Assembly: GCA_003285105.1 (NCBI GenBank)
Contig: CP030158.1
Location: forward strand, 1,402,501-1,466,500
Source: Roseithermus sacchariphilus
GTDB taxonomy: Bacteria; Bacteroidota; Rhodothermia; Rhodothermales; MEBIC09517
Length of the DNA: 64,000 bases
Direction: 5' to 3'
In this document: piece by piece, positions 1 to 64,000 of the stretch
Position numbering within the stretch: the first letter of the stretch is position 1
Layout: every line of letters starts with the position of its first letter
Position numbers and translations under genes: made by a program
Notes under the pieces: generated by a model
What the model was told of the DNA's origin: nothing
The model's database searches: none
What the model saw: the letters and a program-made list of their open reading frames with translations, nothing else

Positions 1-1051
1 TGACGGATCCCCAGGCCGAGACCTGGCAGGCTTTGTTTTCCTGGCCCGATACCTGCACGTTTCCCCCGACGCCGAGCGAGAGGCCCGGAAAGACGACGGC
101 GTAGCGCCCCGTGGCTTGCCGTGTGACGACAGGCTGTCCGCCGGGGCTGTGGCCCCGGGCGACCGTGTACGGGCTGGTCTCCGTGGATTGGTCGGCATAG
201 GCATAGCCGTGCGTGCCGATCAGCGCACCCGGGGCCAGCGCGAGCAGCGTGAACCGGGCGTCCTCGGTGGCTCCGTTGGTGCCGTAGCAGAGCACGAAGA
301 ACGTAAGGTCTCGGCCATCGTCCGCAGCGACGCCGTTCGTGCTCCGGTAGCCGCCCGTACTCTGGCAGATGGCCTCTGTGTCCGAACCGTAGGCGGACAC
401 CTGCGCGTGAAATCCGCCCAGAGGCAGCGATGCATCGCCCAGTTCATACAGATCCCTGAACGTCACCGTGTAGGTTCCACGCATCGTACGTGTGATCGTC
501 AGGGCCTTGCTCCCGGCATTGTATGCGTACGCACTGTGCGGCGTGTATGCGCTCGAGGGAGTAGCCTGGTTCGCCCAGACGTAGCCGAGGGCGCCCGGGT
601 TAAAGCCCGGCTCCAGCGCCAGGAGGCTGAAGCGGCCATCCGTTGGCGTACCGGTATGGTCGTTACAGTGTACAGCGACGTTCAGGTTTGATCCACTCAA
701 TCCCCAACTCGCCGGGTGGCACCGTATGGCCGGGTTACCATAGGCGGTCACCTGCACGTGGCCGCCGGCGCCGCCCTCGTACAGGTCGGATGATGCCCCG
801 ATTCGTTCCCGGAAACGGTCACCCAGACCGGCAAATTGCACCACGTAACGGCCCGCCGAGGTGCGGGTGATGGTGACGTCCCCGTCCGGGTTGAAGGTGT
901 ATGCGGTTGACGGCGTATAGGAATCGGCCGTCGGCCTGTCGGCCCAGGTATAGGCGATGACGGCGCCGGAGCCTTCCTCGGGCGTGCTCTGCGCCAGAGC
1001 CGGCATGGCGATGAGGAGCAGCAGGGCAAGGAAACGGAAACAACGTGACAT
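1..1051 (-). CDS. Secreted protein with three ~115-residue repeats, 3' end cut by window edge
   Basis: Reading the minus strand from the ATG at 1051 gives 350 uninterrupted codons to the window edge, so the C-terminus lies outside. The N-terminus is a clear Sec signal peptide (about residues 1-21, ending ALAQ). The mature part holds three related units at about residues 33-145, 157-272 and 283-350 (incomplete). Each starts with Y-x-W/Y-A-(D/N), then a stretch with TITRT/VTRQ and G-x-Y-x-V-x-F, and continues with a G-x-V-Q/A-V-x-(A/G)-Y/Q-G strand. The first two complete units end in F-(S/T)-L-L-A-L. Paired cysteines (111/129, 229/255) sit at equivalent places and may form disulfides. I do not recognise a named family; an extracellular beta-rich repeat protein is the inference. 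It is divergent from the sigma factor gene to the right. Confidence 0.72.
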   Translation of the reverse strand, partial: MSRCFRFLALLLLIAMPALAQSTPEEGSGAVIAYTWADRPTADSYTPSTAYTFNPDGDVTITRTSAGRYVVQFAGLGDRFRERIGASSDLYEGGAGGHVQVTAYGNPAIRCHPASWGLSGSNLNVAVHCNDHTGTPTDGRFSLLALEPGFNPGALGYVWANQATPSSAYTPHSAYAYNAGSKALTITRTMRGTYTVTFRDLYELGDASLPLGGFHAQVSAYGSDTEAICQSTGGYRSTNGVAADDGRDLTFFVLCYGTNGATEDARFTLLALAPGALIGTHGYAYADQSTETSPYTVARGHSPGGQPVVTRQATGRYAVVFPGLSLGVGGNVQVSGQENKACQVSAWGSV

Positions 1052-1302
1052 GGAGCCAGCAGTGGAAGGTGAAAGAAACGAGACACTCTACCCCTAAGGC
1101 GCAAAAAGCCGACGGATGACGTCATGCCGGGCGGCAGCATGAGGCAGAGCAGCCCGGCCTCGTCGATCCGGTTCGTTCTCGGCCACGGTGGCCGGGTGCG
1201 TACGGCGCCACGTATTGCACAACGCCACGGGGTTTTCGTAAGATGGGAAGACCTCGCAGCCTGCGTGTCGAAGTGTGATCCCGCTGCCGAACGTCCGCCT
1301 CC

Positions 1303-1869
1303 ATGCGTGAACAGGAGACCGTAACGCGCTTGCTGCACGACCTGCGGGGCGGCCGGCGGGAGGCCTTTCACGAACTGCTGCCGCAGGTGTACGGGGAACT
1401 GCGCCGGATCGCGCGGGGATACCTGCGCCACGAGCGAGCCGGGCATACCTTCCACACCACCGACCTCGTCCACGAAGCCTTCCTCAAACTGGTCGACCTG
1501 AACCGGATCGACTGGGTGGACCGGGCGCATTTTTTCGCCGTGGCGTCCCGGGCCATGCGGCAGGTGCTCGTCAGCCACGCCCGGCGGCAGCAGGCCGCCA
1601 AGCGCGGCGGCGGGGCACCGGTGGTCACCCTCACCGAGGTGCCGGGCGGAGAGCCGTTCGAGCAGCATGTGGAAGACCTGCTCGCGCTCGACGGGGCGCT
1701 GGAGCAGCTCCAGGCCCTCAACCCCCGGCACGTTCGCGTCGTCGAGTGCCGCTTCTTCGCCGGGCTGACGGTCGAAGAAACGGCGGCTGCGCTGGACATC
1801 TCGCCCGTGACCGTCACCCGCGACTGGCGGATGGCGCGGGCCTGGCTGAAGGATTACCTCGGCCGCTGA
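1303..1869 (+). CDS. ECF-type RNA polymerase sigma factor, kinase-linked group
   Basis: A 188-residue protein with sigma region 2 (about residues 12-85, including the TTDLVHEAFLKL and HFFAVASRAMRQVL segments) and region 4 (about 125-185, helix-turn-helix LTVEETAAALDISPVTVTRDW). This is the small ECF-like group common in Planctomycetes, Acidobacteria and Rhodothermus relatives, usually encoded next to a Ser/Thr kinase. Here the kinase gene starts 24 bp downstream, so the two are almost certainly co-transcribed, and regulation of the sigma factor by the kinase is a reasonable inference. No anti-sigma gene is visible. Confidence 0.9.
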   Translation: MREQETVTRLLHDLRGGRREAFHELLPQVYGELRRIARGYLRHERAGHTFHTTDLVHEAFLKLVDLNRIDWVDRAHFFAVASRAMRQVLVSHARRQQAAKRGGGAPVVTLTEVPGGEPFEQHVEDLLALDGALEQLQALNPRHVRVVECRFFAGLTVEETAAALDISPVTVTRDWRMARAWLKDYLGR

Positions 1870-1893
1870 GCATCGCCCGTCTCCGCTGATCGC

Positions 1894-4683
1894 ATGGATG
1901 CCAACCGCTTCGATCGTCTCCAGGCCCTCTTCCACGAGGCGCTGGAACACCCCCCCGAGGCGCGGGCCGCCTTCCTCGATGCCGCCTGCGCCGGCGACCC
2001 GGATCTGCGTGCGGCCGTCGAACGCCTGCTCGCCGCCGATGCCGCCCCCGATCCCTGGTTCGATGCGCCCCCGGACGTCGTCCCCGATCCGCCGGACGGG
2101 TCGGCCTGGGTGGGGCGTACCGTCGGGCCGTATCGGATCGAGCGGCTGCTGGGGCAGGGCGGCATGGGGGCCGTCTACCTGGCGCGGCGGGAGGACGTCG
2201 GGCTGGTGGTGGCGCTGAAGCTCGTCCGGGGCGACCTGGCGGCGCCGGGGCACCGGGAACGGCTCCTGCGCGAGCGCCGCGTCCTGGCCCGCCTGCACCA
2301 CCCCCACATCGCCCGCCTCTACGACGCCGGCGTGGCGGACGACGGCACCCCCTACTTTGCGATGGAATACGTCGACGGGGAAGACCTGACGACGTACTGC
2401 GACCGCCGGCGGCTCTCGGTGGAGGAGCGGCTGGCCCTGTTCGAGGCCGCCGGCCGCGCCGTCCAGCACGCCCACGCCCACTTCATCGTCCATCGCGACC
2501 TCAAGCCGTCCAACATCCTCGTGGCCGACGGGCCCGACGGCCGCCCAGTTTTGAAGTTGCTCGACTTCGGCATCGCCCGCGTGCTGGCCGAGGACGAGGC
2601 GGACGGCCCCGCAGCGCTGACGGCCACGGGCGCGCGCGTGCTCACGCCGGCCTATGCCGCCCCGGAGCAGATCGAAGGCGCCGGCGTGACGGCCGCTACG
2701 GATGTCTATGCCCTCGGCGTGGTCCTCTACGAGTTGCTCACCGGGCGGCGGCCCTGCGAGGTCAGCGGTCCGGCGAGGCTCTCGGCCGTGCTGACGCAGC
2801 CGCCGAAGAAGCCGAGCACCGTCGTCACCACCGGCACGACGACGGTCCCCGTGGCCGCCGCCCGCCGCGCCACGCCCGAGCGCCTGCAGCGTCGCCTGGC
2901 GGGCGACCTCGACGTGATCTGCCTCAAGGCGCTGGCGAAGGAGCCCGAGCGACGCTATGCCTCGGCCGAGGCGTTCGTCGAAGACATCCGCCGCCATCTG
3001 GCCGGTCTGCCCGTGCAGGCCCGTCCGGATACGGCCGCCTATCGGGTCCGGAAGTTCGTGCAGCGCCATCGCCTGGGGGTGGGCGTCACAGCCGTGTTTC
3101 TCGCTGTGCTCACCGCCGTGGTGACGCTGTACACCCTGCGGCTTCAGGCCGAGCGCGAGGCCACCGCCCGCGAGGCGGCCCGATCCGCTCAGGTGACGGC
3201 GTTCCTCATCGACCTCTTCCGGGAGGCCGATCCGAACCAGGCGCTCGGCGACACGCTCGATGCCTACGAGATCCTGGCGCGTGGCGTCGAGCGGCTGCGC
3301 GCCGGAGAGATGGCAGACGATCCGGCCACCCGGGCCTCCATCGAAGACGCCGTCAGCCAGATCTACCTGCGCCTCGGTCGCTTCGACGTGGCCGAGACGC
3401 TGGCCGAGGAGGCCTTGCGAACCCGGCAGGCCCTCTACGGCCGCCTCCATCCGGACGTCGCCGCCTCGCTGGCGCGCCTGGCCGAGGTCAGGCAGCGCCG
3501 GGCCGCCCTGCCCGAGGCCGATTCGCTGCTGCGCGAAGCCCTTGCGATCACCGAGGCCACGCGCGGAAAGCGGCACCCGGACTGGGTCGCGTACGCGAAC
3601 ACGCGAGGCCAGGTGCTGCGAGAGCAGGGACGGTACGACGAGGCCGAGGCCGTCCTGCGGGAGGCCCTGGCGACGGGCCTGGCCGTGCACGGCCGCTTCC
3701 ACGAGGCCGTGGCCTTCAGCTACGACGAACTCGCGCGGGTGCTCAAGGAGCGAGGCGACTACGAGGCCGCGCTGTCGCTGAACGCGGAGGCCCTCGCCAT
3801 CGTCAGTGAACATTTCGGCCCTCATGATCCGAGGCAGGCTGTTTACCTGGACAACCGGGGCAGCCTCTACTTCAACATGGGGCAGGATTCCCTGGCTGAA
3901 GTCTTCCATCGGCAGGCGCTGGCCGCTTACCGGGCCACGCTGGGGGAGGACCATCCGAACGTGGCGGTTTCCTACACCAACATAGCCGCCGCTTTGCAGA
4001 ACCAGGGCCGCCTCGAAGAAGCCATCGAACTGTACCGCAACGCGCTGGCCATCCTGCACAAGGTGCACCGCGGCCCGCATACCACGGTGGCCTCGGTGCT
4101 CTACAACCTCGGCAATGCCCTGCGGGCCGTCGGGCGGACGGCCGAGGCCGAACCCGTCTTCCGGGAGGTGCTCGCCATCGACCGGGCGCTGCTGGGGGAG
4201 CAGCACGTGAACGTCGGGCTCGATCTGCACGTGCTGGCCGGCGTGCTGCGCGAGCAGGGGGACTATGCCGCCGCGCTGCCGGTGCATCGGCAGGCGCTGG
4301 CGGTGCTGGAGGCGGCGCTGCCGGCGGGCCATCGCCAGGTCGGCCATGCCCGGACGGGCTACGGCATCACGCTGCTGCTCAGCGGCGACGCGGCCGCCGC
4401 CGAGCGGGAACTGCGGCGCGGGGTGGCCACGCTGGAGGCCGCCTATGAGGCCGGCCACTGGTCGCTGGCCGAGGCGCGGGGATGGCTCGGTGCCTGCCTG
4501 ACACAGCGGGGCGCCCTGGACGAAGCCGAGGCGCTGCTCACCACCGCCTATGAGCACCTCCGCGAGGCTCGCGGCGCGGACGATCGCTACACCCGCCAGG
4601 TGGCCGGGCAACTGGCCGCGCTCTACGAGGCCCGCGGTCAGGCCCGCCGGGCCGCCACCTATCGCGCCGCCGCCGGCGGTTGA
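1894..4683 (+). CDS. Membrane Ser/Thr protein kinase with C-terminal TPR repeats
   Basis: A 929-residue Hanks-type kinase. The catalytic domain spans about residues 80-360: glycine loop GQGGMG (near 87), VVALK lysine (109), HRDLKPSN (200-207) and DFG (224-226), then APE in TPAYAAPEQ, so all catalytic residues are present. One transmembrane helix lies near 390-412, which puts the kinase in the cytoplasm and the rest outside. The remaining ~500 residues are tetratricopeptide-like helices with recurring A-L-x-I and EQGRYDEAE-type motifs, typical of protein-binding scaffolds. It follows the ECF sigma gene by 24 bp, an arrangement seen in many genomes where the kinase signals to the sigma factor; that link is inferred here. 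Confidence 0.93.
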   Translation: MDANRFDRLQALFHEALEHPPEARAAFLDAACAGDPDLRAAVERLLAADAAPDPWFDAPPDVVPDPPDGSAWVGRTVGPYRIERLLGQGGMGAVYLARREDVGLVVALKLVRGDLAAPGHRERLLRERRVLARLHHPHIARLYDAGVADDGTPYFAMEYVDGEDLTTYCDRRRLSVEERLALFEAAGRAVQHAHAHFIVHRDLKPSNILVADGPDGRPVLKLLDFGIARVLAEDEADGPAALTATGARVLTPAYAAPEQIEGAGVTAATDVYALGVVLYELLTGRRPCEVSGPARLSAVLTQPPKKPSTVVTTGTTTVPVAAARRATPERLQRRLAGDLDVICLKALAKEPERRYASAEAFVEDIRRHLAGLPVQARPDTAAYRVRKFVQRHRLGVGVTAVFLAVLTAVVTLYTLRLQAEREATAREAARSAQVTAFLIDLFREADPNQALGDTLDAYEILARGVERLRAGEMADDPATRASIEDAVSQIYLRLGRFDVAETLAEEALRTRQALYGRLHPDVAASLARLAEVRQRRAALPEADSLLREALAITEATRGKRHPDWVAYANTRGQVLREQGRYDEAEAVLREALATGLAVHGRFHEAVAFSYDELARVLKERGDYEAALSLNAEALAIVSEHFGPHDPRQAVYLDNRGSLYFNMGQDSLAEVFHRQALAAYRATLGEDHPNVAVSYTNIAAALQNQGRLEEAIELYRNALAILHKVHRGPHTTVASVLYNLGNALRAVGRTAEAEPVFREVLAIDRALLGEQHVNVGLDLHVLAGVLREQGDYAAALPVHRQALAVLEAALPAGHRQVGHARTGYGITLLLSGDAAAAERELRRGVATLEAAYEAGHWSLAEARGWLGACLTQRGALDEAEALLTTAYEHLREARGADDRYTRQVAGQLAALYEARGQARRAATYRAAAGG

Positions 4684-4851
4684 CGCTCGCCGGGGCGTTA
4701 CCTCTCGTGGCGGGCAGGGGCATGGCGCGTCTCTGGCACGAATTGACGAAGGCTTTGCACCCTCGCGCAGCGACGGCCGGGGAACGATCCGGCGGACTGC
4801 GTATTATGGAGCGCATCCCGCACGTTCCCCCTCCCGATCCTTCCCCGCCCC

Positions 4852-7125
<2,274 letters not shown>

Positions 7126-7187
7126 CCGGCTTCCCGGCGGCCCGTCCGGCAGACCCCCGGGGGCCCTGACCCGCCGGAATGAAATTT

Positions 7188-7259
7188 GTTGAAACAGGCA
7201 TTGGCCCGGTGGGACGGGACCACCGCGCGAAACTGAGGCGGTAGGGCCGGGTTGAAACA
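7188..7259. repeat. Two GTTGAAACA direct repeats upstream of trxA
   Basis: GTTGAAACA occurs at 7188-7196 and again at 7251-7259, 63 bp apart, in the 199-bp gap before trxA. The second copy is 66 bp from the trxA start. They may be promoter elements or regulator sites, but I cannot assign them; chance is possible for a 9-mer pair. Confidence 0.3.
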
Positions 7260-7324
7260 TCCGCCCCGTCCGGGGCACTAACAACGTCCATCCCATTCAT
7301 TCATCCCATAGAGGGCTGCTCAGC

Positions 7325-7654
7325 ATGGCAAAACAACTCACCGACGCGACCTTCCAGGAAGACGTACTCAACGCCGACAAGCCCGTGCTGGTCGATTTCT
7401 GGGCGACGTGGTGCGCTCCGTGCCGCATGATCGCCCCGATCATCGAAGAACTGGCCGAGGAATTCGAGGGCCGCGCCGTCATCGGCAAGCTCGACGTGGA
7501 CCACAATCCGCAGACGGCCATGCAGTTTGGCGTGCGCTCCATCCCGACCCTGCTGTTCTTCAAGAATGGCCAGGTGGTCGATCAGCTGGTCGGGGCCGTG
7601 CCCAAGCGGGTGCTGGTCAACAAGCTGGAGGAGCTGGCGGGGCAGCCGGCCTGA
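7325..7654 (+). CDS. trxA: Thioredoxin
   Basis: A 109-residue thioredoxin, the usual family length. The redox motif is WCAPC (Cys30 and Cys33), with Ala in place of the more common Gly of WCGPC; this variant is seen in other bacterial thioredoxins. The cis-proline motif SIPT and the KNGQ segment are present. It is a cytoplasmic dithiol reductant, and it can serve the thioredoxin-coupled arsenate reductase encoded at 38.2 kb. trxB lies 133 bp downstream on the same strand, separated by a strong hairpin, so reductase and substrate are probably expressed together with some read-through control. Confidence 0.96.
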
Positions 7655-7667
7655 CGGCGCCTCGTCT

Positions 7668-7727
7668 CGGCGGTCCGTGCCCGGAGCAGACTCCGCCAGA
7701 CGCGACGGGACCCGGCACGGACCGCCG
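7668..7727 (+). terminator. Nested hairpin between trxA and trxB
   Basis: CGGCGGTCCGTGCC (7668-7681) is exactly complementary to 7714-7727, a 14-bp stem. Inside the loop a second small stem CGGAG/CTCCG (7682-7695) can form. No T-run follows, so it may be an attenuator, a processing site or a Rho-aided terminator rather than a classic intrinsic terminator. Confidence 0.5.
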
Positions 7728-7787
7728 GAAGGCCCCCGGCCGCCCGATCTCCGGCGGTCCCGATTCCACCGATAGCCGATACGTTCC

Positions 7788-8873
7788 ATGCCTCAGGATC
7801 TTTTGCACGACGGACACCCCGACCTTTCCGCCTTCGACGGCGTCGACTTCAGCGATGCCGAGCATCCGGCGGTCGTCATCATCGGTACCGGGCCGGCCGG
7901 GTGGACGGCGGCGCTCTACACGGCCCGCGCCAACCTGAAGCCGGTCGTCTTCCAGGGGCCCGAGCCCGGCGGCCAGCTCATGACCACGACCGACGTGGAG
8001 AACTATCCGGGCTTCCCCGAGGGCATCCTCGGGCCGGAGCTGATGGAGAAGTTCCAGGCGCAGGCCACCCGCTTCGGGGCGGACGTGCGCTATGGCACGG
8101 TGACCCACGTGGACTTCTCGCAGCGCCCGTTCCGGTTGCTCGTCGACGAGACGACGCCGGTGCTGGCCGATGCGGTGATCGTCTCCACCGGGGCGTCGGC
8201 CAAATACCTCGGGCTGGAGAACGAGCGGCGCCTCCTCGGTCGCGGCGTCTCGGCCTGTGCCACCTGCGACGGCGCCTTCTTCCGCGACCAGGACGTCGCC
8301 ATCGTCGGCGGCGGGGATACGGCGATGGAGGAGGCGCTCTTCCTGACGCGCTTTGCCCGGAAGGTCTACGTCATCCACCGCCGCGACGAGCTGCGCGCTT
8401 CGAAGATCATGCAGCAGCGTGCCTTCAAAAACGAGAAGATCGAGTTCATCTGGAACACGGTGGTGACGGACGTGCTCGGTGAGAACGAGGTGGAGGGCCT
8501 GATGCTGCGGAACGTGCAGACCGGTGCCACCACCACGCTGGCCGTGCAGGGCTTCTTCGTGGCCATCGGCCACAAACCGAACACGGACGTCTTCCGCGGC
8601 TGGCTCGATCTGGACGGCGCCGGCTACATCCGCACCCGCCCGGATTCGACGTATACGAACATCGCCGGCGTCTTCGCCTGCGGCGATGCCCAGGATCACG
8701 TCTACCGCCAGGCCGTCACGGCCGCCGGGACGGGCTGCATGGCCGCCATCGACGCCGAGCGCTGGCTGGCCGAGCAGGGCGACCTGGATGAGCCGCGCAC
8801 GGAGACGGAATACCACGCGGCGCCGGCCGTGGACAGCGCCCACGGCCACGTCGTCCGGGACACCACGGCGTGA
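7788..8873 (+). CDS. trxB: Thioredoxin-disulfide reductase
   Basis: 361 residues. FAD-binding motif GTGPAG near residue 33, redox-active CATC (Cys157 and Cys160), NADPH motif GGGDTAMEEA (about 174-183) with HRRDELRA, and the C-terminal FAD segment GVFACGDAQD. It passes electrons from NADPH to thioredoxin. The N-terminus is about 25 residues longer than the E. coli type before the first beta strand, and the C-terminal tail is also extended. It lies downstream of trxA, and its TGA stop overlaps the GTG that opens the next reading frame. Confidence 0.95.
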   Translation: MPQDLLHDGHPDLSAFDGVDFSDAEHPAVVIIGTGPAGWTAALYTARANLKPVVFQGPEPGGQLMTTTDVENYPGFPEGILGPELMEKFQAQATRFGADVRYGTVTHVDFSQRPFRLLVDETTPVLADAVIVSTGASAKYLGLENERRLLGRGVSACATCDGAFFRDQDVAIVGGGDTAMEEALFLTRFARKVYVIHRRDELRASKIMQQRAFKNEKIEFIWNTVVTDVLGENEVEGLMLRNVQTGATTTLAVQGFFVAIGHKPNTDVFRGWLDLDGAGYIRTRPDSTYTNIAGVFACGDAQDHVYRQAVTAAGTGCMAAIDAERWLAEQGDLDEPRTETEYHAAPAVDSAHGHVVRDTTA

Positions 8874-8899
8874 AGCTCCTTTTCTGCGTTCATACGGCG

Positions 8900-9445
8900 A
8901 TGAAGATCCGACCGTGGCTCGGTCTGGTGGTGCTGGTCGGCATGTTGCCGGCCGGCGGCACGCGGGCGCAGGACACCACCCGAACGGCTCCGCCCACGCG
9001 GACGGTGGCTGAGCGTTTGCAGGATGCCTCGCTGGCGGCGTACGTGCGCAAGGCGCTGGCGGACGACCCCCGCCTGCGGGCGTTCGACTTCGAGGCGGAG
9101 GCCGAGGCCGGGGTGGTCACCCTCTTCGGCCACGTCGACACCCCGGAACAGGCGGCCCGGGCGGCGGAGGTGGCGCGGCGAGTGCCCGGCGTGCGGCAAC
9201 TGACCAGCGAACTCGTGGTGATGAGCAGTCCCGCGCGGCTGGAGCCGGGCGGGCCGCCCCGGGCGCCGGGTGGTACGGAGGCCGCCCCTGCCGAGCCGCC
9301 GTCGGCCCGGTACCATACCGTGGCAAGCGGCGAATCGCTCTGGATCATCGCCCGGCGCTACGACACGTCCATCCGCGCCATCAAGCGGCTCAACAACCTG
9401 ACGTCCAACACGGTGCGGCCGGGCCAGCGCCTGCGCGTCCGGTGA
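8900..9445 (+). CDS. Secreted BON-domain and LysM-domain protein
   Basis: From the ATG at 8900 the product has a signal peptide (MKIRPWLGLVVLVGMLPAGG, cleavage near TRAQ), a BON domain (about residues 30-100, with VVTLFGHVDTPEQAARAAEVARRVPGV) and a C-terminal LysM domain (YHTVASGESLWIIARRY to the end). BON domains bind membrane or hydrophobic surfaces and LysM binds peptidoglycan, so an envelope role is likely. The frame is open to a GTG at 8870 that overlaps the trxB stop, which would allow translational coupling, but that start buries the signal peptide. The pairing with trxB may simply reflect operon order. Confidence 0.85.
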   Translation: MKIRPWLGLVVLVGMLPAGGTRAQDTTRTAPPTRTVAERLQDASLAAYVRKALADDPRLRAFDFEAEAEAGVVTLFGHVDTPEQAARAAEVARRVPGVRQLTSELVVMSSPARLEPGGPPRAPGGTEAAPAEPPSARYHTVASGESLWIIARRYDTSIRAIKRLNNLTSNTVRPGQRLRVR

Positions 9446-9457
9446 GTCCCCCGCGGC

Positions 9458-10321
9458 TCATGCCCTCAGCAGGTTCTTCAGCACGAACCAGACGTTCTCC
9501 TTGCGCTCGCGCAGGCGGCGGCTGAAGTAGGGAAGCCACTCGGTGCCGTAGGGGACGTAGACGCGCATGTTGTAGCCTTCCTGCACGAGGGCTTCCTGCG
9601 TCTGCGGTCGCACGCCGTAGAGCATCTGGAACTCGAAGTCGTCGCGCGAGAGCCCCCGTTCGGCGACGAACCGTTTGGTGGCCTCGATGAGGCGGTCGTC
9701 GTGCGTGGCGATGCCGGGGTAGCGGGCGCCGGTGAGGAGCCGTTGCATGTAGGCGATGAACCGCTCCCGGATGACGTCCATGCGCTGGTAGGCGATGTCG
9801 GGCGGCTCTTTGTAGGCGCCCTTGCAGATCCGCACGCGCGCGTTCAGGGCACACATGCGCTCGACGTCCTGCTCGGTGCGTTTCAGGTAGGCCTGTAGCA
9901 CGATGCCGACGTGGTCGGGGAAGTCGGGATAGACGCGCTCGAAGAGCCGGAGCGTGGACTCGGTGATGTCGCTGCCTTCCATGTCCAGGCGGACGAACAC
10001 GTCGTGGGTCCGGGCCACGGTGAGGAGCTGTTTCAGATTCTCCAGACAGAAGTCCTCATCGATCTTCTGCCCCATCATCGACAGCTTGATGGAGATGTTG
10101 GCCTGGCGCGGGTCCCCGGTGCGTTCGGCGGCGAGGGTGTGAACCAGGTGGATGTAGGCATCCCGTGCCTGCTCGGCCACGGTGCGGTCGTGGACGTACT
10201 CGCCGAGGAGGTCCAGGGCCACGAACAGCCCGCGGGCGTTGAGGGCATGCATGACCGGCAGCGCGCCGTCCAGCGTTTCGGCGGCCACGAAGCGGCGGGC
10301 CAGGAAGAAGGGCAATCGCAT
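9458..10321 (-). CDS. Proline dehydrogenase, monofunctional
   Basis: 287 residues with the ProDH TIM-barrel signatures: NISIKLSMMG, FVRLDMEGSD, GIVLQAYLKRTEQD, VRICKGAYKEP, and the substrate/FAD C-terminal segment EFQMLYGVRPQTQEAL-x8-RVYVPYG. It oxidises proline to pyrroline-5-carboxylate with FAD, feeding electrons to the quinone pool. The length fits the short stand-alone form, without the P5C dehydrogenase half of PutA. It converges with the BON-LysM gene (12 bp between stop codons) and follows the trans-sulfuration gene on the same strand. Confidence 0.93.
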   Translation of the reverse strand: MRLPFFLARRFVAAETLDGALPVMHALNARGLFVALDLLGEYVHDRTVAEQARDAYIHLVHTLAAERTGDPRQANISIKLSMMGQKIDEDFCLENLKQLLTVARTHDVFVRLDMEGSDITESTLRLFERVYPDFPDHVGIVLQAYLKRTEQDVERMCALNARVRICKGAYKEPPDIAYQRMDVIRERFIAYMQRLLTGARYPGIATHDDRLIEATKRFVAERGLSRDDFEFQMLYGVRPQTQEALVQEGYNMRVYVPYGTEWLPYFSRRLRERKENVWFVLKNLLRA

Positions 10322-10374
10322 GGGCTAGGGGGGCGAGGTGCAACCGGGGGATGCAGTGAGGGCGAGGTGCAGCC

Positions 10375-11499
10375 TCAATCGCCCAGCGCCCGGGAAAGAT
10401 CCTCCAGCAGATCGTCGATGTGCTCCAGCCCCACGGAGCAGCGCAAGAGCGTGGGCGGGGTGCGGGTGGGCGGGGCTTCGATGGAGGCGCGGTGCTCGAT
10501 CAGGCTTTCCGTGCCGCCGAGGCTGGTGGCGCGGGTGAAGACGCGCGTGCGGGCCGCCACGGCCAGGGCATCCTCGGCCGTGCCGTCCACCTCGAACGAG
10601 AGCATGGCGCCGAAGTCCTGCATCTGGCGCCGGGCGATGGCGTGGCCGGGGTGCGAGGGCAGGCCGGGATAGTGGACCCGCGTGACGCGGGGGTGCGCCT
10701 CGAGGAAGCGGGCGAGCCGGTGGGCATGGGCGCACTGCATCGGCAGCCGGGCCGCCAGCGAGCGCATCCCGCGCAGCGCCAGCCACGCGCTGAGCGGGTC
10801 CATCACCGGGCCGGCCGTCGTCTGCACCGCGCGAACCCGCTCGAACAATCCCGTCCCTGAGCGTGCCACGATGGCCCCGCCCAGCACGTCGGAGTGCCCG
10901 GCCAGGTACTTCGTCACCGAGTGGATGACGACGTCGGCGCCCAGGTCGAGCGGGCGTTGCAACAGCGGCGTCGTCCACGTGCTGTCGACGGCCAGGTAGG
11001 CGCCGGCGGTGCGGGCCTGCCGGGCGACGGCGGCCAGGTCGGTGATCTTCAGCATGGGGTTGGAGGGCGACTCCGCCCAGATGAGCCGTGTTTCCGGCCG
11101 GAGGGCCGCCTCCAGCGCGCCGGGATCGGTCAGGTCCACCTCCGTCCAGGATAGCCCCCAGCCGTCGAACAGCTCCCGCATCAGGCGGCGCACGCCGTAG
11201 TAGGCATCGTCCGCCAGCACCACGTGGTCGCCGGGCCGGAGGGCCAGCAGCAGGGCCATCGCGGCCGCCATCCCGGAGGCAAATGCCGCGCAGGCCTCGC
11301 CGCCCTCGAGGTCGGCCAGGGTGCGCTCGAAGAGCTGCCGCGTGGGGTTGTCCACCCGGCTGTAGAGGAAGCCGTGCGGGTACGATCCGTCGGGCGCGCG
11401 CTCGAACGTGGTGGACAGGTGGATCGGGGCGACGACGGCGCCGGTGCCGGCGTCGGGCTCGCAGCCGGCGTGAGCCAGCAGGGTTTCGGGACGGGTCAT
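10375..11499 (-). CDS. PLP-dependent trans-sulfuration enzyme (cystathionine gamma-synthase/lyase family)
   Basis: 374 residues of the Cys/Met metabolism PLP family. Seen are the YSRVDNPTR PLP-phosphate segment (47-55), FASGMAA, the ESPSNP aspartate region, and the Schiff-base lysine in VIHSVTKYLAGHSDVLGG (Lys197). The family includes cystathionine gamma-synthase, cystathionine gamma-lyase and methionine gamma-lyase, and sequence reading alone does not separate them. The nearby proline dehydrogenase gives no clue to the substrate. Confidence 0.9.
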   Translation of the reverse strand: MTRPETLLAHAGCEPDAGTGAVVAPIHLSTTFERAPDGSYPHGFLYSRVDNPTRQLFERTLADLEGGEACAAFASGMAAAMALLLALRPGDHVVLADDAYYGVRRLMRELFDGWGLSWTEVDLTDPGALEAALRPETRLIWAESPSNPMLKITDLAAVARQARTAGAYLAVDSTWTTPLLQRPLDLGADVVIHSVTKYLAGHSDVLGGAIVARSGTGLFERVRAVQTTAGPVMDPLSAWLALRGMRSLAARLPMQCAHAHRLARFLEAHPRVTRVHYPGLPSHPGHAIARRQMQDFGAMLSFEVDGTAEDALAVAARTRVFTRATSLGGTESLIEHRASIEAPPTRTPPTLLRCSVGLEHIDDLLEDLSRALGD

Positions 11500-11643
11500 A
11501 GTCGGGTCGGGCGGGATGCAGGCGGTGCAAGATACGGGATCAGCCGGTGAGGTTCGAGGTAGGACATCCGGGCGTGCGCCGCGTGGCGTGCGCTGCGTGG
11601 TTCCTCGCCGATGTGCCGTTCACCCAGCCATCCCATCCAGTTC

Positions 11644-12795
11644 ATGCGTATCGTCTTGAGGATGCTCGTCGGGATGATGGCCGTCGCCGGGAGCGTGAGG
11701 GCGCAGACGGCCGGGGAGATCCTGGAGCGCACCGCCGCCCGCTACCTTGCCCTGGAGCAGTATCACTTCGCCGGAACGACGACGGTGCAGATGCAGGCCG
11801 GCGGCCGGACGGAGACGATGGACCTGCGCATGCAGGTCGCCCGCTCACCGGCCGGCGGGATGCGGGTGGAGGTGGACGGCCCGACGATGCAGATGACCTA
11901 CGTCACCGACGGCCGCACGTCGTGGATGTACCAGCCGGCACAGCGGCGATACGTCCGGCGGCCCGGCGGGGCCTCCCGGCAGGAAGCCCCCGACCTGTTG
12001 CAGAGCTACACCCGGCTGGCCTCCGGCGTGGAGGACGCGGCGCTCCTGCGGGTGGATACGCTGCGTGTGGGCGCGGAGACCGTGCCTGCCTACGTCGTCG
12101 CCGTGACCTACTCGCCGCAGCGATTGCCTGCCGGCACGGACTCGCTGCGGACGACGCTCTGGATCGACACGGCGCGCTTCGTCGTGCTGCGCGAGGAGCG
12201 GCAGGAGCACCAGGCGACGTCCCCCACGGGCGAGCCGATGACGGTGGCGCAGACGACGGTGTACACGACGGCCTCCACCGAGGCGCCGCCGGACTCGCTG
12301 TTCGTCTTTCGCCCCCCGGACGGGGCAACGGAAGTCTCTCCGCAGGTGTTCTTCGGCGGTGGCCCCCCCGACCTGTCCGGCCGCCCGGCCCCCGGCTTCC
12401 GGCTGCCCAGCCTCTCGGGCCACCCGGTGGCGCTGTCGGACCTGAAGGGGCAGGTGGTGCTGATCAACTTCTGGGCAACGTGGTGCGGCCCCTGCCAGGT
12501 CGAGATGCCGGTGCTGGAACAACTCCATCGTGAGTTCGGCGACGACGGCCTCGTGATCCTCGCCATCAACCTCATGGAGCCGTTCGACGAAGCCCGCGCC
12601 TACGTCCTGCGGTTCGGTTATACCTTCCCCGTTCTCCTCGACATCGACGGAGCCGTGGCTCAGCGGTACCGCGTCGAGTCCGTCCCCACCTCGCTCCTCA
12701 TCGACCGGGAGGGTACCGTGGTTCGCCACCTGGTCGGTATGCACCCTGAGGCCGATTTCCGGCGCGCGTTGCAGGCGCTGGGCTTCGGTGAATGA
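11644..12795 (+). CDS. Exported LolA-like domain fused to a TlpA-type thioredoxin domain
   Basis: Start chosen at the ATG 11644, which opens a signal peptide ([20 protein letters not shown]); the frame extends 11 codons further upstream. About residues 20-225 resemble DUF2092/LolA-type lipoprotein-carrier folds (R-x-E-V-D-G, TSWMYQP, DTLWIDT-like strands). About residues 240-383 form a TlpA/ResA thioredoxin domain with [14 protein letters not shown]. Periplasmic thioredoxins of this group act in cytochrome c maturation or disulfide control. The combination with a lipid-carrier-like domain recurs in Bacteroidota-type genomes, but I know no proven function. Confidence 0.82.
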
Positions 12796-12949
12796 GGGGG
12801 ATGCCGGGCGCCGATGGCCGGGCGCCGATGGCCGGAAGCCGGGCACCGGAGGTCATTTTGCCGAGAGTTCGCGCGAGTCGGGTGTGTTGGTGTGGGACGC
12901 ATGCTACCTTGATACTCCCCCGTCTCCTCCTGCCAGACGACTCCGACCC

Positions 12950-13597
12950 ATGGCGCACGTAAACATCGCCGCACTCCGCCGCGAGTACAGCCAGGCTGCG
13001 CTCGACGAGGCGCAGGTCCATGCCGACCCGCTGGAGCAGTTCAAAACCTGGTTTCAGGAGGCCGTGGAGGCCGAGGTCCCGGAGCCCAATGCGATGACGC
13101 TGGCTACGGCCACGCCGGACGGTCGCCCTTCGGCCCGGATCGTGCTGTTGAAGGGCGTCGACCAGGGCGGGTTCGTGTTTTTCACGAACTATGCCAGCCG
13201 CAAGGGCCGGGAGATGGCGGACAACCCCCGGGTGGCGCTCGTCTTCTACTGGCACGAACTGGAGCGGCAGGTCCGCATCGAGGGGCGTGTGGTGCGGGTC
13301 AGCGAGGAAGAGTCGGAGGCCTATTTTCAGAGCCGGCCGCGGGGCAGCCAGCTCGGGGCCTGGGCGTCGTCGCAGAGTGCGGTCATCGAGAGCCGGGCCG
13401 TGCTGGAGGCGCGCTACCGCGAGGTGGAGGCCCGGTACGAAGGGCGGCCCGTGCCGCGGCCGCCGCACTGGGGCGGCTACCGCCTGATGCCGGACGACAT
13501 CGAGTTCTGGCAGGGCCGCCCCAGCCGCCTGCACGACCGCATCCGCTATCGCCGCACCGCCGGCGAAGGCTGGGTGATCGAGCGCCTGGCGCCCTGA
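12950..13597 (+). CDS. pdxH: Pyridoxamine 5'-phosphate oxidase
   Basis: 215 residues from the ATG at 12950 ([14 protein letters not shown]), the conserved family start; the longer open frame from 12788 is not needed. FMN-binding segments [34 protein letters not shown] and the C-terminal [24 protein letters not shown]-type signature are all present. It makes pyridoxal 5'-phosphate, the cofactor used for example by the trans-sulfuration enzyme 1.5 kb upstream. The preceding gap contains a 14-bp direct repeat (two copies near 12803-12830). Confidence 0.96.
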
Positions 13598-13720
13598 CGC
13601 GAGCGCCCGGCACCCTGGCGTCCGATCCGGGGCTGGCCGGGGCCGCAGAAAAAACATGGCCCCGGGTGTAACCCGGCCCCGCGGGTCCCGTAGGGGGGAT
13701 TGTGTCTTCCGATGAGTGGT

Positions 13721-13771
13721 CACAGGGCACGGTCGATCCTCGCGCAATCATGGATCCGGCCGTGCCCTGTG
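13721..13771. terminator. Perfect 12-bp hairpin between convergent genes
   Basis: CACAGGGCACGG at 13721-13732 is matched by its exact complement at 13760-13771. It sits between the stops of pdxH (plus) and the small exported protein gene (minus), the expected place for a shared terminator. There is no T-run. A smaller stem CCGGGT/ACCCGG lies just upstream (13662-13676). Confidence 0.55.
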
Positions 13772-13795
13772 CCACGTCGGGCCGTCCCGGTCTGG

Positions 13796-14260
13796 CTACG
13801 GGAAGTGGCGGTCCGTGTAGGCGATGACGTCATCCCGGCCGACGATCCGCCACGACGGGCCGGTGAGCCGATCCGAGGTGCTGCGGCTGAAGGTGGCCCG
13901 GATGAACAGCTCCTTCGCGTCGTCGGGGTCGGCGCCGTCGAAGGAGAAGCCGCCCCAGTGGAAGACCCAGGTGGCCTCGGCCGGGTCGATGCCGAAGGTA
14001 CGGCCGATCTCGTCGGCGAGGTAGCGGGCGTCGGTGATGGTGCTGGGGCCGCGGTTGGCGGCCAGCTCGCGGAGCACCACCGTGTAGGGGCGCTTCTCCT
14101 CGGCGGGGTTGTAATAGAGCCGCAGGTGGGTCTGGGCAATGCGGGCGTAGCCCTGCCAGGTGAACAACGTATCGACCATGAGCTGGGCCCGGGCCGTCGG
14201 GGCCGTGCTCGGGGCGACGGCCAGCAGGGCGAAGAGGGCGAGCAGGATGCCTCGGTGCAT
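13796..14260 (-). CDS. Small exported protein of unknown function
   Basis: 154 residues from the ATG at 14260. The first ~25 residues form a signal peptide (MHRGILLALFALLAVAPSTAPTARA). The rest has no motif I recognise; notable segments are LYYNPAEEKRPYTVVLRELAANRG and FHWGGFSFDGADPDDAKELFIRATF. The frame extends upstream to 14380, but that would hide the signal peptide. It lies downstream of the amidohydrolase gene on the same strand and may share its transcript (116 bp between them). Confidence 0.7.
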   Translation of the reverse strand: MHRGILLALFALLAVAPSTAPTARAQLMVDTLFTWQGYARIAQTHLRLYYNPAEEKRPYTVVLRELAANRGPSTITDARYLADEIGRTFGIDPAEATWVFHWGGFSFDGADPDDAKELFIRATFSRSTSDRLTGPSWRIVGRDDVIAYTDRHFP

Positions 14261-14376
14261 GCGAGCCTCCGGGTCTGGGTGAGCGGGCCGGGTTGTTCCC
14301 CCAGACGCGGCTCGCAGCGGAATATAACCCGGTGGAGGCCCGGCCGCCGGCGCGACCTTTCTCTGCCGGCCCTTCG

Positions 14377-16032
<1,656 letters not shown>

Positions 16033-16045
16033 GGGCGGAGCGGGT

Positions 16046-17497
16046 TCAGGAGATACGGCGAAGGAAGATGGCGACGCTGCTCGGCGGCGGGAACACCCGG
16101 ATCGTCGGCATCAGGGTGCGGGCATAGGACATCGCCTGGATCTTGTCGATGTAGGATTCATCCAGCAGCGTGCCCGCGTTGAGCAGCATGAGGTGGTCCG
16201 TCGTCTGCAGGGGGGCCGCCAGCAGGTCGTAGGGGCGCATCTGCATGAGGGGCTGCTCGTGCAGGTGCGTCAGGTTCATGACCACCGTCAGCCGCAGGCG
16301 CAGCGTGTCGTCCAGCGCGAGCCCGAAGCGGCGGCGGTCGGCCTGCGTCGAGATGAGCATGACGGGCAACTGGGCCGTCGGGCGGGCGGTCGGGGTGCGG
16401 GGGACGTAGACCTCGAAGACGCCTGATTCGTCGCCCATGTCCTGGAGCGCCCGCTGGGTCAGGCCCATGATCTGCTGGAGGAGGCGCAGCCGCTCCTCGT
16501 CGGAGCGCGGGGCGCGGCGCAGGATGCGCCGGTAGAGCGCATCCATCGGCGCCCGGTCGATGTCCAGTTGGAGGGCACACCAGAATGCATCCGGGCCGCG
16601 CCGGGCCACCACCAGCGCCCAGGTGCTGTAGGCGCTGTCGGTGCTGGCCTCGGTCGGGTCGATGCCGAAGGGGCGAGGCAGGTCGAACTCCATCAGGGCC
16701 TTCCGCAACGCGCCGGGGAAGTCGAGGGCCTCGAACAGGCCGTGCTCCCTGGGGCGGCGATCCGGGCGTGCGGGCTTCAGCCGGACGCCCTCCCGCGGCG
16801 GGGCACCCGGAGCGCGGTCGCCCTCGGGTTCGACGGGGGCGCGGGGCGCGTCCGGCGCGTCCGGGCGGGTAGGCGAGGCGTCGGCAGCCGCCGTGCCGGT
16901 CGGGGTTGCCTTCGGTTTCGGCGGGTACGCGGGGGCCTCGTCCATGAGCATGAACGGGTCCTCGGCGAAGGACGGGGCGCTGGACGGGGCCGAGGGCGGG
17001 CGGGGCTCCAGCGCCGGCTGCCCGGCGTCTCCGATGGCGTCCCCCGATGCCGGAGCGGGCATCGACGCCCGATGTGTCAGGTTGCGCGCGATGACCCGCA
17101 GCCGGCCCTCGACCTCCTGGATCGCTTCGGAGTGGAGCATGAAGTCGTCGGCGCCGGCGTGCAGCGCATCCAGGATCTCCGCGCTCCGCTCGGCCGGAAT
17201 CAGGGCGACGATGTAGACGCCGGGGCGCAGCGCTCGCAGCGCCTGGCAGACCTCGCCGAAGGAAACCCGCAACGTCTGGAAGTCGAGCAGGGCCAGGTCG
17301 GGGGCGGTGGTCTGGGCCATCAGCGAGGCCGCGCCCAGCTCGTCGCGCACCTCGCCGACGGTGAAGCCCATGCGCTCCAGCGTCGTCTTCAGCATCACGC
17401 GGGCGACGGCGTTTTCGGCGGCGACGATGGCGTACACGGGGGCGTGGGGGACGGGAACGGGCCGGGCGTACGAGTCCAGGGCGGACCTGCCCAACAT
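16046..17497 (-). CDS. Degenerate receiver-domain protein with unknown C-terminal domain
   Basis: 483 residues. Residues ~18-140 read as a response-regulator receiver fold: PDLALLDFQTL keeps the phosphoacceptor-like Asp, but the acidic pair at the first strand is replaced (YAIVAAEN) and the conserved lysine strand reads IVALIPAE. Residues ~140-250 are a Pro/Ala-rich low-complexity linker. The C-terminal ~220 residues (from FGIDPTEASTDSAYSTWALVV) form an alpha/beta region I do not recognise. Phosphorylation may be lost or altered. It precedes the amidohydrolase by 13 bp on the same strand. Confidence 0.7.
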   Translation of the reverse strand: MLGRSALDSYARPVPVPHAPVYAIVAAENAVARVMLKTTLERMGFTVGEVRDELGAASLMAQTTAPDLALLDFQTLRVSFGEVCQALRALRPGVYIVALIPAERSAEILDALHAGADDFMLHSEAIQEVEGRLRVIARNLTHRASMPAPASGDAIGDAGQPALEPRPPSAPSSAPSFAEDPFMLMDEAPAYPPKPKATPTGTAAADASPTRPDAPDAPRAPVEPEGDRAPGAPPREGVRLKPARPDRRPREHGLFEALDFPGALRKALMEFDLPRPFGIDPTEASTDSAYSTWALVVARRGPDAFWCALQLDIDRAPMDALYRRILRRAPRSDEERLRLLQQIMGLTQRALQDMGDESGVFEVYVPRTPTARPTAQLPVMLISTQADRRRFGLALDDTLRLRLTVVMNLTHLHEQPLMQMRPYDLLAAPLQTTDHLMLLNAGTLLDESYIDKIQAMSYARTLMPTIRVFPPPSSVAIFLRRIS

Positions 17498-17578
17498 ACC
17501 AAAAAAACCGGCGCGGCGGTAGAGGGCGCCCCGGCCGTGGCGGCGGGTCAGCTGATCTCCCGTCGGCTCCCACGGCCG

Positions 17579-17950
17579 TCAGACGCCCTCGACGGGCAGG
17601 CCCAGCTTGATCTGGAAGAGGGTGGCGATCTGCTCCGCCGTGCGTTTGACCCGTTCGGCCGTGGGTCCCTCGAACCGCTCGTCGACCGTCCGGTGGAAGC
17701 GCCGGAGCCACGCCTCGAAATGGTGCGGGGCCAGGCCCTGTAGCCTCACGTGTGCGTCGAACGGCCGCCCGCGGTAGGTGCCGCTCTGGAAGGCGATGGA
17801 CGACCAGAAGGCCACCAGACGGGGCCGGTGGCGGTCCAGGTCCACGCCGTCGAAGAAGCGGCCCAGGGTCGGGTCGTCCGTGATGTCGCCGTAGAAGGCT
17901 TCGACGAGCCGCCGGATGTCGTCCTCGGTCTGGATGTCGGGCTTCTGCAT
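17579..17950 (-). CDS. Group III truncated haemoglobin
   Basis: 123 residues, typical for trHb group III. The N-terminal DIRRLVEAFYGDI, FWSSIAFQSGTYRGRPFDAHVRL and the proximal-histidine region GLAPHHFEAWLRRF are characteristic. These globins bind O2 and NO, and roles in nitrosative stress or microaerobic respiration are proposed for the family. It lies at the downstream end of the nos gene run on the same strand, after the cupin gene, which makes a link to NO/N2O metabolism plausible but unproven. Confidence 0.88.
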   Translation of the reverse strand: MQKPDIQTEDDIRRLVEAFYGDITDDPTLGRFFDGVDLDRHRPRLVAFWSSIAFQSGTYRGRPFDAHVRLQGLAPHHFEAWLRRFHRTVDERFEGPTAERVKRTAEQIATLFQIKLGLPVEGV

Positions 17951-17984
17951 GGGGGTGTGGGATGCGTCGGGAGGAAAGACGGGC

Positions 17985-18017
17985 GAATGCCGGGCGGATG
18001 CCGGGCGGATGCCGGGC
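17985..18017. repeat. 11-bp tandem repeat, three units
   Basis: GAATGCCGGGC, GGATGCCGGGC and GGATGCCGGGC follow each other directly between the cupin and haemoglobin genes. One of several short minisatellites in gene gaps here. Confidence 0.8.
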
Positions 18018-18037
18018 GGACGGGTTCGGTACGGCGT

Positions 18038-18361
18038 TCAGGCACGCACCATGACGAGCAGCATCTTGAAGCGTTCCGGGGCGCGGACGGCGTGGGGCAC
18101 GTGGGCCGGCAACGTGATCGTCTGGCCGGGGCCTACGCGGTGCGGGGTGCCCGCGATCTCGATCTCCGCCGTGCCGTCCACGACCACCACGAGCGCATCG
18201 AACGGGGCCGTGTGTTCGCTCAGGCTCTCGCCCCGGTCGAAGGCGAACAGCGATACGTTGCCGCCCTTCTGCTTCAGCAGCATCCGGCTCACGATGGCGC
18301 CCTCCTGGTAGGCAACGAGCTCGTTCAGGGTTTGTACCGTGGCATGGGGGGTCATGGTCAA
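18038..18361 (-). CDS. Small single-domain cupin protein
   Basis: 107 residues, one cupin barrel. Motif 1 region GGNVSLFAFDRGESLSEHTAPFDALVVVVDG and motif 2 region GPGQTITLPAHVPHAVRAPERFKMLLV contain His/Glu residues able to hold a metal. Small cupins of this type (often beside denitrification or stress genes) have no single assigned reaction. It lies between nosY and the truncated haemoglobin gene on the same strand. Confidence 0.8.
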   Translation of the reverse strand: MTMTPHATVQTLNELVAYQEGAIVSRMLLKQKGGNVSLFAFDRGESLSEHTAPFDALVVVVDGTAEIEIAGTPHRVGPGQTITLPAHVPHAVRAPERFKMLLVMVRA

Positions 18362-18446
18362 CGGGGGTTTGATTCCTTGTACGAACCGGCGTTACGCCGC
18401 GGGCGATGGAGCCGCTGCGTTCCGTCCCGTCCGCCTCGTGTCCGCT

Positions 18447-18508
18447 TTCAGGGGTCAGCGGTCAGCCATCAGCCATCAGCCATCAGCCCACAGCCCACAG
18501 CCAGCAGC
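18447..18508. repeat. Heptameric NAGCNNN satellite downstream of nosY
   Basis: A run of 7-bp units (GGTCAGC, CATCAGC, CCACAGC, CAGCAGC) ends at the nosY stop codon. It belongs to the 7-bp-period family found at about ten gene gaps in this window. Confidence 0.8.
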
Positions 18509-19303
18509 CTAAAAATCCTTCCGCCGGAAGCGGCGCAGGCCCAGCCCGAGGGGGACGATGAGCCAGAGGCCGAGCGCCGTCAGCGACACGCCCGCGCCGA
18601 GGGTGCTGCCGAAGAACCGCTCGAAGACGGCCCCGGTGTAGCCCATCAGCGCCGAGACGTCGAAATGCAGCAGCAGCAGGACGCGGCCCAGGTCGATCGG
18701 GTTGAGGAGCGTCAGGGCGATCATGGGGCGTTCCAGGGGGTAGGCCGAGAGCGCCGCCACCAGCGCCAGCACCAGCCCGTCGTAGAGCACGGCGCCGGCG
18801 AGCCACAGCCCGACGGCCACGGCGAGCCCCCGCACGCGGTCCTCGAACCGCACCGCCAGCCAGAACGCCAGCGCCACGAACACGAGCGTCAGCAGCACGC
18901 CCACGGCCAGCAGCATCGCCAGCGTGGCGCCGCCGCCGCCGTGCAGCAGGAACGGCACGCCCACGCCCAGCACGAACCCCCCGGCCAGCGGCAGCGAGAG
19001 CCCGGCGTAGAGCCCGGCGAAGAGCTCGCCGCGCCGCACCGGCTGCGCCAGCATCAACTCCACGAACTCCCGTGCCTGGTACAGGTACAGCGCCCCGAAG
19101 ACGACGCCGACCAGCGGAATCAGGATGAGGACGACGTTGAGCAGGCTCAGCAGCACGCCCGTGCCGGTGCCGCCGAACTGGAACAGCCCCTCCGTGAGGC
19201 CGAAGAAGAACAGCGCGTAGAGGGTCACCCACCGGCTGCGCAGCACGTCGCTGAATTCGTACTGGAAGACCCGGGCGGTTGCTGTGGGGATGAGCGTGGT
19301 CAT
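18509..19303 (-). CDS. nosY: NosY, ABC transporter permease for copper-site maturation
   Basis: 264 residues, six hydrophobic segments (for example ALFFFGLTEGLF, VLLSLLNVVLILIPLVGVVFGALYLY, LLAVGVLLTLVFVALAF, VPLGLGL) of the ABC-2 permease type. NosY forms the membrane part of the NosDFY machine needed to build the CuZ centre of nitrous oxide reductase. Its ATG overlaps the nosF stop (ATGA, 19300-19303), so the two are translationally coupled. The downstream end runs straight into a heptamer satellite. Confidence 0.92.
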   Translation of the reverse strand: MTTLIPTATARVFQYEFSDVLRSRWVTLYALFFFGLTEGLFQFGGTGTGVLLSLLNVVLILIPLVGVVFGALYLYQAREFVELMLAQPVRRGELFAGLYAGLSLPLAGGFVLGVGVPFLLHGGGGATLAMLLAVGVLLTLVFVALAFWLAVRFEDRVRGLAVAVGLWLAGAVLYDGLVLALVAALSAYPLERPMIALTLLNPIDLGRVLLLLHFDVSALMGYTGAVFERFFGSTLGAGVSLTALGLWLIVPLGLGLRRFRRKDF

Positions 19304-20052
19304 GCGGCTTTTCCGGTCATCAGGTGAGCGAGGGCCCGTTCCAGGCGCGACTGGCCGGTGCGCTCCATGATCTCGGCGATGCTGCCACCGAAGCGCACGC
19401 GGCCATCGAGCAGAAACACGATCCGATCCGCCAGTTCTTCGATCTCGCTGATGATGTGCGAGGTCAGGATGAAGGTTTTGCCCCGGTCCTGCGCGGCGCG
19501 GATCTTGTCCTTGAGGATGCTGCTGGCGACGGGGTCGAGCCCGGCCGTCGGCTCGTCGAGGATGAGCAGGTCAGGGTCGAAGAGGAAGGCCAGCACGGCG
19601 CTGATGCGCTGGCGATTGCCGCCCGAGAGCGTCCGCAGCGGCTTGTCCAGTTCCGGCTCCAGGCCAAAGGCGTCGATGAGGGTTTCGTCCGTCGGAGCGG
19701 CGGCGCCGCGCAGGTCCTTCAGCAGCGCGATCACCTCCCGGCCCGTCAGGTTCTCCGGGAAGCGGGCGGCCTGCGGCATGTAGCCGATGCGGGCACGGTC
19801 GGCGCCGTCGGGGCGGAGCGGGCGGCCGTCGAGCAGGATGCGGCCGCCATCGGGCCGGACCAGCCCCAGGATGCTCTTGATGAGCGTCGTCTTGCCCGAG
19901 CCGTTGGGGCCGACGATGGCCGTCACCTGCCCGGCGGGCATCGTGGCGTCGACCCCGCGCAGCACGGGCAGCGCGCCGAAGGCCTTCTTCAGGCCGGTGA
20001 TGTGCAGGCGCGCCGGGGCGGCGGCCGGTGGAGCTAGCGGAACGATGTTCAT
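19300..20052 (-). CDS. nosF: NosF, ABC transporter ATPase
   Basis: 250 residues from the ATG at 20052. Walker A GPNGSGKT, signature LSGGNRQR, Walker B LLILDEPTAGLDP and the switch histidine in ILTSHIISEIEEL are all intact. It powers NosDFY, which acts on periplasmic NosD during assembly of the NosZ copper-sulfide centre. Both ends show four-base ATGA overlaps, with nosD upstream and nosY downstream. A much longer open frame to 21345 on this strand is the out-of-frame shadow of nosD. Confidence 0.95.
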   Translation of the reverse strand: MNIVPLAPPAAAPARLHITGLKKAFGALPVLRGVDATMPAGQVTAIVGPNGSGKTTLIKSILGLVRPDGGRILLDGRPLRPDGADRARIGYMPQAARFPENLTGREVIALLKDLRGAAAPTDETLIDAFGLEPELDKPLRTLSGGNRQRISAVLAFLFDPDLLILDEPTAGLDPVASSILKDKIRAAQDRGKTFILTSHIISEIEELADRIVFLLDGRVRFGGSIAEIMERTGQSRLERALAHLMTGKAA

Positions 20053-21371
20053 CGGACCAGGCGGTGCATGACGGGGTGGGTGTCCACGAGCGCCTCCGGC
20101 GTGAGCACCGGCAGGACGCGCTCGGCAGCGTCGAGCAGGTGGACGAAGAAGCTGCGCATCAACAGCAGCGCCGGCTCGTTGCGCTCGACGAGCAGCGTGA
20201 AGAGCCGCACCGGGCGGAAGGGCACGTCGCCCACGCCGTCGCGGTCGAGGTCGTAGCCTTCGTACTGATCCCAGTAGTTGCCGTCGAACGTGCTGTAGTG
20301 CTGGCGGCTGTTGGTGGCTACGTCGAAGGAGTTGGCGATGAAGTTGTTGCGGACGAAGCGGTTGGCCTCGGCGTCCGCCATGATCTTGACGGCCCAGCCG
20401 TTGGCCAGGAAGTCGTTGTCGATGACGTCGACCCGGTTGCTGCCCTCGGCATAGAGGCCGATGGTGTTCCGGTCGAAGACGTTGCGGGCCACGCGGCTGT
20501 CGGTGATGTCTTTCAGCAGCAGCCCGAAGGCCGCCGGCCCCCAGTTGTGCTCGAAGCGGTTGTCCGTCATCTCGACGTGCGCGGTGTACATCACGGCCAC
20601 GCCGGCATCGTTGGCGCGGAAGACGTTGCGGCGGTAGGCGCAGCGGTCGGAGAACATGAAGTGCAGCCCGTAGCGGTGGTTGCCCTCGCTGTGGTTGTCC
20701 TCCACCACGCTGTCCTCGACGAACTCCAGGTAGATGCCGTCGCGGTGCCCGCGCACGTCGTTGCCGGTGATGGTGACGTCCCGCGAGTACCACAGGTGGA
20801 TCCCGTTGCCGGACTGCGACTCGGTGGCCCGGGTGCCGCGGAGGACGTTGTCCGCCACCGTGACGTAAGCAGCCCTGGAGAGGTAGATGCCGAAGAACGT
20901 ATCCTCGAAGCGGTTGCCTTCGATCCGCACGTGCCAGGCCTCGTCGACCTTGACGGCAGCGCGGTCCTCGACGAAGCTGGTGGCGACGTTGCGGAAGGTG
21001 AAGCCGCGCACCGTCACGCTGTCCGCGGTGATGGTGAGGATCTGGTGCGTGCCGTCGCCGTCCAGCACCGCCCCGGCCTCTCCGACCAGCTCCACCGGCC
21101 GGTCGATCACCAGCGCCCCCTCGCGGTAGATGCCGGGGCGGACGAGGATGCGCGCGCCCGGTTCGGCCTGTGCCAGCGCCTCGCGCACCGACGCCACCGG
21201 CCCGGCCGGGTCCACGACGAGCGTCTGCGCCCGCACCGGCCCGATCAGCGCGAGCAGGGCGAGGAGGGAAACGACCCACCGGCCGGCCGGTCGCCCCGGC
21301 GTCCGCCCGCCTCCCGTGGCGGCTATCCCCGCGCACACGGGACACGCGTCGGCGGCAACCGATGACGTCAT
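20049..21371 (-). CDS. nosD: NosD, periplasmic copper-site maturation protein
   Basis: 440 residues from the ATG at 21371, giving a hydrophobic signal segment (RWVVSLLALLALIGPVRAQ) after a short charged N-terminus. The body is a parallel beta-helix with many NxF/NxV-type CASH repeats (GFTFRNV, IEGNRFEDTFFGIYL, DNRFEHNWGPAAFGLLL, NTIGLYAEGSNRVDVIDND). NosD interacts with NosFY in maturation of the CuZ site of N2O reductase. The frame stays open to 21818, but those residues overlap palindromic and GIY-YIG DNA and are not family-like. Confidence 0.93.
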   Translation of the reverse strand: MTSSVAADACPVCAGIAATGGGRTPGRPAGRWVVSLLALLALIGPVRAQTLVVDPAGPVASVREALAQAEPGARILVRPGIYREGALVIDRPVELVGEAGAVLDGDGTHQILTITADSVTVRGFTFRNVATSFVEDRAAVKVDEAWHVRIEGNRFEDTFFGIYLSRAAYVTVADNVLRGTRATESQSGNGIHLWYSRDVTITGNDVRGHRDGIYLEFVEDSVVEDNHSEGNHRYGLHFMFSDRCAYRRNVFRANDAGVAVMYTAHVEMTDNRFEHNWGPAAFGLLLKDITDSRVARNVFDRNTIGLYAEGSNRVDVIDNDFLANGWAVKIMADAEANRFVRNNFIANSFDVATNSRQHYSTFDGNYWDQYEGYDLDRDGVGDVPFRPVRLFTLLVERNEPALLLMRSFFVHLLDAAERVLPVLTPEALVDTHPVMHRLVR

Positions 21372-21412
21372 CCCGTTCGATGCCTCTTGCTTCCTGGTGC
21401 GTCGGCTTCTGG

Positions 21413-21432
21413 ATTCCCGCTTTTGCGGGGAT
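21413..21432. repeat. Palindromic repeat next to the GIY-YIG gene, left side
   Basis: ATTCCCGC-TTTT-GCGGGGAT, an 8-bp stem with one wobble pair, 84 bp upstream of the GIY-YIG gene. It shares the ATTCCCGC arm with the perfect hairpin on the other side. Confidence 0.7.
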
Positions 21433-21515
21433 GGCGACACAGAGTATTGCTTCTTGAATCCCTGTACACGTTCCTCTGAAACAGAAGCGTCTCTGCTCTC
21501 CGTCACCCCTGCGCT

Positions 21516-21809
21516 ATGCCGAAGCGTGGCTACGTCTACATCCTCGCCAGCCGCCGTAATGGCACCCTGTACATCGGCGTCACGAGCAACCTGGAACGAC
21601 GCGTCTGGGAGCACCGACAAGGGCTGCATGGCGGCTTTACCCGGCGCTATGCGGTCCACAGGTTGGTGTACGTAGAAGAGCATGACGATATTCAGCGGGC
21701 GATTGTGCGCGAGAAGCAGATGAAGAAGTGGCGGCGGGCCTGGAAGCTGGAACTCATCGAATCGCTCAACCCAAACTGGGATGACCTCTTTGAGCAACTG
21801 CGTGGGTAG
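21516..21809 (+). CDS. Small GIY-YIG nuclease-domain protein (UPF0213-like)
   Basis: 97 residues. The GIY-YIG core is visible as YVYILASRRNGTLYIGVTSNL followed by R-x-x-E-H, and the C-terminal part reads IQRAIVREKQMKKWRRAWKLELIESLNPNWDDL, the standard ending of this single-domain family. It is transcribed opposite to the nos genes and splits nosL from nosD. Palindromes with ATTCCCGC arms flank it on both sides (21413-21432 and 21897-21922). Single-domain GIY-YIG genes are often mobile-looking; whether this one is tied to the palindromes is inference. Confidence 0.92.
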   Translation: MPKRGYVYILASRRNGTLYIGVTSNLERRVWEHRQGLHGGFTRRYAVHRLVYVEEHDDIQRAIVREKQMKKWRRAWKLELIESLNPNWDDLFEQLRG

Positions 21810-21896
21810 CGTCGACACGGAGAAATCATGGGGGCTACCATAGTACGCGACCGTTTATGCATCGTTGGTCATCGACGTCTGCACACCTCGCCGTCC

Positions 21897-21922
21897 GTCA
21901 TTCCCGCGAAAGCGGGAATGAC
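21897..21922. repeat. Perfect 11-bp hairpin with GAAA loop, right of the GIY-YIG gene
   Basis: GTCATTCCCGC and its exact complement surround a GAAA tetraloop. The ATTCCCGC arm recurs at 21413. REP-like elements with this core are common in many bacterial genomes. It could also terminate the GIY-YIG transcript. Confidence 0.8.
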
Positions 21923-22060
21923 CATGGTGCGTGATGGAACCATGCTCAGAAACCCTCAGGGGGCATCTATAGCGAGAACGTCGTGTGCCAGGGGCTACTC
22001 GGAATCGATGATCGCCGTCACAGGCCCGAGCAGAAAGCCTCTCGACGGCTCATCATGCGT

Positions 22061-22546
22061 TCAGCGGGGTCGGGTGTGGGCGTGGCCGCCGGCGGCTTGC
22101 CGGGTCTGCACGAGGGCGAGCACGTCGTCCCAGGTCAGGATCTCGCCGCCGTGCTCGGCGCGGAGGCGGGCCGGGTCGGCGGTGGGCGCGAAGGCTGTCA
22201 GGTTCATACCCATCGGGCTGCGCAGGGCGGGGCTGTGCAGGAATACGGCGTCTTCGGCCGGGATGAGCGTGCCGGGCTGCTCGAAGTCGGTGACCCAGAG
22301 CGAGTGGATGCGGTCGGTACCGTCTCGCTCTTGCAGCAGGTATCCGGCGAGGCATTCGATGGAATCGAAGACGTAGGTCTTGCCCGTGGTCGTCACCAGT
22401 TCGGCGCCGTAGCGCGCGTCCGAGACGGTCATGATGCAATGGGCGCAGGTATCCTCGCCGTAGCGGATGGGGCGGGGCTCGGGCGTGCAGGCGGCCGGCA
22501 GCGCCAGCAGCATCAGCAGGGCGAGGCGGAGGGCCGGGGAGCGCAT
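22061..22546 (-). CDS. nosL: NosL, copper-chaperone lipoprotein
   Basis: 161 residues. Signal peptide ending LPAAC (lipobox, Cys20), then the Cu(I)-binding CAHCIM motif (about residues 34-39) and the conserved segments AELVTTTGKTYVFDSIECLAGYL and FLHSPALRSPMGMNLTAF. NosL delivers copper for the NosZ CuZ centre. The gene starts 4 bp after the stop of the upstream membrane-protein gene, so they are one transcription unit. nosD would follow but for the inserted opposite-strand GIY-YIG gene and ~690 bp. Confidence 0.94.
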   Translation of the reverse strand: MRSPALRLALLMLLALPAACTPEPRPIRYGEDTCAHCIMTVSDARYGAELVTTTGKTYVFDSIECLAGYLLQERDGTDRIHSLWVTDFEQPGTLIPAEDAVFLHSPALRSPMGMNLTAFAPTADPARLRAEHGGEILTWDDVLALVQTRQAAGGHAHTRPR

Positions 22547-22550
22547 CGTC

Positions 22551-23144
22551 TCAGGCCACCTCCAGCCGGGTCGAGCGGCGCCGCTCCAGGACGAGCGCGA
22601 CCAGGCCGATCAGGAACGCCCCGAAGGCGATCCATCCGCCTGCGGCGGGCCACGACGACGCCGTGATGTTGAGCATCTGCTTCGTGCCGATCAGCGGCGG
22701 CTGGTAGGTCATCCCCGGCACCTTGATGATGGCCGTGGCCTCGTCCAGGTTGTGGCCGTAGTCGTAGCCCCAGCGGTAGAAGTCCGCCAGGCTGACGATC
22801 ATCACCAGGGCAAAGAGCACCACCCAGGCCGTGAGCATCCAGCGCTTGCCGAGGGCCGCGCCGAGCAGCCCGAAGCCGATCAGGAAGCCGAAGACCCAGG
22901 GCAGGATCTTCAGCTCCGGGATGGAATCCGGCACGATGGGCCTCATGCCGATGTAGTGGTTCAGCCCGTTGATGCTCTCCAGGTTACCCGGGTTCTGGCC
23001 CCGGATGGTGTTGACCTCGATGTACATCCCCAGGCCTTCAGGGTATTGCGGTGCGTCCAGCGTGATGTGCCACAGCGGCAGTACGTACACCGCCAGCAGC
23101 GCCAGCGACGCCAGAGCCAGCAGGATTCGAGAGCGGGCGGTCAT
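22551..23144 (-). CDS. Nos-cluster integral membrane protein, unknown function
   Basis: 197 residues with about four transmembrane segments: ILLALASLALLAVYVLPLW (near 6-25), ILPWVFGFLIGFGLLGAAL, WMLTAWVVLFALVMIVSLADF and the C-terminal WIAFGAFLIGLVALVLE. Between TM1 and TM2 lies an external loop with NINGLNHYIGM-like wording (SINGLNHYIGMRP). Position between nosZ and nosL matches uncharacterised membrane proteins in clade II nos operons of Bacteroidota-type genomes; a role in copper or electron supply to NosZ is inferred from position only. Confidence 0.8.
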   Translation of the reverse strand: MTARSRILLALASLALLAVYVLPLWHITLDAPQYPEGLGMYIEVNTIRGQNPGNLESINGLNHYIGMRPIVPDSIPELKILPWVFGFLIGFGLLGAALGKRWMLTAWVVLFALVMIVSLADFYRWGYDYGHNLDEATAIIKVPGMTYQPPLIGTKQMLNITASSWPAAGGWIAFGAFLIGLVALVLERRRSTRLEVA

Positions 23145-23236
23145 GATGGCGGATCGATCAGGAAGGGGTATGAGGGGAGGGCGGGGCGCTGGAGGGAGGC
23201 GGTACGCCCTCCCCCCAGCGCCCCGGGGCCTCTGCC

Positions 23237-25216
23237 TCAGCGGGAGGCGGTGGTCAGCGTCCCGCCGGTGCCGTAGGCGAGCGGGACGTCACTGCCGGCC
23301 GGGGAGACGCGGACGTAGCCCTGCATCTCCTGGTGCAGCGCCGAGCAGAAGTCCGTGCAGTAGAACGGGAAGACCCCGACGCGCTCCGGCTTCCACACCA
23401 GCGTGCGGGTCTGGCCCGGCATGATGAGCAACTCGGCGTTGTTCGCCCCCAGCACCGCAAAGCCGTGCGGGACGTCCCAGTCCTGCTCCAGGTTGGTCAC
23501 GTGGAAGTAGACCGTGTCGCCCACCTTGATGCCCTCGATGTTGTCCGGGGCGAAGTGGCTGCGGATGGTGCTCATGTAGACGTGCACCTCGTTGCCGTTG
23601 CGCTCGACGCGCGTCTCACCCTCGCCCTTGACGGCATAGGGGTTCTTGTTCTCGGAGAGCTGGTACATCTTCACCTGGCGGTCCTTGATGACGTCCGCCG
23701 CGATGGCCTGCGCGTAGTGCGGCTCGCCCATCGTCGGGAAGTCGAGCAGCAGCCGCATCTTGTCGCCGCTGATGTCGATCAGCTGCGCGGCGTGGGCCAG
23801 TTCCGGGCCGGTGGGCAGGTAGCGGTCCTTCGTGATCTTGTTGAGCGCGACGAGGTACTTGCCCCACGGCCGGCGGCTGTCCCCGCCCGGTATCATCAGG
23901 TGGCCGACGCTGTAGTAGACGGGGATGCGGTCCACCACCTCGAACGTCTCCAGGCTCCACTTGACGATCTCCGAGGAGATGAAGGCCGTCGTGTAGGCGT
24001 AGCCGTTGCCGTCGAACTCGGTGTGGAGCGGCCCGAGGCCGGGGTTCTCCACCTCGCCGGCGATGATGGCCTCGTACTGCAGCACCGGGATGCCGTCGAC
24101 GACCGTCTCGAAGCGCTCGTTCTCGATGGCGTCGATCATCTTGCGGAACGAGTGCACGGGGATGACCGTCGCCAGCTTGCCCCCGGCCACGATGTACTCA
24201 CCCGTGGGGTCCACGTCGACGCCGTGGGGCGACTTGGGCGTGGGCAGGAAGTAGACGAGGTTCGGGCAGTCGGAGGGCTCGAGCACGGTCACCTCGGTCT
24301 TCAACTCGTGCCGGGCGATGTGGGCCTCGTCGAAGTGGTTGTGGGCGTAGCGGGCGGGCATCGTCCGGGCCGCGCCGCCGGCCACGCACTCCTCGGCCCG
24401 CCGCCAGTTCACCGCGGCGATGAAGTCCTTGTCATTCTGCGAGGCGTTGATCTCCAGCAGCGTGTTGGCCTCCTCGCTGTTGTAGCTGGTGAAGAACATC
24501 CAGCCGTCCGAGGGGCCTTTGCCGGCGTGCGCCAGGTCGTAGTTGTAGCCCGGCACCAGGATCTGGAAGGCCACGTCCATCTCACCGGGCCGGTCGGCGC
24601 GGATGAAGGAGAGCGTGCCCTTGAAGTTCTGCTTGTACGAGTCGATCGAGACGTCCTGCTGCGGCACCGGCACGCTGAAGCGCGTCGAGGCGACGAGGTA
24701 CTCGGAGTTCGGCGTGATGAACGGCGAGCCGTGGTTGCCCGCCGAGTTCGGGATCTCCAGGATCTCGTCCGTCTCGAACGTGGTCAGGTCGATGCGCGCC
24801 ACGCGCGGCGTGTTGTTGCCGTTGATGAAGATCCAGCGGCCGTCCGGCACGCCGTCGGTCATCGACAGCTCGGGATGGTGGGCGTCGTCCCACGGGACGA
24901 AGCCGTGCGAGGTCATCAGCATGTTCTTCGTCTCCTCGCTGTAGCCCCAGCCGTTTTCGGGGAACTGCGAGAAGACGGGGACGGTCTTGAGCAGCCGCCC
25001 GGAGGGCAGGCCGTGGACCGTCAGGTTGCCGCTGAAGCCGCCCGACATGAAGGCGTAGAACTCGTCGTGCTGGCCCGGGGGGACGTAGACGCGCTGGGCG
25101 GCGTCGCCGTCGGCCAGGCCGGCCGAGCCGGTGGTGCGGCAGGCGTTGACCAGCACCGCCGCCAGCACAAGGGCGGCGATGCCGAGGGTGATGCGGAAGA
25201 CAGGTCGGTTCAACAT
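23237..25216 (-). CDS. nosZ: Nitrous oxide reductase, clade II (Sec-dependent) type
   Basis: 659 residues. Reduces N2O to N2 in the periplasm. The N-terminus is a Sec/lipoprotein-like signal (VLAAVLVNAC) without a twin-arginine motif, marking the clade II enzyme. The beta-propeller carries CuZ histidines, for example in DDAHHPELSMTDG, HNHFDEAHIARHE, SPHGVDVDPTG and LGPLHTEFDGNG. The C-terminal cupredoxin domain has the CuA ligands: H in YFHVTNLEQDWDVPHGF and C-x3-C-x3-H-x2-M in FYCTDFCSALHQEM. Length and motifs look complete. It lies between the cytochrome c and membrane-protein genes on the same strand. Confidence 0.97.
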   Translation of the reverse strand: MLNRPVFRITLGIAALVLAAVLVNACRTTGSAGLADGDAAQRVYVPPGQHDEFYAFMSGGFSGNLTVHGLPSGRLLKTVPVFSQFPENGWGYSEETKNMLMTSHGFVPWDDAHHPELSMTDGVPDGRWIFINGNNTPRVARIDLTTFETDEILEIPNSAGNHGSPFITPNSEYLVASTRFSVPVPQQDVSIDSYKQNFKGTLSFIRADRPGEMDVAFQILVPGYNYDLAHAGKGPSDGWMFFTSYNSEEANTLLEINASQNDKDFIAAVNWRRAEECVAGGAARTMPARYAHNHFDEAHIARHELKTEVTVLEPSDCPNLVYFLPTPKSPHGVDVDPTGEYIVAGGKLATVIPVHSFRKMIDAIENERFETVVDGIPVLQYEAIIAGEVENPGLGPLHTEFDGNGYAYTTAFISSEIVKWSLETFEVVDRIPVYYSVGHLMIPGGDSRRPWGKYLVALNKITKDRYLPTGPELAHAAQLIDISGDKMRLLLDFPTMGEPHYAQAIAADVIKDRQVKMYQLSENKNPYAVKGEGETRVERNGNEVHVYMSTIRSHFAPDNIEGIKVGDTVYFHVTNLEQDWDVPHGFAVLGANNAELLIMPGQTRTLVWKPERVGVFPFYCTDFCSALHQEMQGYVRVSPAGSDVPLAYGTGGTLTTASR

Positions 25217-25260
25217 GGCAGGTACCTCGTCAGGGTTCGGAGGAAAGGGAGGGGATGAAG

Positions 25261-25314
25261 CTCAGGGGGCCGGGGTGGCTCAGGGGGCCGGGGTGGCTCA
25301 GGGGGCCGGGGTGG
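25261..25314. repeat. 18-bp tandem repeat, three units, overlapping the cytochrome c stop
   Basis: CTCAGGGGGCCGGGGTGG occurs three times head to tail (25261, 25279, 25297). The third copy encodes the last residues and stop codon of the cytochrome, so the repeat arose by duplication of the gene end; the other two copies are untranslated. Confidence 0.85.
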
Positions 25315-25789
25315 CTGCGGGCTGCTGGGTGCGGAGGAACTCCAGGATGGCGCGGGCTTCGTCGTGCGTCAGCGTCTGGTTCGGCATCGGCGTCATGTAC
25401 TGCGCCAGCAGCTCCCGGGCGGCGGGGTGCTTCTGGAGCATCTCCTCCGGGTTGAGCATCATGTTCATGACGTAGGCCGGGCTGCGGCGCGTGAGGACAT
25501 CGCCCAGCGGCGGGCCGACGTAGCGCTGGTCCATCTTGTGGCAGGCCGCGCATTTCATGTTGAACACGGCTTCGCCCTGTGCCGCCAGCGCGGCGTCGAT
25601 CTCGGCTTCCAGCGTCATGGCCGAGACGGGGCCGATGCCGTGCTCGAGCTGGGCGTCGGTCAGGCCGCCCGGGTTGTCCGGGCTCGTGGCGGCGGCCGGG
25701 GCGGCGGCCTCGGGCTCGGCCCCCCCGCAGGCGGCCAGGCCGGCGGAGGCGATGAGCAGCAGGGCGAGCAGCAGAGCGCGTGTGGGCAT
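25298..25789 (-). CDS. Mono-haem c-type cytochrome lipoprotein, likely electron donor to NosZ
   Basis: 163 residues from the ATG at 25789, which has an AGAGG ribosome-binding site; an ATG 18 bp upstream is in frame but lacks one. Lipoprotein signal ends GLAAC. The haem motif is CAACH (in FNMKCAACHKMD) and the axial methionine is probably in YMTPMPNQTL. Its position directly before nosZ is the standard clade II arrangement, where such cytochromes pass electrons to the CuA site. An 18-bp Rrf2-type motif lies 21 bp upstream of the start. Confidence 0.92.
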   Translation of the reverse strand: MPTRALLLALLLIASAGLAACGGAEPEAAAPAAATSPDNPGGLTDAQLEHGIGPVSAMTLEAEIDAALAAQGEAVFNMKCAACHKMDQRYVGPPLGDVLTRRSPAYVMNMMLNPEEMLQKHPAARELLAQYMTPMPNQTLTHDEARAILEFLRTQQPAATPAP

Positions 25790-25810
25790 GATGGCAACCT
25801 CTGTCATGGA

Positions 25811-25828
25811 TTTAGTACGATTTTGTCT
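25811..25828 (-). promoter_or_regulatory. Putative Rrf2 operator, cytochrome c/nosZ promoter
   Basis: On the minus strand AGACAAAATCGTACTAAA, matching the motif AGACAAAAnnGTmCkAAr found upstream of both rrf2 genes and the TonB receptor gene. It lies 21 bp before the chosen cytochrome start. Confidence 0.6.
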
Positions 25829-25831
25829 GAT

Positions 25832-26296
25832 TTACGAATGCGCCGACGCAGCGTCCGGCGATGTGGTCCAGCAGGCCTGCCAGGCGGCCAGGCGTTCCGG
25901 TTCGGCCACGAGCATGGCCAGGGTAGTCCCGGCAAAAGCGTTCCTCAGGCAGCCGCGGACCTCCTTCCAGTCCTCGTGCAGGGGGCAGGGTTTCTGCTCG
26001 CCGCAGCCGGGCAGCCCCAGCACGCAGGCCTCGAACAGGTCCGGCCCGTCGATGGCGACGACGATCTCTTTCAGCGTGATCTGCCCGGGCGGGCGAGCCA
26101 GCGCCACCCCGCCGTGCGGGCCGCGCAGCGAGCGCAGCAGTCCGTGGTGCGTCAGGTGTTGCAAGACTTTGGTCAGAAAGTGGAACGAAAGGCCGAGGCA
26201 CTCGCTGATGCGCTGGATCGGTATGTAGGCGCCTCGTTCCTGGCTGGCCAGAAAGAGGGCGGCCTGGAGCCCGTAGGTGCAGCGGCGCGAGAGCAT
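25832..26296 (-). CDS. Rrf2-family Fe-S transcription regulator, copy 1
   Basis: 154 residues from MLSRRCTYGL (ATG 26296); a longer frame to 26389 reads through the promoter region. Winged helix-turn-helix at about 1-65 (YIPIQRISECLGLSFHFLTKVLQHLTHHGLL), followed by GGVALARPPGQITLKEIVVAIDG, the Rrf2 signature. Three cysteines (91, 98, 104) in C-x6-C-x5-C-P-L-H can hold an Fe-S cluster, as in NsrR/IscR-type sensors. It is the first gene upstream of the cytochrome-nosZ genes and has its own copy of the shared motif, so NO- or O2-responsive control of nos and of itself is inferred. Confidence 0.9.
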   Translation of the reverse strand: MLSRRCTYGLQAALFLASQERGAYIPIQRISECLGLSFHFLTKVLQHLTHHGLLRSLRGPHGGVALARPPGQITLKEIVVAIDGPDLFEACVLGLPGCGEQKPCPLHEDWKEVRGCLRNAFAGTTLAMLVAEPERLAAWQACWTTSPDAASAHS

Positions 26297-26309
26297 GGAC
26301 CATTTCTGG

Positions 26310-26327
26310 TTTAGGACTCTTTTGTCT
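26310..26327 (-). promoter_or_regulatory. Putative Rrf2 operator, rrf2 copy 1 promoter
   Basis: Minus-strand AGACAAAAGAGTCCTAAA with an inner GAC-N6-GTC dyad, 13 bp before the rrf2-1 start and directly downstream of a TATAAT-like hexamer. Identical to the site at the TonB receptor promoter. Confidence 0.65.
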
Positions 26328-26562
26328 TTATTATAAGAACATCGGATGCCGCGTCCAACAGGTCCTCTCCGCTTCCACGCAAACTTCATGCTTTCGGCTG
26401 TGAGCGGTCAGCTGTCAGGGGTCAGCGGTCAGGGGTCAGCCAGGAGCCAGCCGCTTGCGAAGGGGAGGTGTCGCGCCGCGACGGAGGGGTAGCCCCTCGG
26501 CGAGGGCGGCTTCGCGGCGGGGTGTGACCCCCTTTCCCCTTCGGGGACTTCCCCCTGTGCAG
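26310..26562. repeat. Long direct repeat (copy 1), shared promoter plus GC-rich repeat
   Basis: About 250 bp nearly identical to 28679-28922. It contains the Rrf2 motif and TATAAT-like promoter, ~75 bp of unique-looking sequence, a heptamer satellite and a copy of the GC-rich hairpin repeat (26453-26562). It is upstream of rrf2-1 and downstream of the TonB receptor gene. Confidence 0.88.
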
Positions 26563-26667
26563 CCGTCAGCGATCAGGGGTCAGCCCGCCGTCCGCCGCCC
26601 GCAGCCCGAAGCCCTCGCGTCGGGCCTGTTCCTGACCGCTGACGGCTGACGGCTGACCGCTGACGGC
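26563..26667. repeat. Heptamer satellite after the TonB receptor gene
   Basis: Degenerate 7-bp units (GTCAGCG, GGTCAGC, GCTGACG) fill the last ~100 bp before the stop of the TonB receptor gene. With 26310-26562 this makes the 370-bp gap between rrf2-1 and that gene almost wholly repeat; no gene is seen in it. Confidence 0.75.
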
Positions 26668-28620
26668 TCAGTACACCAGGCGCAGGCCCAGGCGCAGCGT
26701 GCGGCCGGGTTCGTAGACCGGGAGCCCTGAGGCAAAGGGGGAGCGGGCGTAGGAGAGATGCTGGTAGTACAGCGTATTGGTGAGGTTCTCCAGGTCGGCC
26801 GTCACCTCCACGGCGCCGAGCGCATACGTGGCGCCAACGTCCAGCCGGCCCCAGGCGGGGGTGCGGGTCTCGCCCAGCGCCTCGTCGATGCGGGGCTGGG
26901 CGGCGGCCGCCTCTGCGCGCACGCTGGCGCTGAGGCCGCGCCACCGGGGCGAGCGCAGCGTGGTATGCATCTGGAGCGGCGCGATTTCGGCCAGGGGGCG
27001 GTTTTCTGTCAGGTTCTCGCCGAGGGTATAGCTGATCTGCGCCGTGGCATACGGGCCGTCGGCCCGGAGCGTTACGCCCGTCAACCACGCGCCCACGTTA
27101 GCATAGGTGATGAAGCGGGCCTCATCCCGGGCAGCGGGCGTCAGCGTCACGTAGTTGTCGGCGAGGGTGGTGAAGACCTCGCCGGTGAAGGCCCCCCGGC
27201 CCAGGAGTCCGCGCAGCGTGGCCCGTCTGGGGGCGGCGAGGGTCGGGTTGCCGGTCCAGGTCGGTTGGCCCTGCATGCGGCGCAGGCCGACGTACAGATA
27301 CTCCGGCGCCGGGGCCTCGGTGGCCAGGTCGAGCGTGAGCCCGCCCAGCAGGCGGTCCGTCAGCATCGTACGGGCGGAGAGCGAGAGCGCAGCGGGTACG
27401 AACCAGCGGGCGTCGACCGCGTCGGGGTAGAGCGTCTGGTAGAAGGAGAGCCGTGCAGCCTCCCCGATGGCGGTGCGCGTCAGCCCGAGGCGGCCGCTCA
27501 GCGTGAAGGCCCCGCGTGCGACGTCCCGCGCCAGGCTGGTCGAGATGAGGTGCAGGTCCGGCATCATGTGCTGGCGCATGGGTTGCATCGCCATGCCGCT
27601 CGCCATGCCGCCCTGCATGTTGCTGCCCATGGGCGCCATCGTCATGGTGTTCCACGTGTCCCAGTTGCGGTAGTAGATCTCGTAGCCGGGCCCCGTCAGC
27701 CCGATCGTGAGATGGCGCGCGTCGTTCTCCATCGCCATGGTGGCCGCGTTTGCCCGGAGCCGGTTGTCCATGAGATGGTAGGTGTGGTTGACGTAGAGGC
27801 GATGCCCCTGGTAGGCCAGAAATGCGTTCCACATCGTGTTTTCGCGCTCGTCCATCCGCAGGTAGGGGAACGGGATGTCCTGCCCGACCGAGAGCCCGGC
27901 GCCGTAGGTCCAGGCGTTTGCCTCGCCCTGGAAGGCCATCTCAGCGAGGGTATAGGGAGACTCCTGCAGGTAGTCGTAGCGTTCGATGAAGCTTCGGTCT
28001 CGAGCGTCGCGGTAAGGTTGTCCGTGCACGAAGCGGCCCGTGAGGCGATGGCGGCGACCCTCCAGGGCCAGCGCGGCGTCGAGGGTCTGGTCATTCAGGC
28101 CGGCATAGACCAGGTTGCCCCGTACGCGCCAGGCCTCGGGCGGAGCCGCCCGCCGAAAGGCGACCTGCCCGCCAAGCCCGGAACCGACCTCGGCCGCGGA
28201 CTTGTCCAGCCGCACCGATTCCATTTCCAGCGGGTTGACCCGCACGGCGGGTGGGTCCATCCGGTTGGGGCAGGCGTTGGGATAGCGCTCTCCGTCGATC
28301 ACCACCTCCACGTCTCCGCGCTTGAAGCCATCGAGGTAGACGTCGCTCGCCAGCAGCACACCGCGGCGGATCAGACCGACGCCGCTCGCCTGCAGGGCTT
28401 GCTGTACCGCCTCCTTGCCGATCAGCGTGGCCCGCTGCGTCAGGTGCAGCCGCCGCGCGCTGACGTGCACCTCCTGCAGTTCGTAAAACCAGCGGCCGTC
28501 CTCCTCATGACGAGCCTGCAGCACCGTGTCGGCCCGGAGGACGTAGACGGTGTCTACCTGAGCCAGGGCAGGCCCCGCCGTTATCGTCAGCGCAAGTACG
28601 CACCAGAGCAGCGATTTCAT
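26668..28620 (-). CDS. NosA/OprC-like TonB-dependent copper receptor
   Basis: 650 residues: signal peptide ending GPALA, plug domain to about 165, then a beta barrel ending in the outer-membrane signature LRLGLRLVY. The plug has C117-P-N-R-M121 in YPNACPNRMDPP, the C-x3-M copper motif known from OprC/NosA, and the barrel has H282-L-M284, a candidate for the partner HxM. A methionine-rich loop lies at about 326-353 (three MxxM-like groups and HMM). OprC/NosA-type receptors import copper, and NosA supports N2O reductase assembly. Its promoter carries the same motif as the rrf2 genes. No TonB box was assigned. Confidence 0.88.
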   Translation of the reverse strand: MKSLLWCVLALTITAGPALAQVDTVYVLRADTVLQARHEEDGRWFYELQEVHVSARRLHLTQRATLIGKEAVQQALQASGVGLIRRGVLLASDVYLDGFKRGDVEVVIDGERYPNACPNRMDPPAVRVNPLEMESVRLDKSAAEVGSGLGGQVAFRRAAPPEAWRVRGNLVYAGLNDQTLDAALALEGRRHRLTGRFVHGQPYRDARDRSFIERYDYLQESPYTLAEMAFQGEANAWTYGAGLSVGQDIPFPYLRMDERENTMWNAFLAYQGHRLYVNHTYHLMDNRLRANAATMAMENDARHLTIGLTGPGYEIYYRNWDTWNTMTMAPMGSNMQGGMASGMAMQPMRQHMMPDLHLISTSLARDVARGAFTLSGRLGLTRTAIGEAARLSFYQTLYPDAVDARWFVPAALSLSARTMLTDRLLGGLTLDLATEAPAPEYLYVGLRRMQGQPTWTGNPTLAAPRRATLRGLLGRGAFTGEVFTTLADNYVTLTPAARDEARFITYANVGAWLTGVTLRADGPYATAQISYTLGENLTENRPLAEIAPLQMHTTLRSPRWRGLSASVRAEAAAAQPRIDEALGETRTPAWGRLDVGATYALGAVEVTADLENLTNTLYYQHLSYARSPFASGLPVYEPGRTLRLGLRLVY

Positions 28621-28678
28621 GGTTGCACCCTCCGTCGGTTCAGCGCGGGATGGCTACCCCGCACGGACTGGTCATGTA

Positions 28679-28696
28679 TTTAGGACTCTTTTGTCT
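28679..28696 (-). promoter_or_regulatory. Putative Rrf2 operator, TonB receptor promoter
   Basis: AGACAAAAGAGTCCTAAA on the minus strand, identical to the rrf2-1 site, 58 bp before the TonB receptor start and preceded by a TATAAT-like hexamer. Confidence 0.65.
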
Positions 28697-28922
28697 TTAT
28701 TATAAGAGCATCAGATGCCGCGTCCAACAGGTCCTCTCCGCTTCCACGCAAACTTCATGCTTTCGGCTGTGAGCGGTCAGCCGTCGGCGGTCAGGGGTCA
28801 GCCAGAAGCCAGCCGCTTGCGAAGGGGAGGTGTCGCGCCGCGACGGAGGGGTAGCCCCTCGGCGAGGGCGGCTTCGCGGCGGGGTGTGACCCCCTTCCCC
28901 CTTCGGGGACTTCCCCCTGTTC
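28679..28922. repeat. Long direct repeat (copy 2)
   Basis: Second copy of the ~250-bp repeat at 26310-26562, with a few substitutions and a shorter heptamer stretch. It places the same promoter ahead of the TonB receptor gene. Its right part (28813-28956) is a GC-rich hairpin repeat copy. Confidence 0.88.
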
Positions 28923-28963
28923 GGCCTGCGGCCAGGGGGAAGGGCTCGTTCTGGCACGATGCC

Positions 28964-29217
28964 AGCAGCCCACAGCCAGCAGCCCACAGCCAGCAGCCCA
29001 CAGCCAGCAGCCCACAGCCAGCAGCCCACAGCCAGCAGCCCACAGCCAGCAGCCCACAGCCAGCAGCCCACAGCCAGCAGCCCACAGCCAGCAGCCCACA
29101 GCCAGCAGCCCACAGCCAGCAGCCCACAGCCAGCAGCCCACAGCCAGCAGCCCACAGCCAGCAGCCCACAGCCAGCAGCCCACAGCCAGCAGCCCACAGC
29201 CAGCAGCCCACAGCCAT
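28964..29217. repeat. 14-bp tandem array, about 18 units
   Basis: AGCAGCCCACAGCC repeated head to tail with almost no change, itself two heptamers (AGCAGCC, CACAGCC). It is the most regular member of the heptamer family here. Because 14 is not a multiple of 3, all frames stay open and produce spurious low-complexity reading frames. No gene is seen in the 28621-29276 gap. Confidence 0.95.
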
Positions 29218-29276
29218 CAACTCCCCGCCCTCGCATCGGGCCTGTTCCTGGCGGCTGACGGCTGACCGCTGACGGC

Positions 29277-29717
29277 TCAAGAATCCGCCCGGGTCGTGAG
29301 GCGGACGTCCAGCTGGTCGATGCGGTCGGCCATGTCGGCCAGGGTGGTGCCGGCGAAGAGGGCGTCGAGGCGGGCGCGTTCGGTGGCCCAGGCGGCGTGC
29401 AGGGGGCAGGGTTTCTGCTCGCCGCAGCCGGGCAGCCCCAGCACACAGGCCTCGAACAGGTCCGGCCCGTCGATGGCGACGACGATCTCTTTCAGCGTGA
29501 TCTGCCCGGGTGGACGGGTGAAGGCGACGCCGCCGTTCGGCCCGCGGTAAGAGGTCAGCAGGCCGGCCTGGGTGAGCTGCTGGAAGATCTTGGTCAGAAA
29601 CGGGAATGAGATCCCCAGGTCCTCGCTGAGCCGCCGGATGGGCACGTAGCCCCCGGCGTCGAGCGAGGCCAGATACAGAGCGGCGCGCAGGCCGTATTCG
29701 CAGGCGCTGGACAGCAT
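29277..29717 (-). CDS. Rrf2-family Fe-S transcription regulator, copy 2
   Basis: 146 residues from MLSSACEYGL (ATG 29717). Same layout as copy 1: winged helix (YVPIRRLSEDLGISFPFLTKIFQQL), GGVAFTRPPGQITLKEIVVAIDG and cysteines 91, 98 and 104 in C-x6-C-x5-C-P-L-H. Residues 72-107 are identical in the two proteins, and the DNA for that stretch differs at a single position in about 114, while the flanking halves have diverged. It heads the TonB receptor region, with its own copy of the shared motif 18 bp upstream. Confidence 0.9.
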   Translation of the reverse strand: MLSSACEYGLRAALYLASLDAGGYVPIRRLSEDLGISFPFLTKIFQQLTQAGLLTSYRGPNGGVAFTRPPGQITLKEIVVAIDGPDLFEACVLGLPGCGEQKPCPLHAAWATERARLDALFAGTTLADMADRIDQLDVRLTTRADS

Positions 29718-29735
29718 GGACAGGGCGGGATGGCA

Positions 29736-29753
29736 CTTCGGACGTTTTTGTCT
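29736..29753 (-). promoter_or_regulatory. Putative Rrf2 operator, rrf2 copy 2 promoter
   Basis: Minus-strand AGACAAAAACGTCCGAAG, the most diverged of the four sites but with GAC-N6-GTC intact. Its flanks differ from the other copies, so the match is not due to the large direct repeat. Confidence 0.55.
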
Positions 29754-29797
29754 TAAAACGGGACCACATACAATCGTCACGTGAGAAGGTTGCAGCT

Positions 29798-30250
29798 TTC
29801 AGCGGTCAGCCGTCAGCCTTCAGCCCCCAGCCAGAAGCCCGAAGCCCACAGCCCGCAGCCCGCAGCCCACAGCCAGAAGCTCCTCCCCTTGCGAAGGGGA
29901 GGTGTCGCGCAGCGACGGAGGGGTAGACTCGGATGATGGCGGCAGTGCGGCAGTGATGACCCCCTTCCCCCCTTCGGGGGACTTCCCCCTGTACGGCCTG
30001 CGGCCAGGGGGAAGGACTGCTGGTACGATGCCATCAGCCCACAGCCCACAGCCCGCAGCCCACAGCCCACAGCCCACAGCCCGCCGCCATCAGCCCACAG
30101 CCATCAGCCCACAGCCATCAGCCCCCAGCCAGAAGCCCGAAGCCCACAGCCAGAAGCCCGCAGCCCGCAGCCAGAAGCCCGCAGCCCACAGCCAGAAGCC
30201 CGCAGCCCACAGCCAGAAGCCCGCAGCCCACAGCCAGAAGCCCGCAGCCC
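29798..30250. repeat. Composite repeat gap: heptamers around one GC-rich hairpin repeat
   Basis: Heptamer units at 29798-29882 and 30030-30250 (CAGCCAG, AAGCCCG, CAGCCCA) enclose a hairpin-repeat copy at about 29884-30022 with the CCCCTTGCGAAGGGG stem. This fills the gap between rrf2-2 and the transporter gene; no gene or promoter is recognised. Confidence 0.85.
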
Positions 30251-32602
30251 TCACGTCCGCCCCTGCTCCGGCGAGGTGGTCAGGCCCACGGTTTCCTTCA
30301 GGCGTTTCAGCCCTTGCGAGGCCTTGACGGACCACAGCTCCGGCAGGTACCGGCGGACCATCAGCACGGAGCACCCGGCCTGGTCGGCGACGACGTCCGG
30401 GATGGAGCCGAAGAGGACGTTGCGCAGGCGCGACTCGTGCGAGGCGCCGATGACGATGAGGTCGTACGTGGCCGCCTCGATGGCCGCCTGGATGCCGGCC
30501 GTGACGGTGGCCTCCTCCCGTACCAGGTAGCGGACGCGCTCGAAGCCGTCGAGGATGGGCGCAACGTCCCGGGCCAGCGCCTGCCGCTCGCGTTCGGCAT
30601 CGACGTTCTCCCGGACCACGCGCAGCAGGTCGATCGTGGCGCCCGTGGCCCGGGCCACGCGCACGGCGACTTCGAGCCCGAGCCGCGCGTGCAGGCCGCC
30701 GCCCCAGGGCAGCAGCACGGCCCCGACGCGTTCCAGGCCGCGGTTCTTGAGCACGGCCACGTCCGCCCGCACCTCGGCCAGGATGCGCTGCACGGGGCTG
30801 TTGTAGATGCGGCCGACGTTGAAGCCGCCCTGCCAGCCCATCAGCAACAGATCGGCCTCCCGGCGCTGCGTCTCGCTGATGAGGCTGCCGAAGACGTCGT
30901 GGGCGACGTCCGTGACCGTGGTGAGGCGGGTCTGGGCGAGGGGGAGGTCGCCGGCGGCGGGTGGGGCTTCCTGCTGGAGGAGCCGGGCGATGGTGCGTTC
31001 GAGCGAGACGCGCTCGTCCAGCCGCTCGCGGGCCACGTCCAGCGGGGTCTGCAGGGGGACGCGGTGCAGGTGGATGCCGACGACCTCTCCGCCCGCCGCG
31101 CGGCCGGTGGCTACGAAGCGGCCCAGCCGCAGCAGGTCGGCTTCGTGGCGGGGGTTGGCCAGCGCCACCATCACCCGGCGGGGGCCGGCGGTGTCGATGG
31201 GGCGCAGGGGCGGCGCCGAGGCCGCGCCGGCGGCTGCGCCGTAGCGGGGCGCCGGCGCGAAGAACACCCGCCAGCCCTGGCGGCTCCAGGCCGTCCGGAA
31301 GTCGGCCCCGGCGTGCTCGAAGTGCACGCGCGTGCGTCCCCAGAGGGCATACCAGCCCAGGCTGACGACGATGAGGATGCCGACGGCGATCTGGGCGAAG
31401 GGGCCGGAGAAAGCGATGATGGAGAGGCACCCCGCCGCGGCGGCCAGTTGCAGGAAGGGCGCGCCGGGCACGCGGTACGTGGGGCGGTACCAGTCCGGGT
31501 TCGCCGCACGGAGCATCACGCATCCGATGTTCAACGCCGCGTAGCTGTAGAGTTGCAGGACGCTGGCGATCTTGGCGAGCTGCTCCAGGCTCTCGATGGC
31601 CAGGAAGCAGAGTGCCAGCAGCCCCGTCACCAGGATGGCGCGGTAGGGCGTGAGCATCCGCCGGTGGATCTCGGCCAGCCAGTTCGGAATCATCCGGTCC
31701 CGCGCCATCGCCAGGTTGATGCGGGACGAGGCCATGATGCTTGCGTTGGCCGAGGAGAGCGTGGCCAGCAGGCCGGCGAAGATGATGGCCACACCCCCGG
31801 CCCCGCCGAAGAGCCGGCGGGCCGCCTGTGTCAGCGGATCGCGGACCTCCCCGATGGTCTGCTGCGGAAACAGCCCGGCGATCACGAGCAGGATGAGGAT
31901 GTAGAGCAGCGTCACCAGCGCGACCGAGCCGATGAGTGCCCGCGGCAGGTTGCGCGCCGGATCTTTGATCTCCTCGGCCACCGCCGCGATCTTGACGAAC
32001 CCCAGGAACGAGACGAAGACCAGCGCCGTCGTCGAGAAGATGGGTTCGACGCCGAAGGGGAAGAACGGGGTGAAGTGGTCGCCCTCCAGGTGGAACACCC
32101 CGACGACGCTGAAGAGGCCCAGGATGCCCAGCAGGGTCAGCACCACGATCACCTGGGTGCGGCCGGACTCCTTCGCGCCGATGACGTTGAGGGCCGTCAG
32201 CAACACGCCGCCGAGGACGGCGCCCCAGAACGGCGTCAGCGGGGTGAACTGCGCCAGGTACTCGCCCAGCCCGTAGAGGTAGAACGCGATGGCGAAGGTC
32301 AGGCTGAGCCAGATGCCGACGCCGGAGATGGCGCCGAAGGCCGGGCCGAGCGAGCGCGAGACGAAGTAGTAGTCTCCCCCGGAGGTGGGCATTCCGGTGG
32401 CGAGTTCGGCGGCGCTGGCGGCGGTGATGAGGCAGATGAGCCCGGCTCCGAGGTAGGAGAAGATGGCCGCCGGCCCGGTCAGCTCGAGCGCGACGCCGGC
32501 CAGCAGGAAGATGCCGGCCCCGATCATCGTGCCCGTCCCGATCGTGAGCGCGTCCCAGAAGCCGAGTTCGCGCCGCAGGGTGTCCTGGTGGGGTGTCGCC
32601 AT
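30251..32602 (-). CDS. APC-family transporter fused to universal stress protein domains
   Basis: 783 residues from MATPHQDTLRREL (ATG 32602). About residues 10-440 hold 12 transmembrane segments with the APC amino-acid/cation transporter signature (GFWDALTIGTGTMIGAGIF, MPTSGGDYYFVSRSLGPAFG). The cytoplasmic C-terminal part (about 490-780) contains Usp-like sequence: RRVMVALANPRHEADLL at its start and a domain ending in YDLIVIGASHESRLRNVLFGSIPDVVADQAGCSVLMVRR, near the Usp nucleotide-binding pattern. The fusion suggests regulated transport of an amino acid or cation; the substrate is unknown. The long open frame on the opposite strand is a shadow. Confidence 0.9.
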   Translation of the reverse strand: MATPHQDTLRRELGFWDALTIGTGTMIGAGIFLLAGVALELTGPAAIFSYLGAGLICLITAASAAELATGMPTSGGDYYFVSRSLGPAFGAISGVGIWLSLTFAIAFYLYGLGEYLAQFTPLTPFWGAVLGGVLLTALNVIGAKESGRTQVIVVLTLLGILGLFSVVGVFHLEGDHFTPFFPFGVEPIFSTTALVFVSFLGFVKIAAVAEEIKDPARNLPRALIGSVALVTLLYILILLVIAGLFPQQTIGEVRDPLTQAARRLFGGAGGVAIIFAGLLATLSSANASIMASSRINLAMARDRMIPNWLAEIHRRMLTPYRAILVTGLLALCFLAIESLEQLAKIASVLQLYSYAALNIGCVMLRAANPDWYRPTYRVPGAPFLQLAAAAGCLSIIAFSGPFAQIAVGILIVVSLGWYALWGRTRVHFEHAGADFRTAWSRQGWRVFFAPAPRYGAAAGAASAPPLRPIDTAGPRRVMVALANPRHEADLLRLGRFVATGRAAGGEVVGIHLHRVPLQTPLDVARERLDERVSLERTIARLLQQEAPPAAGDLPLAQTRLTTVTDVAHDVFGSLISETQRREADLLLMGWQGGFNVGRIYNSPVQRILAEVRADVAVLKNRGLERVGAVLLPWGGGLHARLGLEVAVRVARATGATIDLLRVVRENVDAERERQALARDVAPILDGFERVRYLVREEATVTAGIQAAIEAATYDLIVIGASHESRLRNVLFGSIPDVVADQAGCSVLMVRRYLPELWSVKASQGLKRLKETVGLTTSPEQGRT

Positions 32603-32945
32603 GGAAAGGCTCCGATACGCTCGTCTGAAACGCCCTGCCCGGGGCGCGGTGGGGCCGGCCAAGATACGGGCCGAGGGGCTATGTTGCATGAGCCGGCGGC
32701 CGGGCGGGGCACGGGGCGGGGCGGTGCGCGGTGGGGCTCGTCGCCGGCGGTGGGCACCGGCGGCGGGCACCGGCCGCGGATCCCGGCGCAGGAGGCGAGG
32801 ATGAGCGGGACGAGTGAATGGCGCATGTGGCGCTCACCAAAGCGCGGGGCAACCCCCTCCAAACCGGCCATGGACGAGGGAAGGCCGTCGCGTACCGTAT
32901 AGTCGGTTTGCCTGCTTTCCCCCACGCTTCTTGCTCGCTTCCTCT
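32603..32945. other. Divergent gene gap without recognised features
   Basis: About 340 bp between the minus-strand transporter and a small plus-strand gene. It is very GC-rich with GGGCACCGGCGGC-like imperfect repeats near 32745-32775. It presumably holds both promoters, but none is clear. Confidence 0.4.
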
Positions 32946-33089
32946 ATGACCGTGCCCGATGCCTCCATCGAAGCCCTGCTGGCCGCGTCGGTACGCGAGC
33001 GGGCGGACTTCATGCTTCGCTTCATCCGGCAGGGCGCGAGCCTGTCCAACGCCCGCCTGGCCGTCGACCTCCTCTTCCGCCGCAACTGA
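32946..33089 (+). CDS. Small hypothetical protein, 47 residues
   Basis: From the ATG at 32946 the product is MTVPDASIEALLAASVRERA and a helical remainder ending DLLFRRN. It looks like one or two amphipathic helices with no known motif. The frame is open upstream to 32814, but the upstream residues look non-coding. It precedes the VTT protein gene on the same strand. Coding status is uncertain. Confidence 0.4.
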   Translation: MTVPDASIEALLAASVRERADFMLRFIRQGASLSNARLAVDLLFRRN

Positions 33090-33195
33090 TCCCCGGTGAG
33101 GTGTGCCCGGCATGGTATCGCCGCCGGGGGACGCCTATCTTGCGCGGGTTCGAGGTCTGTCTGACGCTTCCGGCTCCGGGAGGGCGGTGTTTCGC

Positions 33196-33876
33196 ATGGC
33201 CCAACGTGGACGGTATCTGTTGCTGCTCGGCCTGTTGCTGGCGGCCGCGTTCATGCTCACCTCCGACGCGCTGCACGCGCGGGTGGAGGACGTGATGCGG
33301 GCCGGAGAGCGCCTCATCCGGCGGCACAGCCAGTGGGGGATGGTGGTGTTCGTGCTGCTGTCGATGGCATCGGCCATGCTGGCCTTCGTGTCCAGCGCGC
33401 TCGTGGTGCCGTTTGCCGTGCAGACGTGGGGGCCGGGGCTCAGCTTCGTGCTGCTGTGGCTCGGGTGGTGGCTGGGCGGCGCCACGGCCTATGCCATCGG
33501 GCGGTTCCTGGGACGGCGGATCGCCGTGCTCCTCGTCGGGTCGACGCGGCTGGCGCAGTTCGAGTCGCGCGTCTCTCCGCACGCCACCTTCACGCATGTG
33601 TTGCTGATCCAGGCAGCGCTGCCCTCGGAGATCCCGGGCTATCTGCTGGGGCTGGTGCGCTATCCCTTCGGACGCTACCTGGCGGCGCTGGCGCTGGCCG
33701 AGCTGCCCTACGCCCTCGGCACCATCGTTCTCGGGGAGAGCTTCCTGCGACGGCAGCCCCTGCTGTTCCTGGCCCTCGGCCTGGCCGGGATCGTGCTGAG
33801 CGCCGTCTCCTACGCGCTCTACCACCGGCGAGCGCACGCCAATGCCCCGGATGGCCCTTCCTCCGCCGGACGCTGA
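33196..33876 (+). CDS. VTT/DedA-type membrane protein (TVP38/TMEM64 family)
   Basis: 226 residues from MAQRGRYLLLLGLL (ATG 33196); an upstream GTG-like extension from 33103 adds non-conserved residues. Hydrophobic segments at both ends and in the middle, with the family motifs VVPFAVQTWGPGLSFVLLWLGWWLGGATAYAIGRFLGRR (G-rich re-entrant segment) and LIQAALPSEIPGYLLGLVRYPFGRYLAALALAELPYALG. VTT proteins include flippases and scramblases for lipid carriers; the substrate cannot be read from sequence. Confidence 0.85.
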   Translation: MAQRGRYLLLLGLLLAAAFMLTSDALHARVEDVMRAGERLIRRHSQWGMVVFVLLSMASAMLAFVSSALVVPFAVQTWGPGLSFVLLWLGWWLGGATAYAIGRFLGRRIAVLLVGSTRLAQFESRVSPHATFTHVLLIQAALPSEIPGYLLGLVRYPFGRYLAALALAELPYALGTIVLGESFLRRQPLLFLALGLAGIVLSAVSYALYHRRAHANAPDGPSSAGR

Positions 33877-33891
33877 GGGGCCTTCGCCCCC

Positions 33892-35625
33892 CTACAGGTT
33901 GCGGCGCTTGACCTCCTCGTCCATGTAGGCCACGGCACGGGCGGTGAGGGCCATATAGGTGATGGACGGGTTCTGGCAGGCCGACGACGTCATGCAGGCA
34001 CCGTCGGTGACGAAGACGTTCGGCACGGCATGCAGCTGGTTGTGGGCGTTGAGCACGCTGGTGGACGGGTCCCGCCCCATGCGGGCCGTACCCATCTCGT
34101 GGATGCCCAGCCCTGGTTCGGCGCCGTAGCCGCCCGGCGTGTAGAGGTCGTAGGTGACGATGTTGCGGCAGCCGGCCGCCTCCAGCATTTCGGCGGCCTG
34201 CTCGGCCATGTCCTTACGCATGGCCAGTTCGTTCTCGCCCCAGGCACAGTCGATGCGCAGCACGGGCATGCCGTAGGCGTCCGTCTCGTTCGGGTCCAGG
34301 TAGACGCGGTTTTCGTGGCGGGGAAGCGTTTCTCCGAAGGCGACGAGCGACATGACCCACGGGCCGGGTTCGCGCAGGGCGTGTTTGAGGTCCGCCCCGT
34401 AGGCGGGCAGGTTCGGGTTCATCCCGCGGGCCCAGCCGGGCCGGAAGGCGCTGCCCTGGTAGCCGTAGCCCCGCACGAAGTCCGCGTGGCGCGTGCGGCG
34501 GTCCCACGGCAGGTTGCGGAAGCGGGGGATGTAGATGCCGTTGGGCCGGCGGCCGTAGTAGTAGCGATCCTCGAAGCCCGGCATCTCACCGGAGGCGCCG
34601 ACGCGGAAGTGGTGGTCCATCAGGTAGTGCCCCAGCACCCCGCTGTCGTTGCCCAGTCCGTTCGGGAAGCGGTTGGAGGTGGAGTTCAGCAAGATCTGCG
34701 TGGTCCCCAGCGCCGAGGCACAGAGGAACACGACCTTGCCGTAGTATTCCTCCATCTGCTTCGTTTCCGCGTCGATCACCCGCACGCCGGTGGCCCGGCC
34801 GCTGGCCTCGTCGTAGATGACGCTGTGCACGATGCTGTTGGGCCGGAGCGTCAGGTTGCCGGTGGCCTCGGCCATGGGGAGCGTGACGCCGGTGCTGCTG
34901 AAGTAGGCCCGGTAGGAACAGCCGCGCCAGCACTGGTTGCGGTACTGGCAATGGCTGCGCCCGTTGATGCCCTGCGAGAGGTTGGCCACGCGCCCGATGG
35001 TCATGATCCGGTCCGAGAACGCCCGCTGGATGCCCTCCCGCACGCGCTGCTCGACGGCGTTCATCGCCATCGGGGGGAGGAAGCGGCTGTCGGGCAATTG
35101 CTGCAGGCCGAGGGCCTCGCCGCTGATGCCGACGTACGGCTCCACGTGGTCGTACCAGGGGGCGATGTCGGCGTAGCGGATCGGCCAGTCGACGCCGAAG
35201 CCGTCGCGGGCGTTGGCCTCGAAGTCCATCTCGCTCCACCGGTAACATTGCCGCCCCCACAGCAGCGAGCGCCCGCCGACGACGTTGGCCCGCATCCAGG
35301 TGAACGGCTTGTCCTCGATGTAGGGCACCTCGCGGTCGTTCATCAGGTACGGCAGCGTCTCCTGGCGGAGCAGGTAGTCGCGGTTCTGCACGTAATGCTC
35401 CTCGGCGACCTCCGGGGAGACCAGGTTGCGGTTGGGTAGCTCCCACGGGGCTTTCCACTCCATCGGATACGCGCCGTGTTGCAGGGGACGGCCGCGTTCC
35501 AGCACGAGCGTGCGGTAGCCGCGTTCGGTCAACTCCTTGGCGGCTACTCCGCCGGACATGCCGGAGCCCACGACGATGGCATCATACGCCTCGGCCTGCT
35601 GGGCCAGATGAACGGATCGGGTCAT
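33892..35625 (-). CDS. GMC-family FAD oxidoreductase (gluconate 2-dehydrogenase-like large subunit)
   Basis: 577 residues. N-terminal FAD motif VVGSGMSGGVAAKEL with LVLERG, then ERxxPY-type region NVVGGRSLLWGRQCYRWSEMDF, CQYRNQCWRGCSYRAYF, and the C-terminal IHEMGTARMGRDPSTSVLNAHNQLHAVPNVFVTDGACMTSSACQNPSITYMALTARAV, a GMC C-domain with the active-site His/Asn pair region. It belongs to the periplasmic sugar/alcohol dehydrogenase group that works with a small subunit 3. That subunit is encoded 50 bp upstream. A haem c subunit is not in the window, so the electron acceptor is unknown. Confidence 0.92.
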   Translation of the reverse strand: MTRSVHLAQQAEAYDAIVVGSGMSGGVAAKELTERGYRTLVLERGRPLQHGAYPMEWKAPWELPNRNLVSPEVAEEHYVQNRDYLLRQETLPYLMNDREVPYIEDKPFTWMRANVVGGRSLLWGRQCYRWSEMDFEANARDGFGVDWPIRYADIAPWYDHVEPYVGISGEALGLQQLPDSRFLPPMAMNAVEQRVREGIQRAFSDRIMTIGRVANLSQGINGRSHCQYRNQCWRGCSYRAYFSSTGVTLPMAEATGNLTLRPNSIVHSVIYDEASGRATGVRVIDAETKQMEEYYGKVVFLCASALGTTQILLNSTSNRFPNGLGNDSGVLGHYLMDHHFRVGASGEMPGFEDRYYYGRRPNGIYIPRFRNLPWDRRTRHADFVRGYGYQGSAFRPGWARGMNPNLPAYGADLKHALREPGPWVMSLVAFGETLPRHENRVYLDPNETDAYGMPVLRIDCAWGENELAMRKDMAEQAAEMLEAAGCRNIVTYDLYTPGGYGAEPGLGIHEMGTARMGRDPSTSVLNAHNQLHAVPNVFVTDGACMTSSACQNPSITYMALTARAVAYMDEEVKRRNL

Positions 35626-35675
35626 GGCGGTAATCGGAAGGGACGGAAGGAAACGTCGCGCCGGCCGCGTCGGGT

Positions 35676-36284
35676 TCAGGCGGCCCAGGTACGGTCGACC
35701 GTTTCGCTGGGGAAGGGGACGTCGGCGTCGTAGCGGCCAGGCACGGCTACGTAGCGCAGCTCCTGCGTGGCGCCGATCTCGGACGTGTAGTAGCCGAGCA
35801 GTGTAGCCGCCTTGAACAGCTCGAAGAACGGCGGCGGCACGTCGGGGCCGTTGGGTGCGCTGAGCAGGTCGAAGGTGCGGCCGGCCGGTGCGGCGGCGCG
35901 GGCGTCGGCAACGAGTGCGTCCAGGATCGCCGCCTGCTGCTCCGCCGCCAGCGCGGCGAAGGCGTCGCCGTAGGCCTCACGGGCGCGGGCGTCCACGTCG
36001 TCGAGCCCGTCCAGCATGGCCTGCCGGGTGCGGGGGGGCAGCACCTCCGTCACCAGCACGTCGATGAAGCGGTTCACCTCCGCGGCGCGGGCGCCGGGCG
36101 TGTCGGTTTCGGGGAGGATGGCTTCGGCCAGGGCGGCGGCCAGGTCGTTCTGCTCGGCCGTCAGCGTGGCCGGCTGCCAGCCGGGTTCGGCCCGGCAGCC
36201 GCTCAGCCAGCTCGCCAGCAGCGGCATCGACGCCGCACCGCCCAGCAGCAGGCTCGTTCGTTTGAGGGCGTCCCTGCGGTTCAT
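35676..36284 (-). CDS. Gluconate 2-dehydrogenase subunit 3 family, Tat lipoprotein
   Basis: 202 residues. The N-terminus MNRRDALKRTSLLLGG carries a twin-arginine motif and is followed by a lipobox-like LSGC, so export folded by Tat and lipid anchoring are likely. Family signs are TLTAEQNDLAAALAEAILPETDTPGARAAEVNRFID and the C-terminal PPPFFELFKAATLLGYYTSEIGATQELRYVAVPGRYDAD. Subunit 3 carries its FAD partner across the membrane in known complexes. It is the first gene of a two-gene unit with the GMC subunit. Confidence 0.92.
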   Translation of the reverse strand: MNRRDALKRTSLLLGGAASMPLLASWLSGCRAEPGWQPATLTAEQNDLAAALAEAILPETDTPGARAAEVNRFIDVLVTEVLPPRTRQAMLDGLDDVDARAREAYGDAFAALAAEQQAAILDALVADARAAAPAGRTFDLLSAPNGPDVPPPFFELFKAATLLGYYTSEIGATQELRYVAVPGRYDADVPFPSETVDRTWAA

Positions 36285-36440
36285 GATCGACGGACAGAAT
36301 GCGATGGAAGGACGAAGCCGGCCGGGGTCACCGGCGTGCGTGAAGCACGTGTGAACACGTCATGCCCTGCGGTTCCGTTCCCGGACGGCGGAGATGCAAG
36401 GCGGGCGCGAAGATAGAATGAACGCTTGACTCATACCAGC

Positions 36441-36472
36441 ATATCGATGATTTTCTATATCGACGAATATCA
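36441..36472. promoter_or_regulatory. ATATC direct repeats upstream of arsR, probable ArsR operator
   Basis: ATATCGATGA (36441), ATATCGACGA (36457) and ATATCA (36467) lie in the AT-rich stretch before arsR; a TTGACT hexamer at 36427 could be the -35 element. ArsR autoregulates through AT-rich dyads in this position. Confidence 0.55.
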
Positions 36473-36488
36473 ATACGAGGAGATTTCC

Positions 36489-36887
36489 ATGACGGAGATG
36501 GTTTCGACGGGCGTATCCACCGAGGGGGCCGCCTGTGCCTGCACGCCGGTGACCGCGCACCTGGACGTGCGGGAGGTGGAGGCGCTCGCGGCACAGCTCA
36601 AGGCGCTGGCGCACCCGATCCGCCTGCGCATGGTGGACCTGATCCATGCCCACGGCGGGCAGCTCTGCGTGTGTGAGTTCGAGCAGCACTTCGACGTGAA
36701 GCAGCCCACCATCTCTCACCATCTCAAGATTCTGCGGGAGGCCGGCCTCATCCGCAGCCGCCAGGAAGGAGCCTGGGTGCACCACGCCGTCGAGCCCGCC
36801 GCCTTCGCCCACCTGCGGGCGCTCATGGCGCGCTTCGCCGCGGAGGGTGAGGTGCCGTCTCCCGAAACCGCGATCCGTACCGCCTGA
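36489..36887 (+). CDS. arsR: ArsR-family arsenite-responsive repressor
   Basis: 132 residues from the ATG at 36489, which follows an AGGAGAT ribosome-binding site; an upstream in-frame start lies inside the operator region. The winged helix includes QLCVCEFEQHFDVKQPTISHHLKILREAGL with the Cys60-x-Cys62 pair of the classical As(III) site (ELCVCDL in the family). A second cysteine group, ACAC (about 16-18), sits at the N-terminus and could add a ligand. It represses the operon until arsenite binds. acr3 starts 12 bp downstream. Confidence 0.94.
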   Translation: MTEMVSTGVSTEGAACACTPVTAHLDVREVEALAAQLKALAHPIRLRMVDLIHAHGGQLCVCEFEQHFDVKQPTISHHLKILREAGLIRSRQEGAWVHHAVEPAAFAHLRALMARFAAEGEVPSPETAIRTA

Positions 36888-36899
36888 ACCGCCAGACCG

Positions 36900-38039
36900 A
36901 TGTCCACGTCCGTTTCGCGTCGCCTCTCCTTCCTCGATCGGTATCTGACCCTCTGGATCTTCGTTGCCATGGCCACCGGGGTGGCCCTCGGGGCGCTGGC
37001 GCCCGGCCTGGAGGCCTTCTGGGACCGCCTCTCCGTCGGCACCACCAACATACCCATTGCCATCGGCCTCATCGTGATGATGTACCCGCCCCTGGCGAAG
37101 GTGCGCTACGAGGAGCTCGGCAAGGTCTTCCGTAACACAAGGGTTCTCGGCCTCTCGCTCGTGCAGAACTGGGTGATCGGTCCCGCCCTCATGTTCGCGC
37201 TGGCGATCCTGTTTCTGCGCGATTACCCCGAATACATGGTCGGGCTCATCATGATCGGGCTGGCGCGGTGCATCGCCATGGTGATCGTGTGGAACGAGCT
37301 GGCCGAGGGCGACAGCGAGTACGCCGCCGGGCTGGTGGCCTTCAACAGTGTCTTCCAGGTGCTCTTCTACAGCGTCTATGCCTGGGTCTTCATCACCGTG
37401 CTGCCGGAGGTGTTCGGGCTGGAGGGGGCCGTGGTGGACGTGTCGATGGGGCAGATCGCCGAGAGCGTGGCCATCTACCTGGGCATCCCGTTCGTGGCGG
37501 GCCTGCTGACGCGGTTCGTGCTGCTGCGGGCGAAGGGGCATGCCTGGTACGAGCAGGTCTTCATCCCGCGCATCAGCCCGCTGACGCTCGTGGCGCTGCT
37601 CTTCACCATCGTGGCGATGTTCAGCCTGCAGGGCGGCCAGATCCTCGCGCAGCCGCTGGACGTGGTGCGCATCGCCGTGCCGCTGCTGATCTACTTCGTC
37701 GTGATGTTCCTGGTGAGCTTCTGGATGGGCCGGAAGGTGGGGGCGGACTATGCGAAGACGACGACCCTCTCGTTCACGGCGGCCTCGAACAACTTCGAGC
37801 TGGCGATTGCCGTGGCCGTGGGCGTCTTCGGGATCGGCCACGGGGCGGCCTTTGCGGCCGTGATCGGCCCGCTGGTGGAGGTGCCGGTGCTGATCGGGCT
37901 GGTGAACGTGGCGCTCTACTTCCAGCGCAAATATTTTGGCGACCGCGTCGCCGCCGGCCCGGCCGTCGCACCCGCCGACGTGTGCCCGTCGGAGCTTCAT
38001 CTGGCCCGCCGGGTACCCCTCGATAAAACCAGCGAATGA
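36900..38039 (+). CDS. acr3: Acr3 arsenite efflux permease
   Basis: 379 residues with about ten transmembrane segments. The Acr3 signature [38 protein letters not shown] contains the essential cysteine, and [24 protein letters not shown] is the second conserved region. It exports As(OH)3 from the cytoplasm. It directly follows arsR (12 bp) and precedes arsC, with a heptamer satellite of about 105 bp in the gap between acr3 and arsC. Confidence 0.96.
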
Positions 38040-38042
38040 CCT

Positions 38043-38150
38043 GCGCCGTGGAGTGCTGCGGGCTTCTGGCTGCTGGCTGTGGGCTACTGGCTGTGGGCTG
38101 CGGGCTTCTGGCTGCGGGCTGCTGGCTGAAGGCTGAAAGCTGACCGCTGT
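38043..38150. repeat. Heptamer satellite inside the ars operon
   Basis: About 15 units of 7 bp in GCTG orientation (GCTGCGG, GCTTCTG, GCTGTGG) occupy most of the 158-bp gap between acr3 and arsC. Its effect on read-through is unknown. Confidence 0.85.
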
Positions 38151-38197
38151 TTGCTACGAAACGCCTTTCCCCCGAACAACCACTTCTGACAGCATCC

Positions 38198-38626
38198 ATG
38201 CCAGACAAGAAACGCGTCCTGTTCGTCTGCACGCACAACTCCGCCCGTTCGCAGATGGCCGAGGGGCTGTTGCGGGCGATGGCGGGCGACCGCTACGAGG
38301 TGATGAGCGCCGGCACCGAGCCGCGCGGCGTCCACCCGCTGGCCGTGGAGGCCATGCGCGAGATCGGCATCGACCTCTCGGGCCACCGCAGCGAGCACGT
38401 GGATCGCTACCTCGACCCGCCGGCCGACATCGTCGTGACCGTGTGCGACAGCGCGAAGGAGGCGTGCCCCTACGTCCCCGCCCGCGAGCGGCTGATCCAC
38501 CACAGCTTCGAGGACCCCTCCGCCGCGACGGGCACCGAGGCCGAGCGCCTGGCCGCCTTCCGCCGTGTCCGCGACGCCATCCGGGACTGGCTGGAGGCTA
38601 CGTTCGTTGCCGGGGACGAGGCGTGA
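38198..38626 (+). CDS. arsC: Thioredoxin-coupled arsenate reductase (LMW-phosphatase fold)
   Basis: 142 residues. Catalytic P-loop C11-T-H-N-S-A-R17 (CX5R), and the redox relay pair C83 and C90 in VTVCDSAKEACPY, with DPS in the acid-loop HHSFEDPSA. This is the pI258/B. subtilis type, which reduces arsenate to arsenite and is regenerated by thioredoxin. trxA and trxB are in the same window at 7.3-8.9 kb. It completes a compact arsR-acr3-arsC set. Confidence 0.95.
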   Translation: MPDKKRVLFVCTHNSARSQMAEGLLRAMAGDRYEVMSAGTEPRGVHPLAVEAMREIGIDLSGHRSEHVDRYLDPPADIVVTVCDSAKEACPYVPARERLIHHSFEDPSAATGTEAERLAAFRRVRDAIRDWLEATFVAGDEA

Positions 38627-38716
38627 CGTGCAGAAGGGCAGGGTGCGAGCGTAGCCGTGTTTCAGCCTGTCTCCGAGGCCCTGTCGTTTGTCTGTTCGGC
38701 GTAGCGTGCAGGTGCT

Positions 38717-39541
38717 TCAGGACAGGCAAAAGTGGGCCGTGAGGCCGGCCGCGTTCGCCGCCTTCTTCACCGCACGTTGCCCCCGGATCGGGTGGAGGTG
38801 ATGCCGGCGGCGCGTGCGGGTGCGCGGATCGACTGAAAAGGTAGGCGAGGCGAATACGTACTGCCATTTCCATTCAAACGGTGCCTGCGGGTATTTGCGG
38901 GCCAGGGCATTGGGCAGTTCGACCTCGTGCATCCCTTCTGCCCGGTCGGCTTCGTACTGGCGGCGGCGCTCATCGAGGTGCGCGTAGAGGTCGGCTTTCA
39001 GCGAAGCCGGCAACGGGACGCGCCGATCCTTGTCTCCCTTGCCGGCCCGCACCGTGATCTCGCTCCGGTCGGAGCCCAGGTCCTGAACCCGCAGGCGCAA
39101 CGCTTCGGAGATGCGCATACCCGTGCCGTAGAGTAGGCGCCCGACCAGGCTTTCGACACCCTGGAGGTGGGCCAGGAGGGCCTGTACTTCGGGGCGGCTC
39201 AGGACGACGGGAAGCCGTTTCGGCCGCCGGGCGCGGGGGAAGTCGCTGAAGTCGCCCGGCTCTTTCTTCAGCACGTGGCGGTACAGGAAGACGAGGGCGC
39301 CCAGCGCCTGATTCTGCGTGGAGGCCGTCACACGCCGCTTCGTGGCGAGGTAGGTCAGGAACTGCTGGATTTCCGGCGCAGCCATGTCCGACGGTCGGCG
39401 TCCTCCATGGAAGATCACGAACCGCCGGATCCACTGGACGTACGCCTTTTCGGTGCGCAGTGCATAGTGCCTCGTGCGCAACGCTTCCCGAACGGCACGG
39501 TCCAGGGCCTGCAGGTTGGCTTTCCGGAAAGGATGAGGCAT
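38717..39541 (-). pseudogene. intI: Truncated integron-type tyrosine recombinase (IntI)
   Basis: 274 residues starting MPHPFRKANLQALDRAVREA. The core-binding domain and box I arginine (GRLLYGTGMRISEALRLRV) are intact, and the IntI-specific insertion is present: ALARKYPQAPFEWKWQYVFAS then DPRTRTRRRHHLHP-x4-QRAVKKAANAAGL. The reading frame then ends at TAHFCLS. The missing ~50 residues would carry the H-x-x-R and the nucleophilic tyrosine, so the enzyme cannot be active. No remainder is found in other frames downstream. It points to a former integron; IS630 and IS3 copies lie next to it. Confidence 0.88.
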
Positions 39542-39612
39542 GATGCGAGGGCGGTGTGAGCGGGCAAGCAGGTTGCCGACGGTGCGGTCACGATACCGCG
39601 TAGAGGGGCGTT

Positions 39613-39652
39613 GTTGGATAAGTTACACGACGAAGAAAGGCAGCTATCCAAC
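39613..39652. repeat. Inverted repeat resembling integron core sites
   Basis: GTTGGAT (39613-39619) and ATCCAAC (39646-39652) fit GTTRRRY and RYYYAAC, the core patterns of integron recombination sites, and extend to an 8-bp inverted repeat. They lie 70-110 bp upstream of the integrase start, where attI is expected. The motif is short, so this is tentative. Confidence 0.4.
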
Positions 39653-39665
39653 AGCATAGCGTAGG

Positions 39666-40268
39666 TCAATAATGTTGAGGCAGGAAGCCGCAGTGCTGGA
39701 ACCATCCCGCGGCATCCGCCGCCGTCACCTGCTCGGTGGCATACTCCACGGCCTCCAGCAGCGCTTCCGCCGTGTCCGCACAGGCCTTCTTGATCAGATG
39801 CTTCAACTTCGACCACAGCAGTTCGATCGGATTGAACTCCGGACTGTAGCGCGGCAGCGGCCGGACGCAGGCGCCCCGCGCCTCGATCTGTTCGACCAGG
39901 TCCGGTGCCTCGTGGATGCGCGCGTTGTCCCACAGCACGATGTCGCCCGGCTTGAGTACCGGCAGCAGGTGCTGCTGGATGAACCCGCGGAAGTGCCAGC
40001 GCCGCACCGTGCCGGTATGCATGGCCACCGTGCCGGCTCCATCAAAGCCCAGCCAGCCCAGCAAGCTGACGCGTTTTCCCTGCCGCAGCGGGGCCTGACA
40101 GACCAGGCGCTCGCCCCGAGGCGCATAGCCGTAGGCCAGGCGCATGCCCTGGATGACTCCGCTTTCATCAACGGCTTTGATCCTGGTCGCATCGACCGTA
40201 CCGAGCCAGTCGCGGAAGGCGGCCCGCTCGGCTACGACGTCGGGGCGCTGTTGCTGCGCGGCCTGCAT
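39666..40268 (-). CDS. IS630 transposase, catalytic part (orfB)
   Basis: 200 residues with the DDE catalytic triad: D in KAVDESGVIQGMRLAYGY, D in DIVLWDNARIHEAPDL and E in FNPIELLWSKLKHL. It overlaps orfA by 37 bp. A run of eight A on the minus strand (about 40272-40279) just upstream of this ATG lies in the overlap zone of open frames and is a likely slippage site, so the active protein would be an orfA-orfB fusion made by frameshifting, as in other IS630 elements. Confidence 0.9.
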   Translation of the reverse strand: MQAAQQQRPDVVAERAAFRDWLGTVDATRIKAVDESGVIQGMRLAYGYAPRGERLVCQAPLRQGKRVSLLGWLGFDGAGTVAMHTGTVRRWHFRGFIQQHLLPVLKPGDIVLWDNARIHEAPDLVEQIEARGACVRPLPRYSPEFNPIELLWSKLKHLIKKACADTAEALLEAVEYATEQVTAADAAGWFQHCGFLPQHY

Positions 40269-40621
40269 CGTCTTTTTTTTCGCGTCAGGCCCAGTCGCGC
40301 CCGGACCCGGCCCATCGTGCGGCGGCTGACCCGACGCCCGGTGTGCTCGGTGAAGCGCTGGGCCAGTTCATCCTGTGTCAGGTCGGGCTGGGCCTCAATC
40401 CAGGAGCGGACGAGGGCCTCGTCGGCCTCAGTTAGCAGCCGTCGGGACCCGCCGGGTTTTTTCGGCTCGAGCGAGCCGCTCTGCCGGGCCTGGCGAATGA
40501 CGCGGTCGACGGAAGCCTTGCCGACGGCAAAGCGCTGGGCCAGGTCGGCCCGGGAGCCTTCGCCGCGCTCATAGGCACGGGCGATGCGCCACCGTAGATC
40601 GGTGGAAAGGGGAGCGGGCAT
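40232..40621 (-). CDS. IS630 transposase, DNA-binding part (orfA)
   Basis: 129 residues with two helix-turn-helix segments: GEGSRADLAQRFAVGKASVDRVIRQ and LTQDELAQRFTEHTGRRVSRRTMGRVRARLGLTRKKR. It binds the element ends. Its frame crosses the A8 tract at LTRKKR and then continues in a non-conserved tail, which fits programmed frameshifting into orfB. Confidence 0.88.
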   Translation of the reverse strand: MPAPLSTDLRWRIARAYERGEGSRADLAQRFAVGKASVDRVIRQARQSGSLEPKKPGGSRRLLTEADEALVRSWIEAQPDLTQDELAQRFTEHTGRRVSRRTMGRVRARLGLTRKKRRCRPRSNSAPTS

Positions 40622-40779
40622 CAGAGTAGCCAGAGCAAAAGGAATGGATACAGAGTCAGACTGAAGATAACATCAACCGCGATGACCTACGCTATACCCT
40701 CTGGCTCTCAGGCACCCATCTATGGAGTTAACCCGGTTTGGTGGACTATCTTCCCCTTACGAACAACGAAGAGGTCCCC

Positions 40780-41112
40780 ATGCCACGAACACGTCCCCCG
40801 TATCCCTCTGAATTCCGCCAGCAGATCATTGCGCTGGCACGAGCCGGACGCTCGCCCCGTCAGCTCGCCGAGGAGTTCGAACCCTCCGAACAAACCATAC
40901 GCACCTGGATCAAACAGGCTGCGCGCGATGATGGCCTGCGCGCCGATGGCCTGAGCACAGCCGAACGGGACGAACTACGCCGACTCCGCAAGGAGAACCG
41001 TCGGCTCCAGCAGGAACGCGACATCCTGGCAAAGGCGAACAATAGGTTCGCCCCTGCGGCCTGGTTCGCTCAGGAGACGAACGTGATACCGAAGCAATCT
41101 TCGCGTTCATAG
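40780..41112 (+). CDS. IS3 transposase orfA (helix-turn-helix)
   Basis: 110 residues from the ATG at 40780 (GAGG ribosome site). HTH region YPSEFRQQIIALARAGRSPRQLAEEFEPSEQTIRTWIKQA and a leucine-zipper-like LRRLRKENRRLQQERDIL. The expected AKAAAWFAQET ending is interrupted by six extra residues (NNRFAP, an 18-bp in-frame insertion near 41039-41058), which may alter frameshifting or be a natural variant. Confidence 0.88.
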   Translation: MPRTRPPYPSEFRQQIIALARAGRSPRQLAEEFEPSEQTIRTWIKQAARDDGLRADGLSTAERDELRRLRKENRRLQQERDILAKANNRFAPAAWFAQETNVIPKQSSRS

Positions 41113-41144
41113 ATGCCCACCAGGCCGAATTCCCCATCCGCGTC

Positions 41145-41972
41145 ATGTGTAAGGTCCTGGCCGTCTCCACCAGTGGCTACTACGCCTGGCGCAGCCGAGT
41201 CCCGTCCCAGCGAACCCGAGACGACGCCATGCTGACCGAGCAGATCCGTGCCCTCCACGCGTGGTCCCGCGGCACCTATGGCGCGCCCCGCATTCATGCC
41301 GAACTCCAGGATCAGGATGTGCATGTGGGGTGCAAGCGCGTGGCTCGTTTGATGCGAGCAGCCGGCTTGACAGGCATCAGCCGCCGTAGAGGGCCCACCA
41401 CGACGCGGCGGAGGGAGGGAGTTGGACCCGCACCGGATCTCGTCGAGCGAGACTTCACGGCGACGGAACCGAACCAGTTGTGGGTGGCCGACATCACCTA
41501 CGTGCCGACGGCCGCCGGCTTCCTATACCTGGCTGTTGTGCTCGACGCCTTCAGTCGCCGGATCGTGGGCTGGTCGATGGCCAATCATCTGCGCACGGAG
41601 CTGGTAGTCGCCGCCCTGGAGATGGCGCTCGAGCAGCGGAAGCCGGAGGCGGTCATCCATCATTCCGATCAGGGCTCGCAGTACACGTCGCTTGCCTTCG
41701 GGCTGCACTGCCGGGAAGCCGGTGTGGAGCCGTCGATGGGCTCGGTCGGGGACTGCTACGATAACGCCATGTGCGAGAGCTTCTTCGCCACGCTTGAATG
41801 CGAACTCATTGACCGCGAGGCGTTCGCCACGCGGGCCGAGGCGCGGCTGGCGATCTTCGACTACATTGAGGGGTGGTACAATCCGCATCGGCGTCACTCG
41901 GCCCTGGAGTATCAGTCGCCGGTAAGCTACGAAAGAAGACACCAAGCACAGGTCGCAGCCGAAAGCTGCTGA
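41145..41972 (+). CDS. IS3 transposase orfB (DDE integrase)
   Basis: 275 residues from the first ATG; the -1 frame is open further upstream (FIDAHQAEFPIRV), so the active product is the orfAB fusion. DDE residues are in WVADITYVPTAAGFLYLAVVLDAFSRR, IHHSDQGSQYTS and DNAMCESFFATLECEL. The C-terminus YNPHRRHSALEYQSPVSYE is standard. The gene looks intact. Confidence 0.93.
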   Translation: MCKVLAVSTSGYYAWRSRVPSQRTRDDAMLTEQIRALHAWSRGTYGAPRIHAELQDQDVHVGCKRVARLMRAAGLTGISRRRGPTTTRRREGVGPAPDLVERDFTATEPNQLWVADITYVPTAAGFLYLAVVLDAFSRRIVGWSMANHLRTELVVAALEMALEQRKPEAVIHHSDQGSQYTSLAFGLHCREAGVEPSMGSVGDCYDNAMCESFFATLECELIDREAFATRAEARLAIFDYIEGWYNPHRRHSALEYQSPVSYERRHQAQVAAESC

Positions 41973-42076
41973 CTGTCCACTAAAGTGGGTTAACTCCACT
42001 AAACTGAACGGCCTGTAGCCCCGCGCGGCCCCGGCTCGTGCTTTGTTTGCGATGCCGTCCCGGGTGGGGCGGACCG

Positions 42077-43417
42077 TCACCCGGTGCCGGCGAGGCGTTC
42101 CAGGGCACGCATGACGCGGGCGGTCGTGGCGCGGTCGATGTGGCGGTTGACGAACAGGTACACCTCCGTGCCGGGCGGTCGGCTGAGGCTGAACAGCTCG
42201 AAGCCGCGGTCGGAGCCGTCGAGCTGCACCATCGGGCCCCGGAACGGCGCGCTGTGCGCCTCGTCCAGCACGGCCCCCGAGCGGACGTAGGCGTAGAAGC
42301 GCCGCAGGTCGCCCAGCGTGCTGTACATCCCGCCGCTGCCCTTGATGAGCCACGACGTCGGCCCCCAGTTGGGCGGGATGTTGGGTAGGCCGACGTGCTG
42401 CGGGCCGCCGCCGGCGGCGAAGTCGGCCAGGGTCAGCCCGCGCGTCTCGCCGTACTCGCCGGTGCGGGTCATGCCGGCCGGGTCCAGGAAGTGCTCGCGG
42501 AGGAAGGCGTAGTACGGCCGGCCGGAGACGCGCTCGACGAGGGCCGCCAGCAGGCCGAAGGCGGCGTGGGAGTGCTGCCGGTCCGTGCCGGGCGGGAAGC
42601 GCAACGGGGCCGCCAGCAGCCGCCGCTCGGCTGTCGCCCGGTCGATCCAGGCGAGGTCGGGGTCCCAGTCGTCCGCGGTGTGGAAGAAGTCCGGCAGGCC
42701 GGAGCGGCCCGTCAGCAGGTGCCGGATCGTGATCGCCTGCTTGTCGGCGGGCACGTCCTCGAAGTAGCGGGTGATGGGGTCGTCGAGGCCGATGCGGCCC
42801 TGCTGGGCGAGCAGGTGGATGGCCGCCACGGTGTAGTCGATCGGCCGCGAGCCGGTGCCGAAGACTGTCTCCAGCGTGTTGGGGATGCCGAGGTCCTCGT
42901 GGGCCATGCCGAAGGCGCGTTCCAGGAGGACCTCGCCGTCGATCTGCACGAAGACGACCCCGGCCATGCCGTCCGCTTCGAGCCGGTCGAACGTCTCGGC
43001 GAGGGTGTCCCGCGTGAGGTGGAGCGGCGCGGGCGATGCCAGCCGCTGGAGGTCGGTGATGCCTTCTGGCCCGAGGACGAGCCGGAGGTGATGCTCGGCG
43101 TCGGCGGTGGTCAGGATCAGGCGCAGCCCCTCCGGCTCGGCTTCGACGCGGACGTCGTCGAAGGGGCCGTGCACGTCGGCGCGCAGGGCACGCAGGCGCT
43201 CCCGGAGGGCTGCCCGGTCGGCGGCGGGGCTGACGGCGGCGGTGAGGAAGGCGTCGAGCGCCGCCTCGTCCCGGCTGCCGAGCAGGGCGAGCACGGCGTC
43301 GATGGCGTCGCGGACGTGCGGCGGCGGCCCCTCCTGGGCCAGCACCGCCTGGAGCGGGCAGAGCCCGAGCAGCACGAGGAGCAGCAGGATGGCGTACGGC
43401 GGTCGTAGAAAGCGCAT
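42077..43417 (-). CDS. Serine beta-lactamase-fold protein lacking catalytic motifs
   Basis: 446 residues from the ATG at 43417, giving a signal peptide (AILLLLVLLGLCPLQAVLAQ). The beta-lactamase/class C PBP fold is clear: VVFVQIDGEVLLERAFG, then QQGRIGLDDPITRYF, ITIRHLLTGRSGLPDF and FGLLAALVERVSGRPYYAFLREHFLDPAGM. But the S-x-x-K motif reads S190-R-P-I193, so the general-base lysine is gone, and the Y-x-N motif reads H282-S-H284. It is probably a non-hydrolytic binding or regulatory protein. An N-terminal ~130-residue region is unassigned. It is divergent from the SigZ-like gene. Confidence 0.82.
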   Translation of the reverse strand: MRFLRPPYAILLLLVLLGLCPLQAVLAQEGPPPHVRDAIDAVLALLGSRDEAALDAFLTAAVSPAADRAALRERLRALRADVHGPFDDVRVEAEPEGLRLILTTADAEHHLRLVLGPEGITDLQRLASPAPLHLTRDTLAETFDRLEADGMAGVVFVQIDGEVLLERAFGMAHEDLGIPNTLETVFGTGSRPIDYTVAAIHLLAQQGRIGLDDPITRYFEDVPADKQAITIRHLLTGRSGLPDFFHTADDWDPDLAWIDRATAERRLLAAPLRFPPGTDRQHSHAAFGLLAALVERVSGRPYYAFLREHFLDPAGMTRTGEYGETRGLTLADFAAGGGPQHVGLPNIPPNWGPTSWLIKGSGGMYSTLGDLRRFYAYVRSGAVLDEAHSAPFRGPMVQLDGSDRGFELFSLSRPPGTEVYLFVNRHIDRATTARVMRALERLAGTG

Positions 43418-43596
43418 GGGCGGAACGGGTCGGATGCGTGGAACGGGGTCCGTTCTGAACGCCGGCCGGGGCCCGCTTCGTATGTCGCCGGGCCCGGAAG
43501 CGGATCCCGGAGCCATGCCGTCCGGTATGCCGTTCCACCGGTCGTCACCCGCGCCACCGGCTCCCGCCCCTCCTCTCCCTCCACCGGCTGCCTGCC

Positions 43597-44223
43597 ATGC
43601 CCGCCTCGCCCGATGTGCCGTCACCGGAAGCCCTCTGGCGCCGTTTTCGGGGACAGGTCCACCGCTTCTTGGCGGCGCGTCTGCCGAGCGAAGCCGACGC
43701 CGACGATGTCCTGCAGGACGTCTTCCTGCGGCTGCTGGAAGGCTCGACGGCGCTGGAGGACGTGGATAACGTGCGGGCGTGGCTCTACCGGATCGCCCGG
43801 CATGCCCTGGCCGATTTTTACCGGACCCGGACGCGACGCACGACCGAAGTGGTCACCGCCCCCGATGCGCTGCCGCCTCTGCCGGATGCGCCAGCGGCGG
43901 ACAACCTCAGCCCGTACTCGGGGACGCACGACGTGCATGAGGAGGTGCTCTCCTGGCTCCGGCCCATGATCGACGAGTTGCCGGAGCACGACCGCCTGCC
44001 GCTGCTGATGGCCGACGTCGAGGGGCGCAGCCAGCGGGAGGTGGCCGAGGCACTCGGGCTCTCGCTCTCCGGCGCCAAGTCGCGCGTGCAGCGGGCGCGG
44101 GTGCGGCTGGGCATGTTGCTACAGCGCTGTTGTGCCCTGGAGTTTGGGCCGGACGGGCGAGTGGCGGCCTTCCACCGCCGGGCCGGTGCGTCCGCCGCCG
44201 GCTGCGAAGACGGGTGTGGCTGA
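43597..44223 (+). CDS. SigZ-like ECF sigma factor with cysteine-bearing tail
   Basis: 208 residues. Region 2 is about 12-80 (ADADDVLQDVFLRLLEG, NVRAWLYRIARHALADFYR) and region 4 about 125-175 (LPLLMADVEGRSQREVAEALGLSLSGAKSRVQRARVRL). After it comes a tail with C178-C179 and CEDGC (203-207), as in the SigZ subgroup, whose tails carry cysteines. Such thiols may sense metals or oxidants. The next gene downstream is an ArsI-like protein with its own cysteine-rich tail. Confidence 0.88.
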   Translation: MPASPDVPSPEALWRRFRGQVHRFLAARLPSEADADDVLQDVFLRLLEGSTALEDVDNVRAWLYRIARHALADFYRTRTRRTTEVVTAPDALPPLPDAPAADNLSPYSGTHDVHEEVLSWLRPMIDELPEHDRLPLLMADVEGRSQREVAEALGLSLSGAKSRVQRARVRLGMLLQRCCALEFGPDGRVAAFHRRAGASAAGCEDGCG

Positions 44224-44354
44224 GCCGGAAGTGGCAACCTGGATGAAGACGGCGTGAAGGCTGCGTCCTTCTGGCGGAAGCTCCGACGTCTGGCATGTGC
44301 GGTCCGATACCGGCCGCGCGTGCACACGTTTCTCCCATTCATCGAGGTGCTGCC

Positions 44355-44774
44355 ATGAAACGCATCCACATCAACATCCGGGTCAACGATCTGCCGGCTT
44401 CCATCGCCTTCTACACCGCCCTCTTCGGCACCGGGCCGACGACGCAACGAGAGGACTATGCGAAATGGATGCTGGACGACCCACGGGTGAACTTCGCGCT
44501 GACCCGGCGGGCCGGCACGCCCGGCATCGAGCACCTCGGCATCCAGGCCGAGGACGAGGCGGAGTTGCAGCAACTGTACGCCGGTATCGCCGGAGCCGAT
44601 GCCGTGCTGCGGGAAGAAGGTCACACCGTCTGCTGCTACGCACGGTCGGAGAAGTCGTGGGTGAAGGACCCGCAGGGCGTCGAGTGGGAAGTCTTTCGCA
44701 GCTACGGTGAGAGTGACACGTTCTACGGCGAAGACCCGGAGGCGGCCTGCTGCGACGACGCCTGCTGCCCCTGA
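44355..44774 (+). CDS. arsI: ArsI/CadI-like vicinal-oxygen-chelate dioxygenase
   Basis: 139 residues. The glyoxalase-type fold has candidate Fe(II) ligands His5 (RIHINIRV), His60 (GIEHLGI) and Glu112 (GVEWEVF), and the vicinal pair C93-C94 in TVCCYARSEKSWVKDPQG, the thiols that hold trivalent arsenic in ArsI. ArsI cleaves the C-As bond of trivalent organoarsenicals such as MAs(III); close relatives (CadI) are metal-induced. A C-terminal tail ACCDDACCP adds four cysteines. It is 131 bp after the SigZ-like gene. The symbol is by family similarity. Confidence 0.85.
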   Translation: MKRIHINIRVNDLPASIAFYTALFGTGPTTQREDYAKWMLDDPRVNFALTRRAGTPGIEHLGIQAEDEAELQQLYAGIAGADAVLREEGHTVCCYARSEKSWVKDPQGVEWEVFRSYGESDTFYGEDPEAACCDDACCP

Positions 44775-44804
44775 TGCCGCCCCGGCCCACGCCTGGGCGA
44801 TCCC

Positions 44805-45932
44805 TCAGTCGACGGTGACGTCGAAGACCAGGTGGGGGTGGGTGTTGGGCGCGGTGACGGCGTTGAGGACCTCGAAGACGAGCCGGACGGACGTGCGTCG
44901 GGGGCCGGTCTTGACTTCCAGCCGCCGGGACTGGTGGGGGCCGACGGTGATCACGTCCGCATCGCTGTGGAAGGTGAAGTCCGTCTGGTTGTCCAGCAGG
45001 AACGCGGCGTCGGAGGTGTTGCGGATCGTGACCGACAGCACGGAGTGGTCGTCGTTCGGGTAGGTGGCGTCCGTGACGGTGAGTGCGGCTTCGAGGAGGG
45101 GTTGGAGGACGTCCTCGCGGCCGACGAGCAGGTTGTTGAACCAGGCGACGGTACGCCCGGCTTCGAGCGCTGCCTGGATGCCGGCCTCGGATCGCTCCGT
45201 GGCAAAGACGAGCGTGACGGGTCGATGCCCGCCCTCGGGGACCTCGTACTGCCAGTCGATCAGGCCGTGGATGTCCGACGTGCCGAGGATGGTCAGCCCG
45301 TGGTCCAGCGCGATCTGCAGCGCCTCGTCCGAGTAGGTGACGTCGTTGACCACCTCGATGCCCTTCAGGAGCCCCTCGGCGATGAGTTCGCGGTGCAGGT
45401 CGGTGAGCGTGGCCAGCCCGTCGGGCCGCTGCGCGGTCCAGTTGGGATGATTCCAGAAGGCGAAGCCGCCCTGGCGGCGGACCTCCTCGAAGACGGCCCG
45501 GACGTCGTCCCGCAGCAGGGCATTGGCATCCTTCAGGAAGATGGCGTTGACGTGGCCGGGCGGCATGGACCGGGTCACCTCCGAGCCGCGAATCACGATC
45601 AGGTCGTGTGCCTGCGCGAACTCGACGGCCAGGTCATAGGCGCGGTTGCGGTCCGGGTGAGGGATGTCCTCGGCGTGGGGCTGGTATTCCAGGTGTTCGG
45701 TGATCGCCAGGGCGTCCAGCCCGTCGCGGACGGCTTCTTCGACGCGAATGTTCGGCCAGACGCTGCCGTCGGAAAAGACCGAGTGGGTGTGGAAGTCGCA
45801 GACGAGCGTCTGGTAGCCGGGCACGTCGGGGAAGGTGATGGCCCGGTCGCCGGTGTGCGTGTGAGCAGGCTGGGCCGGCGCCGCCGGCACGAGCAGGGCC
45901 AGGAGGACGAGCGGGAGCAGGGATCGGGGCAT
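44805..45932 (-). CDS. Exported PHP-domain phosphoesterase
   Basis: 375 residues from the ATG at 45932, with a signal peptide (LLPLVLLALLVPAAPA). PHP metal motifs: CDFHTHSVFSDGS, LDALAITEHLEYQPH, VIRGSEVTRSMPPGHVNAIF, FAFWNHPNW and LGTSDIHGLIDW. The family includes secreted phosphotriesterase/phosphodiesterase-like enzymes; the substrate is not clear. The last ~110 residues look like a beta-sandwich (LSVTIRNTSDAAFLLDNQ). It converges on the ArsI-like gene. Confidence 0.9.
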   Translation of the reverse strand: MPRSLLPLVLLALLVPAAPAQPAHTHTGDRAITFPDVPGYQTLVCDFHTHSVFSDGSVWPNIRVEEAVRDGLDALAITEHLEYQPHAEDIPHPDRNRAYDLAVEFAQAHDLIVIRGSEVTRSMPPGHVNAIFLKDANALLRDDVRAVFEEVRRQGGFAFWNHPNWTAQRPDGLATLTDLHRELIAEGLLKGIEVVNDVTYSDEALQIALDHGLTILGTSDIHGLIDWQYEVPEGGHRPVTLVFATERSEAGIQAALEAGRTVAWFNNLLVGREDVLQPLLEAALTVTDATYPNDDHSVLSVTIRNTSDAAFLLDNQTDFTFHSDADVITVGPHQSRRLEVKTGPRRTSVRLVFEVLNAVTAPNTHPHLVFDVTVD

Positions 45933-46363
45933 GGGGAGCGCGAGGGTGAGCGGCCGCGGGAGACACCGGGGGTCCGGTGGGCTTTCCAAGAAACCGCGAA
46001 CGGACCTCCAAACGCAATCTGCCGGGTTCATCGCCTGCCGTCGCCGCCGCGCGCCACGAAAAAAGCGCCCGGCCCCCCACCAAGGAACCGGACGCCATCC
46101 GCCATCTGAAGTGTGTGATGGAAAGAAGTGAACGGGGGCGCTGTGGCCTCCCTTCTACATACGCGCATTTTTTCGGAGAAAAGGGTCATGCCCGGCGAAA
46201 AAAAATGACGCCGTCGTGTTTCGGCCCGTGGCGGGGCGGCGGTAACCCCCGGCTGTAACCCCCGGCTGTAACCCCCGGACGCGGAGCGCGTAGCGGCGCG
46301 ATGGCGGGTGCGGCGTACGGCCCTGCCTGTTCTCGCTCTCTACAACCTGGTCTTTGCGGCACG
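45933..46363. other. Divergent gap with a 13-bp triplet repeat
   Basis: About 430 bp between the PHP gene and the SRPBCC gene. GTAACCCCCGGCT occurs at 46242 and 46255 and partly at 46268 (13-bp tandem). The stretch 46155-46210 is AT-richer with T6 and A8 runs and may contain a promoter. No gene is supported. Confidence 0.6.
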
Positions 46364-46840
46364 ATGGACATCAACCGGAGCGCCCCCGCGACGGCCTCGG
46401 CCGAGGGGGTCATTCACGCCCCACCGGAGCTCGTGTGGGCGATTCAGAGCGATTTCGAAACCTGGCCGGCGTGGAATGCGGCCGTGACCCGGATGCGCCT
46501 GGACGGCCCGGTGGCGCCGGGCACGTCGTTTCGGTGGACCGCCGGCGGGGCCCCGATCCGGTCGACGATCCAGGAGGTCGTGCCCGGCCGGCGGCTGGTG
46601 TGGACGGGCCGTATGCCCGGGATCCGGGCGGTGCACGTCTGGGAGTTCGAGCCCCACCCCGAGGGCACGCGGGTACGGACGGAGGAGTCCTTCGAGGGCG
46701 TGCTGGTGCGGTGGCTGGCCGGGCCGATGCAGCGTATGCTGACCGCCTCGCTGGCGCAGGGGCTCGCCGCGCTGAAAGCCGAGGCGGAAAAAGCCGAGGC
46801 GGAGCGGCCGGCCGGCCGGGCGGCCGACCCTCAGGGATAG
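46364..46840 (+). CDS. SRPBCC (polyketide cyclase-like) small-ligand-binding protein
   Basis: 158 residues from the ATG at 46364. START/Bet v 1-like fold: ASAEGVIHAPPELVWAIQSDFETWPAWNAAV at the N-terminus, RLVWTGRMPGIRAVHVWEFEPHPEGTRVRTEESFEG in the centre and a long C-terminal helix (MLTASLAQGLAALKAEAEKAEAE). These proteins bind lipids or act as cyclases or hydratases; no reaction can be named. Its last 10 bases overlap the 3' end of the convergent DUF1080 gene. Confidence 0.88.
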   Translation: MDINRSAPATASAEGVIHAPPELVWAIQSDFETWPAWNAAVTRMRLDGPVAPGTSFRWTAGGAPIRSTIQEVVPGRRLVWTGRMPGIRAVHVWEFEPHPEGTRVRTEESFEGVLVRWLAGPMQRMLTASLAQGLAALKAEAEKAEAERPAGRAADPQG

Positions 46841-47715
46841 CGGCAGGCCGCCGGATCCGAGGCGACGAAGTACCGCTTGTAGTTCAGCGCTGCCGGATCG
46901 GTGCAGCCTTTGAGGTTGAGCAGGCGGACGGAGCGGAACTGCACCGGGTGGCTCTCGCTCTGGAGGGAGATGGTGCCCCCGGTGAGCGGGCGCCCGTCCT
47001 GCTTCTGGGCCGGGTCGAAGCCGCTGACCGTCCCCCCGCCGATCTGGGGCCGGGTGTAGCGGAGCACCTCCTCGCCGTTGACTTCGTGCACGATCAGCGA
47101 GTCGCCCAGCACCAGCACCTCCACCCGCACCCACTGGTCGCCGTGGTAGGTACGGGATGAGGAGTTGATGCAATGCTGTGTGACCAGCTCGCCGTTCATG
47201 ACGACGTGCGTGCCGGGCGTGCAGAGGTTGGCCGTGGGGCGTTCGCCCTCGCCCGTGCCGCCCAGGAGCTGCACCTCGATGGAGATGGGGAAGTCCTGGT
47301 CGAGGCCCATCGTCTCCGGCGGCTGGCCGTGGATCATGATGCCGCTGTTGCGCAGGGCCCAGCCCGGCCCGCCGGGCGCCTGCTCCCCGATGAAGCGGTA
47401 CTCGACGGCGATGCGGTAGTGGGAGAAGGGCGTCTCGTAGAAGAGATGGCCGAAGCGCTCGTCGAACGTGTCGTACGCATCGTAGGCGACGGTGAGCAGG
47501 CTGTCCACCACGCGAAACGTCTGGCCGACGTTCTCGCCGGCGGGGTAGCCGCGGATCTTGGGCGTCCAGCCCGTCAGGTCCCGCCCGTTGAACAGGTCGA
47601 TCCAGACCTCCTCGTCCGGGTCGGCGGGGGCCGGGGAGGCCTCGGGGCGGGTGCAGGCGGCGGTGAGGAGGGTCAGAGCGAGGAGGCCGGGGAGCAGGCG
47701 GAGGGGGGGCGTCAT
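46831..47715 (-). CDS. DUF1080 (3-keto-disaccharide hydrolase-like) lipoprotein
   Basis: 294 residues from the ATG at 47715. Lipobox LTAAC (Cys21). The DUF1080 concanavalin-like domain runs from DLFNGRDLTGWTPKI to HPVQFRSVRLLNLKGC with LRNSGIMIHG and SIEVQLLGG. The C-terminus GCTDPAALNY and DPAACRYP is the short cysteine-bracketed motif often found at the ends of secreted Bacteroidota-type proteins. Family members hydrolyse 3-keto-glycosides or bind glycans. Longer frames on this strand to 49650 are shadows of the helicase. Confidence 0.9.
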   Translation of the reverse strand: MTPPLRLLPGLLALTLLTAACTRPEASPAPADPDEEVWIDLFNGRDLTGWTPKIRGYPAGENVGQTFRVVDSLLTVAYDAYDTFDERFGHLFYETPFSHYRIAVEYRFIGEQAPGGPGWALRNSGIMIHGQPPETMGLDQDFPISIEVQLLGGTGEGERPTANLCTPGTHVVMNGELVTQHCINSSSRTYHGDQWVRVEVLVLGDSLIVHEVNGEEVLRYTRPQIGGGTVSGFDPAQKQDGRPLTGGTISLQSESHPVQFRSVRLLNLKGCTDPAALNYKRYFVASDPAACRYP

Positions 47716-48015
47716 GGCAGGGTGTCGGGTGAGCGAGGAGGGAACGGGGCGAAACCGTCCGCAACATAGCACACCCGCCGGCGGCCGACAAGCAGGGCGG
47801 GCCGGCCGGGCGACGGGACGGGCCTGCATGTGCGCTGCCGATTGCGTATGTTGGGCGCGCCTGTTGTTGCACCAACGCCCGGCCGCCTTTGCAGACCGCC
47901 GGGCGTTCGTGTGACCACCGGCGGTTGGACGCGGGAGCGGCCGCTCCCGGCACGTGCTGTGCGAGGCGGCGGGCCGGCTCCCGGATCTGTGATTCAGGAA
48001 CCAGTGACACCGCAC

Positions 48016-49761
48016 ATGGAGGTCAACGGCTTTGTGTCTCCACCCCCTTCCGTTTCCCTGCCCGGCATCCACCTGCAGCACGGCTTCCGCTTCCGGCGGG
48101 GGCAGCAGGCCTTCCTCGAAAAGCTGGCGGCCGCCCTGCAGCGCGGCGAGATGAACCACCTGGGGGTGTTCGTACCCGGCTACGGCAAGACCATCACGGC
48201 GCTGGCCTCGTTCGTCATCGCGCACCGGCTCGGGGTGGCGCAGAAGCTCGTCGTCTTCGTGCCGCGCGGCAACCTGCGCGACCAGTACGCCGACGCCGGG
48301 GAGCTGGCGCAGGTCTTCCGCAACCTGGGCGCGCCGCCCTTCTCGTTCTGCGTGGCCGACTCCGAGCGGGTCTTCCTGAAGAACCTGGACACGCAGATCA
48401 TCATCACCACCTACCAGTACGCCAGCGGCGAGGGCGGCAACCGCGCCCTCCAGCGGTTCTGCCGGACGGCCCCCTGCATGTTCGTCTTCGACGAGGTGCA
48501 CCACCTGGCCGAAGACGGCACCTGGGCGCAGCAGATCGAGCACCTGCCGCACGTGTGCAGCGTGGCCCTCTCCGGCACGCCCATGCGGTCGGACAACAAG
48601 ACGCTCTTCGGTGTGCCGTTCGAGGTGGGCGAGGACGGGCAGCAGTACTACCGGGCCCTGCACGAAGTCACCATGCGCGACGCCCACGAGGAGGGCGGCA
48701 TCCTCAAGCGCGTCGACGCCCACATCGTCGACTACCGCATCAAGCTCGTCCGTGCCGATACCGGCGAGGAGGTGGAGCTGTCGCTGGGCATGATGGCCGA
48801 GAAGGGCGCCACGAGCAAGGAGATCGACACCTACCTGGCCCGGCGGCGGCTGCGCTTCCACGACGTCTATCTGGAGACGCTGCTGGCGCCGGCCTTCGAG
48901 CAGTTCCGGGCCAAGCGGCGCGCGCTGCGGGACGTCTTCATCCAGAGCGGCCGGGCCGCCCGCGGCGGGTTCCGCAACCACCAGATGCTCGTCATCGCGA
49001 TGAGCAACCGCCACGCCGCCGCCATCCTCGACTACATCGAGCGCCACTTCCCGGATTACATCGCCACGCGCATCGGGCAGGACCTGCCCGCGGCCGTGTG
49101 TGAGGAACGCCTGGAGGGCTTCCGCCAGGGCCGGATCGACGTGATGGTGCAGGTGGACATGATCGGCGAGGGGACCGACATCAAGCCGATCAGCGTCATC
49201 GTCAAGGCCGACCTCGTCCGGGCGCTCTCCAAGACGATGCAGCAGGTCTTCCGCGGCATGCGGTACTACGACGGCTTCCCGGAGGAGGCCAACCGCTGCG
49301 ACATCTACGCGGCCAACGACTCCGACGTGGTGCACGTGCTCGAATGGATCTCGGCCGAGGAGCAGCTCGGCGTGAAGCTGCGCCAGAAGCGCCAGGGCAC
49401 GCCGCCGGCGGCTCCGCCGGCGCCCACGGAGCGCAGCGCGTGGGAGCTGAAGGAAGTGCAGGGCCGCCGGATGCAGTCGCACAGCCTGGAGCTGTTCCCC
49501 GGGCAGGCGCCGGGGCAGGGCATGCTGCAGGTGCGCCGCCGCCCGCAGGTGGTGGACGTGAACGAGCAGGAGAAGCGGCTGCGCAAGGAATGCGCCGAGC
49601 TGGCCACCGAGCTGGCGTTTATCTTGCAGGTCGAGATCCGCGAGGTACACGCCCGCGCCAAGCAGCGGCTGACGAAGGGGCAGGACCAGCTCAGCATCCG
49701 GGAGCTGACGCAGAAGCGCGCCTGGCTCCAGCGCTGCCTCCGCGCCCGGCGGTTCGTGTGA
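48016..49761 (+). CDS. DEAD/DEAH-family superfamily 2 helicase
   Basis: 581 residues from the ATG at 48016; the frame is open to 47830 without conserved residues. Motif I PGYGKT (54-59), motif Ia FVPRGNLRDQY, motif II DEVH (159-162), motif III SGTPMRS, and the C-terminal RecA domain with DVMVQVDMIGEGTDIKPI and QQVFRGMRYYDG (motif VI-like). Residues ~400-581 are a helical region with an Arg/Gln-rich end. The family includes DNA repair and restriction helicases. It is a single gene with no nuclease or defence partner next to it. Confidence 0.87.
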   Translation: MEVNGFVSPPPSVSLPGIHLQHGFRFRRGQQAFLEKLAAALQRGEMNHLGVFVPGYGKTITALASFVIAHRLGVAQKLVVFVPRGNLRDQYADAGELAQVFRNLGAPPFSFCVADSERVFLKNLDTQIIITTYQYASGEGGNRALQRFCRTAPCMFVFDEVHHLAEDGTWAQQIEHLPHVCSVALSGTPMRSDNKTLFGVPFEVGEDGQQYYRALHEVTMRDAHEEGGILKRVDAHIVDYRIKLVRADTGEEVELSLGMMAEKGATSKEIDTYLARRRLRFHDVYLETLLAPAFEQFRAKRRALRDVFIQSGRAARGGFRNHQMLVIAMSNRHAAAILDYIERHFPDYIATRIGQDLPAAVCEERLEGFRQGRIDVMVQVDMIGEGTDIKPISVIVKADLVRALSKTMQQVFRGMRYYDGFPEEANRCDIYAANDSDVVHVLEWISAEEQLGVKLRQKRQGTPPAAPPAPTERSAWELKEVQGRRMQSHSLELFPGQAPGQGMLQVRRRPQVVDVNEQEKRLRKECAELATELAFILQVEIREVHARAKQRLTKGQDQLSIRELTQKRAWLQRCLRARRFV

Positions 49762-50148
49762 GGGTGGCTTTCAGCTTTCAGCGGTCAGCGGTCAGCGTTC
49801 TGGCTCGACGCGAGGGTGCTTGCCGTGCAGCCGTTCGCTGAATGCTGCTGGCTGCTGGCTGACGGCTGCTGGCTTCGGACTGCTGGCTTCGTGTGACGCA
49901 GGTTCTTCCCCCTGGCCGCAGGCCGCACAGGGGGAAGGTCCCCGAAGGGGGGAAGGGGGTCATGAGCGCTGCGATGCCGCCAGCGCCCGGGGTAGACTCC
50001 TCCGTCGCTGTGCGACACCGACCTTTCGCATGGGGAGGGGCTGAAAGCTGACGGCTGAAAGCTGACGGCTGAAAGCTGACGGCTTTGTGGTTTTCCGCCG
50101 TGCAGCCGATTATTCGTCAGCCGTCTTCCGTCCGTCGAGTCAGGTGCC
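49762..50148. repeat. Composite repeat gap: heptamers with one GC-rich hairpin repeat
   Basis: Heptamers at 49769-49895 change orientation within the run (CAGC units, then GCTG units). A hairpin-repeat copy follows at about 49905-50040, then short heptamers to 50085 (GCTGACG, GCTGAAA). The 60 bp before the glycosyltransferase start look unique. No gene is seen. Confidence 0.85.
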
Positions 50149-51348
50149 ATGTCTGAACACCCATCATCAGGAGCCCGGAGCCCGGAGCCGGGAGCCCACG
50201 GCTCCAGGAAGATCGCCCTCGTCGGGCCGGGGTATCCCTACCGGGGAGGGATCGCCCATTTCGCCGAAACCATGTACCGGGGCCTGCGGGAGCGGGGCTA
50301 CGAGGTGCCGTTCGTGACGTTCAAGATGCAGTATCCCGAGCGGCTGTTTCCCGGCAAGACGCAGTTCGAGACGCGGCCCGTGCCCGACCCGGTGCCGACC
50401 GTGCGGCTGCTCAACACCATCGAGCCGCTGAGCTGGCGGACGACGGCGCACTACCTGCTCGACGAGCGGCCGGCGGCGGCGGTGTTCATGTACTGGATGC
50501 CGTTCTTCGCCCCGGCCTTCGGCACCATCGCCCGGGCGATCCGGCGGCACGGCATCAAGCCGCTGGCCGTCGTCCACAACGCCGTACCGCACGAGCCTCG
50601 CCCCGGCGATACGACGCTGAGCAAGTACTTCCTGCAGGCCTGCGAGGGCTGCGTGGTCATGTCCGAGGCGGTGGAGCAGGACCTTCAGCGCCTGAAGGTG
50701 TCGGCGCCGGTGCGGCGGGTGCCGCATCCCGTCTACACCCGCTTCGGCGCGCCGGTGCCGCAGGCCGAGGCCCGCGAGCGCTTCGGGCTGAAGCCGGACG
50801 CCCCGGTGCTGCTGTTCTTCGGCTTCATCCGGCGCTACAAGGGGCTGCACGTGCTGCTGCAGAGCATGGGCCGCGTCGTCCGCGAGCGGCCGGACGTCCG
50901 CCTCATCGTGGCCGGGGAGTTCTACGAGGACGAGGCCCCCTACCGGGCCCTCATCCGCGAACATCGCCTGGGCGATCATGTGCTGCTGCAGAACACTTAC
51001 ATCCCCGACGAGGAGGTGCCGCTGTACTTCTCCGCGGCCGACGTGGTCGTGCAGCCGTACGTCTCGGCCACGCAGAGCGGCGTGGCGCAGATCGCCTTCC
51101 ACTTCGAGAAGCCGCTGATCGTCACCGACGTCGGGGGGCTGGCCGAGATCGTGCCGCACGAGCGGGCCGGCTTCGTCGTGCCGCCCGACGACCCCGAGCG
51201 GCTGGCCGAGGCGATCCTGCGCTTCGTCCGCGAAGGCTGGGGGCCGCGCCTGGCCGAAGGCGTGCGCGAGCGAAAAGCCCACTACAGCTGGGATCGGCTC
51301 TACGACGCCGTGGAGAGCCTCGTTGCCCTGCCCCGGCCGGGGCGGTGA
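50149..51348 (+). CDS. Glycosyltransferase family 4 protein
   Basis: 399 residues. GT-B fold: N-terminal KIALVGPGYPYRGGIAHFAET, then LLFFGFIRRYKGLHVLLQSM, VRLIVAGEFYE, and the donor-binding YFSAADVVVQPYVSATQSGVAQIAFHFEKPLIVTDVGGLAEIV with E-x7-E-like spacing. It moves a nucleotide sugar onto an unknown acceptor, probably in polysaccharide or glycolipid synthesis. The first ~18 residues derive from a short GGAGCCCG repeat and look non-conserved. A methyltransferase follows in the same direction. Confidence 0.92.
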   Translation: MSEHPSSGARSPEPGAHGSRKIALVGPGYPYRGGIAHFAETMYRGLRERGYEVPFVTFKMQYPERLFPGKTQFETRPVPDPVPTVRLLNTIEPLSWRTTAHYLLDERPAAAVFMYWMPFFAPAFGTIARAIRRHGIKPLAVVHNAVPHEPRPGDTTLSKYFLQACEGCVVMSEAVEQDLQRLKVSAPVRRVPHPVYTRFGAPVPQAEARERFGLKPDAPVLLFFGFIRRYKGLHVLLQSMGRVVRERPDVRLIVAGEFYEDEAPYRALIREHRLGDHVLLQNTYIPDEEVPLYFSAADVVVQPYVSATQSGVAQIAFHFEKPLIVTDVGGLAEIVPHERAGFVVPPDDPERLAEAILRFVREGWGPRLAEGVRERKAHYSWDRLYDAVESLVALPRPGR

Positions 51349-51432
51349 GGGGAACCGCCCGGCGCGCCCGGCATTCCCGACGCCCGGCCGCCCGGCCGGA
51401 GTGACCATCCCCGCCATCGACCTCGCCCCGGT

Positions 51433-52248
51433 GTGTTCTACGACCCCATCAAAGACCGCCTCGGCCGGTTCTTCAGCCGGACGCCCGCGCTGCAGCGGCT
51501 CTTCTACGGGCTGCTGAACCTGATCTTTCTGCGGGCCTGGTACGTCAAGCGCGAAGTGCGGCGGCTGCTGGGCGGCATGAGCGGCCCCCTCCGCGTGCTG
51601 GATGCCGGGACGGGCTTCGGGCAGTATGCCTACTTCATCGCCCGCCACTTCCCCAACGCCCACGTGCTGGCGGTGGATGTGAAGGAAGACTACCTCGCCA
51701 ACGCCCGCCACTTCCTCGACCAGACGCCGCAGGGCGCTCAGGTGGAGACGGCCGTGGAGGACCTGACCGACCTCCGGGCCGAGGGGCCGTTCGACTTCAT
51801 CCTGTCGGTGGACGTGATGGAGCACATCGAGGATGACCGCGCCGTCTTCCGGCACTTCGCGCGGGTGCTGCGCCCCGGCGGCTACGTGCTCATCAACACG
51901 CCCTCGGATCAGGGCGGCTCGGACGTGCAGGAGGAGGGAGATACCAGCTTCATCGAAGAGCACGTGCGCGACGGATACAGCCGGGCCGAGCTGGAGGCGA
52001 AGCTGGCCGAGGCCGGGCTGCAGCCGGTGCGCAGCTTCTACACCTACGGTCCCTACGGCGCGGCGGCATGGCGGCTGCTCATCAAAGGCCCCATCCAGCT
52101 GCTCGGGCGCTCGTGGGCGGCGCTGTTCGTGCTGCCTTTCTACTACCTCTTCGCCCTGCCCGTCGGCCTGGCGCTGAACGCGCTGGACCTCCGGCAGACG
52201 AACCCCACCGGCACCGGCCTCGTTGTGATCGCGCAGAAGCCGGGGTGA
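51433..52248 (+). CDS. SAM-dependent class I methyltransferase
   Basis: 271 residues from a GTG at 51433. SAM motif I LRVLDAGTGFGQYAYFIARH, motif II ADVKED-like VLAVDVKEDYL, and the post-motifs [39 protein letters not shown]. The C-terminus has a hydrophobic helix (AALFVLPFYYLFALPVGLALNAL) that may tether it to the membrane. It starts 84 bp after the glycosyltransferase gene and probably works in the same glycan or lipid pathway. Confidence 0.88.
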   Translation: MFYDPIKDRLGRFFSRTPALQRLFYGLLNLIFLRAWYVKREVRRLLGGMSGPLRVLDAGTGFGQYAYFIARHFPNAHVLAVDVKEDYLANARHFLDQTPQGAQVETAVEDLTDLRAEGPFDFILSVDVMEHIEDDRAVFRHFARVLRPGGYVLINTPSDQGGSDVQEEGDTSFIEEHVRDGYSRAELEAKLAEAGLQPVRSFYTYGPYGAAAWRLLIKGPIQLLGRSWAALFVLPFYYLFALPVGLALNALDLRQTNPTGTGLVVIAQKPG

Positions 52249-52250
52249 GT

Positions 52251-52345
52251 TGTCAGCGGTCAGCCATCAGCCGTCAGCGGTCAGCGGTCACACGAAGCCG
52301 GCAGCCAGCAGCCCGCAGCTTTCAGCCAGCAGCCTTCAGGGAACA
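52251..52345. repeat. Heptamer satellite after the methyltransferase gene
   Basis: TCAGCGG, TCAGCCA, CAGCAGC-type 7-bp units directly after the stop codon. Confidence 0.8.
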
Positions 52346-52363
52346 ACGAGCGAGAGGCTTTGC

Positions 52364-52903
52364 ATGGGTAGATTACGCGAGAAGGGGATGGTTGTGATCG
52401 GCCTGGTCGTGCTGGGGCTGGGCGGGTTCGGCTGCCGGGAGGCCCCGGCCCCGGAGGCGGAGGCCCCGCCGCCGCTGACGACGCTCTACCTCGTCCGCCA
52501 TGCCGAGAAGGCCGACGACGGCACGGACGACCCGCCGTTGACCGAGGCCGGGCAGGCCCGTGCCGAACGGCTGGCGGCGATGCTGCGGGAGGCCGGCATC
52601 GACGCGATCTACGCCACGCGCTACCGCCGCAACCAGGAGACCGCGGCCCCGCTGGCCGAGGCCCTCGGCCTGGCCGTCACGACCCACGAGGTTCAGGGGG
52701 CGGCCCTCGCCGATACGCTGCTGGCCCGGCACGCCGGAGGCGACGTCGTCGTCGTGGGCCACTCGAATACGGTGCCGTGGTTGCTCAACGCGCTCGTCGG
52801 CGAGGCGCGTTACGATCAGCTCGCCGAGGACGATTACGGCGGGCTCTACGTCGTCACCGTCGCGGCGCCCGGCCGGGCGGACGTGGCGTTGCTGCGGTTC
52901 TGA
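52364..52903 (+). CDS. Histidine phosphatase family lipoprotein
   Basis: 179 residues from the ATG at 52364; the open frame upstream is heptamer satellite. Lipobox-like GGFGC. The phosphatase motif is YLVRHAEKADD (RHG-type nucleophile His), with LTEAGQARAERLA, YATRYRRNQETAAPLAEALG and the second catalytic region VVVVGHSNTVPWLLNAL. Small SixA/phosphoglycerate-mutase-like enzymes dephosphorylate diverse targets; an exported lipid-anchored form is suggested here. Confidence 0.88.
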   Translation: MGRLREKGMVVIGLVVLGLGGFGCREAPAPEAEAPPPLTTLYLVRHAEKADDGTDDPPLTEAGQARAERLAAMLREAGIDAIYATRYRRNQETAAPLAEALGLAVTTHEVQGAALADTLLARHAGGDVVVVGHSNTVPWLLNALVGEARYDQLAEDDYGGLYVVTVAAPGRADVALLRF

Positions 52904-53157
52904 GGGCCGGGTGAGCGGCGACGCACGAGAGCCCGTCCTGCGGGGATCGTACATCGGCCGGCCGCCCGACGACTTCGCCAATCTCTCATCGTACGGGCTG
53001 TCCTTTGCCTTGGACGACCCCGGGGGAATCCGTATCTTCAACGGGCACCTCTGATCGTGCCCTGGAGCGGGCGCCGAACTCCCTGCCGGATGCGCCCGTA
53101 CCCGTACCCAGCGTTTGTGGGATCGCGCGTTCGACAACCATCCAACCGGGGCCTCTC

Positions 53158-54867
53158 GTGCAGACCAAGTACATCTTCATCACCGGCGGCGTCACGTCCT
53201 CCCTCGGCAAAGGCATCGTGGCAGCATCGCTCGGCCGCCTCCTGGAAGCCCGCGGCCTGCGGGTGACCATCCAGAAGTTCGACCCCTACATCAACGTCGA
53301 CCCGGGGACGATGAACCCCTATGAGCACGGGGAGGTCTATGTCACTGACGACGGCGCGGAGACGGACCTCGACCTGGGCCACTACGAGCGGTTCCTGGGT
53401 CGCCCGACGAGCCAGGCCAACAACGTCACCACCGGGCGGGTCTACCTGGAGGTCATCACGAAGGAGCGGGCCGGCGCCTACCTGGGCAAGACGGTGCAGG
53501 TCGTCCCCCACATCATCGACGAGATCAAGCACTGGATGCTGAAGCTCGGCAACACGGGCGACTACGACGTGGTGATCACCGAGATCGGCGGGACGGTGGG
53601 GGACATCGAGAGCCAGCCCTACCTGGAGGCCATCCGCCAGCTGCGCTACGAGATCGGTGCGCGCAACACGCTGGACGTGCACCTGACGCTGGTGCCCTAC
53701 CTGGCCGCCGCCGGCGAGCTGAAGACGAAGCCCACGCAGCACTCGGTCAAGACGCTGCTGTCCTACGGCCTCCAGCCGGACATCCTCATCTGCCGCGCCG
53801 ACCGTCCGCTGGACGCGGACCTCCGCCGCAAGATCGCGCTCTTCTGCAACGTCGAGCCCCGCGCCGTCATCCAGAGCCTCGACGCCGAATCCATCTACGA
53901 AGTGCCCCTGCTGCTCAAGGAGGAAGGCCTCGACGAGATTGCCATCGAGAAGCTTTATATCGAGCGCGACTTCCAGCCGGAGCCGGAGCGGGCCTTCCGG
54001 GCCGAGCCGGATCTGGGCGGCTGGATCGACTTCCTCAGGCAGCTCAAGAACCCGACCGGCACCGTGCGCATCGCCCTGATCGGCAAGTACGTCGAGCATC
54101 AGGACGCCTACAAGTCGATCAGCGAGAGCTTCGTCATTGCCGGAGCCGCCAACGGGGTGCAGGTCGAGATCGACTACGTGCTGTCGGACCGGCTGGACCC
54201 GGAGAACGTGGCGGAGCGGCTGAAGGATGCGGCGGGGATCCTCGTGGCGCCGGGCTTCGGAGACCGTGGCATCGAGGGGAAGATCGCGGCCGTCCGCTAC
54301 GCGCGCGAGAACGACATCCCGTTCTTCGGCATCTGCCTCGGCATGCAATGCGCCGTCATCGAGTTCGCCCGCCACGTCTGCGGCTGGGAGCACGCCCATT
54401 CCACCGAGTTCGACCCGGACACGCCCTACCCCGTCATCGACATGATGGAGGAGCAGAAGCGCATCACCGACAAGGGTGGCACGATGCGGCTCGGCGCCTA
54501 CGATTGTTACCTGATCGACAAGTCGCGCGTGCGGGCGATCTACGGGACCAGCGAGACGCGGGAGCGCCACCGCCACCGCTACGAGGTGAACAACGTGCTG
54601 CGCTACAAGCTGCTGGAGAACGGGATGCAGTTCAGCGGCATCAACCTGGAGCGGGATCTGGTCGAGATCTTCGAGCTGCCCGAGAAGCGGTGGTACATCG
54701 GCGTGCAATTCCATCCCGAGTACCGGAGCACCGTCGGCCGGCCCCATCCGCTGTTCCAGTCGTTCGTGGCGGCGTGCGTCGACTACGCGAAGGAGAAGAA
54801 CCTGATGGAGCAACCCCGCCCGCGCCGCCGCCGCAAAAGCGTCGAACTGGCAACGGCGAAGATGTGA
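53158..54867 (+). CDS. pyrG: CTP synthase
   Basis: 569 residues from the GTG at 53158, which gives the conserved N-terminus [19 protein letters not shown]; upstream codons to 53005 are not family-like. Synthetase domain: GKGI P-loop, [40 protein letters not shown]. Glutaminase domain: [10 protein letters not shown], the nucleophile in [15 protein letters not shown], and the His/Glu of [10 protein letters not shown]. It makes CTP from UTP with glutamine and ATP. No pyrimidine-pathway genes are adjacent. Confidence 0.97.
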
Positions 54868-54934
54868 GGGCTGCGGGCTGAAAGCTGCTGGCTGCTGGCT
54901 GCTGGCTGCTGGCTGCAAGCTGCTGGCATCGTGC
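54868..54934. repeat. Heptamer satellite after pyrG
   Basis: About nine units in GCTG orientation (TGGCTGC, AAGCTGC) start at the pyrG stop and lead into the 167-bp array. Confidence 0.8.
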
Positions 54935-54942
54935 CGGAACGA

Positions 54943-56084
54943 GCCCTTCCCCCTGGCCGCAGGCCGCACAGGGGGAAGTCCCCCGCAGGGGGGAAGGGGG
55001 TCAACACCCACCGCATCGCCGCCATCGCCCGGGGTCTACCCCTCCGTCGCTGCGGGCCACCTCCCCTTCGCAAGGGGAGGAGTTGGATGGCGCTATCGGA
55101 TCGGGCCACGCCCTTCCCCCTGGCCGCAGGCCGCACAGGGGGAAGTCCCCCGCAGGGGGGAAGGGGGTCAACACCCACCGCATCGCCGCCATCGCCCGGG
55201 GTCTACCCCTCCGTCGCTGCGGGCCACCTCCCCTTCGCAAGGGGAGGAGTTGGATGGCGCTATCGGATCGGGCCACGCCCTTCCCCCTGGCCGCAGGCCG
55301 CACAGGGGGAAGTCCCCCGCAGGGGGGAAGGGGGTCAACACCCGCCGCATCGCCGCCATCGCCCGGGGTCTACCCCTCCGTCGCTGCGGGCCACCTCCCC
55401 TTCGCAAGGGGAGGATCTGGATGGCGCTATCGGATCGGGCCACGCCCTTCCCCCTGGCCGCAGGCCGCACAGGGGGAAGTCCCCCGCAGGGGGGAAGGGG
55501 GTCAACACCCACCGCATCGCCGCCATCGCCCGGGGTCTACCCCTCCGGCCCTGCGGGCCACCTCCCCTTCGCAAGGGGAGGAGTTGGATGGCGCTATCGG
55601 ATCGGGCCACGCCCTTCCCCCTGGCCGCAGGCCGCACAGGGGGAAGTCCCCCGCAGGGGGGAAGGGGGTCAACACCCGCCGCATCGCCGCCATCGCCCGG
55701 GGTCTACCCCTCCGGCCCTGCGGGCCACCTCCCCTTCGCAAGGGGAGGATCTGGATGGCGCTATCGGATCGGGCCACGCCCTTCCCCCTGGCCGCAGGCC
55801 GCACAGGGGGAAGTCCCCCGCAGGGGGGAAGGGGGTCAACACCCACCGCATCGCCGCCATCATCCGGGTCTACCCCTCCGGCCCTGCGGGCCACCTCCCC
55901 TTCGCAAGGGGAGGAGTTGGATGGCGCTATCGGATCGGGCCACGCCCTTCCCCCTGGCCGCAGGCCGCACAGGGGGAAGGTCCCCGAAGGGGGGAAGGGG
56001 GTCAACACCCGCCGCATCGCCGCCATCGCCCGGGGTCTACCCCTCCGGCCCTGCGGGCCACCTCCCCTTCGCAAGGGGAGGAGT
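54943..56084. repeat. 167-bp tandem array, about 6.8 copies
   Basis: Units start with CCCTTCCCCCTGGCC and have a period of 167 bp (marker ATGGCGCTATCGG at 55087, 55254, 55421, 55588, 55755; then 166 to 55921). Each unit carries several GC hairpins, for example CCCCTTCGCAAGGGG and the TTCCCCCT/AGGGGGAA pair. Copies differ at a few sites: CGTCGCTGCGG in the first three against CGGCCCTGCGG later, and GAGTT against GATCT. Single dispersed copies occur at 26453, 28813, 29884 and 49905. Open frames across it are artefacts; no gene is seen. Confidence 0.95.
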
Positions 56085-56177
56085 TGCGGGCTTCTGGCTG
56101 CGGGCTTCTGGCTGCGGGCTTCTGGCTGACGGCTGACCGCTGACGGCTGACCGCTGACGGCTGACCGCTGACAGGCA
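56085..56177. repeat. Heptamer satellite after the 167-bp array
   Basis: GCGGGCTTCTGGCT units and then GCTGACGGCTGACC units, all with 7-bp period. Confidence 0.85.
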
Positions 56178-56230
56178 TGAATGTTGCGCGAGGGGGGGCG
56201 TGTTGCGCATGAGAGCCTCACCGCCCCGCC

Positions 56231-57160
56231 GTGTCCCGCCTGCCGGAAAAAATCGCCGCCCGGATCCGTCCGCTCCGCGTGTTGTTGCTGGGCGGGTTGC
56301 TGCTGATGGGCGGGCCGGCGCCGGATCGTCCCACGGCCGCCTCGCCGGTGCGAGCCCCCGTGGCGCCGGCAGACACGGTGCTGCACGTCCGCTTCCCGCG
56401 CCCGGAGTCCGATGAAGATCCGCGCGTCGACTACTGCTACCAGATGCTCTCGCTGGCGCTGGAGCGCTCCGGGGTGCCGCACGTGCTGGAGCCGGCCCGC
56501 GTGCGGATGAACCAGCAGCGGGTGATCCGGGAGGTGGCCCGGGGCCGGCTCGTGGATGTGCTCTGCACCATGACCACCATCGAGCGGGAGCAGGTGCTGC
56601 GGCCCATCCGCATTCCGCTCAACAAAGGCCTGATGGGCGTTCGCCTGTTTCTGGTGGAGGCGGATCGGGCCGATAGCCTGGCACGCCTCGCGCCCGACAT
56701 CGACGCCTGGAAACGCCTGCGCGCAGGGCAGGGGCACGACTGGCCGGATACGCCGATCCTCCGGCACAACGGCTTCACGGTGGTGACGGCCGACGCCTAC
56801 GAAGCCCTCTTCCGGATGCTCCGGGCCGGCCGCATCGACTACTTCCCGCGCTCGGTGCTGGAGATCTGGAACGAGCAGGCGCTGCACGAGGGGCTGGCCG
56901 TCGAGCCGCGTTTCGCGCTGCGCTACCCGGCCGCGGTGTACTTCTTCGTGCATCCGGAGAACGATGCCCTGGCCAGGGCGCTGGAGCAGGGCCTGACACA
57001 GGCCCGCGCCGACGGGTCGTTCGACGCCCTCTTTCAAACGCACTACGGCGCGTTCCTGGAGCAGGCCCGGCTCGACGCACGTACCATCATCGACCTGGAG
57101 AATCCGTTCATGCCACCGGGCACGCCGCTCCAGTACGCCGACCTCTGGTATCACCCCTGA
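56231..57160 (+). CDS. Periplasmic solute-binding protein of a sensor-kinase unit, paralogue 1
   Basis: 309 residues from a GTG at 56231. Signal segment LRVLLLGGLLLMG. The body resembles the family 3 solute-binding fold (PBP2): DYCYQMLSLALERSG, GRLVDVLCTMTTIEREQ, PIRIPLNKGLMGVRLFLVE, QGHDWPDTPILRHNGFTVV, LRAGRIDYFPRSVLEIW and PRFALRYPAAVYFFVHPEN. No transporter permease is nearby. With its paralogue it precedes a hybrid histidine kinase, so both may present a ligand to that kinase or bind it directly; that is inference from gene order. Confidence 0.85.
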   Translation: MSRLPEKIAARIRPLRVLLLGGLLLMGGPAPDRPTAASPVRAPVAPADTVLHVRFPRPESDEDPRVDYCYQMLSLALERSGVPHVLEPARVRMNQQRVIREVARGRLVDVLCTMTTIEREQVLRPIRIPLNKGLMGVRLFLVEADRADSLARLAPDIDAWKRLRAGQGHDWPDTPILRHNGFTVVTADAYEALFRMLRAGRIDYFPRSVLEIWNEQALHEGLAVEPRFALRYPAAVYFFVHPENDALARALEQGLTQARADGSFDALFQTHYGAFLEQARLDARTIIDLENPFMPPGTPLQYADLWYHP

Positions 57161-57197
57161 CGCGCCGCCGGCTTCCCGGCCGCTCCCTGCCCCCGCC

Positions 57198-58150
57198 ATG
57201 CCGTTGCACGCCTTTCCTCTGCCGTTGCGGGCCGCCGCAGTCGCCGCGCGTGCCGGCGGGCTGATGCTGGTGGCCCTCCTGGCTGCGGCGCGCCTTCCGG
57301 CGCAACCGACCTCGCTGCCGGATCCCCTGCCGGCCCCCCTGCCGGATGAGGAGGCCACGCCCGTGCCCGTCCGCTATTTTCGCCTGCTCGACCCGGCCGA
57401 TCCGCGCGAGCAGTACCTGGCGGCGCTGCTCACGCGTAGCCTGCAACGCACCGGCGCCGAGCCCGAGCTGGTCTTCGTCGATACGCGGATGAGCCAGGAT
57501 CGTGCGCTGAAGCTGACGCAGGACGGCGAGCTGGACGTGGTGATCACCATGACCTCGGACGACCGCGAAGCCCGCTTCACGCCCATCCGCCTTCCCATCT
57601 TCAAAGGACTCTTCGGCGTTCGCCTCCTCATCGTCCGCGACGGCGATCCGCGCTTTTCCGCCCTCGACACCCCGGCCAGGCTGCGCGCCTTCCGCGTGAC
57701 GCAGGGACACGACTGGCCGGACGCGGCCATCCTGGAGCACAACGGCTTCGACGTGATCCGCACCCGCGGCTACGACCCGCTGTTTCTGCAGGTGGCCCAC
57801 GGGCGGGCGGACGCCTTCGCCGGGTCGGTGCTGGAGATGAAGCAGCAGATCGCCGACTACGGGCACCTCGGGCTGGCCGTCGAGCCGCGTTTCGCGCTGT
57901 ACTATCCCGCGGCCATGTACTTCTTCGTCAACCCCCACCGCCCCGACCTGGTGGCGCGGCTGGAGCAGGGGCTGCGCCAGGCCGCGGCGGACGGGTCGAT
58001 GGACGCGCTCTTCGATCGGTACATCGCACCCCTGCTCGACGGCCTGGCCCTGGACGAGCGCGCGGTGCTGGAACTCACCAACCCCTTCTTTCACCCCCCG
58101 GCCTCCTTCGGCGACGTCGCCTGGCGGCCGGGCCATGCCTCGGGTCCACG

Positions 58151-58154
<4 letters not shown>
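57198..58154 (+). CDS. Periplasmic solute-binding protein of a sensor-kinase unit, paralogue 2
   Basis: 318 residues with a signal segment (GGLMLVALLAAARLPAQP). Aligned by eye with paralogue 1: QYLAALLTRSLQRTGAEPELV, GELDVVITMTSDDREARFTPIRLPIFKGLFGVRLLIV, QGHDWPDAAILEHNGFDVI, VAHGRADAFAGSVLEM and PRFALYYPAAMYFFVNPH. The shared GHDWPD loop and the FALxYPAAxYFFV strand suggest a recent duplication with ligand-pocket change. The stop overlaps the kinase ATG by four bases (58151-58154), so expression is translationally coupled. Confidence 0.85.
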
Positions 58155-60430
<2,276 letters not shown>

Positions 60431-60445
60431 GCCGCCGACCGGGCT

Positions 60446-61096
60446 TCACCGCAGGCGCCGCATCAGCGCGATGACCCGGCCGATGACGTGGCAGCGAGGG
60501 TCGGCCGGCGAGAAGGTTTCCTCCGTGTAGGTGCGGTCCGCCGGGCGCAGGTGCAGGCGGTCGTTGGCGAAGTAGAACCGCCGAATCAGCAACTCCTCGC
60601 CCACCAGGAAGGCGGACAGCTCGCCGTTGCGCAGCTGGTTCCAGGGGGCTTCCTCGATGACCACGAAGTCGCCCTTCCGGATGCCGTCGCCGTTCATCCC
60701 GTCATCGCCGGCGCGGCCGATCACGCACGTCTCCGGGTCCATCACGCCGCGCAGGAAGTAGGGGTCCACCGTGAGGTAGCCGCTGGGGCGGCGGCGCAGC
60801 TGCTCGGGCTGGTCGCTGGCCGTGCGGCTGACGACGACCAGCGTGGGGGCGCCCTCGTCGAGGGCAAAGGGGTCCGCCTCGTCGTCGGCCAGGCGCAGCC
60901 CGCGCGCGGCGTTCGGTTCGCGCTGGAGGTAGCCTTTCGTCTCCAGCGCCCGGAGCAGCTTGAAGACCCCGTTGGTCGAGCGAATGCCGAGGGCCTGCCC
61001 GATCTCCTTCAGCGTGGGCGGCTTGCGGTGGGTCCGCATGTAGGAGCGGATGAACTCGTACGCCTGGTTCTGACGCTCGGTGAGGCGTGCCTTCAT
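60446..61096 (-). CDS. LexA-like repressor without self-cleavage residues
   Basis: 216 residues. The N-terminal winged helix is LexA-like: RKPPTLKEIGQALGIRSTNGVFKLLRALETKGYLQRE. The C-terminal S24 fold is recognisable (GYLTVDPYFL, GIRKGDFVVIEEAPWNQLRNGELSAFLVGEELLIRRFYF), but the catalytic serine position reads Gly133 (DDGM instead of GDSM), the lysine position reads Arg172 (LLIRR instead of TVKR) and the Ala-Gly cleavage site is not found. It should therefore bind DNA without RecA-stimulated autoproteolysis, as proposed for some cyanobacterial LexA proteins. Two perfect palindromes lie upstream. Confidence 0.85.
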   Translation of the reverse strand: MKARLTERQNQAYEFIRSYMRTHRKPPTLKEIGQALGIRSTNGVFKLLRALETKGYLQREPNAARGLRLADDEADPFALDEGAPTLVVVSRTASDQPEQLRRRPSGYLTVDPYFLRGVMDPETCVIGRAGDDGMNGDGIRKGDFVVIEEAPWNQLRNGELSAFLVGEELLIRRFYFANDRLHLRPADRTYTEETFSPADPRCHVIGRVIALMRRLR

Positions 61097-61147
61097 GGAC
61101 CGGCAAAGGGGCGGATGGGATATGTGCGCGCCGGCCAGTATACGAAG

Positions 61148-61163
61148 GTGAAATGATTTTCAC
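61148..61163. promoter_or_regulatory. Palindromic operator 1 upstream of the LexA-like gene
   Basis: GTGAAATGATTTTCAC, perfect 6-bp arms around 4 bp, 52 bp before the LexA-like start. The same arms recur 32 bp further upstream. Confidence 0.75.
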
Positions 61164-61179
61164 TACCCCGAAAAACAGG

Positions 61180-61195
61180 GTGAAAAGATTTTCAC
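61180..61195. promoter_or_regulatory. Palindromic operator 2 upstream of the LexA-like gene
   Basis: GTGAAAAGATTTTCAC, same arms as operator 1. The centre-to-centre distance is 32 bp, about three helical turns, so both sites face the same side of the DNA. Confidence 0.75.
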
Positions 61196-61347
61196 TTTAT
61201 TGCTGTGTCGGGTTTCTGGAGGGGGTCTCGATATGTGTGCATATGCCTTGCACAGATGGTGGGTAGGTTGAGAAAAGCGGGAAAATCGGCCTGAAACGCA
61301 TATTTTTGGGCCGTCGTGTTTGACATTCGCGCGGCCTGGTGTACCTT

Positions 61348-61410
61348 GTGGGGAAAAGTGGGGAACTTCCCCAGGGTTCATCGGCTTTTGAGGGAGGACC
61401 GTGGGGAATC
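61348..61410 (+). promoter_or_regulatory. MraZ-binding repeats upstream of mraZ
   Basis: GTGGGGAAAA (61348) and GTGGGGAACT (61358) lie exactly 10 bp apart, and GTGGGGAATC follows at 61401. MraZ binds TGGGN repeats spaced by 5 bp in its own promoter, so autoregulation of the division cluster is expected. Confidence 0.85.
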
Positions 61411-61425
61411 CCGGTCTTCGACGTC

Positions 61426-61866
61426 ATGGCGCGTTTCAAGGGACAGGCTGAATACTCCGTTGACGACAAGGGGCGGGTGGCCATCCCGGCCAAGATGCGG
61501 AGTGCCATGACCCCGGAGGCCGAGGGGACGTTCATCATCACGCGCGGCCTTGAGCAATGCATCTTCCTCTACCCGAAAGACCGATGGGCCGAGATCGAGG
61601 AGCGGATCGGGGGGCTGAACATGTTTCAGCGAGAGTCCCGCGAGTTCGCGCGGCGCATCTTGATGTGGGCCGAGGAAGCCGTGCTCGACAAGCAGGGCCG
61701 CGTGAGCCTGCCGAAGCCGTTGATGGAGTTTGCCGGCATCCAGGAGAAGGCGCTCATCATCGGTGCCTTCGACCACATCGAGATCTGGGATCTCGACGTC
61801 TGGGAGGCCCACATCAACGAGGCCGTCGAGGATTACGAGACGCTGGCCGAGCGGGTGATGACGTGA
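61426..61866 (+). CDS. mraZ: MraZ transcription regulator of the division cluster
   Basis: 146 residues from the ATG at 61426 ([21 protein letters not shown]). Two AbrB/SpoVT-like repeats are visible: [15 protein letters not shown] and [20 protein letters not shown]. It forms ring oligomers and binds TGGGN repeats, present at 61348-61410. Its TGA stop overlaps the ATG of rsmH. It marks the start of a dcw (division and cell wall) cluster continuing off the right edge. Confidence 0.96.
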
Positions 61867-62894
61867 TGCCGACCGACGAACCGGACGGTGGGCCCGCCGG
61901 GGCGGACCCGGCCCCCGGGGCGCGACCCTACGCGTCGGGCTACCACGCCCCTGTTCTTTGCATCCCTGTTGTAGACGCCCTGGTGACCGACCCGGCCGGG
62001 GTGTACGTCGACGCCACCCTGGGCGGCGGCGGCCACACGGCGGCGCTGCTCGACCGGCTGGCGCCGGCCGGGCGCGTGGTGGGCATCGACCAGGACGAGG
62101 CCGCCCTGGCGGCGGCCCGGACGCGCCTGGCCCCGGCGCTGGAAGCCGGTCGCTTCCTGGCGGTCCGCGGCAACTTCGGCGACCTGGAGGCGCTCCTGGC
62201 CGAAGCGGGCTTCGACACGGTCGACGGCCTGCTGCTCGACCTGGGGATCTCGTCGCACCAGATCGATGTGCCGGAGCGCGGCTTCAGTTACGCCGCCGCC
62301 GGCCCGCTCGACATGCGGATGGACCGCCGCCGCCGGCTGACGGCGCACGAGATCGTCAACACGTGGGAGGCCGGAGCCCTGCGCCGGGTGCTGCAGGCCT
62401 ACGGCGACGAGCCTCGTGCGGCGCAGGTGGCCCGGGCCATCGTGCAGGCGCGGCCGCTGGAGACGACCGAGGCGCTGGCGGCCGTCGTCCGTGCCGCCGT
62501 GCCCACGCGCGAGGAGGTCAAGACGCTGGCCCGGGTCTTCCAGGCGCTGCGCATCGCCGTCAACGAGGAGCTGGCGATGCTGGAGCAGGTGCTGGCGGCG
62601 GCCGCGCGGGTGCTGCGCCCCGGCGGGCGCATCGCCGTCATCAGCTACCACTCGCTGGAAGACCGCCGCGTCAAGCGCGTCTTTCGCCACGGCAACCTGG
62701 CCGGCCGCCCCGTGCGGGATCTCTACGGAAACCCGCTGACGCCCTGGCGCGAGCTGACGCACCGGCCCGTCACGCCCCCGGCGGAGGAGGTCGCCGCCAA
62801 CCCGCGTGCCCGGAGTGCGCGCCTGCGTGTGGCCGAGCGCACCGAGGCGCCGCCCGACGTGCAGGCGCATCCCGCCGCCGGACCTGCACCCTGA
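61866..62894 (+). CDS. rsmH: 16S rRNA m4C1402 methyltransferase
   Basis: 342 residues. SAM-binding [34 protein letters not shown] and the family motifs [28 protein letters not shown] and [20 protein letters not shown]. It N4-methylates C1402 of 16S rRNA. The start overlaps the mraZ stop (TGATG). The C-terminal ~30 residues are Ala/Pro-rich and variable. A 13-bp minisatellite begins a few bases after the stop. Confidence 0.96.
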
Positions 62895-62910
62895 GGCGGT
62901 CCCGCGCTCC

Positions 62911-63137
62911 GTACCCCGAATCCGTACCCCGAATCCGTACCCCGAATCCGTACCCCGAATCCGTACCCCGAATCCGTACCCCGAATCCGTACCCCGAATC
63001 CGTACCCCGAATCCGTACCCCGAATCCGTACCCCGAATCCGTACCCCGAATCCGTACCCCGAATCCGTACCCCGAATCCGTACCCCGAATCCGTACCCCG
63101 AATCCGTACCCCGAATCCGTACCCCGAATCCGTATCC
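62911..63137. repeat. 13-bp tandem array, about 17 units, between rsmH and the next gene
   Basis: CCGTACCCCGAAT repeated head to tail with almost no variation. It occupies most of the 284 bp between rsmH and the small gene at 63179. It interrupts a normally compact operon, and the unit is not a multiple of 3, so open frames through it are spurious. Confidence 0.95.
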
Positions 63138-63178
63138 GAAGCGTCACCCGAACTCCAGGCTAAATCCGGTAAGGACTG

Positions 63179-63445
63179 ATGAAGGTTGCGATCGAGGAGC
63201 ACATCCTGCACTGGCTGGCCTCGCTAGGCTATCCGCTGGCCGGGCGTACGCGCGAGGAGATCACCGCGATGTTCCTGCGCGAGGCGCGCCAGTGGGAAAT
63301 GGCCCCGTGGGAGCTGGACCGGCTCGTGCGGGAGGGCTACGACATGGAGCGGCGCGACGTGGAACGGCGCGACGTGGAGCGGCCCCAGGCTCGCACGACC
63401 GAGCGCGGGCCGCTCGCGCGTCCCCGGTACGCGTTTACCCCGTGA
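63179..63445 (+). CDS. Small hypothetical protein in the division cluster
   Basis: 88 residues, MKVAIEEHILHWLASLGYPL at the start, then REEITAMFLREARQWEMAPWELDRLVREGYD, a helical region. The C-terminal part has a short internal repeat (MERRDVERRDVERP, from a 15-bp DNA repeat) and a basic tail. I do not recognise a family. It sits where some genomes carry small accessory genes between rsmH and ftsL, and it ends 43 bp before the FtsL-like gene. Confidence 0.65.
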   Translation: MKVAIEEHILHWLASLGYPLAGRTREEITAMFLREARQWEMAPWELDRLVREGYDMERRDVERRDVERPQARTTERGPLARPRYAFTP

Positions 63446-63488
63446 ATCACCCCATTCATTCTCGACACCCCTGACCCCGGTTCTGCCC

Positions 63489-63998
63489 ATGGCGACGTCC
63501 CGCACTTCCAGCCAGCGTCCCCGCGCCGGTGCCGCCACGCGAGCCACGGCGGCCCGTGCGGCGCGGCCCGGGCCGGCCGCCGGCCGCCGCGCACCCCGCC
63601 GGCACGCGTCGGCATGGACCATCTCCGTGCCGCGCGGACACCGGCCGGCCACCCTGCCCGGCTGGGGCGACCTGGCCCGGGGCAAGAACGAGCGCGTCCC
63701 GAGCCGCCCCCGGCCCACCGGCTTCATGGCGCAGGTGTCCACGCTCCGCTTTGCCCTCCTGCTCTTTGCCATGGCGGCGGCCTTCACGGTCTACGTCGGC
63801 CACGTGTATGCGACGCAGGATCTGCTGGCGGCCGTGCAGGAGGCCCGCAAAGAGAATCAGCGGCTGCACATGCGCTACAACCAGCGCAAGGCCGCCTTCG
63901 ACCAGGCCACCAGCCCGACGGTCATCTACCGGCGGGCGCGGGCGCTGGGGCTGGAAGAGGACGTGGCCTACGGGCCTACGATCCACCTGAACGATTAA
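63489..63998 (+). CDS. FtsL-like division protein
   Basis: 169 residues. A long basic, Ala/Arg/Pro-rich cytoplasmic N-terminus (~1-80), one transmembrane helix (LRFALLLFAMAAAFTVYVGHVYA, about 86-108), then a heptad-like extracytoplasmic coiled coil (LLAAVQEARKENQRLHMRYNQRKAAF) and a conserved-looking end (IYRRARALGLEEDVAYGPTIHL). This topology and position after rsmH fit FtsL, a FtsB/FtsQ partner that recruits septal peptidoglycan synthesis. The N-terminus is longer than usual. The ORF ends 2 bases before the window edge. Confidence 0.75.
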   Translation: MATSRTSSQRPRAGAATRATAARAARPGPAAGRRAPRRHASAWTISVPRGHRPATLPGWGDLARGKNERVPSRPRPTGFMAQVSTLRFALLLFAMAAAFTVYVGHVYATQDLLAAVQEARKENQRLHMRYNQRKAAFDQATSPTVIYRRARALGLEEDVAYGPTIHLND

Positions 63999-64000
63999 CC

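Follow-up and report, generated by a model that had tools for sequence, protein, structure and literature searches.

A predicted OprC-like TonB-dependent copper receptor that shares its putative operator with a clade II nitrous oxide reductase operon

We analysed a 64,000-nucleotide stretch of the Roseithermus sacchariphilus genome (the window; contig CP030158.1, positions 1,402,501–1,466,500) that carries a gene for an OprC-like TonB-dependent receptor on the minus strand (26668–28620; window coordinates throughout). The open reading frame is intact, with the coordinates given by the initial annotation, and encodes 650 amino acids with a signal peptide at about residues 1–20 (MKSLLWCVLALTITAGPALAQ) and a TonB-box-like ELQEVHVSA at about residues 47–55. 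Downstream and on the same strand lie rrf2a (25832–26296, start at 26296), which encodes an Rrf2 regulator; a gene for a lipoprotein-like cytochrome c (25298–25807) that precedes nosZ; nosZ itself (23237–25216); a nos-cluster gene for a conserved membrane protein (22551–23144; no Pfam or NCBIfam family); the copper chaperone gene nosL (22061–22546); an ORF containing nosD (20049–21818; the family match covers residues 212–585, and the true start is probably further in); and the genes for the NosF ATPase (19300–20052) and the NosY permease (18509–19303). Upstream of the receptor gene, also on the minus strand, is rrf2b (29277–29717), a paralog 64% identical to rrf2a. The two rrf2 genes flank the receptor gene, each with its own operator copy, and two other loci (L149 and L150) likewise have two rrf2 genes before nosZ. 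NosZ scores 954.2 bits with the Sec-dependent model (TIGR04246) and 390.6 bits with the TAT model, both with a cut-off of 625, and is therefore a clade II enzyme, as had been proposed. No NirK above cut-off was found in the genome.

Pfam assigned no domain to the receptor, and a phmmer search of the PDB with the single receptor sequence returned no match; the relationship to OprC is visible only with a profile. Searched against the PDB, a profile of 57 relatives gave OprC as its top match (322 bits, E = 5.5 × 10−95) and PhuR as the second (147 bits). The profile alignment places OprC ACPNRMD on ACPNRMD of the family and OprC H323-I-M325 on H282-L-M284, with OprC C143, M147, H323 and M325 all in register with C117, M121, H282 and M284 of the receptor. 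Both motifs stand where the initial annotation had put them, C117-P-N-R-M121 in the plug (codons at 28258–28272, minus strand) and H282-L-M284 in the barrel (27769–27777, minus strand), and C117 is the sole cysteine after the signal peptide. The two motifs and M256 (27853–27855, minus strand) are invariant across the 57 relatives, although the invariance of CPNRM is partly circular, given that the loci were gathered partly with the seed NACPNRMD, whereas H-x-M was unselected. In a profile search made without the seed, every close-family match kept C-x3-M and H-x-M, CPMRM variants included. The methionine-track residues of OprC (M286, M341 and M343; PMC8610252) fall, by alignment only, on M256, M295 and M297 (M295-A-M297 codons at 27730–27738, minus strand), and M297 is invariant within the close family. 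The reported Met-rich loop at about residues 326–353 (27562–27645, minus strand) holds 10 methionines in 28 residues (p about 7 × 10−11 against the remainder of the receptor) and is a low-confidence loop in the predicted structure. The protein is thus most likely an OprC-like CxxxM–HxM TonB-dependent receptor, with putative copper ligands assigned by alignment register, and it most likely imports copper across the outer membrane in the manner of OprC and NosA.

OprC of Pseudomonas aeruginosa (6FOK, 6Z8x), which uses CxxxM–HxM to bind both Cu(I) and Cu(II) (PMC8610252), and NosA of P. stutzeri share with the receptor the TonB fold, both motifs in register and the Met track, and NosA resembles it further in its tie to N2O reduction. 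They differ in that the receptor is only about 18–20% identical to them, resides in a clade II nos locus with an Rrf2-type operator and carries the extra Met-rich loop (326–353). With the equivalog model for TonB-dependent copper receptors (TIGR01778), it scores 66.6 bits, far under the cut-off of 472.45, and its relatives in genomes G021 and G044 score 58.1 and 56.4 bits. A tree of 60 receptors groups it with the G021, G044 and Kapabacteria sequences, in a clade with sequences of Ignavibacteria and WOR-3; a long branch separates this clade from OprC. OprC itself groups with a Guyparkeria protein, a placement made unsure by the length of its own branch. On the TIGR01778 score and the tree, an OprC/NosA ortholog was rejected and the receptor filed as a divergent OprC-like subfamily rather than as NosA. 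Of the initial assignment to a NosA/OprC-like copper receptor, the likeness to OprC therefore stands, in ligand register and Met track, but orthology to NosA does not.

Other receptors and small proteins came to light in the same comparisons. A separate group of TonB receptors in the order (Rhodothermales) has C-[VI]-D-x-M and H-x-M where the present receptor has CPNRM and HLM (L085, L087–L089, L091, L096, L099 and L142), and a group related to it lacks the cysteine (L086, L090, L092, L094, L095 and L097). Many close-family receptors are preceded by a protein of 123–146 amino acids with an N-terminal hydrophobic stretch, an invariant C...C-x-G-x-C-x-L and a Pro-rich C-terminus (L002 8778–9149, L004 9471–9848, L006 9427–9816 and L008 9492–9878; on the minus strand, L155 10941–11327, L157 10942–11325, L159 11218–11622 and L161 11023–11460). 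It belongs to no Pfam or NCBIfam family, is a candidate accessory copper protein and was not seen beside the receptor of the window.

The receptor gene and the rrf2a–cytochrome c–nosZ operon are preceded by the same putative control elements. At both, a palindrome (TTAGGAC-N6-GTCYTAA) directly follows a TATAAT box, confirming the suggestion that the receptor is under the same motif as the clade II nosZ. At the receptor gene, the Rrf2-type operator (28680–28699, minus strand; TTAGGAC-N6-GTCTTTA on the plus strand) is abutted by the promoter-like TGGACG-16-TATAAT (28699–28726, minus strand), and the identical operator and promoter-like site of the rrf2a operon lie at 26311–26330 and 26330–26357 (both minus strand). 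These two promoter-like sites, each abutting an operator, are the only ones between 26200 and 29900, where 0.2 would be expected. The operator core (GGACNNTTTTGTCTT), with at most one mismatch, has three matches in the 4.8-Mb genome, all at the nos/receptor locus (before rrf2a, before the receptor and before rrf2b); the reversed pattern matches once genome-wide. The upstream regions of the receptor and of the rrf2a operon are 95% identical over 249 bp (28679–28920 against 26310–26558, comprising the duplicated promoter region and a dispersed repeat), and the receptor promoter region arose recently as a copy of the one upstream of rrf2a. The two sites therefore count as one event in this genome. 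The copy before rrf2b (29737–29756, minus strand) has unrelated flanks and so lies outside the duplication; it and G021 are independent cases. G021, with a receptor 50% identical to that of the window, has the palindrome in front of the receptor gene, rrf2 and cytochrome c–nosZ alike; no operator was found beside the receptor in G044.

The dispersed repeat, of about 110–120 bp, into which the duplicated receptor promoter region partly extends, occurs together with intergenic tandem 14-bp repeats at 28961–29216, 29870–30249, 49919–50084 and 54869–56190. Two adjacent ORFs elsewhere in the window (38717–39541 and 39666–40268) resemble, by eye, an integron-integrase-type tyrosine recombinase and an IS630-like transposase.

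The palindrome also occurs at or just before rrf2 in eight nos clusters of the order that have no receptor (L138, L141, L142, L143, L145, L146, L149 and L150), where about 0.3 occurrences would be expected per 20 kb; some such clusters gave no match at the threshold. Given its presence before rrf2–nosZ in these clusters, it is most likely an old operator of the rrf2–nos operon that the receptor joined later. It was not found upstream of those receptors from outside the order that were examined, so the operator claim is confined to the order. We infer that Rrf2 is the protein that binds the palindrome, and an operator placed right behind the TATAAT box points to repression. The three cysteines of rrf2a (C91-x6-C98-x5-C104) are invariant in 14 aligned Rrf2 proteins, and a regulator of this composition probably uses an Fe–S cluster to sense NO or redox state. 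With the NsrR/IscR kind of regulator, the two proteins of the window share the Rrf2 domain and the cysteine triad usual in Fe–S members; they differ from it in the C-x6-C-x5-C spacing and the predicted operator and reach no equivalog cut-off (44.8 and 55.9 bits with the NsrR equivalog, below its cut-off of 182). Because the receptor gene and the nitrous oxide reductase genes have almost the same promoter, the cell probably produces the receptor and the enzyme together.

Clade II nosZ is present in 31 of 60 genomes of the order, and the receptor is inside the cluster in only two (G000 and G021); it is absent from the other 20 nosZ loci fetched in the order, some of which end at contig ends. G044 carries the receptor family, with its nosZ on another contig. 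Since the majority of nos clusters in the order are without it, the receptor is a recruited rather than a standing part of clade II nos. Members of the subfamily are also found within nos clusters of Ignavibacteria (between nosF and nosY; L004 and L006) and WOR-3 (after nosY; L009 and L014). More distant CPNRM receptors sit beside nos genes in about 20 Bacteroidales and Chlorobiota loci; those in the nos operons (L036, L045, L054 and others) likewise have CPNRM...HxM, are about 20–25% identical to the receptor, are nearer to OprC by TIGR01778 (254 bits) and follow the order nosD, small protein, receptor, Fe–S proteins. In a sample of 296 genomes of the phylum, 34 carry a receptor (at least 400 bits), and 22 of these have clade II nosZ, where 11 would be expected (Fisher p = 7 × 10−5, a statistic that ignores shared ancestry). 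Receptor and nosZ are within 40 kb of each other in 8 of these 22 genomes (0.5 expected; three of the eight belong to one genus, and ancestry is uncorrected). Tandem nosZ-like genes were seen in Bacteroidales and Chlorobiota nos operons (L036, 2225–4471 and 4505–6886; similar tandems in L035, L045, L050, L052, L054, L056, L058, L062 and L075); by TIGR04246 the first gene scores 469 bits, below the cut-off of 625, and the second 684 bits, above it.

Taking locus, family and operator together, we put the probability at roughly three in four that the protein is a TonB-dependent OprC-like (CxxxM–HxM) copper importer placed under the operator of the clade II nos operon. A less probable but still credible reading is that of a general copper receptor serving all copper enzymes, an oxidase as well as NosZ, that is merely expressed with nos: most close relatives are located away from nos, and OprC/NosA is present in non-denitrifiers (PMC8610252). 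Such a role fits less well with an operator that, genome-wide, is common only to the receptor, rrf2b and rrf2a–cytochrome c–nosZ, with the recurrent placement of such receptors in nos clusters and with a genome that has no NirK above cut-off.

The identity of the ligand bears on the second alternative. An AlphaFold2 model of the receptor (pLDDT 89.1, pTM 0.85) has the plug and barrel of a TonB receptor, and both Foldseek and VIA-align ranked OprC first (Z = 36.5, 551 residues, 2.8 Å), so the superposition on OprC proposed at the outset did return it as the closest fold. The receptor might instead take up zinc, in the manner of ZnuD, or heme, or a small molecule that binds copper in place of the ion itself. 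After OprC, the next-best folds and profile matches are ZnuD and heme receptors, and NCBIfam gives weak heme-receptor matches. We consider this improbable, as the Cys/Met/His/Met residue set is that of OprC and OprC leads the profile search by 175 bits. Heme receptors carry a His between the EAP and NPTL boxes; none lies between these boxes here (about 432–434 and 458–461), and a heme receptor was rejected. ZnuD of Neisseria shares the fold, with a metal site positioned similarly to that of OprC (PMC8610252), but its site is for zinc, it lacks the CxxxM–HxM set, and it has a lower profile score and superposes on the model with a lower Z (32.8). Least probable is a chance neighbour unlinked to nos, its shared promoter a mere by-product of the 249-bp duplication, which would account for the 95% identity running into the dispersed repeat but not for the operator that G021 has before its receptor and next to its nos operon, or for the recurrence of the linkage to nos in other lineages.

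If the receptor is a copper importer under the nos operator, the Met-rich outer loop and the Met track (M295, M297 and M256) would gather Cu(I) and hand it on to a buried site, to which the plug would contribute C117 and M121 and the barrel H282 and M284. Energy from TonB would then open the plug and admit copper to the periplasm, from where NosL and NosDFY would load NosZ. Rrf2 bound to the palindrome near the transcription start would repress both the receptor and rrf2–cytochrome c–nosZ until a signal arrives, whereupon receptor and NosZ would be produced together. We infer the copper binding and transport by the receptor, the signal to Rrf2 and the benefit to NosZ; the regulation would fit a dedicated copper supply for NosZ. 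On a wider scale, we lean slightly towards a picture in which OprC-like receptors have been recruited repeatedly into clade II nos loci (Bacteroidota, Ignavibacteria and WOR-3) and, within the order, have joined an Rrf2 regulon whose operator is conserved, where import would be co-induced with NosZ by an Fe–S sensor of NO or redox state and not by copper.

In P. stutzeri, NosA is required for NosZ in one strain and dispensable in another (PMC8610252; PMC7558416), a nosA knockout having had no effect in one strain (PMC8610252). A Flavobacteriaceae genome has the order nosZ–nosL–nosD–nosF–nosY without a receptor (PMC7477175). In the open-access papers searched, no TonB copper receptor is reported for a clade II nos cluster, nor is outer-membrane copper entry for clade II NosZ described. 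The link between copper receptors and N2O reduction is known mainly from another group of N2O-reducing bacteria. Copper scarcity often makes N2O reduction fail, and reducers of clade II form a major sink for N2O. With a receptor gene that has its promoter and operator in common with nosZ, the route of copper through the outer membrane to clade II NosZ becomes directly testable.

Follow-up and report, generated by a model that had tools for sequence, protein, structure and literature searches.

A cysteine-tailed, SigZ-like sigma factor paired with arsI and a predicted SigZ-type promoter: a candidate arsenical switch

Arsenic genes, those of the arsI type included, are normally regarded as ArsR-controlled, and a promoter read by a sigma factor is not known to be their usual form of control. 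Both ArsI and metal-sensing ECF sigma factors with cysteine tails are already known, and the latter include the closest described counterparts of the protein considered here. In Myxococcus xanthus, CorE is activated by copper and bears a 38-residue cysteine-rich extension with six cysteines after region 4, according to PMC3107203 and PMC9023288. PMC9023288 also describes CorE2 of M. xanthus, which senses Cd and Zn, and OrbS of Burkholderia cenocepacia, which belongs to a siderophore system, is inhibited by iron and carries a C-terminal cysteine metal sensor of the form C-X2-C-X3-C-X5-C. CorE and CorE2 were classed in ECF44, now ECF238, and most ECF238 members outside the former ECF44 also lack the CXC of the linker, as stated in PMC8999054.

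We analyzed a 64-kb stretch of DNA from Roseithermus sacchariphilus, hereafter the window, in which a sigma factor gene and an arsenical enzyme gene lie side by side with the following features.

43597-44223, plus strand: sigZ, encoding a SigZ-like ECF sigma factor of 208 amino acids, region 2 at residues 13-81 and region 4 at residues 121-171 (Pfam Sigma70_r2 and Sigma70_r4_2, NCBIfam, tree).
44128-44220, plus strand: cysteine tail of the sigma factor, with Cys178-Cys179, a predicted beta-hairpin at residues 179-194, then Cys203 and Cys207 (cysteine positions, AlphaFold2, 115-protein alignment).
44262-44289, plus strand: predicted SigZ-type arsI promoter, with TGCGTC at 44262-44267, a 16-base spacer and CGACGT at 44284-44289 (alignment with sites ahead of arsI and arsM in relatives).
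44355-44774, plus strand: arsI, encoding an ArsI/CadI-family VOC metalloenzyme of 139 amino acids with a C-terminal CCDDACC (NF041414, solved relatives, residue positions).

Like CorE and CorE2, the window sigma factor has no adjacent anti-sigma factor and carries a short cysteine-rich extension behind region 4. However, CorE has a clustered C-X4-C-X2-C-X-C, whereas the cysteines of the window protein are spaced as CC, 23 residues and C-X3-C, and the linker between regions 2 and 4, which holds a CXC in CorE (PMC8999054), is free of cysteine in the window protein. The partners also differ, as sigma factors of the window type adjoin arsI or arsM. Membership in the CorE group (ECF44/238) was rejected because the linker CXC is absent; a cysteine-rich domain after region 4 is present, with a different spacing. 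OrbS offers the likeness of an ECF sigma factor with an on-board cysteine metal sensor at its C-terminus, as we propose for the window protein, but it is iron-inhibited, serves a siderophore system and has another cysteine pattern.

The original prediction had paired a SigZ-like sigma factor gene with an ArsI-like gene, and both were located there, with the sigma factor closest to SigZ and the enzyme above the NF041414 cut-off. Although the two SigZ models scored highest of 83 NCBIfam families for the sigma factor, its scores of 163.2 bits against NF007215 and 155.5 bits against TIGR02959 did not reach the curated cut-offs of 212 and 168.65, and we therefore refer to the protein as SigZ-like. 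In a tree of 114 SigZ proteins (L118 and L123 excluded; the label of L177 set to ArsI by hand on locus evidence), it is nested inside, within a strongly supported clade of nine members, eight of which have arsI and one arsM. It also shares with SigZ proteins above the cut-off the two family traits that we define below, a cysteine tail and a TGCGTC..CGWC promoter, the latter with three mismatches. Matches found with Foldseek were ordinary ECF sigma factors and carried nothing informative on the tail. By Pfam, no anti-sigma domain was found in the genes that flank the window sigma factor or in 30 neighboring proteins of SigZ loci. The SigZ family takes its name from the protein of Bacillus subtilis, which to our knowledge has no settled function.

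The enzyme scored 125.5 bits against NF041414 (cut-off 116), and its solved relatives are 5d4f and 5c4p (E 3e-23). Its start is most likely at 44355 rather than 44295, since the NF041414 match begins at residue 3 of the shorter form. As had been predicted, the protein contains a vicinal pair, Cys93-94, and a terminal ACCDDACC, which comprises Cys132, 133, 137 and 138. Cys93-94 align with the CC of 5d4f and 5c4p, and His60 and Glu112 with H and E there, while the position of His5 is occupied by Gln in those chains. We take His5, His60 and Glu112 to be the likely metal ligands and Cys93-94 the substrate thiols. By these features the enzyme resembles the ArsI C-As lyase and CadI, from which it differs in its additional C-terminal CCDDACC. 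A C-terminal CC also occurs in the ArsI proteins of L044, L053, L073 and L179, and the idea that the adjacent genes specially share or have exchanged their thiol tails was consequently dropped, as each tail appears to be a trait of its own family. At E<=1e-40, NF008823 finds no ArsM in the window's genome, which suggests that ArsI would act there on methylarsenite made by other organisms.

The tail of the sigma factor agrees with what had been read from the sequence: its only four cysteines are Cys178, Cys179, Cys203 and Cys207, which form CC and CEDGC after region 4, and none precedes residue 178. Across 115 aligned SigZ proteins (L118, an over-long reading frame, excluded), the columns of Cys178-179 are CC in 101, and cysteine accounts for 13.9% of residues from column 178 onward (510/3671), compared with 0.84% ahead of it (167/19911), which identifies the cysteine-rich tail as a trait of the SigZ family. 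Where arsI or arsM is a same-strand neighbor (49 proteins), 48 proteins have CC and 45 have at least two further tail cysteines; where no such neighbor exists (66 proteins), the corresponding numbers are 53 and 51. Among the best 80 of 370 loci from a search of other phyla, 31 of 35 SigZ-type loci were flagged for CC directly after region 4, versus 0 of 44 other ECF loci, L158 having no row in this count and the flagged CC of L114 sitting at another place in the tail. One SigZ clade, L313-L316, has kept the CC and lacks the terminal cysteine pair, the promoter site and an arsM or arsI neighbor all together.

An AlphaFold2 model of the window sigma factor, built from 30 sequences, has a mean pLDDT of 85.8 and features a beta-hairpin (residues 179-183 and 189-194) directly behind the last helix, with pLDDT of about 82-85 over residues 181-200 and loose final residues. 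The hairpin would place the CC and the terminal cysteine pair on one side of the protein. Cysteine tails can also bind Zn structurally or act in redox sensing. Analogy with the known metal-sensing tails supports a SigZ tail that could sense soft metals. The relative G030 has kept the CC, the promoter site and arsI and has no second cysteine pair, which indicates that a four-cysteine site is not required everywhere.

Conservation of the sigma factor-arsI pair, which the original prediction had named as a check, was evident across 296 sampled genomes of the phylum, in which SigZ was identified by TIGR02959 at E<=1e-30, ArsI by NF041414 and adjacency from coordinates. SigZ was found in 43 genomes at 44 places and ArsI in 14 genomes, and 10 of the 14 arsI genes, from six families, immediately follow a SigZ gene in the same orientation (G000, G030, G061, G081, G151, G223, G246, G001, G079 and G280). 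The other four arsI genes are in G232, where the two genes are on separate contigs, and in G133, G137 and G166, which have no SigZ at E<=1e-30. Two further relatives are of the same order: in G317, arsI follows sigZ with one other gene intervening, and in G303, the partner of sigZ is arsM, with acr3 shortly before sigZ. Most ArsM genes of the phylum sit apart from SigZ. In five relatives (L047, at 7159-8346, and L044, L045, L046 and L053), arsI is followed by a cystathionine gamma-synthase/lyase-like gene, which suggests that the arsenical response is coupled to thiol supply.

For other phyla, genome contigs were searched with a 12-sequence SigZ alignment, and the best 80 of 370 loci were kept, comprising 35 of the SigZ type (L097-L130 and L136) and other ECF factors that served as controls. 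Among these best 80, SigZ commonly adjoins an arsenical gene: arsM at, for example, L098, L100, L102, L107, L109, L111-L113, L116, L117, L130 and L136, arsI at L106, L110 and L124, acr3 at L114 and an ArsP_1 permease at L108; the query included ArsI- and ArsM-linked SigZ, and the share of ars neighbors in L097-L136 is therefore no population estimate. All eight ArsM proteins scanned exceeded the NF008823 cut-off. Gene ends come from simple ORF calling, by which some arsM starts are probably placed too far upstream, and L077 is cut by a contig end and has no usable sigma frame. On the SigZ tree, the label ArsI requires at least five changes and ArsM at least ten, which indicates that SigZ proteins gained or exchanged their arsenical-enzyme partners several times. 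These gene neighborhoods support a link of the SigZ family to arsenicals through arsI and arsM partners in many phyla.

We next describe the promoter. In the close clade, the intergenic DNA between sigZ and arsI contains a common block, TGCGTCYTTTT followed by CGACTAC ahead of arsI, in which GCGTC and CGACTAC are exactly 16 bases apart; loci from other phyla hold the same block with CGTCTA, which yields the joint pattern TGCGTCYTTT-N12-CGWCTA. A first pattern, GCGTC-N16-CGACTAC with one mismatch, was abandoned for this longer one because it discriminated poorly in genomes rich in G+C (G000 gave 48 matches, and 28 when the pattern was reversed). In the window's clade the -10 element is CGAC, where other SigZ loci have CGTC, a lineage-specific promoter shift for which region 2 may hold the explanation.

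Among 80 SigZ loci, a count that includes those on which the motif was found and omits L179 (the same place as L072) and the window, the joint pattern occurred exactly in 20, with at most one mismatch in 43 and with at most two in 57, whereas the 45 other ECF loci from the best 80 of 370 gave none at any mismatch level and the reversed pattern gave 0, 0 and 2. Two tests are fairer than this count. In the 296 phylum genomes, which include those that supplied motif loci, all 16 exact matches, in 15 genomes, lay within 5 kb of a SigZ gene, compared with three matches of the reversed pattern; exact matches occurred in 15 of 43 genomes with SigZ versus 0 of 253 without it (Fisher p 2e-14, relatedness ignored). 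The second test used held-out loci, L281-L316 minus L301, from Bacillales and the phylum of G345, drawn from 30 of 37 places (L301 included) and 6 of 7 places, with L280 and L301 dropped as repeats of L097 and L117. A site with at most two mismatches was present in 29 of these 35 loci (7 exact, 19 with one mismatch, 3 with two), and the reversed pattern in one. In addition, 30 whole SigZ genomes of other phyla, scanned with the pattern ending in CGTCT, contained 20 exact sites, spread over 19 genomes; all but one of these sites fell within the SigZ locus, and the reversed pattern matched once.

The sites sit just ahead of arsI or arsM and often ahead of sigZ too. In the held-out set, arsM lies beside sigZ in 19 of 35 loci with a site at its start in 17 of the 19, and many loci have a second site before sigZ, which fits autoregulation. 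With the window added, and three mismatches allowed for it alone, the commonest recognized site-bearing targets across 81 SigZ loci are arsM (17 loci) and arsI (11 loci). In G317, the site is ahead of arsI although another gene separates arsI from sigZ. No site with at most two mismatches was found in 23 of the 81 loci, mostly of deep Bacteroidota lineages, and 66 of 115 SigZ proteins have no same-strand arsI or arsM within 1.7 kb, which suggests that some SigZ proteins may respond to a signal other than arsenic. At L257, where no ars gene is beside sigZ, a second exact site (G019:C2:182429-182456) lies about 4.4 kb downstream of sigZ.

The twentieth exact site of the whole-genome scan, at L275, precedes a glutathione S-transferase with a strikingly cysteine-rich tail (1501-2385, Ferrimonas), and L103 of Endozoicomonas holds another such enzyme with a SigZ-type promoter (5702-6460); these are possible new thiol-arsenical enzymes. 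Cysteine-rich DUF2703 proteins adjoin SigZ at L097 (5687-6274) and L101 (1036-1935), each with a SigZ-type site nearby.

In the window, the site TGCGTCCTT...CGACGT at 44262-44289 lies in the 131-base gap between sigZ and arsI, 65 bases before the arsI start codon. It differs from the joint pattern at three positions and is the sole such match in the 64 kb; by itself it is weak, as 40 of 100 shuffled windows hold a match with three mismatches, but its position, its 16-base spacing and the genome-wide uniqueness of a relaxed pattern are convincing. That pattern, TGCGTCYTT-N13-CGWC, occurs once in the 4.81-Mb genome, at this site, and its reverse not at all. G030 likewise has a single match, ahead of its own arsI, while G303 and G317, whose sites are substituted in the -35 block, have none. 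The scan of the window found no SigZ-type site ahead of its own sigZ. Judged from these sequences, the SigZ-like sigma factor very probably transcribes arsI.

The original prediction had also pointed to an arsR-acr3-arsC operon 6 kb away, which NCBIfam confirmed, with 5.0 kb between the end of arsC and the start of the sigma factor gene. The operon spans 36426-38626.

36426-36887, plus strand: arsR (HTH_metalloreg 88.1 bits, cut-off 55).
36900-38039, plus strand: acr3 (NCBIfam acr3 459.7 bits, cut-off 282.8).
38198-38626, plus strand: arsC (arsC_pI258_fam 137.5 bits, cut-off of 174.3 not reached).

Neither the window scan nor the whole-genome pattern scans found a SigZ-type site at these genes, and we therefore rejected their common control by a SigZ-type promoter. 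Accordingly, the predicted arsenical response stands as far as the conserved pair, the links of SigZ to arsI and arsM and the promoter before arsI are concerned, but it does not extend to arsR-acr3-arsC as part of the same switch. The interval between arsC and sigZ contains genes for an integrase, two transposase units and, in the opposite orientation, a gene with a beta-lactamase fold; at 38717-41972 are the integrase (Phage_int_SAM_4 and Phage_integrase), a DDE_3/HTH_32 transposase over two overlapping frames and an HTH_Tnp_1 and rve transposase. Given these mobile genes and the proximity of acr3 to sigZ-arsM in G303, insertions may have parted an older cluster.

The same mobile genes, together with the frequency of three-mismatch matches in shuffled windows, would fit a different account, in which the two genes merely happen to be neighbors in a mobile island of arsenic genes, the intergenic motif arose by chance and the sigma factor acts on other targets. 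We consider this very improbable, as the single match of the relaxed pattern in 4.81 Mb lies just where relatives lead one to expect it, and the motif holds in held-out loci and stays with arsI in G317 despite the intervening gene.

We regard as probable that the SigZ-like sigma factor, its promoter and arsI form a dedicated arsenical switch, probably of one component. The sigma factor would recognize TGCGTCYTT(T)-N12/13-CGWC(TA), with essentially one target in this genome, the site at 44262-44289 that would drive arsI, and would most likely be kept silent or barely active in the absence of a trivalent arsenical (As(III) or methylarsenite). The arsenical, once present, would bridge Cys178-179, at the foot of the short hairpin that follows region 4, and Cys203/Cys207 at the C-terminus; the bridged tail would reposition region 4, and arsI transcription would start. 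ArsI would then detoxify the inducer or a methylated form of it, and in relatives the same type of sigma factor would drive arsM. The parts of this proposal differ in strength. That the window sigma factor reads the 44262-44289 promoter is strongly indicated. With moderate confidence, and by analogy, we place the sensor in the tail, which is the simplest candidate because no anti-sigma domain was found in the scanned neighbors and the cysteines are confined to the tail. For the ligand we favor, again with moderate confidence, a trivalent arsenical over Cd, Hg or a redox signal, since ArsM and ArsI share arsenicals as substrates and As(III) or methylarsenite is thus the likeliest.

If the ligand were broader, the sigma factor would still transcribe arsI, while its tail would sense a general soft-metal or thiol-oxidation signal (Cd, Hg, Cu or disulfide stress) with arsenic as one inducer among several. 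NF041414 also names CadI, and thiol-type proteins recur as neighbors or targets, namely the cysteine-tailed glutathione S-transferases (L103 and L275), the cysteine-rich DUF2703 proteins (L097 and L101), pyridine nucleotide-disulphide oxidoreductases (L057 and L105) and a thioredoxin-fold protein (L055). However, arsM and arsI predominate among recognized site-bearing targets, ArsM acts on arsenic, and the site recurs at the arsM start in nearly all ArsM-adjacent held-out loci (17/19), which makes a broad signal rather unlikely in our estimation.

An alternative for the tail itself is that it binds Zn or is structural and that the sigma factor, while transcribing arsI, is not the sensor and is ruled either by an anti-sigma factor encoded elsewhere or by its own supply, under an ArsR-type repressor or another promoter. 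The presence of arsR 7 kb away, the missing second cysteine pair of G030 and the lack of a SigZ-type site ahead of the window's sigZ are consistent with this explanation. We nevertheless judge it unlikely, considering that Pfam scans of 30 neighboring proteins and of the window flanks revealed no anti-sigma domain, that cysteine enrichment is limited to the tail and that in many relatives both sigZ and arsM have a site ahead of them, as would suit a sensor that controls its own gene.

Literature searches returned no paper that links SigZ with arsI or arsM, and a large ECF re-classification paper outside their reach may treat the SigZ promoter or neighborhood. The accessible portion of PMC6180224 concerns promoters of other ECF factors, and that of PMC12563154 contains nothing on SigZ. 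The link of SigZ to arsI and arsM and the SigZ promoter are, as far as we found in print, new. A start signal common to SigZ relatives in many phyla, ahead of arsenic genes, suggests that the orphan SigZ family senses and controls arsenic chemistry. The most general form of this idea is that SigZ proteins are widespread one-component arsenic sensors, in which a trivalent arsenical bound directly by the CC-hairpin-Cys tail would activate dedicated TGCGTCYTTT-N12-CGTCTA promoters at arsM, arsI and related thiol genes, often with autoregulation, and here our judgment is almost evenly divided, with a slight lean toward doubt.

SigZ is a named and widespread ECF family, and the promoter, the target class (arsM and arsI) and the sensor hypothesis make its role directly testable in laboratory strains. 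The promoter is specific enough to find more arsenic-response genes by sequence, such as the cysteine-tailed glutathione S-transferases. Control by a sigma factor would join ArsR as a second type of arsenic regulation and could account for how arsM, on which biological arsenic methylation depends, is regulated. We know of no earlier arsenic-sensing sigma factor, and the switch proposed here, if true, would be the first and would provide a function for orphan SigZ proteins.

Follow-up and report, generated by a model that had tools for sequence, protein, structure and literature searches.

What does a LexA-type repressor do when the residues with which LexA cleaves itself have been replaced? 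The question is raised by a gene in a 64-kb stretch of the Roseithermus sacchariphilus genome (CP030158.1; full genome 4.8 Mb), hereafter the window, whose positions serve as coordinates throughout. The gene occupies 60446-61096 on the minus strand, is an open reading frame of 216 amino acids, and is here given the coined name lexL (lexA-like), for a cleavage-dead LexA paralog. A preliminary description of the locus held that the LexA-type DNA-binding domain and the S24 fold are retained, and domain and structure searches bore this out. The LexA_DNA_bind winged-helix domain (aa 4-66; 60899-61087, minus strand) was recognized by PF01726 (E 2.1e-19) and by a Foldseek match to 1lea (target TM 0.88), and the S24-like C-terminal domain, with its catalytic residues replaced (aa 104-209; 60470-60787, minus strand), by Peptidase_S24 (PF00717, E 2.5e-13). 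In the AlphaFold2 model (pLDDT 81, pTM 0.56), the domains are confident and the linker is loose (residues 72-82 with pLDDT below 50). The best Foldseek matches of the model were LexA of Thermotoga maritima and of Escherichia coli (E 3e-17), and LexA C-terminal domains matched its S24-like part with target TM values of about 0.78-0.82.

Aligned to E. coli LexA, LexL has Gly133 in place of the catalytic Ser119, within the motif D131-D132-G133-M134 (Gly133 codon at 60698-60700, minus strand), Arg172 in place of the catalytic Lys156 (60581-60583, minus strand; invariant in alignments A1 and A3), and Ser-Asp in place of the Ala-Gly scissile pair. The alignment thus confirmed all three losses that had first been described. 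It is very probable that LexL lacks the DNA-damage trigger. Lost catalytic residues, and a homolog broken by a stop codon (L078), are also what a decaying, functionless lexA duplicate might show, but this explanation is refuted by conservation and we consider it extremely improbable: reading frames are full-length and well conserved across about 100 loci, the operators described below are conserved along with them, and the replacement residues do not vary. In an alignment of 23 members, D131, G133, M134, and R172 were invariant and D132 reached at least 90%, at a mean column identity of only 58%, which argues that the altered site is functional rather than decayed. The catalytic residues and the Ala-Gly pair are gone in every member of the dead clade, while D-G-M and Arg are kept without drift. 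The replacement motif in the clade is usually D-D-G/A-M plus Arg, and LexL has both this motif and a place in the clade; variants in some members are DDTM, DDSM, DSSM, DNGM, and DDAL. Two strongly diverged mraZ-linked members with DDSM (L139 and L140, family f5 of the same order) have the Ser, with Lys replaced by Arg and no Ala-Gly pair; possibly they represent an intermediate state.

The genomic neighborhood of lexL was next to constant. In the window, lexL is transcribed divergently from mraZ, with which the cell-division (dcw) gene cluster begins (61426-61866, plus strand; Pfam MraZ E 9.7e-30; TIGR00242 118.9 bits, cut-off 98.35), which is followed by the second dcw gene, rsmH or mraW (open reading frame at 61866-62894, plus strand). 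A close lexL homolog (41-100% identity) was found in 29 of 60 genomes sampled in the order, and all 29 orthologs lie head to head with mraZ, then rsmH. In a scan of named loci, which was based on the closer alignment set A2 and partly overlaps these 29, 21 of 22 loci adjoin mraZ in divergent orientation; they come from Rhodothermus sp., Salinibacter altiplanensis, Salinivenus lutea, S. iranica, and many Rhodothermales metagenome bins. When 394 genomes of the phylum were searched and the loci read, copies divergent from mraZ were also detected in other classes (families f40, f54, f36, and f34), carrying DDGM, DDTM, DDAM, or similar motifs plus Arg. Altogether, 15 of the 21 dead copies from other classes are divergent from mraZ; for the remaining six (families f31, f52, and f57), mraZ was not found within about 2 kb. 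Among 29 intact LexA copies, which have Ser, Lys, and an Ala-Gly (once Gly-Gly) cleavage pair, none had mraZ as a neighbor in the 1.5-2 kb read. This divergent neighbor, the strongest clue at the locus, had been overlooked in the preliminary description. On the downstream side no constant partner was found: 14 named loci share a convergent neighbor, which we take by eye from its N-terminus to be CTP synthase (pyrG), and the window has a sensor kinase. In a tree of 77 proteins (short search with trait columns retained, SH-aLRT support only), all 47 dead copies fell on one side of one branch with a support of 99.7. A single origin of the substitution, followed by its retention, is therefore probable.

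The check for a second, intact LexA in the same genome was positive: a copy with Ala-Gly, Ser, and Lys present is encoded at C1:4625441-4626120. The genome also contains a UmuD-like gene beside UmuC and two phage-repressor-like S24 proteins, and with the separate LexA and the UmuD-like/UmuC pair it keeps the parts of an SOS system beside lexL. The upstream regions of seven intact LexA copies of the order revealed no clear palindrome that could be a shared operator. This separate LexA weighs against the idea that LexL is still an SOS regulator, inactivated after damage in some other way (by Lon/ClpXP or a partner protein), which we regard as improbable overall. The idea would be likeliest in Rhodothermus, where seven genomes (G002, G016, G027, G037, G044, G051, and G057) have no PF01726 protein other than the dead copy and six of the seven have no other S24 protein; no cleavable LexA-type protein was found in these genomes. 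Even there, palindromes with at most one mismatch were at control level, and no additional operators at repair genes were seen.

Two perfect GTGAAA-N4-TTTCAC palindromes, 52 and 84 bp upstream of lexL and 32 bp apart, were found where they had been reported. The first predicted operator, GTGAAATGATTTTCAC (61148-61163), adjoins lexL directly upstream of a -10-like TATACT, and the second, GTGAAAAGATTTTCAC, lies 32 bp from it (61180-61195). Within two mismatches, the window has no further match (0.28 expected), and two or more matches at this threshold arose in 3 of 100 shuffles. A genome scan had been proposed as a check; in the 4.8-Mb genome, at up to one mismatch, it returned only these two sites. 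This and the other genome-wide site counts are from pattern searches, and the reversed-pattern control gave three sites versus two, so that the count alone is no excess. The significance of the palindromes comes instead from their pairing, their position, and their conservation in homologs. A search for pairs (GTGA-N8-TCAC twice within 4-34 bp) found one place in the own genome, at lexL, and 11 places in 60 genomes, nine of them at lexL orthologs, with none for the reversed control. A CRP-type site (GTGA-N6-TCAC) was also considered as the identity of the palindromes and was ruled out, the spacer here being N8. An ATATGTG(C/T) motif lies on both sides of the pair (61120-61127 and 61231-61238); it recurs in several other families and is absent from Rhodothermus.

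The two top-scoring operator matches exceeded all 500 dinucleotide shuffles (0/500) in 23 of the 29 intergenic regions of the orthologs; the remaining loci belong to Salinibacter relatives with half-degenerate sites and to family f4. Distances between operator centers in the orthologs were 32 bp in most, and otherwise 31, 33, 22, 41, 43, or 54 bp, i.e. close to whole helical turns, and for the paired operators of about 16 bp overall the spacings were 22, 31-34, 41-43, and 54 bp. The clustering on helical turns (Rayleigh R 0.84, p 1e-9) was computed over 23 lineages that are not independent and with relatedness uncorrected; for the five distinct spacings alone, p was about 0.01, and 0.0015 by a permutation with in-phase placement as an added requirement. 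The helical phasing claimed for the window is thus supported by the spacing statistics across homologs. Outside the class, the pairs read CTGA-N8-TCAG, 41 bp apart, or CTGAACA-N2/3-TGTTCAG, 33-34 bp apart (dyads of 16-17 bp), and another clade has a GTGT-N8-ACAC pair, 31 bp apart (some of these other-clade spacings were counted by eye on printed sequences). Operator letters drift between clades while the paired layout persists, as is expected if the sites co-change with the DNA-binding domain encoded alongside them. The operator had been called unlike that of E. coli; this is correct for its sequence but not for its geometry, which is the same 16-bp 4-N8-4 dyad, also seen in the forms CTGA-N8-TCAG and GTGT-N8-ACAC of related clades. 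In the mraZ-linked copy broken by a TGA (L078, genome G406), the region to mraZ is longer and the operator pair is still 32 bp apart.

We infer that LexL binds these two sites. Sites with at most two mismatches to the consensus were located almost exclusively at lexL in eight genomes; in G000, G002, G016, G032, G039, and G046, they were almost only the two at lexL. Across the order, one-mismatch palindromes were not enriched over the reversed control. No operators for LexL were seen at SOS genes, the two near-consensus sites of its genome both lying at its own gene (degenerate sites may escape such searches). The mraZ-facing position and the own operator pair, conserved in many members of the Rhodothermus/Salinibacter group and outside it, suggest that LexL regulates locally, where the dcw cluster starts, and is not an SOS switch. 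Our best reading, which we consider reasonably likely, is that LexL is an autorepressor that cannot be cleaved and that works locally, in the lexL/mraZ intergenic region.

How such a repressor might act can be read from the intergenic region. A putative lexL -10 element, TATACT, was read from the sequence at 61137-61142 (minus strand), and in many loci a -10-like element follows operator 1 by 1-7 bp in the direction of lexL (TATACT in the window, TATCTTTG in Rhodothermus). A putative mraZ promoter, TTGACA-N16-TACCTT, is located at 61320-61347 (plus strand), and most of the homologous intergenic regions likewise contain TTGAC...TACCTT/TACTTT/TACATT. A scan of the region with the sigma-70 consensus found neither the lexL nor the mraZ promoter, so that these elements are a reading of aligned sequences. 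Next to the putative mraZ promoter lie tandem GTGGGGAA repeats (61348-61366, plus strand), a probable MraZ operator made up of MraZ boxes; GTGGGGAA was present in 15 of 16 representative intergenic regions. No Rfam family was found in the region. With operator 1 in the putative -35/-10 spacer, autorepression by a block of RNA polymerase is predicted, and from this arrangement we judge self-repression of lexL to be likely. In the mechanism that we propose, a LexA paralog permanently devoid of its S24 protease, with winged helix and C-terminal dimer domain kept, would bind two 16-bp operators on the same helix face before its own gene; LexL bound at the proximal one, between -35 and -10, would exclude RNA polymerase, and operator 2 would probably add cooperativity. 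Such a protein would not be switched off by RecA and could serve as a set-point repressor, or it may answer some ligand, partner, or protease.

A second output would probably be the divergent mraZ/dcw promoter, since the pair lies in the shared intergenic region and this gene order persists between families and between classes. About 125 bp separate the operators from the putative mraZ -35, and the probable MraZ boxes are similarly distant; direct occlusion of mraZ is therefore unlikely, and LexL could influence mraZ only indirectly, for instance through looping, local competition, or supercoiling. Control of mraZ and the dcw cluster by LexL is a plausible possibility to which we give slightly less than an even chance. 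The constant mraZ neighbor could also reflect a shared promoter region without cross-control, and lexL is missing from roughly half of the genomes sampled in the order, which indicates that it is dispensable for dcw expression. A further alternative is that LexL is purely an autoregulator, its linkage to mraZ being ancestral gene order, and that it acts elsewhere in the genome by way of degenerate sites or contacts with proteins. The placement of the operators on the lexL side would fit, as would the few additional near-consensus palindromes in some genomes and the LexA of Synechocystis sp. PCC 6803, which has neither the Ala-Gly site nor the catalytic Ser, works outside SOS, and controls non-SOS genes (PMC7567884). 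On the other hand, near-consensus counts were at control level, pairs were almost exclusive to the lexL locus, and copies from different classes are still linked to mraZ when their proteins share 32-37% identity, a persistence that is rare for passive gene order; we therefore hold this alternative to be rather unlikely.

In 11 of the 29 orthologous loci, perfect DnaA boxes (TTATCCACA) were observed in the stretch from the operators to the mraZ promoter, compared with 0.07 expected in total; these loci include L016, L021, L022, L025, L029, L030, L031, L032, L033, and L034, and the window is not among them. The window also contains several repeats. A 13-bp repeat, TCCGTACCCCGAA, occurs in 17.5 identical copies at 62908-63134, between rsmH and an ftsL-like gene and hence inside the dcw cluster, and a 167-bp tandem repeat occurs in 6.9 copies at 97% at 54943-56086. 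Many arrays of period 7, 14, and 21 (GCTGACC/CAGCCCA-like heptamers) are distributed throughout, e.g. at 18462-18509, 28961-29216, 30035-30250, 38055-38128, 50039-50084, 52252-52339, 54869-54927, and 56085-56172.

Several features of LexL have counterparts in known systems. With canonical LexA (E. coli, T. maritima; TIGR00498) it shares the domain order, the predicted fold, the 16-bp dyad geometry, and paired sites in its own promoter; the E. coli lexA promoter has two SOS boxes bound with moderate cooperativity (PMC5152588), so that paired self-operators as such were already known. It differs from canonical LexA in lacking Ala-Gly and the Ser-Lys dyad, in its score below the TIGR00498 cut-off (101.9 versus 110.95 bits), in its GTGA rather than CTGT half-site, in showing no SOS sites, and in its mraZ neighbor. 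Non-cleavable LexA as such was likewise known from Synechocystis. The likeness to the cyanobacterial protein lies in its features (LexA fold, missing cleavage site and Ser); the Synechocystis protein is a single LexA with a broad regulon and no mraZ link reported in PMC7567884, whereas LexL belongs to its own clade among the sampled LexAs, has the DDGM/Arg motif, and has only local operators detected. The non-canonical LexA proteins of Bacteroidetes are S24-type regulators from the same wider bacterial group; they have a CI-like HTH, retain both Ala-Gly and Ser-Lys, and recognize GGA-N5-TCC or CTAA-N5-TTAG (PMC8565304). LexL differs in its lost dyad and in its N-terminus, for which the domain search reported PF01726 and no CI-like HTH. 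According to that study, which does not mention Rhodothermus or Salinibacter, the phylum as defined there is without LexA homologs (PMC8565304). MraZ, finally, is a known dcw regulator acting from the head of the cluster, with probable boxes in the window too, but it is an unrelated AbrB-like protein and the neighbor of lexL, not lexL itself. The mraZ-linked dead LexA family appears to be undescribed; no paper on it was found in a search that covered few subscription journals.

The preliminary description had proposed a LexA lineage rewired from the SOS response to another signal. Its first half is supported by the lost cleavage residues, the kept fold, the phased operators, and the separate intact LexA; the other signal would be the ligand, partner, or protease considered above. 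More tentatively, and with some doubt, the protease-dead LexA may be a dedicated division-cluster regulator that no longer answers RecA and shares an intergenic hub with MraZ (in several families with DnaA as well), so that it would set the expression of the division genes. Annotation probably labels the members of the clade LexA or LexA-like, and they could be mistaken for SOS regulators; for Rhodothermus the question arises how, or whether, the DNA-damage response is regulated without a cleavable LexA-type protein. If our reading is right, the forms GTGA, CTGA, GTGT, and CTGAACA, with their pairing kept, would offer a natural series for studies of repressor-operator co-change, and on at least one occasion LexA repressors would have given rise to a non-SOS regulator linked to the genes of cell division.
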